Shown here one piece after another: positions 1-32,621 of a DNA stretch of 32,621 bases. The translations under genes were made by a program, and so were the position numbers. The stretch's first letter is position 1; each line of letters starts with the position of its first letter. This DNA comes from a virus: IMG/VR virus record IMGVR_UViG_3300020159_003811, positions 1-32,621 of that record. One strand, 5' to 3'. The notes beneath the pieces are model-generated. The model ran no database searches and had not been told where the DNA came from. It worked only from the letters and a program-made list of their open reading frames with translations.

Positions 1-99
1 CTTGGGAATGGCGGAAGAGCGACGTTGTAGAGGAGGATACATGTACTCTATCCCGGGAAGAAGAGAAAAAACTTGCTATGCAGTATGAGGAACTTCTGC
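1..99. repeat. Left copy of 99-bp terminal direct repeat
   Basis: Bases 1-99 are identical to 32523-32621. The overlap lies inside one reading frame that is intact across the join, so the contig is most simply a circular assembly of a roughly 32,522-bp genome. An exact odd-length overlap with no relation to gene boundaries looks like an assembler k-mer overlap rather than a biological terminal repeat; this last point is inference. Confidence 0.95.
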
Positions 100-122
100 A
101 AGTGCATGGTTTGACAAGGTGA
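1..122 (+). CDS. 3' end of the acidic early protein that starts at 32342 (wraps the contig join)
   Basis: The reading frame entering from the contig end (first full codon at base 3) continues without a stop to TGA at 120-122 and finishes ...EELLQVHGLTR. Joined to 32342-32522 it makes a 100-residue protein. The C-terminal part is charged and probably helical (SREEEKKLAMQYEELLQ). The gene's last codons contain the TTGACA of the next gene's promoter (111-116). Function unknown; see the entry at 32342. Confidence 0.85.
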   Translation, partial: WEWRKSDVVEEDTCTLSREEEKKLAMQYEELLQVHGLTR

Positions 123-168
123 TCCATTAGTGGTAGAGTTCCTACATCAAGGCGGGGATAGTCCCCGC
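111..168 (+). promoter_or_regulatory. Sigma-70 promoter plus leader hairpin for the gene at 181
   Basis: TTGACA at 111-116, a 17-bp spacer and TAGAGT at 134-139. The predicted start is near 146. The leader then folds into a GC-rich hairpin, GCGGGGA (152-158), loop TAG, TCCCCGC (162-168), directly before the AGGAGA ribosome site. The whole module is nearly duplicated at 469-535. The promoter overlaps the end of the preceding gene. Confidence 0.8.
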
Positions 169-180
169 AGGAGAACTAAT

Positions 181-465
181 ATGACAACTAATATTCCACA
201 CGACGCTTGGTATGATTTTGACGAGTGTAATGATATGATGCTTGGCACTACGCGGGGTATAGTATCTGCTATTGCCGATGGCTGGCTAAATAAAACAATC
301 TATATCAATGATGTTGGCTATACCATTCAGAAATTGAACTTTGATCTTACCACAGAACTCCTTGATAGTGGTTATGATCTTCCAAATGCTGTATTTGATA
401 CTGACAATAGGCATCATATTATTATTGACACCGAAGGTAATATGTCACGCTGGGGTGATGTCTAA
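181..465 (+). CDS. Small acidic early protein, unknown function (94 aa)
   Basis: I do not recognise this family. The ATG at 181 is chosen because AGGAGA lies at 169-174 at good spacing; the longer open frame from 130 would read through the promoter and leader hairpin. The protein is rich in Asp with few basic residues, and predicted mostly as mixed alpha/beta (for example a central TIYINDVGYTIQ stretch and a late HHIIIDTEGN stretch). It has its own promoter and sits in the early-type cassette of tiny genes, which in phages usually encode host-takeover or anti-defence factors. That role is inferred from position and acidity only. Confidence 0.75.
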   Translation: MTTNIPHDAWYDFDECNDMMLGTTRGIVSAIADGWLNKTIYINDVGYTIQKLNFDLTTELLDSGYDLPNAVFDTDNRHHIIIDTEGNMSRWGDV

Positions 466-468
466 CGC

Positions 469-525
469 TTGACAAGGTGATGCAGTAGAGGTATAGTCCC
501 TTCAACAAGTCGGGGATAGTCCCCG
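469..525 (+). promoter_or_regulatory. Sigma-70 promoter plus leader hairpin for the gene at 540
   Basis: TTGACA at 469-474, a 17-bp spacer and TATAGT at 492-497, only a few bases after the upstream stop codon. The leader has CGGGGA (511-516), loop TAG, TCCCCG (520-525), then AAAGGAGAA before the ATG at 540. It is almost identical to the module at 111-174, so this promoter-hairpin unit was probably duplicated. Confidence 0.85.
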
Positions 526-539
526 CAAAGGAGAAGCAA

Positions 540-749
540 ATGGCATTTTATAAAGTTATTGCAACCCGCGTCGTTCACGAACGAGTTGAGACAATCATCG
601 AAATCGATGGTTGTGCAGGTGAAGCTGCTGACTACTTCTCTGATAATGCAGACCATTTCGATTGGGAGTATAACGGACAGGATAGCTTTGATATCGTAAG
701 CGTTGAACAAACGTCTGAGGAAGAAGTTCTCGCCATTGAGGAGGCGTAA
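540..749 (+). CDS. Small acidic early protein (69 aa), related to the gene at 31205
   Basis: Starts at the ATG after AAAGGAGAA. The protein begins MAFYKVIATR and continues with an IIEID strand and an EAADYF helix. This beta-alpha pattern, with M-A-x-Y-x-x-x-A-T at the start and an EEA-like helix, resembles the 66-residue protein at 31205, so the two may be distant paralogues. It ends in a very acidic tail (TSEEEVLAIEEA). No catalytic motif is visible. The next gene starts five bases past its stop, with a ribosome site inside its last codons, so the two are probably co-translated. Confidence 0.75.
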   Translation: MAFYKVIATRVVHERVETIIEIDGCAGEAADYFSDNADHFDWEYNGQDSFDIVSVEQTSEEEVLAIEEA

Positions 750-753
750 TCGC

Positions 754-1128
754 ATGACTACATTTATTGAATATTGCAAAGTGGCTGACGATAGTGAATA
801 CAACCTTTCTGTATCAGGTGATAGCGGTTCGCCCTTCCAAGGGTTCATGAATGACGCTGAACAGAGGGGCATGTTTCCGGCAGAAGATGTAGCAGACGAA
901 GACGACGATTATATCGTTTATCGTGGTACGTTGTGTAACTTAGAGGAAGTTACAAGTTATCTTGTGGAGATGTCCAAGGTTTATCCCCAGCTTTCTTTTG
1001 AACTTACAACTTGGGATGGCGATAATCGTACTGCTTGTCAGCAAAATATTTGGGATTGTGGACAGGGCAATAGCGTTCGACTTTGGGATGAGGATGATTG
1101 GGAAGCGTTTGACGAGTATTGGTTCTAA
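754..1128 (+). CDS. Strongly acidic early protein (124 aa), possible DNA mimic
   Basis: The ATG at 754 is preferred because GAGGAG at 738-743 lies ten bases upstream. I count 28 Asp/Glu against 6 Lys/Arg, a net charge of about -22 in 124 residues, with acidic runs near residues 44-52 (AEDVADEDDD) and 111-122 (WDEDDWEAFDEY). Such composition is seen in phage DNA-mimic proteins that block restriction enzymes or nucleoid proteins, but I see no recognisable ArdA or Ocr signature, so this is only a suggestion. It follows the gene at 540 closely and is closed by a strong terminator at 1136-1161. Confidence 0.75.
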   Translation: MTTFIEYCKVADDSEYNLSVSGDSGSPFQGFMNDAEQRGMFPAEDVADEDDDYIVYRGTLCNLEEVTSYLVEMSKVYPQLSFELTTWDGDNRTACQQNIWDCGQGNSVRLWDEDDWEAFDEYWF

Positions 1129-1135
1129 TCCCTTC

Positions 1136-1161
1136 GGGAGCCAGCAATGGCTCCCTTTTTT
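1136..1161 (+). terminator. Intrinsic terminator after the acidic gene pair
   Basis: Perfect 8-bp stem GGGAGCCA (1136-1143) and TGGCTCCC (1148-1155), a GCAA tetraloop, then T6 at 1156-1161. It has the same design (GGGAGC stem, GCAA loop, TTTTTTATG) as the element at 31998-32023, so the two are probably copies. Confidence 0.93.
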
Positions 1162-1180
1162 ATGCTCCTGTTGAAAGGTG

Positions 1181-1234
1181 TTGACAGGAACACTAGAAGA
1201 GTGTATACTCCCTTTCACGCTCGATTGACGGGCG
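1181..1234 (+). promoter_or_regulatory. Sigma-70 promoter plus leader hairpin for the HicA-like gene
   Basis: TTGACA at 1181-1186, 17-bp spacer, TATACT at 1204-1209. The leader can form CGCTCG (1218-1223), loop ATTGA, CGGGCG (1229-1234), including one G-U pair. It lies directly after the terminator at 1136-1161, so the downstream gene is an independent transcription unit. Confidence 0.85.
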
Positions 1235-1249
1235 ACGGGATGGACGAGC

Positions 1250-1453
1250 ATGGCACATAGAACTCGCGAGATTACCAAGTTCATGGAAGGCGAAGGTTTT
1301 ACGCTTCTTCGTCATAACAAGCATCTTATTTGGAGTCATCCATCACTTGGGAATATTACAACCCCAGCGTCATTTAGCGATGGTGCGCGAGCAATGAAGA
1401 ATATTGCAAGTCTTATCAAGCGTAAGAGTAAGGGCTGTACAGCACGATTTTAG
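1250..1453 (+). CDS. HicA-like small protein (67 aa)
   Basis: Size and pattern match the HicA/YcfA-like fold (alpha-beta-beta-beta-alpha): helix TREITKFMEGEGF (5-17), strands around TLLRHNKHLIWSHP (18-31) and GNITTPAS (34-41), then a C-terminal helix ARAMKNIASLIKR. The NKHLIWSHP segment (His25) corresponds to the usual G-x-H catalytic region of HicA mRNA interferases. The protein is basic, unlike its acidic neighbours. HicA normally pairs with a HicB antitoxin; the next gene does not look like HicB. Orphan HicA-like proteins occur in phages and may bind or cut RNA as host-takeover or anti-defence factors. The ribosome site is weak. Family assignment is moderate, function inferred. Confidence 0.65.
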   Translation: MAHRTREITKFMEGEGFTLLRHNKHLIWSHPSLGNITTPASFSDGARAMKNIASLIKRKSKGCTARF

Positions 1454-1477
1454 TCCCCAGTGGACAGGAGATATGCA

Positions 1478-1819
1478 ATGGCAAAAAGTTATGTATACGA
1501 GTTTACACGTACCAGTGTCCGTTTTGTAAAAGAACATTGCAGTATGGTTATTGATAGTGAAGAGCTAGCTGCCTATGCAAAGCGGCACAATCTAGATCTA
1601 CGTCGTGAAGAAGACCGATATCTTGCAACGACTTGGTATATTGAAGAAAATGAGGATGCATTTAGGACTGAAAGTACCGAAATGGGTGATACATATACCA
1701 ACGATTATGACGATAGCACGATAAGTGAGATTTACATTCATAGTCGTGAACCTATCCGTCGTACTACTCAGAAATATAGCGAGTATCCAAAAAAGACAAA
1801 ACATTTTTGTGCTAAATAA
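1478..1819 (+). CDS. Small early protein, unknown (113 aa)
   Basis: The ATG at 1478 follows AGGAG (1466-1470) at good spacing, so I prefer it to the upstream in-frame ATG at 1460. It lies 24 bases after the HicA-like gene and is probably co-transcribed with it. The start (MAKSYVYEFTRTSVRF) and an EELAAYAKRHN helix recall the other small beta-alpha early proteins at 540 and 31205. The middle is acidic and the C-terminus basic (KYSEYPKKTKHFCAK). It does not show the HicB fold or a helix-turn-helix, so I do not call it the antitoxin of its neighbour, although position makes that worth testing. Confidence 0.7.
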   Translation: MAKSYVYEFTRTSVRFVKEHCSMVIDSEELAAYAKRHNLDLRREEDRYLATTWYIEENEDAFRTESTEMGDTYTNDYDDSTISEIYIHSREPIRRTTQKYSEYPKKTKHFCAK

Positions 1820-1827
1820 TATTTATC

Positions 1828-1861
1828 TAACTAGTTATACTATACATGCATCAGCAGATGC
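1828..1861 (+). promoter_or_regulatory. ACTAGTTATACTA element and leader hairpin before the HNH/terminase block
   Basis: ACTAGTTATACTA at 1830-1842, within a palindrome TAACTAGTTA (1828-1837). TATACT at 1836-1841 could act as a -10, but no -35 is visible at 17 bp, so an activator or phage factor may be needed. The presumed leader begins with a small hairpin GCATC (1848-1852), AGCA, GATGC (1857-1861). The same element recurs at 3879, 7338, 16876 and 27179. Confidence 0.6.
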
Positions 1862-1874
1862 GGAGAAAAGAAAC

Positions 1875-2372
1875 ATGGCGAACTACACATCAGGCAAGGC
1901 TCGTAAAGGTGGAAGACAAGCAGTAAGTCCAACAATCCGTTTAGGCAATCGTATCGAGATTGATCCACAAACTGGTTGTCATATTTGGACTGGTTGTAAG
2001 AAAGATAAAAATAGCAAGTACGGCGCAATCAACGTAGGTGGTAAGCGTAAAAGTGTACATCGTGTAATCTGGGAAGCTACGCATGGTCCAATACCAGCAG
2101 GTTTATGTGTTTGTCACGACTGCCCCGGTGGAGATAATCCGCTTTGTGCTAATATTGATCACATGTTTCTTGATACAATAGCTGGAAATAATCGTGATCG
2201 TCATATGAAAGGTCGTACTCATAGTAAGTTAGATAAGAAGCAAGTAAAAGAAATCCTATGCCGTATCTATTTTGGTGATAAGGATGTCCATATCGCCTCA
2301 GACTATGACGTAACACGTGCCAATATTTACTTTATCAGAAAAGGTCTTACGTGGCGCGATTTAGAAGGATAA
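1875..2372 (+). CDS. HNH endonuclease with C-terminal helix-turn-helix (165 aa)
   Basis: The pattern is the HNH_3 type: GCHIWTGCKK (34-43), then HRVIWEATHGPIPAG (62-76), VCHDC (79-83) and a C-x-N-x-x-H-M-F-L-D-T block (91-101), giving the His/Asn/His metal-binding nuclease core. A C-terminal DNA-binding segment (about 118-165, LDKKQVKEI...IASDYDV...WRDLEG) follows. The start at 1875 is chosen for the GGAGAAAAG just upstream. It abuts the large terminase gene, a common place for phage HNH proteins, where they may act as free-standing homing enzymes or help terminase cleave DNA. The C-terminal segment is similar to the 51-residue protein at 7162. Confidence 0.93.
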   Translation: MANYTSGKARKGGRQAVSPTIRLGNRIEIDPQTGCHIWTGCKKDKNSKYGAINVGGKRKSVHRVIWEATHGPIPAGLCVCHDCPGGDNPLCANIDHMFLDTIAGNNRDRHMKGRTHSKLDKKQVKEILCRIYFGDKDVHIASDYDVTRANIYFIRKGLTWRDLEG

Positions 2373-2373
2373 T

Positions 2374-3867
2374 GTGAAAGATATACAAAAAGAAGTTTGG
2401 AATAAACTGACTGAAAGTGAACGTCGGGAGATTAGTCGTCTGTTGAAGATGCCTACTCTTCCCGATGTTTTACGTCCTGCGTTTCCATTACAACGCCAGT
2501 TTATTGATAACAGCAGCAAACTAAAAGCCCTGTTCTGTACGCGACGTTCTGCAAAGTCGTATACAGCAGGGCTTTATCTTATAAAAACTTGTTTAGAGCG
2601 TCCAAATACAAGCTCTGTTTATATTGGTCTAACACGCGATCAAGCAAAGCGGATTGTGTGGACAGATGTTTTCAAAAACATTATAAACACTAATAAAATA
2701 AAATGCAAGTTCAATGAAACCGAGCTGACGGTCACTTTTCCTAACGGCAGCATACTTTATGTGCTTGGTGTTGACGATAGCGATAGCGAAAAAGATAAAC
2801 TACTTGGCAAGAAATATGCTCTTGCTGTTATAGACGAAGCTGCATCATATAGTATTGATTTAGAAGATCTTATCTATAAGATTCTAAAACCTGCTATGGC
2901 TGACTTACGCGGTACAATCGTACTCTGTGGCACGCCAGATAATCGTAAAGACGGCATCTTCTATCGCCTTACACGTGATTTGCCGGTATCCCCGCCACAA
3001 CGTACCGCTCGTGAAGGTTGGGAAATCTTTACGTGGAGTACCTATGATAATCCATATATGGCGGAGCAATGGCGTGAGACAATAAGTGAACTTACCGCAT
3101 CTGATCCCCATGTACATGAGCAAGCATGGTTTCGCCAGCACTATCTTGGTCAATGGACAATAGAAGATAATAATAAAATCTATCGTTACAATACTGATCG
3201 TAATGGTTGGGATGGAGTACTCCCAGATTATGGATGGAAGCCTTGGCAATACGTTCTGGGAATCGACCTTGGTTTCAACGACGCAACCGCACTTGTTCTA
3301 CTTGCCTACCATGAAAACGATGGGCATGTATATATTATAAAAGCTGACAAATGGAGAGGTCTTACTATTACCGATGTAGCCGACAAGATTCGCCTATGGA
3401 TGAGCGATTATCCAGTTGGATATTTTGTTGTTGATGGCGCTAATAAGCAAGCAGTTGAGGAAATGGTACGTCATCATCAGTTGCCATTACAAGCAGCCGA
3501 AAAAAGTGATAAAGTATCATTTATACGTATTATGAACAGCGACTTCGTTAGTGGTAAAATAAAAATGTATGAACCCTCATGCGCTCCACTTGTAGAAGAA
3601 TACGACAAGGCTATATGGCAAAAGCGTGCCCTTGAAAAAGGTATTTATCGTGAAGATCCAAGCTTTCATCCCGATGCCGCCGATGCCGCCCTATACGCAT
3701 ATCGTTATTGCTATCACTATGCTAACACTCCTCCTTCGCCAGAGCAGTTTATGAAAAGTGATTATGAACGTGAATGTTTAGAACTACAAAAACGCTTCGC
3801 AGCCCAGAGAGATATCGCCAACGATGGCTATATACTGGAAGGTAGCGAACATTTATTTGACTTATAA
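2374..3867 (+). CDS. terL: Terminase large subunit (497 aa)
   Basis: The ATPase-nuclease motor that packages DNA into the prohead. Visible motifs in order: Walker A-like TRRSAKS (56-62), Walker B AVIDEA (151-156), coupling motif TIVLCGTP (181-188), then the RNase H-like nuclease with acidic residues in GIDLGFNDATA (Asp298), FVVDGANKQ (Asp354) and HPDAADAAL (Asp434/Asp437). Length is normal for the family. The start is GTG at 2374, two bases after the HNH stop, with AGAAGGA upstream; the nearby ATG at 2372 is followed at once by a stop. The small terminase lies about 4 kb upstream on the circle, separated by the early cassette. Confidence 0.97.
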   Translation: MKDIQKEVWNKLTESERREISRLLKMPTLPDVLRPAFPLQRQFIDNSSKLKALFCTRRSAKSYTAGLYLIKTCLERPNTSSVYIGLTRDQAKRIVWTDVFKNIINTNKIKCKFNETELTVTFPNGSILYVLGVDDSDSEKDKLLGKKYALAVIDEAASYSIDLEDLIYKILKPAMADLRGTIVLCGTPDNRKDGIFYRLTRDLPVSPPQRTAREGWEIFTWSTYDNPYMAEQWRETISELTASDPHVHEQAWFRQHYLGQWTIEDNNKIYRYNTDRNGWDGVLPDYGWKPWQYVLGIDLGFNDATALVLLAYHENDGHVYIIKADKWRGLTITDVADKIRLWMSDYPVGYFVVDGANKQAVEEMVRHHQLPLQAAEKSDKVSFIRIMNSDFVSGKIKMYEPSCAPLVEEYDKAIWQKRALEKGIYREDPSFHPDAADAALYAYRYCYHYANTPPSPEQFMKSDYERECLELQKRFAAQRDIANDGYILEGSEHLFDL

Positions 3868-3878
3868 AAAGTCGGGAA

Positions 3879-3890
3879 ACTAGTTATTCA
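3879..3890 (+). promoter_or_regulatory. ACTAGTTAT element immediately before the gene at 3891
   Basis: ACTAGTTATTCA abuts the ATG at 3891, and a second copy, ACTAGTTATAGTA, lies inside the gene at 3960-3972. Because the first copy touches the start codon, a standard -10 reading would give a leaderless mRNA, so this may be a protein-binding site rather than a simple promoter. The gene has no convincing ribosome site of its own. Confidence 0.45.
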
Positions 3891-4145
3891 ATGAAAATAT
3901 TTGATTTAGAAAACCTAGATTTAGATATACTGGTAAATCTGTTACGTGATTACGGGATTACTAGTTATAGTAACGGCAAGTGTAATATCACCATTGGTCC
4001 ACGCATGCCCCAAAACGTTGAACCAAGCAGGTTTGAGGACGAACTACCACAAGAAAAAGCATCTTGTGGACATTCCCTTTGGGAAGCCAATGAGGTTGGA
4101 GAATGTTTACATGGTTGCCTACCACAACAAGAGGATAAGAAATAA
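3891..4145 (+). CDS. Small protein with Cys/His-rich C-terminus between terminase and portal (84 aa)
   Basis: Unrecognised. The N-terminal half is a Leu/Asp-rich helix (ENLDLDILVNLLRDYG). The C-terminal half carries C-G-H at 59-61 and C-x-H-x-C at 73-77 (CGHS...CLHGC), a spacing that could bind a metal, though this is weak. Its TAA overlaps the portal ATG (TAATG), so the two are translationally coupled and probably made together in the head-assembly operon. No strong ribosome site precedes its own start. A role as a head-assembly accessory is inferred only from position. Confidence 0.7.
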   Translation: MKIFDLENLDLDILVNLLRDYGITSYSNGKCNITIGPRMPQNVEPSRFEDELPQEKASCGHSLWEANEVGECLHGCLPQQEDKK

Positions 4146-6115
4146 TGGCGGACTATAAAGATTTTCGCAAGGCGACCGAAAAAAGTATCAACGCAGATAA
4201 GAAAATAAAAGTCAATAGCTCTAATACCGATAACTACACACCGGCTACTCAATGGTGGCTACAAGATACCGATTATGATATTCTTGATAGTGTCAAGCAA
4301 ATGGCTGCGCTATTAGAAAGCGATATTACCTCTCGCGTTTCACGATATCGTGTACAAAGCAGACTTTATGGCATTACAGATTATTTTATGAATCTTGCCA
4401 AGAGTTATAGCCCTAACTGGAATACAAACAACGTTCTCCCAGATCGTCTAACTTTCAATGTTGTTCAAAGTAATATTGATACCCTTGTTAGCAAGGTAAG
4501 CCGTCTAAAACCACGTGCAAGGTTCCTAACAAACCAAGGAGGATTTCGTGCAGTCAAGGCTGCAAAGAAACTTTCTTATTTATGCGACGGAATCTTCCAA
4601 GAAAACGATGTTTATTCGCTTTCTCGCGGTGTTGTTCGCGATGCTCTTGTATATGGTGACGGCTTTGTCCATGTTTATTCAGAAAGTAAACGTGTCAAGT
4701 TTGAACGCGTTAGTCCATATGAGATTTTCTTGGACGAGTTAGAGTGTGTTGGTGGAGCTTCACCAACCCATATGTATCGTCTAAAACTTGTTTCTCGTCA
4801 AGCACTAATGGACATGTTCCCAGAAAAAGCTGAACGTATTGCTCAATCGCAGCAACTATTTTCTGTAAACCTACATATCACAAGCCCTGCTACTGACCAA
4901 ATCGAGGTATTAGAGGCATGGAAGATTGGTACTGGCGAAGAACGTATAAATGGTCGTCATCTACTTGCTGTGCCAGATTGCCTACTATCCGTTAGCGAAT
5001 GGACAGATAAACGCTTTCCTATTGCGCGTATCAGTTGGACTCAACCCTTCAATGGATATTTTTCTCAACCACTCAGCGAACAACTAAAAAGCACGCAACT
5101 AGAAATCAATAAGCTACTTGCAGTTATGCAACGTTCGTATCACCTTGCTGGTAGTTTCAAAATCCTTGTACCAAATGGTTCGCAAATCCCAGTAGAAAGT
5201 TTCAATAACCAAATCGGTACTATTATAAAGTATGTTGGTGGACAGGCTCCAAGTTATATTACACCACCGGTTCTTCCGCCAGAGTTTTATAACCAGTTAG
5301 AAACACTTATCAATCGCAGCTATCAAATCAGCGGTGTATCTCAACTATCAGCATATTCTCAAAAGCCAGCCGGTCTAAATAGCGGTGTTGCACTACGTGA
5401 ATATAATGATATTGAAAGTGCCCGTTTCCAAGAGTTTTCTATGGATATTGAGCAGTTCTTTGTAGATATTGCAAAATGCTCTATGTCAATGGCTCGCCTT
5501 ATTGCCGGTGGGGACGCTGGTCACTATCCTGTCAATAGTCCAAATAGCAAAGGTCTAACAAAACTAGATCTAAAAGAAATCAAGTTACGTGAAGACGACT
5601 ATACCATCAACGTGTTCCCTGCGTCAAGTCTTCCAAACGATCCTGCTGGGCGTCTTGCAGCGATTGATGACCTTGTTCAGCGTGGATTGCTTGATCCTAC
5701 TGAGCAACGTGAACTTCTTTCATTCCCAGATATTGAGGCAAGCAATACGCTATCAACTGCACAAGACGAATATCTAAAAGAAGTATTTGAGAAAATGTTA
5801 GAAAACGGCGAGTATACAGCCCCAGATCCACTTGATAACTTACAACTTGCACAAAAACTTGCATTACAATATTATGCATTTGCTAAAAAACTTGGAGAAG
5901 GTGAAGATAAGTTAGAACTGATCCGTCAATATGTACGTGATCTAACTGCTCTCCAAGCCCCAGAACCAGTAATCCCTTCATTACCAATGCCAGAACTTGG
6001 CGCACAAGTAGCGCCAGCCGAAGCAAGTCAACTTGCATTACCAACTGCTACTGGTCCTTTACCCGGTGGTGAGGCACTTGTCCAAAGTGCTGCTTTGGGA
6101 GCTGGGGTATTATAA
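4145..6115 (+). CDS. Portal protein (656 aa)
   Basis: The dodecameric vertex through which DNA enters and leaves the head. Recognised by the conserved N-terminal pattern LTFNVVQSNIDTLVSKVS (102-119) followed by RLKPRARFL, then RDALVYGDGFVHVYSE (165-180), and a later S-G-V-S...P-A-G-L-N-S-G-V-A-L-R-E segment near residue 400 that is typical of portals of podoviruses. Length is in the upper normal range. The C-terminus (from about 610) is Pro/Ala-rich and probably disordered. It sits between terminase and scaffold, the usual place, and is coupled to the preceding gene by a TAATG overlap. Confidence 0.93.
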   Translation: MADYKDFRKATEKSINADKKIKVNSSNTDNYTPATQWWLQDTDYDILDSVKQMAALLESDITSRVSRYRVQSRLYGITDYFMNLAKSYSPNWNTNNVLPDRLTFNVVQSNIDTLVSKVSRLKPRARFLTNQGGFRAVKAAKKLSYLCDGIFQENDVYSLSRGVVRDALVYGDGFVHVYSESKRVKFERVSPYEIFLDELECVGGASPTHMYRLKLVSRQALMDMFPEKAERIAQSQQLFSVNLHITSPATDQIEVLEAWKIGTGEERINGRHLLAVPDCLLSVSEWTDKRFPIARISWTQPFNGYFSQPLSEQLKSTQLEINKLLAVMQRSYHLAGSFKILVPNGSQIPVESFNNQIGTIIKYVGGQAPSYITPPVLPPEFYNQLETLINRSYQISGVSQLSAYSQKPAGLNSGVALREYNDIESARFQEFSMDIEQFFVDIAKCSMSMARLIAGGDAGHYPVNSPNSKGLTKLDLKEIKLREDDYTINVFPASSLPNDPAGRLAAIDDLVQRGLLDPTEQRELLSFPDIEASNTLSTAQDEYLKEVFEKMLENGEYTAPDPLDNLQLAQKLALQYYAFAKKLGEGEDKLELIRQYVRDLTALQAPEPVIPSLPMPELGAQVAPAEASQLALPTATGPLPGGEALVQSAALGAGVL

Positions 6116-6137
6116 GAAAAGATAGTGTAGAAAGTTC

Positions 6138-6223
6138 TTGACAACGATGTCAAAGTGTAGTAAAACTTGATGAGCGAAGCGGCGAATAACGTTCGATCCA
6201 CATGAGGCAGGGGCAATCCTGCC
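6138..6223 (+). promoter_or_regulatory. Probable promoter and leader hairpin before the scaffold gene
   Basis: TTGACA at 6138-6143, a 17-bp spacer and a weak TAAAAC -10 at 6161-6166. The leader contains a hairpin GGCAGG (6206-6211), loop GGCAAT, CCTGCC (6218-6223), eight bases before AAAAGGAG. The -35 is perfect but the -10 matches only four of six, so this is a moderate call. Confidence 0.55.
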
Positions 6224-6247
6224 GAACAGCAAAAGGAGATAGATACA

Positions 6248-7162
6248 ATGTCAGAAGCAGAAAACGTAGTGCCAACAGCAGAGGCAACCAATACTATTGA
6301 AGCACCTGCGGTAGAAGAGAAAGTAAGTAGCGGTAAGTTACTGGATTTAGCAAAAAAGGAAGCAGCACTTGTAAAAAAAGAAGTTGAGTATAAAAACAGC
6401 CTTGCTGAAATGCAAAACAAACTAAAAAGTTATGAAGAGCAGGTTGATTATTTCAGCAAAGCAAAACAATATGCAAAAGATAATCCAGAAGAACTACTTG
6501 GTAAGTTAGGCATCTCTTATGATGAACTTACTGAAAACATTCTAAAATATTACGATAATAAAGAAAAGAACGTCAAGCCTCCCAGCAAAGAAGATATTGC
6601 AAAGCAAGTAGAAGAAGAAATCAATCGTCGTGAAGCAGAACGTCAAAATACCCAAGCTGCAAACGTATTAGCCAGCTTTGGTAAAGAAATAACTGATTTC
6701 GTAAATGCTAATGAAAGTAAATATCCACATATTACAAAACTATATGAACCACTTGCCGGTTCTAACAGCCCAGAAGAACTTATCTTTGAGGTTATCCAGA
6801 ACTACTTTGAGGAAACTGGCGAAGTTTTAGATTTAGAAAGTGCTGCCGCATCAGCAGAAGAATATTTCCGTGATGAATGGAATAAACTAAATGGCAAACT
6901 TTCTGGTCAGCCACTCCCTGCGGAAACTGGAAAAGAAGTACGTACAGCTCCCCAAACGGCAAATGTATCAGATAAAATCGTAGAAGAGCCAGTAAGCAAC
7001 CGCAAGTTCAAGGTATCGACAGAGCAACTACCAACGATTACAAATAACCTACGTATTGCACGTGTCCCATATCGCGTCCCAGAAGAAATCAGTAAACGTG
7101 AAGACGCTATTGCCCGTGGTGTAAAAGCTTATGAAGAAGCATACAGCCGCAGGAGAGGATAA
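6248..7162 (+). CDS. Capsid scaffold protein (304 aa)
   Basis: Assigned from position between portal and major capsid gene and from composition: Glu/Lys-rich, coiled-coil segment around 30-75 (KLLDLAKKEAALVKKEVEYK...EEQVDYFSKAKQ), a central helical region with EEINRREAERQ, and a basic C-terminus (KAYEEAYSRRRG). Scaffold proteins of podoviruses have this acidic-helical body and a positively charged C-terminal helix that touches the capsid protein. No protease-like motif is visible. A strong AAAAGGAG precedes the ATG. Its TAA overlaps the ATG of a small HTH gene (TAATG). Confidence 0.82.
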   Translation: MSEAENVVPTAEATNTIEAPAVEEKVSSGKLLDLAKKEAALVKKEVEYKNSLAEMQNKLKSYEEQVDYFSKAKQYAKDNPEELLGKLGISYDELTENILKYYDNKEKNVKPPSKEDIAKQVEEEINRREAERQNTQAANVLASFGKEITDFVNANESKYPHITKLYEPLAGSNSPEELIFEVIQNYFEETGEVLDLESAAASAEEYFRDEWNKLNGKLSGQPLPAETGKEVRTAPQTANVSDKIVEEPVSNRKFKVSTEQLPTITNNLRIARVPYRVPEEISKREDAIARGVKAYEEAYSRRRG

Positions 7163-7317
7163 TGGCTTGGCGTAGAAGTGGACTAACTAGGGAAATGGTA
7201 CTGCGAATAAAATGCGATACTCGTCGTCCCTATAAAATAATAGCGTATGATTATAATATCAGCATTAGTCAAGTTTGGAAAATAATAAATAATAAACAAT
7301 GGACTGATGTAAAATAG
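7162..7317 (+). CDS. Tiny helix-turn-helix protein (51 aa), related to the HNH protein's C-terminus
   Basis: A short gene coupled to the scaffold gene by a TAATG overlap, with AGGAGAGG just upstream. The protein (MAWRRSGLTREMVLRIK...) has the same pattern as the C-terminal segment of the HNH endonuclease at 1875: L-[TD]-x-x-x-V-x-x-I, then I-A-x-D-Y-[ND]-[IV]-[ST], then W-x-D at the end. This is a resolvase-like helix-turn-helix used by HNH proteins to bind DNA. It may be a small DNA-binding regulator, or the remnant of a second HNH gene whose nuclease part was lost. The good ribosome site and coupling favour a living gene. Confidence 0.72.
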   Translation: MAWRRSGLTREMVLRIKCDTRRPYKIIAYDYNISISQVWKIINNKQWTDVK

Positions 7318-7337
7318 AGAACTTTCTACTTCTGGTG

Positions 7338-7350
7338 ACTAGTTATACTA
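7338..7350 (+). promoter_or_regulatory. ACTAGTTATACTA element upstream of the capsid gene
   Basis: A perfect copy of the consensus, 120 bases before the capsid ATG. TATACT at 7344-7349 could be a -10, giving a leader of about 110 nt; no -35 is visible. The leader contains a weak hairpin around GTCCCATAGGTGGAC just before the AAGGA ribosome site. As the most abundantly needed protein is next, this is the best candidate for a late promoter. Confidence 0.6.
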
Positions 7351-7469
7351 AAATAGCAAAACTTCGTAAGTGACAAAAAGCATAATGTCAGCAAGATATG
7401 TAGTACAATAACCAGAATCATTCTAACCCGTCCCATAGGTGGACAACTTTTTCATAAGGAATCAAAACA

Positions 7470-8720
7470 ATGGCACAAGCAATATTCGACCAAACAGCCG
7501 CTGAGGCAATGTTGAAACAAATGTACGACCTACCAGCTATGGTAGACCTTTCCTATTCAGACCGCCCATTCTTCGCTCTTGTAAACAAGCGCGGTGGAGA
7601 AGGTGGTAACTCCGTAAAGATTCCGCTTGCTATCGCGACCTCACAGGGCTTTGCTCCGACTGTCGCTATTGCTCAAAGCATTCTTGCGGCACAAGATCTA
7701 AAAGCATTTCTTGTTACCAATCGTGTTCTATTATCTGTTGCTCGTATTGACGGACTTACCCTAGAATCGTCAATGTCAAGCAAGCAAAGCTTTGCCAAGG
7801 GCGCTAAAATGTTAGTTGACAGCGCCGTCAAGCGTCTTGCTAACGCCGTTTCATCTGGATTATTCCGTGATGGCGTAGGCACAGTCGCTACCATCAGCAC
7901 CATCGGTGTTGTCGGTGCCGGTATTATCGAACTTACCGATGCGGCTGATTCAGTTCAGTTTGAAGTTGGTATGACGCTACAAGCTCTAAGTGCCGGTGGT
8001 GCCCTTGAAACCGGTTACGGCATTGTTCTTTCCGTAAACCGCTCACTTGGTCGTATCACCGTCGCTGCTGGTGCTTCACTCCCAGTAACCTCAACCACTC
8101 CTGCGACCCCAACTGGTTGGTCTGCCGGTGATCGTCTATTAGCCGCTGGCACCAAGGATCTACAAGTTTCTGGTCTATCAGCGTGGCTAACCGACGATGC
8201 GGTTGCTCTTGCCGCTCCATATTACGGCGTTGTTCGTTCAAGCGATACAACCCGTCTTGGCGGTATCGTATACGACGGCTCAACCCTTTCAGTCAAGGAC
8301 GCCATCGTAAATGCTATCAATCTTGTTGCTCGCGAAGGCGGAAAACCCGACTACGTGTTCCTAAACTTTGACAGCTATACCCAGCTTTCACAAGATCTAC
8401 AAAGCAACGTTGTTTATACAACCCTAGAAGGTCCGGGCAAAGTTTCATTTGGTGGATTTGTCTTCCAATCGCCAAAGGGTCCAGTCCAAGTTGTCCCAGA
8501 CCGCGATGCTGAACCAAAGAGGGCGTATCTATTACAACTAGACGCTTGGTCACTTGTTCACGCTAACGATGGAGAGCCAATCTTCCTCGACGATAACGGA
8601 GTAGGTCAGGTGCTACGCACGATCGAATCATACGATGGAAGAGAGGTCCGTGTCAAGTTCTATGGTAACCTTGCTTGCAACGCTCCCGGTTATAACGCGA
8701 AAGTCAAACTCTCAGCGTAA
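7470..8720 (+). CDS. Major capsid protein (416 aa)
   Basis: Assigned by position after portal and scaffold, by size, and by HK97-fold-like features: an N-terminal arm with YDLPAMVDLSYSDRPFFALV (18-37), a long helix region near 100-135 (SMSSKQSFAKGAKMLVDSAVKRLA), a Gly/Ala/Thr-rich beta domain in the middle, and a C-terminal P-domain-like part with KPDYVFLNFDSYTQL and a VQVVPDRDAEP loop. The gene uses noticeably more GC-ending codons than its neighbours, as highly expressed genes often do. It has its own upstream element at 7338 and is followed by a strong terminator, so it may be transcribed as a single-gene unit. Confidence 0.9.
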   Translation: MAQAIFDQTAAEAMLKQMYDLPAMVDLSYSDRPFFALVNKRGGEGGNSVKIPLAIATSQGFAPTVAIAQSILAAQDLKAFLVTNRVLLSVARIDGLTLESSMSSKQSFAKGAKMLVDSAVKRLANAVSSGLFRDGVGTVATISTIGVVGAGIIELTDAADSVQFEVGMTLQALSAGGALETGYGIVLSVNRSLGRITVAAGASLPVTSTTPATPTGWSAGDRLLAAGTKDLQVSGLSAWLTDDAVALAAPYYGVVRSSDTTRLGGIVYDGSTLSVKDAIVNAINLVAREGGKPDYVFLNFDSYTQLSQDLQSNVVYTTLEGPGKVSFGGFVFQSPKGPVQVVPDRDAEPKRAYLLQLDAWSLVHANDGEPIFLDDNGVGQVLRTIESYDGREVRVKFYGNLACNAPGYNAKVKLSA

Positions 8721-8742
8721 TATAGTCGCGTAACTCTATTTG

Positions 8743-8794
8743 GAAGGGGAGCCGCTGCCCATTATACGGCGGTGGCTTCTCTTCCTTTTTTTTA
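8743..8794 (+). terminator. Strong intrinsic terminator after the capsid gene
   Basis: An 18-bp stem (8743-8760 with 8769-8786, four G-U pairs, no mismatches) with the loop CATTATAC, followed by T8 at 8787-8794. It ends the capsid transcript and probably sets the high capsid to downstream-gene ratio. Confidence 0.95.
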
Positions 8795-8847
8795 GACATA
8801 TTTATACGATAAGCATCTACTTATCATAAAACAAAGGATAAAAGCAA

Positions 8848-9270
8848 ATGCCATCTATTTCAGCAACCGCAATACAAAAAACATATAAGCTAGAAAGCAC
8901 CACAATCTTTGGTGAAGCGACATATGATTCTGGAACCACATTATATTCACTTATTACCGCTAATGGTCGTAGCAAAGGTATCGCAAGCCTCGTTCGCGAT
9001 CCCGCCACAAAGCACATTACGATTACTCTTGATAAAAGCATCCCAGTAAAAAACTGGTTAGGCGCACAAGGGATTCAAATCGAGTTAGCAACGCCAGCAG
9101 GAACTACCACATCGGTAGCAGCGATTATTGTCAATAAAACCCTCAGTTCAGCATTAGTTGCTGCTACGATTGTTTTTGAGTTAGTAGATAAAAATGATAA
9201 TGCCGTAGATCCAAATAACGGCGATAAAGTTTTATGTACATTACACTTTACTACTTCTAACGTATTCTAA
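8848..9270 (+). CDS. Small beta-type structural protein, array 1 copy 1 (140 aa)
   Basis: First of three tandem paralogues. Shared features are an N-terminal S-x-T-A-I-Q-K-T-Y-K-x-E pattern, a LITANGRSKG loop near residue 40, a conserved hydrophobic middle and a C-terminal FTTSNVF. The composition (Thr, Ser, Ala, Val; few charges; no Cys except one) suggests a compact beta-sandwich. Position directly after the capsid gene suggests a capsid decoration or head-fibre protein; I do not recognise the family, so the role is inferred. An AAAGGA ribosome site precedes the ATG. Confidence 0.78.
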   Translation: MPSISATAIQKTYKLESTTIFGEATYDSGTTLYSLITANGRSKGIASLVRDPATKHITITLDKSIPVKNWLGAQGIQIELATPAGTTTSVAAIIVNKTLSSALVAATIVFELVDKNDNAVDPNNGDKVLCTLHFTTSNVF

Positions 9271-9280
9271 TAAGGAAAAC

Positions 9281-9709
9281 ATGTCAGCATTTTCCTCAAC
9301 CTCAATCCACAAAACATATAAAGAAGAAACTTACACTCTTTATGGACTAATGCGTACAGGTGCCCTAAACGTACAACCAACGCTTATTACCGCTAATGGT
9401 GCAAGCAAAGGCTTTACGAAGGTTGCGCTTGTCCAAACCGCACCAGCAAGCCGTTATGAGTGGACTATCGACCCAACTTTTCGTGTTACCAATATCCTTG
9501 GTGCATATGCAGAAACAGAACGGGATATAGCAGCAAGTTATGGAAGCGTTCTTGTTGCACTAACAATACAAAATATTACACCTTGGGTTGCGGGTGTTGG
9601 CACAAAAATAACCTTTCGTGAAAGCACAGCCTCGGGCGGTTCTTCGCAGTTAGTCCCAGATACACTTTTACGCGTTTGTGTAACTTTTACAACCTCAAAG
9701 ACTCCATAA
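9281..9709 (+). CDS. Small beta-type structural protein, array 1 copy 2 (142 aa)
   Basis: Second of the three paralogues, ten bases after the first. It starts MSAFSSTSIHKTYKEE, keeps the LITANGASKGF loop and ends FTTSKTP. Divergence is high outside these anchors, so the duplication is old or under diversifying selection. Copies may co-assemble on the capsid or at the neck. TAAGGAAAAC precedes the ATG. Confidence 0.78.
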   Translation: MSAFSSTSIHKTYKEETYTLYGLMRTGALNVQPTLITANGASKGFTKVALVQTAPASRYEWTIDPTFRVTNILGAYAETERDIAASYGSVLVALTIQNITPWVAGVGTKITFRESTASGGSSQLVPDTLLRVCVTFTTSKTP

Positions 9710-9721
9710 GGAAAAATAACT

Positions 9722-10174
9722 ATGCCAGCATTATCAGCAACAGCAGTACAAAAAACCCTAAAAGTAGAAACAACTACGATTTATGCACGTGCGTCATTAT
9801 CAGCGAACGGACAAGTCATTACGCTCATCACAGGAAGCGTAACCGGTGGAAACCCCGGTGCAAGCAAAGGTGTATTATCAGCAACAACCGGCTCCGCAGG
9901 AGAATATACTTTTGAGATTGATCCAAGCATTCCTGTTCAGCAGTTCCTTGGTGCGCCAAGTTCTATCTTTCTAAATGCCAACGCAACTGCAACCGACCCG
10001 GGTTGGATAATGAAACTAAAAAGCGCAACACTTGGTCAACCTTCCGCAAATATTGGTGCTAAACTAACACTTGCAACACTTGCTTCCGGTGCGACAACTC
10101 CGTCGTATGCAACTTCAAGTGCAGGTCAAGAACTCTGGGTTAGTATCCCATTTACGACCTCAAAAGTATTCTAA
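9722..10174 (+). CDS. Small beta-type structural protein, array 1 copy 3 (150 aa)
   Basis: Third paralogue (MPALSATAVQKTLKVE, GASKGVL loop, end FTTSKVF). It is the longest because of Gly/Thr-rich insertions near residues 35-50 and 95-135. The start resembles copy 1 most closely. Same inferred role as the other two: outer-capsid decoration or fibre. Confidence 0.78.
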   Translation: MPALSATAVQKTLKVETTTIYARASLSANGQVITLITGSVTGGNPGASKGVLSATTGSAGEYTFEIDPSIPVQQFLGAPSSIFLNANATATDPGWIMKLKSATLGQPSANIGAKLTLATLASGATTPSYATSSAGQELWVSIPFTTSKVF

Positions 10175-10188
10175 AAAGGAAAAAAACT

Positions 10189-10548
10189 ATGTATGGTAAA
10201 AATAAAAGCGTTCTAACAGAATGGAAGGCAGAGCGTCCAAATCCTTATACTGGTAATGTTCCGTCTGCGGACGATATCGAACGTGCCAGCCAAGGACAAA
10301 AGTTTGCGGACGGCGGTATGTCAAAAAAGAAAGGTGCCGTAATGGCTATTGTCGCCAAGCTTGGTAAGAAACCAATGGGCGGCGAAATGGAAATGGAAGA
10401 AGAAGGCGGCGAAGATATGGAAATGATGCAGCAAGCTAAAATGTCTGCTGCTGCCGAAGTTATGGATGCTCTAAAAAGCGGAGATCGTGAAGCATTTGCA
10501 AGTGGTTTAGAAAACTTTATCAAATGCTGCGGAGATATGGAAGACTAA
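10189..10548 (+). CDS. Small conserved phage structural-module protein with FADGG motif (119 aa)
   Basis: The protein has an N-terminal segment ending KFADGGMSKKKGAVM (about 38-52), a Met/Glu-rich low-complexity linker (GGEMEMEEEGGEDMEMM) and a helical C-terminus AAAEVMDALKSGDREAFASGLENFIKCC. This last pattern, ending in a helix that follows a G-D-x-E-A-F turn, is seen in small proteins near the head genes of many podoviruses, of unknown role. The A-D/E-G-G motif recurs in the larger virion proteins at 16906 and 18796. The gene is closed by a terminator at 10583. Confidence 0.72.
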   Translation: MYGKNKSVLTEWKAERPNPYTGNVPSADDIERASQGQKFADGGMSKKKGAVMAIVAKLGKKPMGGEMEMEEEGGEDMEMMQQAKMSAAAEVMDALKSGDREAFASGLENFIKCCGDMED

Positions 10549-10549
10549 A

Positions 10550-10580
10550 ATATCGTAGGTGCGTCTCCCATTTACGATAT
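10550..10580 (+). other. Hairpin ATATCGTA/TACGATAT before the terminator
   Basis: A perfect 8-bp inverted repeat, 10550-10557 and 10573-10580, with a 15-base loop (GGTGCGTCTCCCATT), directly between the stop codon of the FADGG gene and the terminator. It may protect the mRNA 3' end or be a second structural element; no function is evident. Confidence 0.6.
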
Positions 10581-10582
10581 CG

Positions 10583-10614
10583 GGGCTGCTGTTCTTTGGG
10601 CAGCAGCCCTTTTT
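10583..10614 (+). terminator. Intrinsic terminator before the adaptor gene
   Basis: Nine-bp stem GGGCTGCTG (10583-10591) and CAGCAGCCC (10601-10609), loop TTCTTTGGG, then T5. It lies 17 bases before the next ATG, with no clear promoter in between, so downstream tail genes probably depend on read-through or antitermination. Confidence 0.92.
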
Positions 10615-10630
10615 ATAAGAGGAAAAATAC

Positions 10631-11626
10631 ATGGCTATAACACTTGGAGATATAATCAATCAAGTAAGAGATCGCTGCGATTTACAATATAGTCAGTTTA
10701 TTAGCGATTCAGAAATAACCGCTTACATCAACTATTCTATTGGCGAACTCTACGGATTATTGGTCAATAGCTATGGGGGCGATTACTTTGCAACGAACGC
10801 AGTTCGTAATATTGCTGGCGGTGCAAGTGAGCTAACACTCCCACTCCCAGATGATCTTTATAAAGTGCTTGGTGTTGATTTACAACTTGAAACTTATCCA
10901 AGCAATAATCGGATTACATTACAGCCTTACAACTGGAATGAACGTAACCGCCCTAACGCAATCAATATGAGTGGTTATGCTACGCAATACAGCACAAACT
11001 ATCGCTATAATCTTTTCAATCAAACATTACGTATTAGTCCGCCAGCACAAGGCGCATTAGAACTACTTGTATGGTATGTCCCAACCGCTCCCCAGTTTTA
11101 TTTTACAACAACTGGCGTCGTAACAACCAGCCCAAACTTATCATCAGGTATTGTTGCCCTTGTAGAAAATAACTTTGTCAAAGGTCAAGCGGTTCAACTG
11201 CTAAACGCTGTTGGCACACCAAGCGGAACAACTTGGTATGTTATTCAATCTGCTGGAAACTTGATAGTGCTTGGCGAAACAGCAGGCAGTACAACTGGCG
11301 TAAATCTAACTGGTCTTATCACATCAGGACAAACATTACAAAGCAGTACGATAAACTATACACAAACATTCATAAATAATAGCAACCTTGACGGCTGGCT
11401 AGAATACGTTATTGTTGACGTTGCTATCAAATGCAAAACAAAAGAAGAAACCGATACAAGTATGTTTGTTCGTCAAAAAGCATTACTAACTGATCGTATC
11501 CGCAATGAAGCAAACAATCGCGATATGGGAAATCCCGCCAGCGTAAGCGATGTTTATGCAGTTGGTTCAGTAACCGATACTGGTTGGAGCGGTAATGGCT
11601 TCTATGGTACTGGATGGTCGTACTAA
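10631..11626 (+). CDS. Head-tail adaptor / neck protein (331 aa)
   Basis: The N-terminus, TLGDIINQVRDRCDLQYSQF (about 4-23) followed by ISDSEITAYINYSIGELYGLL, is the helical pattern of adaptor proteins that dock on the portal in podoviruses (T7 gp11-like role). The middle (about 155-245) looks like an inserted beta domain with G-Q-A-V-Q-L and T-W-Y-V-I-Q-S-A-G strands, a module often seen in phage structural proteins. The C-terminal helix (KCKTKEETDTSMFVRQKALLTDRIRNEA) and a Gly/Trp/Tyr-rich tail complete it. It is the first gene of the tail block. Assignment rests on pattern and order, not on a sequence match I can run. Confidence 0.78.
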   Translation: MAITLGDIINQVRDRCDLQYSQFISDSEITAYINYSIGELYGLLVNSYGGDYFATNAVRNIAGGASELTLPLPDDLYKVLGVDLQLETYPSNNRITLQPYNWNERNRPNAINMSGYATQYSTNYRYNLFNQTLRISPPAQGALELLVWYVPTAPQFYFTTTGVVTTSPNLSSGIVALVENNFVKGQAVQLLNAVGTPSGTTWYVIQSAGNLIVLGETAGSTTGVNLTGLITSGQTLQSSTINYTQTFINNSNLDGWLEYVIVDVAIKCKTKEETDTSMFVRQKALLTDRIRNEANNRDMGNPASVSDVYAVGSVTDTGWSGNGFYGTGWSY

Positions 11627-11637
11627 AAGGAGCTATC

Positions 11638-12588
11638 TTGAAGAATCGTAAAATAAATACTATACGACTTGATAAAACCAACGTAGACGCACCAACAATC
11701 AATCGTGCGCTTGATAACATCATCAGTAATGTAAATACATTTATTGGTGAGACAACTACCGCTATTGATAATATTTCTACAACGTCCGCAAGCCCTGTTA
11801 CTATAAATGGCGGCTATGGCATAGCAGTTAGCGAAAGCCCAACAAATACATTTTCGATTACTAACACATTACCGGGAAGTGTACAAAACGTTATTGGCGG
11901 AACTGGTATTGCTGTTGCCAACCTTGGCGGTGGCACATATCAAATAACAAACACCCTTCCAGAAGATACGAACATTATTGCTGGAAGTGGTATTGGTGTT
12001 GTAGAAGGTCCAACAGGAACCTTTACCATTACCAATACAGGTGGCGGGGCAAACGGGGCAAAAGCGTCAGTCAACTTTGATCCCACGCCGCTTGTTGGCG
12101 CTATGCAGCAAACAGGCAATAGCATTGCTATTTCTATGACTAATAATGGTATGGCAGTTGGCGACCATTTCTGGCTAAAAGACAGCACAGGCACAATAGA
12201 CGAATATTGCGTGGTCGCCAGCGTCATAACCACAACAAACTTTACAGCAACAAGCCCAGTTTCCCGAACAACAGGCGTTATCGCTTGCACGCGAACAATA
12301 TGGGTTCGTGCTGAATATAATATTGCGTCAGTAGAAGCACTTGTATCGCCCGGTTCTTCGCCCGGTTGGTACAACCAAGTTTATCGTATTTATTTTACAA
12401 CCAACCTTGGCACAGACCGCTATTATCCTATGTGTAGTAGCGACCTTTCACTTGGTTATAATAACCAGTGGGCTGCAAGTATCGGTCCTGCGTATTTCTA
12501 TACACCCGCACCAATAAACAGCGGTGCAATATGGATAGGAAGCCCTAACACTTATCCATATAACAACGTCAGTCTTATCTGCTACTAA
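11638..12588 (+). CDS. Tail-fibre-like protein with ITNT beta repeats (316 aa)
   Basis: A TTG start at 11638 is chosen because AAGGAG (11628-11633) is correctly spaced; the in-frame ATG at 11614 lies within the previous gene. Residues about 55-145 contain three related repeats of roughly 30 residues: GYGIAVSESPTNTFSITNT, GGTGIAVANLGGGTYQITNT and GSGIGVVEGPTGTFTITNT. This pattern is common in trimeric fibre shafts. The C-terminal part (FTTNLGTDRYYPMCSSDLSLG...) is aromatic-rich and could be a receptor-binding or knob domain. Position after the adaptor supports a tail or neck fibre. Confidence 0.78.
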   Translation: MKNRKINTIRLDKTNVDAPTINRALDNIISNVNTFIGETTTAIDNISTTSASPVTINGGYGIAVSESPTNTFSITNTLPGSVQNVIGGTGIAVANLGGGTYQITNTLPEDTNIIAGSGIGVVEGPTGTFTITNTGGGANGAKASVNFDPTPLVGAMQQTGNSIAISMTNNGMAVGDHFWLKDSTGTIDEYCVVASVITTTNFTATSPVSRTTGVIACTRTIWVRAEYNIASVEALVSPGSSPGWYNQVYRIYFTTNLGTDRYYPMCSSDLSLGYNNQWAASIGPAYFYTPAPINSGAIWIGSPNTYPYNNVSLICY

Positions 12589-12614
12589 AATACTTATAAA
12601 AAGGAAAATCCATA

Positions 12615-13682
12615 ATGCCAAATAACATGAACATCGTGCCACCGCAGCCACTAATCACACTCGGACCAGCATGGGCACAGCAACTAAATACGATTCTAAC
12701 AACAACTATCAGCGACCATAATCATGAGGCTGGTAGCGGCACACGTTTATCACAAGATGCTTTATTAGTCGATGGCACCTTTCCGATGAACGACAACACA
12801 ATATCGACCGTCAAGAATGTTGCTCTACAAAATCAAACAATCGTACCTACCGATGCACGTGCGATTTACTCTCTTAGCAATAATCTTTATTACAGAAATG
12901 GTAGCGGCGCATCCGTACAAATCACAAGTGGTAATAGCCTTGCCGCTGCAAGCGTTGCCGGTATTACAGGTTTAGCAGGCAGCGATGGCGAAGTTACTTA
13001 TGCAGGCGGTAACTTTACTTTTACAAAAAGCAATGGTGCAAGTAAAGCCGGTGTTTATGTAGGAAATGTTCGTGTATTTGATAATGCAGGTGCGGGTAGC
13101 AATAGCGTAAATATTATACAACCAAACGTCATTGCCGGTAGCAAGACACTGATATTGCCAGCACAAAATCTTACGCTCCCACAAACACTTCCAACGTCTG
13201 GACAAGGCGATGTACGTATTGACACATCAGGAGTAATGACATTTGCACAAAATAAAGTTACGACAAGCGATATTACAAATGCCACTCCTTTCACTACTCC
13301 CGGTCAACAACTATGCCCACCGGTAACTCTAACCGGTCTTTCTGGTCGTCCAATACAAATCTCAATCGAGCCAAAAAAAGGCGTTAGTACAGGTGCATAT
13401 CTACAACTAAAACCAGTCGGAGGAGCGCCAGCAAATACACAAATCCAAGGTTATATCTGGGTATCCATTGGAGGAGGAGTTCAGTGGGAAACAACATTTG
13501 CACAAATCATGCCTCTTGCAGCCGGTGTAGCAAATAATGAAGTAAAACTAAACCCATGTTGGAGCGTGATATATACTCCTTCTTCATTAGGAACAACTAC
13601 GTTTGAGCTAACAGGATTCAAATCTAATAACTTTGCAGAACTAACATATTCTAACTGCGTATTCGTAGTCCGCGAAATCTAA
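12615..13682 (+). CDS. Tail fibre / short fibre protein (355 aa)
   Basis: The N-terminus includes TTTISDHNHEAGSGTRL (about 29-46), a His-rich segment typical of short tail fibres. The middle is Gly/Ser/Thr/Asn-rich repetitive beta structure with a NGSGASVQITSG segment and an A-G-I-T-G-L-A-G block, and the C-terminus is an apparent globular beta domain (about 240-355). It follows the other fibre-like gene by 26 bases with an AAAAGGAAAAT ribosome site. Which of the two carries receptor binding cannot be told from sequence alone. Confidence 0.8.
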   Translation: MPNNMNIVPPQPLITLGPAWAQQLNTILTTTISDHNHEAGSGTRLSQDALLVDGTFPMNDNTISTVKNVALQNQTIVPTDARAIYSLSNNLYYRNGSGASVQITSGNSLAAASVAGITGLAGSDGEVTYAGGNFTFTKSNGASKAGVYVGNVRVFDNAGAGSNSVNIIQPNVIAGSKTLILPAQNLTLPQTLPTSGQGDVRIDTSGVMTFAQNKVTTSDITNATPFTTPGQQLCPPVTLTGLSGRPIQISIEPKKGVSTGAYLQLKPVGGAPANTQIQGYIWVSIGGGVQWETTFAQIMPLAAGVANNEVKLNPCWSVIYTPSSLGTTTFELTGFKSNNFAELTYSNCVFVVREI

Positions 13683-13693
13683 TAGGAGACAAT

Positions 13694-16600
13694 ATGGCTC
13701 TAAATAAAAAAAGCGTTGAGCTGCCACTGATCGGTGGCTTAGACACAAAAACCGATGATAAACAAATAAAGGTAGGTAAGCTCCTATCCGCACAAAATAT
13801 TGTATACAAAAAACCCGGTAAAATAGAAAAGCGTGATGGTTTCCAAGATCTCGGTAAAACTATTATTGATAACGGGCAGCAAATAACTGACGGACAGGCG
13901 CTTATGACATATAAGGACGAACTTCTTGCGTTTGATAAAGAAGACGTTTATAGTCATATTGAAAGCACAAACAACTGGAAAGATAAAGGCAACTTCCAAA
14001 GTTTATTTTTACAAAACTCGCCAGTTACAAACGGCACAGAAAGAGATTTCTGGCAAGATTGTGCATATCATCCAAACGGATTAGAGTGTTATGTATGGGT
14101 TAGACAGCCAGCAGCCGGTAGTACAACTGCACAACTTTTTTATCAAGTGCATGATACAGAAACAAAACAAATAATCGTTGGACCAATCGCTGCACCAAGC
14201 ACTACTTCTATCAATCCAAAAGTAATACGTCATAAGGATATGTTTCTTATTTATTACTATGATCCTACGTTTGCACAAATCTTTTTTGGTGCATTAGCAA
14301 TAAACAATCTTACAGCAACAATAACGTGGAATCCAGTAACAAACAGCGGTGCAACTACAAGTGCAGTAAATCCTGTACAACCAACATATGGCGTAGCGTG
14401 TTTTGATACAAGTGGAGTTCTTGGGGTTGAGCAACAAATCGTTATGGTTTTCAACCATAATGCAGCAACAAAAGGTATTTCGATTTGGTCTTGGGAAGAT
14501 CCTTTTACGCCCTCCCCAGCGGTAACTCGTACAGAAGGCGGTCCAGTTATGGCTCATGTTGATATAGTGCCAGACGACTATATCAATCCCGCAACACCTG
14601 ATCTTGGCAGTATTGCGTTTTCTTTTACAAACGTAGATATTTTTAGCTCCTTTGCAAAAGAAACACTATGCATTCGTAGTTATCCTCTTGATTTATCAAC
14701 TACGAACTTTCTTGGTAACCTTGTTGGCGTAATCCCAAGTGGTGATTATGGTCAGCGTACAACGCTTGTAGCAACAAGCACTACAACAGCACAATCGTAC
14801 ACAATCTTTGCTGATTACTATGATAGTGGCTTTACTCCTTATTTCCGTTACGGGACTGCAAGAGTATATGCAATAGCCAGCGGTGGCGGTATTACTACCG
14901 GCGGTGGTGTCTCACGCTTACAACAGATTGCACTTGCCAGCACAGCTTATTCGTATGGCGATAAAAAATATGTTGTTGTGATGGGCGGTCCAAATATCCA
15001 AGCCCCAGATGGTACAGAAATATTCAGTTCCTATTTCACGATTGACGATAACTTCAACGCAGTAGGTAGAGCATATGAAAGTTTAGCAGCGGGACCAAAT
15101 CAATATCCTTATATTGGTGCCTATAACTTCGTATGGCTGACCAAAATGAATACATTATCATCCACGCAATATTTTACTTCACTTGCAAAACTAACAGCAA
15201 CGATTAGCGTACAGGGCGCAACACAAACTGGTTTAGAGCGTTTTTCTACGGATCATTATAATCGTGAACATAGTTACTCAAATGTAGAAATCGCAGAAAG
15301 CCTATATGTAGGCGGCGGTATGCTTTATCAATACGATGGGCAAAATCTTGTTGAGGATAGTTTCAACTGGAAACCAAATATCAACTCAATGCAAGTAACA
15401 AGCGCACCGGGTACAGGAAATACATATATTTATGTTGCTGTATGGGAATGGGTTGATAATATCGGAAATATCCACCGCAGTCAAATAAGTAAAGAATATG
15501 TTATTACAACATCAAGCCCAATCGGTGCTGGCGGTGTAGTCGGCAATATCGAGCTTATGCCGTTATCACTAACATATAAAACTGCTGCAAATGCACGAAG
15601 CCCAATCCAATGTGTTTTATACCGCACAACCGCAAATAATGCAGGTCCATATTATCGTTTACCTGTTACGACAGCGAACAATAATGATATCTCAGCAAAC
15701 TATATTACGCCTGCAAATGACACAACTACCGATGCACAACTTGTTGGCAACATAGAACTCTACACTCCCGGTCAACCAATCTTTGGTCCTCCACCGCCAG
15801 TAGGTGCTATGGCTGTATATCGCAATAGATTGTTTGTATTGGATAGCACTAATCCGCTTGTTATCTATTTTAGCCAGCCAGTAAACAACGGCACGACCGT
15901 CGATTTTGGTTTACCATATCAAATAAGCGTAGATCCAAGCGGAGGAGACGTAACAGGTCTTGTGTCTTTGGATGATAAACTTATTATCTTCAAAGAAAAC
16001 AGCATACGTTTCATAAGCGGTCAAGGTCCAGAAGGTAGCGGTGCAAATAGCGATTATGGCACAACTACACTTATCACTACTGACGCTGGCTGTACAAATC
16101 TACGAAGTATTGTCAGCACCCCAGAAGGCGTATTATTCAAAAGCAAAAAAGGTATTTATTTCCTAAATCGTGGTCTACAAGTAAGTTATATCGGTGCGCC
16201 AGTTGAGGCTTACAATAATGATTTTATTACAAGCGGCGTACTTATGCGTGACAATAATCAGGTGCGTCTTACGCTTGATAGCGGTAACATTATTGTTTAT
16301 GATTATTATGTTGATAACTGGGCAACGTTTACTCCCCTAAATGGAGTAGATGCAGCTATCTGGCAAGATCGTCATACATTTATCAATAGCAGCGGCAACG
16401 TATCTGTTGAAAGACTTGGTACATATACCGATAATGGTGTTGGCTATCCTATGGAAGTAACAACAGGATGGTTGGCATTTGGTGGAATCCAAGGTTTCCA
16501 ACGCTTATGGAAAGTACATTTACTTGGCAACTTTGCAAGCAATCATAAACTGCAAGTTGATTTCTATTATGATTATAATCCTGCGTATTACCAAAGAATC

Positions 16601-16861
16601 GATGTAGAACCAGTTATCCCAAGTACATATGGTAGCGGTAGTCCATATGGAGAAGACGATCCCTATGGCGGCAACTTTGATTTATATCAATATGAGTTAC
16701 GCCCAGAGCGTCAAAAGTGTCAAGCAGTAAAAATGAGAATCCAAGATGTTGCCGTAAGCGGCTCAACATTAGAATCTGGATATCAGTTATCAAATATTCG
16801 CCTATCATATGGCGTTATCGGCGGTCCAAATCGTCTCGGTAATCGTCAAACTTGGGGCTAA
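13694..16861 (+). CDS. Large tail nozzle/hub-like protein (1055 aa)
   Basis: The N-terminus LIGGLDTKTDDKQIKVGKLL (about 12-31) followed by AQNIVYKKPGKIEKRDGF is a conserved start of large podoviral tail proteins (T7 gp12 nozzle or P22 gp10 stabilisation type). Much of the protein is beta, with propeller-like strands; GAMAVYRNRLFVLDST and VTGLVSLDDKLIIFKENSI lie near residues 705-775. The C-terminal part is Tyr/Gly-rich (YGSGSPYGEDDPYGGNFDLY). At 1055 residues it is longer than T7 gp12, so it may include extra domains. It precedes the internal virion genes, the usual position of the nozzle gene. Confidence 0.8.
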   Translation: MALNKKSVELPLIGGLDTKTDDKQIKVGKLLSAQNIVYKKPGKIEKRDGFQDLGKTIIDNGQQITDGQALMTYKDELLAFDKEDVYSHIESTNNWKDKGNFQSLFLQNSPVTNGTERDFWQDCAYHPNGLECYVWVRQPAAGSTTAQLFYQVHDTETKQIIVGPIAAPSTTSINPKVIRHKDMFLIYYYDPTFAQIFFGALAINNLTATITWNPVTNSGATTSAVNPVQPTYGVACFDTSGVLGVEQQIVMVFNHNAATKGISIWSWEDPFTPSPAVTRTEGGPVMAHVDIVPDDYINPATPDLGSIAFSFTNVDIFSSFAKETLCIRSYPLDLSTTNFLGNLVGVIPSGDYGQRTTLVATSTTTAQSYTIFADYYDSGFTPYFRYGTARVYAIASGGGITTGGGVSRLQQIALASTAYSYGDKKYVVVMGGPNIQAPDGTEIFSSYFTIDDNFNAVGRAYESLAAGPNQYPYIGAYNFVWLTKMNTLSSTQYFTSLAKLTATISVQGATQTGLERFSTDHYNREHSYSNVEIAESLYVGGGMLYQYDGQNLVEDSFNWKPNINSMQVTSAPGTGNTYIYVAVWEWVDNIGNIHRSQISKEYVITTSSPIGAGGVVGNIELMPLSLTYKTAANARSPIQCVLYRTTANNAGPYYRLPVTTANNNDISANYITPANDTTTDAQLVGNIELYTPGQPIFGPPPPVGAMAVYRNRLFVLDSTNPLVIYFSQPVNNGTTVDFGLPYQISVDPSGGDVTGLVSLDDKLIIFKENSIRFISGQGPEGSGANSDYGTTTLITTDAGCTNLRSIVSTPEGVLFKSKKGIYFLNRGLQVSYIGAPVEAYNNDFITSGVLMRDNNQVRLTLDSGNIIVYDYYVDNWATFTPLNGVDAAIWQDRHTFINSSGNVSVERLGTYTDNGVGYPMEVTTGWLAFGGIQGFQRLWKVHLLGNFASNHKLQVDFYYDYNPAYYQRIDVEPVIPSTYGSGSPYGEDDPYGGNFDLYQYELRPERQKCQAVKMRIQDVAVSGSTLESGYQLSNIRLSYGVIGGPNRLGNRQTWG

Positions 16862-16875
16862 TAAAGCAAGTTCTT

Positions 16876-16888
16876 ACTAGTTATACAA
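16876..16888 (+). promoter_or_regulatory. ACTAGTTATACAA element before the first internal-virion gene
   Basis: It lies between the nozzle gene and the ATG at 16906. If TATACA (16882-16887) were a -10, transcription would start inside the ribosome site (AGAGGA at 16891), so here the motif looks more like a binding site, or a promoter with unusual geometry. Confidence 0.45.
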
Positions 16889-16905
16889 TAAGAGGAAAAT
16901 CCATA

Positions 16906-18783
16906 ATGGCAACAAACAAAAAAGTTAGAAACTATGCGCAAGGTGATGCCGTAAAGCCAGTAGCAGATACGTCAAGAAATCCTGCTGGCTCTGGCGACAC
17001 AGGTATTCGCCAATATACTCCATTTATGGCGGATGTTGGTCGTCAAGAGATTAGTGCTGCAATGCTTGGTCAAGATGCAGCAGGACAGAAAAGCAAGTTC
17101 AACGCATTTGATTTTTATGGTGCAGGCGCGGCAGAAGCACAACGTGCCGGTCGTAATATTGCAGGACAACAACAAAACCTTGCAAATGCCCTCGCTGAAC
17201 GTGCTGCCGGTCGCGGTGGTCCAAGCGTTGCAGAAATCCAACTTGGACAAACCCTAGAAGGAAATAAACGTGCTGCTGCAAGCGCCCTTGCAAGTGCAGG
17301 ACGTTCAATAAACCCAGCCCTAGCGACTGCATTATTATCACAACAACGTGCTGGACTAACCGGTGAAGCTGCTGGACAAGGTGCATTACTTCGTGCGCAA
17401 GAACAACTTGCTGCACAACAAGCACTTGGTCAACAACTTGCCGGTATGCGTGGTGCAGAAGGACAACTATATGGTCAAGCTGGTCAACTTGGATTGGGAC
17501 AAGAAAAGCTTGCCGTCGAGACACAAGAGGCACAAACAAATCGTCTTTTGGAACTTGCGTTTGCAAATCAAAAAGCAGAACAAGAACGTCAACGCTTACA
17601 ACAAGTCCAAGAAAACCAAGCATACGAGCAAGCCCGTGCAAGTCGTGGTCAAGGTATCAACTTTATTGGTAACTTATTTTCAGAAGCCGCAAAAGCTCTT
17701 TTCTATAATGGTGGACAAGTTCCGCAAAACTATGCCGAAGGTGGAAAAGTAAGCAAAGCCAAAATGATTGCTTCACATGCTGCCATGAAGAAAGCAAAAC
17801 AAAATAAACTTGCCGATGGTGACATTGCAAAAGAAGTACCAGATAGCGACCCACTTCCACCAATGGACATCCGCAGTAATGCAAATATCCCAGAAGCCGA
17901 AGTAAAGTTTGGCAGCAGCGGTGAAGGTGGCGGTGGCGAGAAAGAAGGCGGTCTACCAATCGGAGCGATTGTCAAAGGAATAATGAGTCTTGCTGGCGGT
18001 GCTGCTGGCGCTGCGGAAGGCGGTGTTATAACCATTAGCCCAGAAGATATGAGACTTATTCGTAAAGGTCCACGTGCTGATGATCTTGCCCCTATGAACA
18101 TCTCGTCAAATCCCGGCGGTGGTGAAGTATCAGAAAAAGCAGGTAAGGGTTTACAAACTTTTGGAAAAGGTCTAGCTAAAAAGATTAGTGAAGCAAATGC
18201 TGCCGCAGGTTCTTTTGCCGAAGGCGGCGATGTTATGGCGGCTGGTGCCAAGGGTAAGTCTTGGAAACAAATGAAATGGACTGATAGCCCACCTTGGTTG
18301 AGCAAGGATAAAGTATATGAAGAGTTTACTCCTGATGTCCTACGCCAGCTAAAAGAGTCTGGTGATGAAGGAAAGTTTAGACATTGGGGCGACCTATCCA
18401 ACTACAATAGTATGATATTAGATGAGATAGATGAAAAGAAAAAGGGTGAGAAAAAACCTCCTATTATCTTCCCTCTCAAAAAAGAAGTTGAAGAAGTCCC
18501 AGAAATGCTAAAACGAAACCCAACCCCAAAGGGAGAAATGCTAAATGCAGCCCAAGGCGGTAAAGTAAATGCCGCTATGGGTCGTTTACAAAAAATGGAT
18601 AATAAAAAAAACGACGTTGTACCGGCAATGCTATCTCCCGGTGAAATCGTAATCCCACGCTCAATCGTAAACTCTCCAAACCCTCCTGCTGCTGCTGCGG
18701 AGTTTGTACAAGCGTTACTTGCAAACAAAGATAAAAAAAGTGCTAAAATAGACGCTCTAAAAGTTGCTCTACGCAAGAAATAA
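16906..18783 (+). CDS. Internal virion / structural protein with AEGG motifs (626 aa)
   Basis: The ATG at 16906 follows AGAGGAAAAT; the longer frame from 16852 overlaps the previous gene and lacks a ribosome site. Residues about 55-255 are Ala/Gln-rich long helices (for example QEQLAAQQALGQQLAG), followed by a Gly-rich half with YAEGGKV, FAEGGDV and AAQGGKV motifs. Near the C-terminus (about 570-590) is VPAMLSPGEIVIPRSI, a motif I know from large virion proteins of many marine-type podoviruses. Position matches the first of three T7-like internal virion proteins that are ejected to form a channel. Role inferred from order and composition. Confidence 0.75.
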   Translation: MATNKKVRNYAQGDAVKPVADTSRNPAGSGDTGIRQYTPFMADVGRQEISAAMLGQDAAGQKSKFNAFDFYGAGAAEAQRAGRNIAGQQQNLANALAERAAGRGGPSVAEIQLGQTLEGNKRAAASALASAGRSINPALATALLSQQRAGLTGEAAGQGALLRAQEQLAAQQALGQQLAGMRGAEGQLYGQAGQLGLGQEKLAVETQEAQTNRLLELAFANQKAEQERQRLQQVQENQAYEQARASRGQGINFIGNLFSEAAKALFYNGGQVPQNYAEGGKVSKAKMIASHAAMKKAKQNKLADGDIAKEVPDSDPLPPMDIRSNANIPEAEVKFGSSGEGGGGEKEGGLPIGAIVKGIMSLAGGAAGAAEGGVITISPEDMRLIRKGPRADDLAPMNISSNPGGGEVSEKAGKGLQTFGKGLAKKISEANAAAGSFAEGGDVMAAGAKGKSWKQMKWTDSPPWLSKDKVYEEFTPDVLRQLKESGDEGKFRHWGDLSNYNSMILDEIDEKKKGEKKPPIIFPLKKEVEEVPEMLKRNPTPKGEMLNAAQGGKVNAAMGRLQKMDNKKNDVVPAMLSPGEIVIPRSIVNSPNPPAAAAEFVQALLANKDKKSAKIDALKVALRKK

Positions 18784-18795
18784 CGGAGACATAAT

Positions 18796-21609
18796 ATGGC
18801 TGAATATAAAGTAACTCGTTCAAATAAACGCGAAGGTCGTGCCGAAGGCGGTATGGTTGGTGAGTTTTCTGCTCTAACCGAAGCCATAAATGATATAAGT
18901 GGAAAAGATTTTCCCGAGCCTAATGGCGGAAATGATATGATAAATAAAGCTTCTGTACCAACTATAAAACCAAAACCAATGGCGGAGGGTGAACTTGTTG
19001 ATGTTCCTGCCGCTGAACAGGTTGATGTATTAGATACATTACAACGCGACCTTGATGAGCTTACAAATGCAGAAGCCGGTTCAGTATATGATCGGTCTGC
19101 AAAAATAGAACGTATCAAATCACAAATCTCTGCCGTAAAGGCGGAACGTCAAGCTGCTGCTGATCGTGCTGTACGTGAAAAAGCAGAAGCCGATTATAAA
19201 GCAAGCCTTACTCCAACACCAATGGAAAGTGATGCAAAATCATCTCTACCCGATAGAGGTTTTAGGGCAAAGCTGGTTCCAAATATGTCTGTCGAATCTC
19301 CCAGACTAGAAGATCTTACTTTACCAGTCAAGCCAGAAAATAGAGTTGCTGGTCGTGTAATGGAAAAGATTGACGCTGATGCTGCTGTTCGTGAAGCCGA
19401 TGCTGCCGCTAAAAAAGTGGCAGAAGAAAAAGCTATTGCCGATAAAAAGATTGCCGATGATAAGCTTGCTGCCGAAACAAAAGTAAAAGATTTAGAAGCG
19501 GCAAAAGTTGCCGTAAGTGCTGGCACAGCAACCGCTGCTCAACGTGAAATGGTACGTAAAGATGAGTTTGCAAAGCCAGAAGAATATAGCGAATATATCA
19601 AAACACGTGACGATGTTGCCAGAAGATTTGGTGGATATGGTCGCGGAGAGTTTGTAGAAAAAGAAGCCGACCGCATTGCCGCTGATATTGTTCGCGGCGC
19701 AAAAGGTATGAGTCAAGGTCTACAATCTGCAAGAGAAGTAGCTGACGAAGTTCGTGCAACCGATGCAGTTGTCCAAGAAAGCGGTTTACCATCCACTAAA
19801 AGCGTCCCTGCGGCGGGTGCTACTACTGGCGGTACAACCGCTCCTGCTGCCGGTGCAGGCGGTGGTGCTGATGTTGCTGTTGATGTTATGGGCACGACAC
19901 CGGCAGTTGAAAAAGCGGGCATTGAGGGAGGAGTAGATCTTATCTCAAACGCGATGCGCAATGATATTGCAGATCCAGTCAAAAGATATTCTGAACCAGT
20001 ACAAAAATATCTTGCAGAACTTGGTGATTGGAAACTTGTTTATGATACTGCTATCTCTGCTGGTGAAAAGCCAGTAAGCGCGGCACGTATTGCTACCGAT
20101 GAACTTGCCCGTGCTGTTGTTGCCCCACGTTTAGGAGTAATGTTAGGACCGCTTGCTGCTGCGGACAGATTACGTCAAACGCCAGAGCAACGTGCAATGA
20201 GCGAAGCCCGTGATGCTGGCTATATTGCAAAAGCAAAAGAAGCTGGTCTTGCATTACGAGAAGCACAAGCAACTCGCGCATTACGCGATGCCCAAGTTGA
20301 TATTGAGTTGAAGCGTATGCAGGATTATGAAGTAGGTAAAAAAGTATTAGATGCAGAAGCGATTGAGTTACGTCGTCAAGTTATGGGCGATCTTGCAACA
20401 GCAGATAAAATCTTTGCAAGCCGTGATGCTGCACGCAGTTTCTCTAATGTTAGTACTTGGTTAGGATTATTAGGTGCTGGCTTTGGAGGCGGTAGTTTCC
20501 AAGATTGGGTTGGACAAAAGGTTCAGCGTGAACTCCAAGAACAGCTATCAATCGTAGATAAAAAACGCACAATCCTTGGTGATCTTATTGACCAAGGAAA
20601 TAGCATGGATACAAGTTATAAGTTTGCAGAAGCATTCTATAAAAATGCATTTGCTGCACAACTAGAAAAAGCAGCAGGCTCTATTCGTGATCAACGCCTA
20701 TATCAACAAGCAATGCAGGAAGCACAAAAGTTGAAGTTTGATGCGGCTAAAACACAAGACGCTGCACTAAAAGCACAACTTGATGCATATTATGAACCAT
20801 TTGCTCAACGTGCAAAGGATCAATCACGTGGCGTACAAAGTGCTGCTGAATATCTACGCTTATTAGAGCAAGCAAAAGCTGCACGTGATCGTCTAGGATT
20901 AGGCTACGCAGAACTAAAAGTTCGTAAAGATGAACTAGCCGATAAGCGTAAAGATCGTGATCTAAAAACTGCTCCTGCTGCCTATACCGATGCTGTCGAA
21001 GGACGAGTTATCAATGGCGGTCAACTTGCAAGAGTTTCTAAATGGAATCGCGATGCTGCTGCTGATTTCGTACCACAGCTAACATTCTCTCCGCTTATTG
21101 TAAAACGTGCGGATGGTACAGAAGAGGACACCGGCAAGCAAACTCTAACACCAGTAAAAAGTAAGTTTCAATATGCTGGACCAACTGCACCAGCCGTAAG
21201 AGATTTTGATACAGGTACATTGCAGTTCCTTGACGCTCTAAATGAAACCGAAGCAATCGCAAGACGTTATGGTTATTCACGCGGTGTATTATCTTCTTCT
21301 GATAAAGCTCGTCTAGAAAAACTAAACGGCGATATGACAAGTTATCTTGGTGGCAAGTCAATGCGTAATGTCGGTGTGCCAAGTGATAAAGAATATGAAC
21401 GTCTAAAAGCAGAAGTGCCTGTATTGACAGGTTGGTGGGATTCAAGTTCGCCAACAGAATATACTACTGCAAAGTTTGATGAGTTCCGTAGAGGACTACT
21501 ATCGACGGTCAGAACGCAACGCAACGCATTACTAACCGGAGGATTTGAGGGACGAGGTGAAAGCACAGCGCCTATTTACACCGATATGCCAGAACCGGGT
21601 ACACCATAA
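18796..21609 (+). CDS. Large helical internal virion protein (937 aa)
   Basis: Mostly long charged helices: coiled-coil-like regions around 75-135 (VLDTLQRDLDELTNAEAG..., KIERIKSQISAVKAERQ), 185-235 (AAAKKVAEEKAIADKKIADD) and 440-520. The N-terminus has RAEGGMVGEFSAL, sharing the AEGG motif with the previous gene. A short Gly-rich hydrophobic stretch (WLGLLGAGFGGGSFQDW, about 553-569) may insert in membranes. It starts with GGAG at good spacing, 12 bases after its neighbour. Length and order fit the second internal virion (ejection) protein. No enzymatic motif seen. Confidence 0.75.
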   Translation: MAEYKVTRSNKREGRAEGGMVGEFSALTEAINDISGKDFPEPNGGNDMINKASVPTIKPKPMAEGELVDVPAAEQVDVLDTLQRDLDELTNAEAGSVYDRSAKIERIKSQISAVKAERQAAADRAVREKAEADYKASLTPTPMESDAKSSLPDRGFRAKLVPNMSVESPRLEDLTLPVKPENRVAGRVMEKIDADAAVREADAAAKKVAEEKAIADKKIADDKLAAETKVKDLEAAKVAVSAGTATAAQREMVRKDEFAKPEEYSEYIKTRDDVARRFGGYGRGEFVEKEADRIAADIVRGAKGMSQGLQSAREVADEVRATDAVVQESGLPSTKSVPAAGATTGGTTAPAAGAGGGADVAVDVMGTTPAVEKAGIEGGVDLISNAMRNDIADPVKRYSEPVQKYLAELGDWKLVYDTAISAGEKPVSAARIATDELARAVVAPRLGVMLGPLAAADRLRQTPEQRAMSEARDAGYIAKAKEAGLALREAQATRALRDAQVDIELKRMQDYEVGKKVLDAEAIELRRQVMGDLATADKIFASRDAARSFSNVSTWLGLLGAGFGGGSFQDWVGQKVQRELQEQLSIVDKKRTILGDLIDQGNSMDTSYKFAEAFYKNAFAAQLEKAAGSIRDQRLYQQAMQEAQKLKFDAAKTQDAALKAQLDAYYEPFAQRAKDQSRGVQSAAEYLRLLEQAKAARDRLGLGYAELKVRKDELADKRKDRDLKTAPAAYTDAVEGRVINGGQLARVSKWNRDAAADFVPQLTFSPLIVKRADGTEEDTGKQTLTPVKSKFQYAGPTAPAVRDFDTGTLQFLDALNETEAIARRYGYSRGVLSSSDKARLEKLNGDMTSYLGGKSMRNVGVPSDKEYERLKAEVPVLTGWWDSSSPTEYTTAKFDEFRRGLLSTVRTQRNALLTGGFEGRGESTAPIYTDMPEPGTP

Positions 21610-21624
21610 TAATCGGAGACAACT

Positions 21625-24600
21625 ATGCCTAAACTAGAATATTGGAAAGACGCTGACGGAAAAATAAGAACACAAGATTCAGAATATCACGACCAAATGG
21701 TCAAATATGGATTTCGTCCTGCAACCGAAGAAGAAAGTGCTAATGCAAAAGAAATAAATGCGCGAGTAAAAACTCCTGTTGCTCCTACCGGTGAACCAGT
21801 TATTGTCGGTGCCAATGCAGTTCCAAAAGCAGAAGTACCTGCACCTCCGGTTGATACGCAACTTGTTGAAAGAATAAAAGCAACAGGTGCAGATGAAGTT
21901 GAGGCAACTCGTCGTGCCGAAAATGTGGCAAAACTAATGTCACAAAAACCAAACTATCCAACGATAAGTCAAGGCGTAGACGAGGCTGGCGATATTCCCA
22001 GTACCCTTGGTACAATAGCGGAAGGTATTGCAGGCGGTTTATCTTTTGGTATTTTGCCATATCTTGAAGGTTTGGCTGGCGATGAGTTCGGTGGAGTTGA
22101 TAGTGCATTCTCTTCTGAAAATATTGAACGTCGCCGTCAAGCAAGTCCAACAATAAACCTTGTTGCCGATATCGGTGCAGGATTAGCACAAGCCGGTATT
22201 GGGGCACTAAAAAGTTTTGCTCCTCGCGCCTTTGCAAGATTTGCAGAAAAGCCAGTTCTTGGCGGTGTAGTGCGTGCTATTGAGCAAACTGATATTCTTG
22301 GACGCACTGCTCGCGCTGCTTCTACTGATATGGCTGAAAGCGTATTGGCTAAATCTGCTGCAAGAGAGGGACTTGATTTCGTACCAACTAATCAGGCTGC
22401 ATATGAACTTGAATCGATTGAACTAAAACTTGACGCAGCCCGTAATGCATTACGCGCAAATCCTTCATATGCCGGTGCAAGCGACGAAATATTAGAAAGA
22501 CTTGCAATGGATCAACTTTCTAATGCTGAACGTGGCGTAGCAGAAGTTTCACGTGAAGCCAGTCGTGTACGCACACTTGATGTTGTACAAGAAAAAGTTC
22601 GTAAGGTTGGTGAAAAGGTTACACGCGGAAAGATTAGTCAAAAACCTGCATCACAGATTGCAAGCGAGCGTGCTGTTCGTGAACGTAGTCAATATATTGT
22701 TGAGCGTCAACTTGCTGACACTTATGATAAACTTGGCTTTGGAGAACGCGCATCATATGCTCTTGCTACTGGTTTAGCAAATGCAGTCCTTGCCGGTGGT
22801 GCCGGTGCGGTACGTGGTGCGATTACAGCAAAACAACGCGAAGCCGCATTACGTGGTGAAGGCGTTAGTCAAGAACAAATCGATGCACTTGGTGATTCAT
22901 ATGCGGCAAGTGCTTGGGATGGATTTACAAGCGGAGCAACCTTTGGAGGCGCATTATCACTTGGCATACCAGTTGCAAACGAAGGAATCCGTGCTGGTCT
23001 GAACCTTGTTCGCGGTGCTGCAAAACAAACACTTGGAAGATTGATCCCTGCTGTTGGTAGCTTACTTTCAGATTTTACAAAAGAAGAGTTAGGGTTTGGA
23101 GTCAAGTTAGGAAATCTTGCGTCTATGACAGATAAAGCCGCAAAATATGACGAGCTTGCAAATGCTCTTCAATATCAATATGATAATATGAGCCGCTATG
23201 CAAAATATGTTCAAGACGAATATCTTGCTGCAACAGGCACAGCGATTACTCCAAGCGCATTACAAAATAAACTTCGCGCATTTGAGGATGCCTTTACAAT
23301 AAAAGATTCTAGTACAGCAGGTCGCCGTATTGTTGATATAAAGAAACTACGTCGTGCAATGGATGCACAGCCAGTACAGATTACTGAAAGTCCAAACTCA
23401 GTTGGATCTGGTTATTCTATTACCGGTGACATAACATTTCCGCCAGTTATTCAAGAGTTACAAGATGAACTAGCAGCTTGGGAAAGCACTCTTTCAACAT
23501 ATGCTGGCGGGCGTCCTTATATTGGTTCACCAGAAATCCGTGCTGCGGGTGATTTACCAAGTTTATTTGGCGGGGTTCCTGCTGTTGGCGGAAGCAATAT
23601 TGCACCAATGGACGGATTTGTAATACCAATAGACGAAGGTACAGGCTTATCAAGACTAAACCCAAATGAGTTTACCGCTGGTCAAATACGCGAATCAGAA
23701 GAAATCATAAAAGCATTTAGTGAAAAACTACGTGCTGGTTGGTCACCAACAGATTTCTTTGTAAAGTTAGGTATTCCCGGTTTTGCAGGTGCTGCCGCTG
23801 CGGCAGGAGCAGAAGGAGTTATACAAGGTGCGGTGAGTGGTTTAGGTACTGCTGCTGTAACTGCACCGGTTGCCACATTTCTATATAACTTATCCTTCAA
23901 CCCGCCAGCGGCTGTTGATAACTACACAACACTTTTATCTTATGTAAATAAAAGCCAGAATCTACGCAAATATTTCGTAGAAAGTCTTACTCGTAGTGGA
24001 CAGGTAAGAAGTGCTGCTGAACAAGCACTTGTTGATAGTAAGATTAGCGAGACATTTGGAGTAAAGCGTGGAGAAAAGTTTACTCTTGATGCAGAATCAG
24101 CAAAAGCTCTTTACGAACACGATAAAGAAATATTAGCTAAACTTGCAACTTCCGATGGCATGGGAAGTATTGAAGATGTATTTGACGATAAGTATGACGC
24201 AATCGACTCTGCATATCCAAAGATTGGCGAAGTTGCAAAAGGCAGTCTTGCTCGTCAAGTAACATTCCTAAATGGTAAAATGCCAAAACTTCCAAAGGGC
24301 TGGGATGTAATCCGTCAAGGAGAATATGTCCCAACTCCTCAACAGATTTATCAATATGGATTATATAGCCGCTATGTTCACAACCCAGAGGCTATTTATG
24401 AAGATATTGCAAAAAAGAAATATGTACCAGATGCGGCATTAGAAGTTCTTGATCAAGTTTATCCGCAGTTTTATACAGCACTAAAAGTTCAGCTTTATGA
24501 AGGTCTTGTACAAGTACGCGACGAGGGAAATAAAGTTGATGCAAAGCAACAAGCGATTATTGATAAACTACTCGGAAGACAAACCGCTGGCTTATCACGC

Positions 24601-24717
24601 GCAGATATAAAAAGCATACAAGCAAGTATGGTTCCACAAGGATCGCCAGCACCACAAATGGGTACTGGTGAAAGTACACGTGTAAGATTAGAAAGAGAAG
24701 GCACTACAAGTCGATAA
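21625..24717 (+). CDS. Very large internal virion / ejection protein (1030 aa)
   Basis: The N-terminus is MPKLEYWKDADGKIRTQDSE. Most of the protein is helical, with several Gly/Ala-rich hydrophobic segments that could cross a membrane: IAEGIAGGLSFGILPYLEGL (about 132-151), a GLANAVLAGGAGAVRGAI stretch near 385, and KLGIPGFAGAAAAAGAEGVI (about 714-733) followed by GTAAVTAPVATFLYNL. Such segments fit proteins that form the DNA-ejection channel across the cell envelope. I looked for a lytic transglycosylase motif, present in T7 gp16, and did not see one. It is the last and largest of the three internal-virion-type genes. Confidence 0.75.
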   Translation: MPKLEYWKDADGKIRTQDSEYHDQMVKYGFRPATEEESANAKEINARVKTPVAPTGEPVIVGANAVPKAEVPAPPVDTQLVERIKATGADEVEATRRAENVAKLMSQKPNYPTISQGVDEAGDIPSTLGTIAEGIAGGLSFGILPYLEGLAGDEFGGVDSAFSSENIERRRQASPTINLVADIGAGLAQAGIGALKSFAPRAFARFAEKPVLGGVVRAIEQTDILGRTARAASTDMAESVLAKSAAREGLDFVPTNQAAYELESIELKLDAARNALRANPSYAGASDEILERLAMDQLSNAERGVAEVSREASRVRTLDVVQEKVRKVGEKVTRGKISQKPASQIASERAVRERSQYIVERQLADTYDKLGFGERASYALATGLANAVLAGGAGAVRGAITAKQREAALRGEGVSQEQIDALGDSYAASAWDGFTSGATFGGALSLGIPVANEGIRAGLNLVRGAAKQTLGRLIPAVGSLLSDFTKEELGFGVKLGNLASMTDKAAKYDELANALQYQYDNMSRYAKYVQDEYLAATGTAITPSALQNKLRAFEDAFTIKDSSTAGRRIVDIKKLRRAMDAQPVQITESPNSVGSGYSITGDITFPPVIQELQDELAAWESTLSTYAGGRPYIGSPEIRAAGDLPSLFGGVPAVGGSNIAPMDGFVIPIDEGTGLSRLNPNEFTAGQIRESEEIIKAFSEKLRAGWSPTDFFVKLGIPGFAGAAAAAGAEGVIQGAVSGLGTAAVTAPVATFLYNLSFNPPAAVDNYTTLLSYVNKSQNLRKYFVESLTRSGQVRSAAEQALVDSKISETFGVKRGEKFTLDAESAKALYEHDKEILAKLATSDGMGSIEDVFDDKYDAIDSAYPKIGEVAKGSLARQVTFLNGKMPKLPKGWDVIRQGEYVPTPQQIYQYGLYSRYVHNPEAIYEDIAKKKYVPDAALEVLDQVYPQFYTALKVQLYEGLVQVRDEGNKVDAKQQAIIDKLLGRQTAGLSRADIKSIQASMVPQGSPAPQMGTGESTRVRLEREGTTSR

Positions 24718-24746
24718 GTTCTATTTATGATTATGAGGAAAACATC

Positions 24747-25127
24747 ATGGCAATGCAATGGTCAAATGTAATATTTAGTGGCAGTCTAAGCACAACCGCA
24801 ACATCAGCAGTAGTAGATGCACGCGGCTATAAAAACGCATTCGTGCAGGTTTATAGCCCAGTAGGCGGTGCCAGCGGTACATATGCAGTTCGCGGCACAA
24901 GCGTTCAAGAAAGTTTCGTAAGCCCAACCGGCGTAGCTGGTGTAATGGTTCCGCTTGCATTGCTCAACATCGCAGGTCCAGTAAGCATTATTCCCGGTGG
25001 TTGGAATGCGGCAATAGTGAATAGCAGCGCGGTTATTCCAATCTGCTATGATTTTCTACGAATAGATATGACACGTAGCGGTGGTACAGCAAGCAACGTT
25101 ATCGTTGTTATAACCTTACAGGACTAA
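24747..25127 (+). CDS. Small beta-type virion protein, array 2 copy 1 (126 aa)
   Basis: First of four tandem paralogues. They share M-[AS]-x-Q at the start, an A/S-G-S turn near residue 12, V-x-G-Y-[KG] near residue 25 with a Gln five residues later, and a strand-like C-terminus (here NVIVVITLQD). Composition (Ser, Thr, Val, Gly, few charges) suggests an immunoglobulin- or jelly-roll-type beta-sandwich. The array sits where T7-like phages carry the tail fibre gene, so adhesin, fibre-tip or decoration roles are possible. Not related by eye to the first array at 8848. Confidence 0.75.
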   Translation: MAMQWSNVIFSGSLSTTATSAVVDARGYKNAFVQVYSPVGGASGTYAVRGTSVQESFVSPTGVAGVMVPLALLNIAGPVSIIPGGWNAAIVNSSAVIPICYDFLRIDMTRSGGTASNVIVVITLQD

Positions 25128-25132
25128 TAACT

Positions 25133-25492
25133 ATGTCTATGCAAACAACCTTTACAGCACTTGCTGGCAGCAGCACCGCACCTATTACTGGTTCTTGGTT
25201 TGACGTAAGTGGTTATAAATATTTTACTTGTCAAGCACGTAGTAGCGTTATAAACGGCGAACTACATTGCTATGTTACAAGCGCAGAAATCAGACCGGGT
25301 GTCCCAGATGACGCTTCTGCATATGAATATACGCCATTCGTCAATACAAATGCACCAAGTTGGACTGCATTAGCAACGCCAATAGTGCGACCACTCACAG
25401 CAAAATATATGCAACTACGCTGGATAAAACAGCCCGCCGATGCATATGGGGCTGGCGAAGTCCAAGCGGTAGTTTCATTAGGAGGAGGCTAA
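25133..25492 (+). CDS. Small beta-type virion protein, array 2 copy 2 (119 aa)
   Basis: Second paralogue: MSMQTTFTALAGSS, WFDVSGYKYFTCQ near residue 22-34, end EVQAVVSLGGG. Five bases separate it from copy 1 and its ribosome site is weak (AGGA inside the end of copy 1), so it probably relies on coupled translation. It has extra aromatic residues in the middle (YEYTPF, WTAL) compared with the other copies, perhaps a loop that diversified. Confidence 0.73.
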   Translation: MSMQTTFTALAGSSTAPITGSWFDVSGYKYFTCQARSSVINGELHCYVTSAEIRPGVPDDASAYEYTPFVNTNAPSWTALATPIVRPLTAKYMQLRWIKQPADAYGAGEVQAVVSLGGG

Positions 25493-25493
25493 A

Positions 25494-25835
25494 ATGGCAA
25501 AACAAGTAAGTATCACATTAGTATTAGCGGGCAGCGGAACATCGATTACAAGCGAATGGTTCCGCGTTGATGGATATGGCAAAGTAGAAATGCAGGCTGT
25601 ATCCAACGTTGCAAATACCGCAACCCAAATAACTTATACGAATGTTGAGGGTACAAATGGAAAACCGCTTACGAGTAGCGCCCTATCTGCTGGCGGCAGT
25701 ATAACAAATGTCGCCGTTGCTAATACTTGGGAGGTTGGCGCTATAACAGATATATGCTGGAAGTGGGCGCGTGTTATTAGTTCTTCTGCGAACAGCCCAA
25801 GAACCAGCACTATCATTATAACTTTACAGGAGTAA
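25494..25835 (+). CDS. Small beta-type virion protein, array 2 copy 3 (113 aa)
   Basis: Third paralogue: MAKQVSITLVLAGSGT, WFRVDGYGKVEMQ near residue 22-34, end TSTIIITLQE. It begins one base after the stop of copy 2, with GGAGGAGG lying in the last codons of that gene. The C-terminal strand is closest to copy 1. Confidence 0.75.
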   Translation: MAKQVSITLVLAGSGTSITSEWFRVDGYGKVEMQAVSNVANTATQITYTNVEGTNGKPLTSSALSAGGSITNVAVANTWEVGAITDICWKWARVISSSANSPRTSTIIITLQE

Positions 25836-25838
25836 TCT

Positions 25839-26183
25839 ATGGCAAAACAATACACAGCTGTCCTATTTAGCGGGTCGCTCGGCACATCAGTTATAACCAC
25901 CCAACCCGTAGATGTAAGCGGTTATAAAAAATACACTATACAGGTCAAGAGTAACAACCCTAATGGCTTGGTTTCCATAAAACTATCGGGCAATAGTTCT
26001 ATTGCAGCAAGTTTTATTGAGGACGCAGTAGCCTCGTTCGGTTCTTCCACCTATGTTCCTGCATTCCAAGTCATAACAAACTTTACGCAAATACCTCTTG
26101 TGTCAAAGTTTATGCGACTTGACATAACTAAAACGTCTGGGACTAACGGAAACGTAGTAGTTATAGGCACATTTCAGGAATAA
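25839..26183 (+). CDS. Small beta-type virion protein, array 2 copy 4 (114 aa)
   Basis: Fourth paralogue: MAKQYTAVLFSGSLGTS, VDVSGYKKYTIQ near residue 24-35, end VVVIGTFQE. It begins three bases after copy 3. The first five residues match copy 3 and the FSGSL segment matches copy 1, so mosaic exchange between copies is possible. It is followed closely by the putative lysis genes. Confidence 0.75.
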   Translation: MAKQYTAVLFSGSLGTSVITTQPVDVSGYKKYTIQVKSNNPNGLVSIKLSGNSSIAASFIEDAVASFGSSTYVPAFQVITNFTQIPLVSKFMRLDITKTSGTNGNVVVIGTFQE

Positions 26184-26187
26184 AGAT

Positions 26188-26418
26188 ATGCCAGATTTCA
26201 TTACAAAAAACCTATCAGCATTTGTAACGATTGCAGTTCTTGCAACTGGCGGGATTATATCTTTTACAAAAATAGAGAGCAAGGTATCAGCACTCGAAAC
26301 ACGTGTTGATAAACTAGAAGAAAGCAATACCGATATCCGCGATACACTCAATCGTATCGATAAACGCTTATCACTTATATTATGCAAGATGGATAGCTCC
26401 ACTTGCTTGGAAAAATAA
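26188..26418 (+). CDS. Small membrane protein with coiled coil, holin candidate (76 aa)
   Basis: A single hydrophobic N-terminal segment (about 9-27, LSAFVTIAVLATGGIISF) is followed by a heptad-patterned coiled coil (KVSALETRVDKLEESNTDIRD) and a short C-terminus with two Cys. One transmembrane helix plus coiled coil is typical of small holin-like or spanin-like proteins. It lies after the virion genes at the start of a run of three small membrane or amphipathic genes, about 3 kb before the endolysin. Function inferred. Confidence 0.65.
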   Translation: MPDFITKNLSAFVTIAVLATGGIISFTKIESKVSALETRVDKLEESNTDIRDTLNRIDKRLSLILCKMDSSTCLEK

Positions 26419-26419
26419 A

Positions 26420-26620
26420 ATGGAAAATATCGAAGCAACCTTATCACTACTCGGAGTTGTTGTCTCAGTAGCGTCAGCGGCAGCATCAGCTCTAAATGAA
26501 CATATTCGTAATAGCAAACAGGTTAGTAAAGCTTTATCAGGAGCGCAAGCAGTAATAAATGTACTGGCACTCAATCTTGATAAAGTAAAGGGCGCTGTGA
26601 AGGCGTTGAAGAAGAAGTAA
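26420..26620 (+). CDS. Small amphipathic or membrane protein (66 aa)
   Basis: The N-terminal half is hydrophobic and small-residue-rich (LSLLGVVVSVASAAASAL, 8-25), and the C-terminal half is a basic helix ending KGAVKALKKK. It starts one base after the stop of the previous gene. It may be a second holin or an antiholin; the alternative is a small head or tail component. After its TAA the -1 frame stays open into the next gene, which raises the chance of an ancestral or programmed fusion. Confidence 0.6.
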   Translation: MENIEATLSLLGVVVSVASAAASALNEHIRNSKQVSKALSGAQAVINVLALNLDKVKGAVKALKKK

Positions 26621-26691
26621 GACGAGTAGAAACCCGTTTAGCACGTTTGCGTGCGTCAGAAGTCAAGCACGGCGCTATTAGAGGCATCCAT

Positions 26692-26976
26692 ATGGAAGAG
26701 CAAGAAGCACAGAAGACAACCAGTTTGACTGAAACATTTATGGGCAAACTAAAAGAGCAAAGTTTTGCTATTCTTTTATGTCTTGGCATAGTTTATTATC
26801 AACATGAACTGATGCAAAAGTCTCACGAAGAGATGAATACCAAGATGACTGCTTGCGATAGTCGTTATGAAAAGATGATAAATGAAGAACGCGAACGCCT
26901 TATTGCACGAGAGGCATACCTTATCAAACAACGTGATGAGTTTATTGAGATAGTAAAAAAAATAAAAGTTGAGTAG
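26692..26976 (+). CDS. Membrane-anchored coiled-coil protein, spanin or holin candidate (94 aa)
   Basis: The ATG at 26692 is chosen for AGAGG at 26680-26684; an upstream TTG (26647) in the same open frame has no ribosome site. Residues 25-36 form a short hydrophobic segment (FAILLCLGIVYY), followed by a charged coiled coil (EEMNTKMTACDSRYEKMINEERERL...). One N-terminal anchor and a long helix would fit an inner-membrane spanin, but no partner lipoprotein with a lipobox was found. It ends the late block before the terminator at 27037. Confidence 0.62.
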   Translation: MEEQEAQKTTSLTETFMGKLKEQSFAILLCLGIVYYQHELMQKSHEEMNTKMTACDSRYEKMINEERERLIAREAYLIKQRDEFIEIVKKIKVE

Positions 26977-27036
26977 CGTTCGCATTAGGGGCATCCGTAA
27001 TCTATCGTGAAGTCCAGTTCGTAGTCAATAACAAAA

Positions 27037-27075
27037 AAGCCCTCGCCAGTATCTTTCTGGGAGGGCTTGACTTCT
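27037..27075 (+). terminator. Terminator closing the virion/lysis block
   Basis: AAGCCCTC (27037-27044), one bulged G, CCAG (27046-27049), loop, CTGG (27057-27060), GAGGGCTT (27061-27068), then a T-rich run to 27075. An A-run lies on the other side (27033-27038), so it may work on both strands. Confidence 0.9.
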
Positions 27076-27178
27076 TTTTCAGCTTCGTGTATATTTATGT
27101 ACAGAGGCTCCATACAATAACTATCTCCAACAAAATGCAAGTACTACAAAATATTCTTGGCGTTTACAAAGAACTATA
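27076..27178 (+). other. Non-coding spacer after the late terminator
   Basis: AT-rich, no open frame with a ribosome site and no clear hairpin. I see nothing specific here before the ACTAGTTAT element at 27179. Confidence 0.5.
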
Positions 27179-27203
27179 ACTAGTTATTGTAGTGTGCTAT
27201 ACT
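27179..27203 (+). promoter_or_regulatory. ACTAGTTAT palindrome and TATACT -10-like box
   Basis: A 12-bp perfect palindrome ATAACTAGTTAT (27176-27187) holds the recurring ACTAGTTAT core. TATACT at 27198-27203 could be the -10 of a promoter starting near 27210. Unlike the other copies, the palindrome here lies upstream of the -10, where an activator would bind. Confidence 0.55.
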
Positions 27204-27209
27204 GATCCT

Positions 27210-27446
27210 GTTTTACATTCGGACGGAACTTCCTCCCATAGTGGTTCCCAGAAGTAGTTGTTGTAGGCAACGAAAACCGAATCTCTAAAATAGATCTGAA
27301 ATATCCTACTCTTATTTTTTTTGTATGCTTGATTGCATATGGGTAGGGCTGGAAAGAGAACTGCATGGCAGTTCGGCTGGCATTGCCGCCAGCCTCAAAG
27401 GCAGTTATAAAGCAGTGTCTGGCAATAAGATACTGGGAGAAAAGAA
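27210..27446 (+). ncRNA. Long multi-hairpin 5' leader (or small RNA) upstream of the gene at 27447
   Basis: About 237 untranslated bases that fold into successive elements. First, a three-way-junction-like fold: outer stem ATTCGG (27217-27222) with CCGAAT (27277-27282), enclosing GGAAC/GTTCC (27225-27229, 27244-27248) and GTTG/CAAC (27257-27260, 27268-27271). A T8 run follows at 27315-27322. Then four hairpins: TATGC/GCATA (27324-27339), GAACTGC/GCAGTTC (27358-27374), GGCTGGC/GCCAGCC (27375-27394) and CAGTGTC/GATACTG (27413-27435), the last directly at the ribosome site. It matches no riboswitch that I know. It could be a regulatory leader, or two RNAs split at the T8 run. Confidence 0.55.
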
Positions 27447-27785
27447 ATGGCAAATAAAATACCAAGTGCTGAAAGAAGAGATGCAGTAAGAGAAAAGAAA
27501 AAGTTTGATACTGCCAAAGAAAATATAGAGGCAAGTAAGTTACAAAATGAGCTGGATAAATATCTAATCGTCCCAGCAAATGAAGCAATCCTGCTAGGAC
27601 ACAATCCAATCAGTCAATATAGTAACTGGGCAGTTTTTGATAAGTATAATAAGTTGGTTGGTTGGTTTCTGAATCGTGAAGGTATTCAGAAAACATTAGA
27701 GGCTAAAATCATTAGGGAAAGTAAAGTTTCTAATAAGAAGTGTGTGGCAAAGAAGTCTCTTGACAAGCCTCAGAAGATCCTGTAA
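27447..27785 (+). CDS. Unknown basic/helical protein (112 aa)
   Basis: Not recognised. The N-terminal third is charged and helical (ERRDAVREKKKFDTAKENIEASKLQNELDKYL), the middle has NPISQYSNWAVFDKYNKLVGWF, probably a small beta region, and the C-terminus is basic (KKCVAKKSLDKPQKIL). The start follows GGGAGAAAAG. Translation may be tuned by the hairpin 27413-27435 that abuts the ribosome site. The next gene's promoter overlaps its stop codon, as in the early cassette, so this region is probably also expressed early. Confidence 0.72.
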   Translation: MANKIPSAERRDAVREKKKFDTAKENIEASKLQNELDKYLIVPANEAILLGHNPISQYSNWAVFDKYNKLVGWFLNREGIQKTLEAKIIRESKVSNKKCVAKKSLDKPQKIL

Positions 27786-27811
27786 GATAGCTAGCACAGT
27801 CAAAGTGACTG
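27760..27811 (+). promoter_or_regulatory. Sigma-70 promoter plus small leader hairpin for the gene at 27825
   Basis: TTGACA at 27760-27765, 17-bp spacer, TAAGAT at 27783-27788; the stop codon of the previous gene lies within the -10. The leader has CAGTC (27797-27801), loop AAAGT, GACTG (27807-27811) before ATGGAGA. Confidence 0.75.
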
Positions 27812-27824
27812 ATGGAGAATATAA

Positions 27825-28085
27825 ATGGCAACTGATATCTGGAAAATCAAAATCAAAATGTTAGATCGTGAAGACATGGCTGCTGCCCAAGTAAGTTGTG
27901 ATGCTAAATATGCTGTTGTTGAGGCATCTGATACTGGGACTAATGAAATCATTGCGGTTGGGAATAGTTTAGAACAAGTCCTCCCAGCATATAGCAAAGC
28001 TCGCAGCGATCTTTATGTAGCTCGTCGCCAAGATAAAGTTCGTAAGACTCCACCACAAAATGCAAATCGTTATGCAAGATACTAA
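27825..28085 (+). CDS. Unknown small early-type protein (86 aa)
   Basis: Not recognised with confidence. It has a mixed alpha/beta pattern: IWKIKIKML strand, AAAQVSCDAKYAVVEASD, then NEIIAVGNSLEQVLPAYSKA and a basic tail (ARRQDKVRKTPPQNANRYARY). The strand-turn-strand followed by a helix faintly recalls DUF5678-like small proteins, but I would not assign it. It has its own promoter, an ATGGAGA ribosome site and a following promoter for the candidate small RNA. Confidence 0.7.
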   Translation: MATDIWKIKIKMLDREDMAAAQVSCDAKYAVVEASDTGTNEIIAVGNSLEQVLPAYSKARSDLYVARRQDKVRKTPPQNANRYARY

Positions 28086-28092
28086 AAAATAG

Positions 28093-28121
28093 TTGACAAA
28101 GATTTTTGTTTGGCGTATACT
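28093..28121 (+). promoter_or_regulatory. Sigma-70 promoter driving the candidate small RNA
   Basis: TTGACA at 28093-28098, a 17-bp spacer and TATACT at 28116-28121. The predicted start, near 28128, falls almost exactly at the base of the first RNA stem (28130), and there is no ribosome site and open frame before the terminator. Confidence 0.88.
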
Positions 28122-28127
28122 TATGGA

Positions 28128-28210
28128 ATAAGGTTCTTCTCTGCAAGGTACGCCATACCTCATCTCCGAGAATCTTTTATGACTCCTGCCTACTCAGGAG
28201 TCATTTTTTT
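28128..28210 (+). ncRNA. Candidate phage small RNA (about 83 nt)
   Basis: A consensus promoter and a strong terminator enclose about 80 non-coding bases. The 5' part forms a 9-bp stem AAGGTTCTT (28130-28138) with GAGAATCTT (28168-28176), two G-U pairs included, enclosing a hairpin AGGTA (28146-28150), loop CGCCA, TACCT (28156-28160). The 3' part is the terminator hairpin and T7. Size and layout are those of a Hfq-type or decoy small RNA. Target unknown. The alternative is a terminated leader of the RHH-like gene at 28264. Confidence 0.68.
28179..28210 (+). terminator. Terminator of the candidate small RNA
   Basis: A 10-bp perfect stem ATGACTCCTG (28179-28188) with CAGGAGTCAT (28195-28204), loop CCTACT, then a T-run to 28210. 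Confidence 0.93.
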
Positions 28211-28238
28211 ATTCCTTACGATAAATAGGTATCTACTT

Positions 28239-28250
28239 ATAGTATACTAT
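28239..28250 (+). promoter_or_regulatory. Palindrome ATAGTATACTAT before the RHH-like gene, possible operator
   Basis: A perfect 12-bp palindrome that contains a -10-like TATACT (28243-28248) and ends five bases before the ribosome site. It resembles the TAGTTATACTAT part of the ACTAGTTATACTA element. As a ribbon-helix-helix-like protein is encoded directly downstream, an autoregulatory operator is a reasonable inference. Confidence 0.5.
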
Positions 28251-28263
28251 CCACAGGAGAAAA

Positions 28264-28497
28264 ATGATGGGCAGAAAGAAACTTCCAGAAAACTACTTCG
28301 ATAAAACCGTCAGTTGGAACATACGCATAGATCGTAAGATTGGTGAAGACTTTGTCGAGTTATATCAAGAACGTAAGGCAAGATATGCTGACGAAGGCAA
28401 GAAGTATTATGTAAAGAATGTATTTGAGAGACTATTGCAAATCTATATTGATGAACAACGTGCGCTATTAGAAAAAGAGGGTGCAACAAGTGAGTAA
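28264..28497 (+). CDS. Ribbon-helix-helix-like regulator (77 aa)
   Basis: The pattern is that of Arc/CopG-type DNA-binding proteins: a strand VSWNIRID (16-23), helix A RKIGEDFVELYQERKAR (24-40), a loop, then helix B VKNVFERLLQIYIDEQRALL. It would act as a dimer with the strand in the DNA major groove. The first Met (28264) or the second (28267) could be used; the second is better spaced from AGGAG (28255-28259). The loop between helices is longer than in Arc, so the match is moderate. It heads an overlapping operon that ends in endolysin and terminase genes, so it may control late expression. Confidence 0.6.
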   Translation: MMGRKKLPENYFDKTVSWNIRIDRKIGEDFVELYQERKARYADEGKKYYVKNVFERLLQIYIDEQRALLEKEGATSE

Positions 28498-28654
28498 TGT
28501 AGAAGCTGAAATAGAGTTCAAATCCAGCATAAACAGAATGAAAGATGAGCTGCATAGGTTACAGGCAGATCTAAAAATGATACGTAAAGATTTAGCAGAG
28601 CAACAAGTATTACTAAACAAACTCCAAGGATACTGGGAAGGAATCGGAAAATGA
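28490..28654 (+). CDS. Small coiled-coil protein with GTG start (54 aa)
   Basis: A GTG at 28490 begins inside the last codons of the RHH-like gene, with GAGG at 28477-28480 upstream, and the stop overlaps the next ATG (ATGA at 28651-28654). The protein is nearly all heptad-patterned helix: AEIEFKSSINRMKDELHRLQ, then DLKMIRKDLAEQQVLLNKLQ. Overlaps at both ends make it a convincing gene despite its size. It may be a partner of a neighbour; function unknown. Confidence 0.7.
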   Translation: MSNVEAEIEFKSSINRMKDELHRLQADLKMIRKDLAEQQVLLNKLQGYWEGIGK

Positions 28655-29058
28655 GCAAAAGCGAAAACGAACTACAAGGTTATGTTGATGAAGCAAAAGA
28701 AGAAATCGAACAAAGTGGTATGACATGTGAAGATGTTTGGAATCTAGTTGATCCCTATGTTGAAGTAGAGGGTGATGAGGATTATGAAAAGATTCGGGCT
28801 GACTATATTGAAAGCACACGCATCTATAAAGAAAGCGAAGATAATGTCCTACGCCTAAAAGGCGAAATGGAAGTCCTAGAAGGCGATATGAATAGCTGCT
28901 TGCCCGGAGGCATCAGTCAAGAAATGTTTACAAAACATTATGAAGTTGTACGTGATTTACATTATGCCTTTGGACACTACACAGCTATCTTACAACGTCG
29001 TGCTGCCAGCGGCGTAGTATTCCTAGAACAAATCCGCAGAGTACAAACACTAAACTAA
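28651..29058 (+). CDS. Unknown acidic helical protein (135 aa)
   Basis: Not recognised. Very acidic N-terminal half (VDEAKEEIEQSG, VEVEGDEDYEKI), helical throughout, with a coiled-coil-like middle (RIYKESEDNVLRLKGEMEVLEGDM). No membrane segment. It overlaps the previous gene by four bases and the next by one (TAATG), so it belongs to the same operon as the GNAT and endolysin genes. Confidence 0.72.
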   Translation: MSKSENELQGYVDEAKEEIEQSGMTCEDVWNLVDPYVEVEGDEDYEKIRADYIESTRIYKESEDNVLRLKGEMEVLEGDMNSCLPGGISQEMFTKHYEVVRDLHYAFGHYTAILQRRAASGVVFLEQIRRVQTLN

Positions 29059-29495
29059 TGTTACCAATAAGCATACGCCCATATAATAAGATCGGTGATG
29101 AAGCTTTTCTTTTTAGTACATGGATGAAAAGTTATAGTGATAGCGTGCGTGGATGTCCACTACCGATCTATCATATTGGTCAGCGTAATCGTATGATACG
29201 TTTGCTGAACCGACACGATACGCTTGTATACATTGCATGCGACAGGGAAACCCCAGAACTTATTTATGGATATATCGTAGTTGGTATGCCGAACTGCTTG
29301 CATTGGATTTATGTAAAAAGCGATTATCGAAATGCAGGAGTAGGAAAACAACTACTAAATCTACTAAACTGGCAAGCACCTGTATTCTATACACACAAAG
29401 CCAACGCTATCTGGATAGAACAAAAAATAAAAGGCAATAGCCAATACGATACGCTTATCTACAATCCGTATATTTTAGAAGAGGAAAGCCAATGA
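29058..29495 (+). CDS. GNAT-family N-acetyltransferase (145 aa)
   Basis: The acetyl-CoA binding motif A is visible: strand LHWIYVKSDYRNAGVGKQLL (about 81-100), with R-N-A-G-V-G as the Q/RxxGxG/A pyrophosphate loop and the following helix. A preceding strand YGYIVVGMP fits the GNAT core. Length is normal. It overlaps the portal-side neighbour by one base and the endolysin by four (ATGA). GNAT genes beside endolysins occur in other podoviruses; the substrate is unknown and could be a host or phage protein, or cell-wall related. Confidence 0.87.
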   Translation: MLPISIRPYNKIGDEAFLFSTWMKSYSDSVRGCPLPIYHIGQRNRMIRLLNRHDTLVYIACDRETPELIYGYIVVGMPNCLHWIYVKSDYRNAGVGKQLLNLLNWQAPVFYTHKANAIWIEQKIKGNSQYDTLIYNPYILEEESQ

Positions 29496-30139
29496 GCAAA
29501 GAACTAATAAGTGCCGAGCAACTACAAAAGATATTCCCAAACGCAAAAGGGGAGAAATGCAAGCTATATGCAGATGCCTTCAATAAAGTATTGCCTCAAT
29601 ACGCTATTGATACACCAAAGCGTATTGCTGTATTCCTTGGACAGATAGGTGTTGAGAGCGGCGAACTAAAATATGATCGTGAACTTCCCAGCACATACAA
29701 TAAAGTTGATCCAAAAGATAAAGGCGAATGCACAGGCAGTAGATATTGCAATCGTAAAGCGAGCCTTGGTAACTATGTTTGTGTTGCAAACAATAACAGC
29801 AATAAGCACACAGCCGATTGCGATGGACCCAAATATATTGGTCGTGGGATATTACAGATTACTGGTCGCGCTAACTACGCACGTTATGGACCAAAGGTTG
29901 GTGCTGATCTAATAAAGAATCCTGAGCTTGCCTGTGATCCATATATAGCAACCAAAATAGCCTGTGAGTATTTCCGTGATCGTAATATCAATAGTCAAAG
30001 CGATGCTTGGTCAGCAGTAAGTCTCGCAAAGTGTACAGAACTTGTAAACGGAACAGCAAAACTGCATCATGCTGAAAGAGTCAAATACGCAGAGCGAGCA
30101 AGAAAGATATTAGAGAATACGGAGAATGTCAATGCCTAG
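29492..30139 (+). CDS. GH19 chitinase-like endolysin (215 aa)
   Basis: A glycoside hydrolase family 19 lysozyme that cleaves peptidoglycan at lysis. Key features: FLGQIGVESGELKYDRELPS (48-67) with the probable catalytic Glu55 and second acid near Glu64, and YIGRGILQITGRANYARYG (115-133), the family's substrate-binding signature. No signal peptide, so it needs a holin. Between these, residues 71-112 are longer than usual for phage GH19 proteins and carry Cys80, Cys86, Cys97 and Cys110, perhaps disulfide- or metal-stabilised. No separate wall-binding domain. Overlaps both neighbours. Confidence 0.93.
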   Translation: MSKELISAEQLQKIFPNAKGEKCKLYADAFNKVLPQYAIDTPKRIAVFLGQIGVESGELKYDRELPSTYNKVDPKDKGECTGSRYCNRKASLGNYVCVANNNSNKHTADCDGPKYIGRGILQITGRANYARYGPKVGADLIKNPELACDPYIATKIACEYFRDRNINSQSDAWSAVSLAKCTELVNGTAKLHHAERVKYAERARKILENTENVNA

Positions 30140-30368
30140 AATGAAGAAAGACGAAAGCCCCCACACAATAACAGAATGCGTACTAGATTTCCAACTGCCT
30201 CCACCTATTTACAGCTCGGAACTAACAACGCTTGCAGATCGCCAACACCGAACTTGCAAACTCGTAAAGAGCATCGTATATGACGAAGGGCGCGTAATAA
30301 TAACAGCACTAGAAGGAAATAACTATATTGTACCAATGTACAAAGTAAGATATATGCGAGAAGAATAA
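30132..30368 (+). CDS. Small unknown protein between endolysin and small terminase (78 aa)
   Basis: ATG at 30132 is preferred to that at 30126 because GGAG (30121-30124) then has normal spacing. The C-terminal half looks like a small beta barrel (KLVKSIVYDEGRVIITALEG then NNYIVPMYKVRYM), the pattern of a KOW/SH3-like or phage translation-coupled small protein; I do not recognise it. It overlaps the endolysin by eight bases and the terminase gene by one (TAATG). Confidence 0.7.
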   Translation: MPRMKKDESPHTITECVLDFQLPPPIYSSELTTLADRQHRTCKLVKSIVYDEGRVIITALEGNNYIVPMYKVRYMREE

Positions 30369-30928
30369 TGAGTAATAAAAGCATAGAAGACGATCCAGAA
30401 TATAAAGCAGCAAAGGAAAGTCATAAGCAGTTTATTACACATGTACTAAATGGTAAGAATAATACCGAAGCATATGCAGCAGCATACCCTAACGCAAGTT
30501 ATGCTGTATGTGGAAGCAAAGGAGCGGTACTAAAAAAGAAATACGAACCATTGCTGAATCGTTACTTACCTCTTACGCCAGAAATGATAAATAAAATAAG
30601 TGATGAGACAATAGGTAATCTAACCCTTATGGCATTTGCAGATGTAAGTGAAATGTTTGATAAACACGGAAAACCACTTCCAGTAAAAAAAATGCCAAAA
30701 GCTATACGTATGGGTATCACAGAGGTAGAAGTAAGAAATAATAAAGTATCTTACAAGATGGGTGGTAAGCTGAAAGCTTTGGAGATACTGGCAAAGGTTG
30801 CAAGACTAACTGAAACGTCCCAAGAAATCAACGTAACCATTATGAGTGAAGAGGAAAAAGAAAATCGCATAAGGGAAATATTAGTCCAAGCCATAGCCAG
30901 AGACGATAGTTCAGACGACGACCAATAG
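30368..30928 (+). CDS. terS: Terminase small subunit (186 aa)
   Basis: Recognises the packaging site and loads the large subunit. The N-terminal helix-turn-helix region KNNTEAYAAAYPNASYAVC (about 28-46) followed by SKGAVLKKKYEP has the Terminase_2-type pattern, and the middle (TLMAFADVSEMFDKHGKPLP, about 80-99) with GGKLKALEILAKVARLTE (about 133-150) is the usual oligomerisation-side pattern. The C-terminus is acidic (DDSSDDDQ). It is the last gene before a repeat-containing intergenic region, where the packaging site may lie. On the circle it is about 4 kb upstream of the large subunit. Confidence 0.86.
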   Translation: MSNKSIEDDPEYKAAKESHKQFITHVLNGKNNTEAYAAAYPNASYAVCGSKGAVLKKKYEPLLNRYLPLTPEMINKISDETIGNLTLMAFADVSEMFDKHGKPLPVKKMPKAIRMGITEVEVRNNKVSYKMGGKLKALEILAKVARLTETSQEINVTIMSEEEKENRIREILVQAIARDDSSDDDQ

Positions 30929-30935
30929 AGCCAAT

Positions 30936-30983
30936 ACAGCCCCTATAACTGCCAAGCACAGCCCCATAACTGCCAAGCACAGC
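30936..30983 (+). repeat. Two tandem 21-22 bp direct repeats plus partial third, candidate pac site or origin
   Basis: The unit is ACAGCCCC (30936-30943 and 30958-30965) followed, after an extra T in the first copy, by ATAACTGCCAAGC (30945-30957 and 30966-30978). A third copy begins ACAGC (30979-30983) and then diverges. The repeats lie eight bases after the small terminase stop and just before an AT-rich stretch (31010-31080), so they could be iterons for packaging or replication initiation. Confidence 0.85.
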
Positions 30984-31114
30984 ACTGCACACTGCGGAGC
31001 AAAACATAAAAATATCGTAAATAAGCAGGTAGTTTTTTATTATATCATACGGAAAATGCGTAGTCAAGCGTAAAATAAGGGGTTTTATCCTGTACATAGA
31101 GTAAAAAAAGGCTA
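30984..31114 (+). other. AT-rich non-coding region after the repeats
   Basis: No supported gene. It contains a T-rich run (31032-31041) that could end the terminase operon, AT-rich sequence that would melt easily and a weak TAAAA/TTTTA inverted repeat near 31072-31088. Together with the repeats it is the least gene-dense part of the genome except the leader at 27.2 kb. Confidence 0.5.
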
Positions 31115-31143
31115 TTGACACGCGATTTTAGGCGTGGTATAAT
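31115..31143 (+). promoter_or_regulatory. Perfect consensus sigma-70 promoter of the early cassette
   Basis: TTGACA at 31115-31120, a 17-bp spacer and TATAAT at 31138-31143: full consensus. This is probably the strongest promoter in the genome and the first early one. It is followed at once by a terminator-like hairpin. Confidence 0.95.
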
Positions 31144-31157
31144 GTGTTTAGAAAGTT

Positions 31158-31188
31158 GGGGAGTGGCTAAATGCCCTCCCCTTTTATT
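31158..31188 (+). terminator. Terminator-like attenuator in the leader of the gene at 31205
   Basis: GGGGAG (31158-31163), bulged T, GGC (31165-31167), loop TAAAT, GCC (31173-31175), CTCCCC (31176-31181), then TTTTATTAT. It begins about eight bases after the predicted transcription start and ends before the ribosome site, so it would stop most transcripts unless relieved. Confidence 0.75.
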
Positions 31189-31204
31189 ATGGAGAAAATA
31201 AATA

Positions 31205-31405
31205 ATGGCAAGCTATACTTTCAAGGCAACCTCACATCGAATCATCACTGCCGATATCATTATCGATGCAAAGAATGAGGAGGAGGCATACGAAAAATAT
31301 TATGATATGTCCCAGAGGGACTGGGATAATGTGGGCTGGAAGGATACCCATGAGATTGATACAGATCGTGCCCATAGATACGACGTTCTTGTGGAGGAGA
31401 ACTAA
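31205..31405 (+). CDS. Small early protein (66 aa), related to the gene at 540
   Basis: First gene behind the consensus promoter. MASYTFKATSHRIITADIIIDAKNEEEAYEKYYDM... shows a strand, a second strand IIID, then an EEEAYEKYY helix and a final strand RYDVLVEEN. This pattern is shared with the 69-residue protein at 540. Acidic, no catalytic motif. The start follows TATGGAGAAAAT. Probably a host-takeover or regulatory protein, inferred from its early position. Confidence 0.75.
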   Translation: MASYTFKATSHRIITADIIIDAKNEEEAYEKYYDMSQRDWDNVGWKDTHEIDTDRAHRYDVLVEEN

Positions 31406-31406
31406 T

Positions 31407-31574
31407 ATGGCGACACCCATTTATAAAACATATGATAGGCGTAGTGAAAAATATAACGAAGCAAAAGAAACTTATATCCGAAAACGTATGGCAAAGAAAC
31501 TGCCAGTTGACGAAAATGATAAGGCTTGGTGTATGGCGCGAATGCAACGTTGCATGGACGAGTTCCTCTCTTGA
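31407..31574 (+). CDS. Very small early protein (55 aa)
   Basis: The ATG at 31407 is one base after the previous stop, with GTGGAGGAGA just upstream, so it is co-translated with it. The protein MATPIYKTYDRRSEKYNEAKETYIRKRMAKK... is basic and helical, then has ENDKAWCMARMQRCMDEF. Unknown function. Its TGA stop lies inside the TTGACA of the next promoter. Confidence 0.72.
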   Translation: MATPIYKTYDRRSEKYNEAKETYIRKRMAKKLPVDENDKAWCMARMQRCMDEFLS

Positions 31575-31634
31575 CAGGCGGAGCCATCTGTGGCATACTG
31601 CTCTCTGTGGTTGGGAAACATCATCCCAGCAGAG
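31571..31634 (+). promoter_or_regulatory. Sigma-70 promoter and two-tier leader hairpin for the gene at 31644
   Basis: TTGACA at 31571-31576, 17-bp spacer, CATACT at 31594-31599. The leader can form an outer stem CTCTG (31603-31607) with CAGAG (31630-31634) and an inner stem TGGGA (31612-31616) with TCCCA (31624-31628). The outer 3' strand overlaps the start of the AGAGGAGA ribosome site, so folding could limit translation. Confidence 0.78.
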
Positions 31635-31643
31635 GAGAAATAC

Positions 31644-31946
31644 ATGGCAAATAGTCTTAGGAAGCATGGCAGCAAGCGTGTACAAATGGCGTATACCCTG
31701 TACAATACAGAAGGAAATATTATTGATAGCTGGACATGCACTCCCCTTGAAGCGGAGGGTGACGCAAATCTACGCCGTATGCAAATGGGTGTTGGAGGAT
31801 ATATCGGATGCCTGTATACGATGCCATCGAATGGGGATAGCAATATCGCCCTCTATGGGAATGAAGATGGATTAGGGCAGGGACTCCATCCCAATAAGCG
31901 ATTCCGCCCATATGTAGGAAATATTATTGTACGAATCAAACGATAG
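31644..31946 (+). CDS. DUF3846-like early protein (100 aa)
   Basis: The ATG at 31644 follows AGAGGAGAAATAC; the earlier frame from 31590 runs through the promoter leader. The C-terminal half, MQMGVGGYIGCLYTMPSNGD (46-65) followed by SNIALYGNEDGLGQGLHPNKRF and a GNIIVRI end, has the DUF3846 pattern: a VGGYIE-like motif, then N-E-x-G with L-x-x-N, and a terminal G-x-V-V-V strand. DUF3846 proteins are small accessory proteins of phages and mobile elements, often near antirestriction genes; biochemical role unknown to me. Confidence 0.68.
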   Translation: MANSLRKHGSKRVQMAYTLYNTEGNIIDSWTCTPLEAEGDANLRRMQMGVGGYIGCLYTMPSNGDSNIALYGNEDGLGQGLHPNKRFRPYVGNIIVRIKR

Positions 31947-31955
31947 CGATACCTC

Positions 31956-31984
31956 TTGACAAGAGGGACATCATCCTGTAAGGT
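31956..31984 (+). promoter_or_regulatory. Sigma-70-like promoter for the gene at 32038
   Basis: TTGACA at 31956-31961, 17-bp spacer, weak TAAGGT at 31979-31984. Its predicted start (about 31991) is only seven bases before a complete terminator. Confidence 0.65.
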
Positions 31985-31997
31985 ACGTATACAACTT

Positions 31998-32023
31998 GGG
32001 AGCTGGCAACAGCTCCCTTTTTT
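31998..32023 (+). terminator. Complete intrinsic terminator between promoter and start codon (attenuator)
   Basis: Perfect stem GGGAGCTG (31998-32005) and CAGCTCCC (32010-32017), GCAA tetraloop, T6 at 32018-32023, then ATGGAGATAAACAA and the start codon at 32038. Initiation from 31956 would give a roughly 32-nt RNA unless the terminator is passed. It mirrors 1136-1161. Confidence 0.9.
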
Positions 32024-32037
32024 ATGGAGATAAACAA

Positions 32038-32283
32038 ATGTCTAAGGGACTAACAGAAGTAAAAGTGACGCTTTATATTGATGGAGGTTATGATGATGCA
32101 TACGATTATCTAGAACGCATTAGCAAGGTTCTCCACGGCGACGATGGAAGGATCGTCGGACATCGTGAAGATATTACGCCCGATTTCCCCCTTGAAGAGA
32201 TGGGTAAGTTGGTCAAGGATGAGGCTGTAATCCTTTGGGAGAATGGATATCCAGATCCTTGGGCGAACTGGACTATGCCTTGA
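32038..32283 (+). CDS. Small acidic early protein (81 aa)
   Basis: The ATG at 32038 follows ATGGAGATAAACAA. Not recognised. Begins with a strand (EVKVTLYIDGGYDDAYDYL), then a helix-rich acidic body (LEEMGKLVKDEAVILWENG) and an aromatic tail (DPWANWTMP). The stop TGA lies inside the TTGACA of the next promoter. Expression appears controlled by the upstream attenuator. Confidence 0.72.
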   Translation: MSKGLTEVKVTLYIDGGYDDAYDYLERISKVLHGDDGRIVGHREDITPDFPLEEMGKLVKDEAVILWENGYPDPWANWTMP

Positions 32284-32308
32284 CAGCCTTGCGAGGAACA
32301 GGTATAGT
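32280..32308 (+). promoter_or_regulatory. Sigma-70 promoter for the gene at 32342
   Basis: TTGACA at 32280-32285, 17-bp spacer, TATAGT at 32303-32308. The leader (32315-32341) has no strong hairpin, unlike its neighbours. Confidence 0.88.
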
Positions 32309-32341
32309 CTCTTCATGGTTGGGACATAACAGGAGATAAAG

Positions 32342-32621
32342 ATGGACGCCTACATTACTTTTGTCAATCGTTGGACGGGTTACACAAAAGAATATCCTTG
32401 CACCTTCCACTATGATGACTGGGATGAAGAGGGCAACCTCAAATGGACAAGCGCAAAGAATATATTACTCGATTGGTATGAAGGGGACGAGGACGAGGAC
32501 GAGATCGATATTGACGATTGGACTTGGGAATGGCGGAAGAGCGACGTTGTAGAGGAGGATACATGTACTCTATCCCGGGAAGAAGAGAAAAAACTTGCTA
32601 TGCAGTATGAGGAACTTCTGC
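32342..32621 (+). CDS. Strongly acidic early protein, possible DNA mimic (100 aa, wraps the join)
   Basis: Start ATG follows AGGAGATAAAG. Its frame runs off the window and ends at base 122 after the circular join, giving 100 residues. I count 28 Asp/Glu and 10 Lys/Arg (net about -18), with an almost pure acidic stretch near 46-59 (YEGDEDEDEIDIDD) beside Trp residues (WTWEW). Like the 754 gene, this composition suggests a DNA-mimic or protein-binding early factor, but no known family is visible. Confidence 0.78.
   Translation, partial: MDAYITFVNRWTGYTKEYPCTFHYDDWDEEGNLKWTSAKNILLDWYEGDEDEDEIDIDDWTWEWRKSDVVEEDTCTLSREEEKKLAMQYEELL
32523..32621. repeat. Right copy of 99-bp terminal direct repeat
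   Basis: Exact copy of bases 1-99. Joining the two ends keeps the gene that starts at 32342 open through to a TGA at 120-122, which supports circularity or circular permutation. Confidence 0.95.

Follow-up and report, generated by a model that had tools for sequence, protein, structure and literature searches.

Phage-encoded small RNAs are by now an established kind of RNA. A 2025 review lists numerous small RNAs of phage origin and another 38 for which no function has been described (PMC12197685), so that the initial annotation of the locus described here overstated the matter in calling such RNAs rare. Trans-acting, Hfq-dependent representatives include PreS of lambda (LPR1, ~88 nt, host dnaN) and VpdS of VP882 (~50 nt); further, the lambda pR' leader RNA ('6S') has been reported among the Hfq-dependent phage RNAs, and the lambda OOP RNA (pO-tO) is antisense to cII (PMC12197685). 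The Hfq-binding module comprises a U-rich stretch before the terminator hairpin, which is then followed by seven or more T (PMC5558911).

The candidate at 28093-28210 can be compared with each of these systems. Like PreS and VpdS, its predicted product is short, phage-encoded and non-coding, with a comparable size, and its T7 tail and the U-rich stretch before its terminator resemble the Hfq module; unlike them, it shows no sequence relation to either RNA and is a prediction from sequence. With lambda pR'-tR' it shares a strong promoter, an intrinsic terminator soon after and a position upstream of lysis and packaging genes. However, the lambda pR'-tR' leader RNA is 194 nt long as compared to ~83 nt for the candidate, no Q gene was recognised in this phage, and the late genes here carry a separate element behind the terminator. 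Lambda OOP, with a size of ~77 nt, is alike in its dedicated promoter and terminator and in its length, but it acts as a cis-antisense RNA, whereas the candidate has no recognised gene on the opposite strand and its complementarity to phage genes is at chance level. It is plausible that the candidate adds one more member, without sequence relatives, to the phage-encoded small RNAs.

The phage genome and its promoter set

The window (the whole stretch of DNA analysed, 32,621 nucleotides) is a circular phage genome, in which a 99-bp end repeat reduces the circle to 32,522 bp. The + strand carries every recognised gene of the phage, including the following:

2374, + strand: terminase large subunit
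4145, + strand: portal
7470, + strand: major head protein
29492, + strand: endolysin
30368, + strand: terminase small subunit

Replication, integrase and polymerase genes were not recognised in this seemingly complete circle, for which a subset of ORFs was searched, many of them without family. Another IMG/VR contig (3300020160_001868) shows 100% identity over the stretches compared, the small-RNA locus included. Terminase relatives at 68-70% lie on contigs too short to reach the small-RNA locus, and more distant ones in MAGs whose labels name assorted aquatic bacteria; a search for a cultured close relative of the lineage found none. Judged by its relatives, the phage apparently comes from freshwater or a lake.

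The locus opens with a promoter whose TTGACA box (28093-28098) and TATACT box (28116-28121) are separated by a spacer of 17 nt:

28093-28121, + strand: sigma-70-type promoter TTGACA-17-TATACT, agreeing with the consensus at 11 of 12 positions

An exact TTGACA followed by an exact 17-nt spacer occurs at nine sites of the genome (111, 469, 1181, 27760, 28093, 31115, 31571, 31956 and 32280). A joint matrix built from these nine promoters scores them at 17.5-22.7 bits, while the next-best position reaches 11.9 bits. A matrix built without 28093 nevertheless places it 9th of 65,044 positions, after only the eight training sites. Each of the eight other promoters has an ATG with a Shine-Dalgarno-like site 27-55 nt downstream, and most of their leaders contain a small 5'-proximal hairpin. 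The 28093 promoter is the exception in the set, with the next ATG at 136 nt and a strong terminator in between. That it alone leads to a terminator instead of a nearby ATG is the best argument for its product being an RNA and not a message.

The pairing of promoter and terminator at 28093-28210 is beyond chance. A promoter matching at least 10 of 12 positions with a terminator 40-150 nt on was found once in the phage, compared with a mean of 0.013 per shuffled genome (300 dinucleotide shuffles of the phage genome), and the same pairing at 11/12 did not occur in any of the 300 shuffles. Other phage and contig DNA (1.02 Mb) contained 190 promoters of 10/12 or better, of which 7 were paired with a terminator in this way, all of them at 10/12. 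The layout is that of a stand-alone small RNA, with its own promoter, its own terminator and no ORF.

The predicted RNA and its fold

Promoter spacing, terminator and fold together delimit the predicted RNA and its parts:

28128-28210, + strand: predicted small RNA, ~83 nt
28130-28176, + strand: 5' domain, consisting of basal stem, internal loop and inner hairpin
28139-28145, + strand: internal-loop strand UCUCUGC, high unpaired probability, candidate pairing seed
28161-28167, + strand: internal-loop strand CAUCUCC, anti-Shine-Dalgarno-like, high unpaired probability, candidate pairing seed
28179-28210, + strand: intrinsic terminator with a 10-bp stem, a 6-nt loop and T7, and UCUUUUAU just before it

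The basal stem (28130-28138/28168-28176) has 9 bp, one G-U among them, the inner hairpin (28146-28150/28156-28160) has 5 bp and a loop of 5 nt, and the internal loop of the 5' domain is symmetric (7+7 nt). The terminator arms lie at 28179-28188 and 28195-28204, and the T run spans 28204-28210. What the initial annotation had described is borne out, namely the near-consensus promoter, the 83 non-coding bases with their 9-bp basal stem and inner hairpin, and the 10-bp terminator stem with T7, of which the first T pairs in the stem and closes it. Only its placement of the start at the first stem base needs a small correction, as the expected start is at ~28128, two bases ahead of the stem.

The RNA as a whole folds at -26.5 kcal/mol (z -5.8), a value owed mostly to the terminator (z -5.1). 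By itself, the 5' domain gives a z of -2.3 to -2.6, and 13% of the 50-nt windows on the phage + strand match it in stability, so that its fold is ordinary. It forms only if the RNA starts at or after ~28118 and is lost when the start lies at or before 28110, as with read-through from upstream; this dependence on the RNA's own start favours a small-RNA gene. No credible ORF was found inside the predicted RNA. Rfam returned no match to it at gathering or permissive thresholds, a sub-threshold match to SIB_RNA was discarded as chance level (E 7.7), and a tRNA/tmRNA search gave no match.

All IMG/VR matches to the small-RNA locus belong to one contig and are 100% identical, and therefore offer no sequence changes for stem covariation. 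Diverged homologues of the locus were found neither in IMG/VR scans with four neighbouring proteins nor in those with the terminase small subunit or the terminator pattern. Similarly, phage and plasmid collections searched at the nucleotide level gave no match to the locus, and protein searches of phages gave none with either of the two neighbour proteins as query.

Proposed action and alternative readings

The pairing statistics, the promoter set, the terminator and the absence of an ORF indicate that the locus very probably makes a short terminated RNA of ~80 nt. To this extent the original suggestion is partly supported; control of host or phage mRNAs by the RNA would be a further step. Pairing with phage gene start regions is no stronger than that of RNAs with a shuffled 5' domain (best z -0.6). 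The longest complement of the RNA in the phage is 10 nt, which is typical of shuffles. Antisense action on the phage mRNAs was rejected on both measures, which are at chance, and host mRNAs would be the likely targets if the RNA pairs in trans.

We tentatively prefer, at a little short of an even chance, to read 28093-28210 as a discrete phage small-RNA gene that would be transcribed early and whose product would be bound by a chaperone and pair with host mRNAs in trans. Host RNA polymerase would start at ~28128 from a promoter of the phage's own set and stop at the intrinsic terminator (28204), releasing an RNA of ~80 nt; the same terminator would also close the unit of the upstream gene at 27825-28085. 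Like the products of the other TTGACA-driven units, this RNA would presumably be made on phage entry. Its predicted 3' end resembles the Hfq-binding module, with the layout AAUCUUUUAU-hairpin-U7 in which the first U is paired in the stem, and the U-rich end may hold an Hfq-type chaperone. The loop strands UCUCUGC and CAUCUCC could then base-pair in trans with host mRNAs, most likely with a translation block as the result. The CAUCUCC strand complements GGAGAUG, a Shine-Dalgarno-like sequence. If the RNA is made, it adds a small-RNA gene to a lineage of small phages, apparently from freshwater, in which the early region is otherwise built from units of one promoter and one small gene, and the locus would be a test case of whether such phages redirect the host by RNA besides small proteins.

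A different reading, possible but on balance rather unlikely, takes the RNA as the terminated leader of an operon at 28264-30928 (77-aa protein, GNAT, endolysin and terminase small subunit) that is served by promoter 28093. The terminator at 28204 would stop most transcripts, and a later antiterminator or partial read-through would let polymerase pass, as in lambda pR'-tR'; the short RNA would be a by-product, possibly with a second job. The features that bear on this reading are:

27825-28085, + strand: upstream 86-aa gene behind promoter 27760, no family, single-sequence model with pLDDT 59
28264-28497, + strand: downstream 77-aa gene, no family, helical model with pLDDT 72
28217-28240, + strand: post-terminator element TACGATAA-N6-ATCTACTTAT, before gene 28264
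8805-8824: second copy of the element, TACGATAA-N2-ATCTACTTAT, after terminator 8785 and before gene 8848

The 77-aa gene heads a group with GNAT (29058), endolysin (29492) and terminase small subunit (30368). Lysis and packaging functions are found among the downstream genes, as expected of such an operon, and these genes have no obvious TTGACA promoter of their own. Since the + strand from 28122 to 31114 has no promoter of at least 10/12, 28093 is their nearest entry. At promoters 31115 and 31956, too, a hairpin with a T-rich run precedes the gene. The relative G022 has a promoter ~400 nt upstream of its GNAT-terminase genes, which fits a leader, but no terminator stands between that promoter and the genes. 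Further, a leader at 28093 would measure 136 nt as compared to 27-55 nt in the other eight units, and pairing of an antiterminator with the terminator arms was not found (duplexes of -4.5 and -5.8 kcal/mol, p 0.63 and 0.71). Riboswitch-like attenuation was rejected, there being no alternative antiterminator fold. A Q-like or antiterminator protein was not recognised among the proteins searched, many of which are without family.

The leader reading also has to accommodate the element that lies between the terminator and the gene. Two copies of it were found where shuffles gave an expectation of 0, both stop exactly 24 nt short of the next ATG, and each can fold into a small hairpin whose 3' arm is CTACTTAT. 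With two copies at hand, the element may act as a promoter of late genes, in processing or as a hairpin in the leader. Because the element also occurs after terminator 8785, without such a promoter before it, it suggests that transcripts of the genes downstream of the small RNA start, or are processed, at a signal of their own. As lambda pR' RNA is itself reported to be Hfq-dependent, the small-RNA and leader readings are not mutually exclusive. A leader at this site would point to antitermination control outside lambdoid phages.

It is unlikely, and more so than a leader, that the locus is punctuation only, with a terminator that ends unit 27760-28085, a promoter without functional product and a short RNA as by-product. 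The terminator follows the 86-aa gene at 94 nt from its stop codon; the unexceptional stability of the 5' domain and the lack of a phage target above chance agree with punctuation as well. However, punctuation needs no promoter as good as one ranked 9th of 65,044 ahead of the terminator, and promoter-terminator pairs of this quality are rare.

We consider improbable a combination in which one RNA has two jobs, acting early as a trans-acting small RNA while its terminator later gates the lysis/packaging operon and the TACGATAA..ATCTACTTAT signal behind terminators takes the place of a known Q system. A very small protein gene, starting at ATG 28179 and encoding a hydrophobic ORF of 41 aa (28179-28304), is highly improbable, for although its leader of 51 nt would have a length usual in the other eight units (27-55 nt), its Shine-Dalgarno pairing is -3.0 kcal/mol versus -6.4 to -9.1 at the other nine starts, its start codon lies inside the terminator stem and its GAGA inside the basal stem, and it overlaps gene 28264 and has no family match.

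Other features of the region

The structure models of both neighbour proteins were uninformative, and that of the 77-aa protein had no PDB match. Around the -10 box of promoter 28093, an inverted repeat (TTTGGCGTA/TACGCCATA) was unconvincing, as five such pairs lie within 1.3 kb, and an operator common to the -10 region and a palindrome at 28241 was dropped with its motif count at chance level.

One small gene lies behind each of the eight other TTGACA promoters, and all of these promoters are located outside the structural gene block. At two of them, 31115 (31115-31190) and 31956 (31956-32025), the promoter runs directly into a GC-rich hairpin and then a T-rich run ahead of the gene, and these leaders are possibly attenuators. 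The terminator at 31998-32026 is 86% like the sequence at 1136-1164.

Ahead of gene 27447 lies a long non-coding gap (27180-27446) with several hairpins, a T8 run and a -10-like site of the extended type (TGCTATACT). The stretch 27209-27325 was considered as a second structured RNA and rejected, as it folds no better than shuffles (z +0.28); over 27209-27446 the fold is weakly better (z -2.0). Finally, the GNAT-like acetyltransferase gene (29058-29495) is conserved in many distant relatives (11 among the sequences compared), where it lies upstream of the gene for the terminase large subunit.
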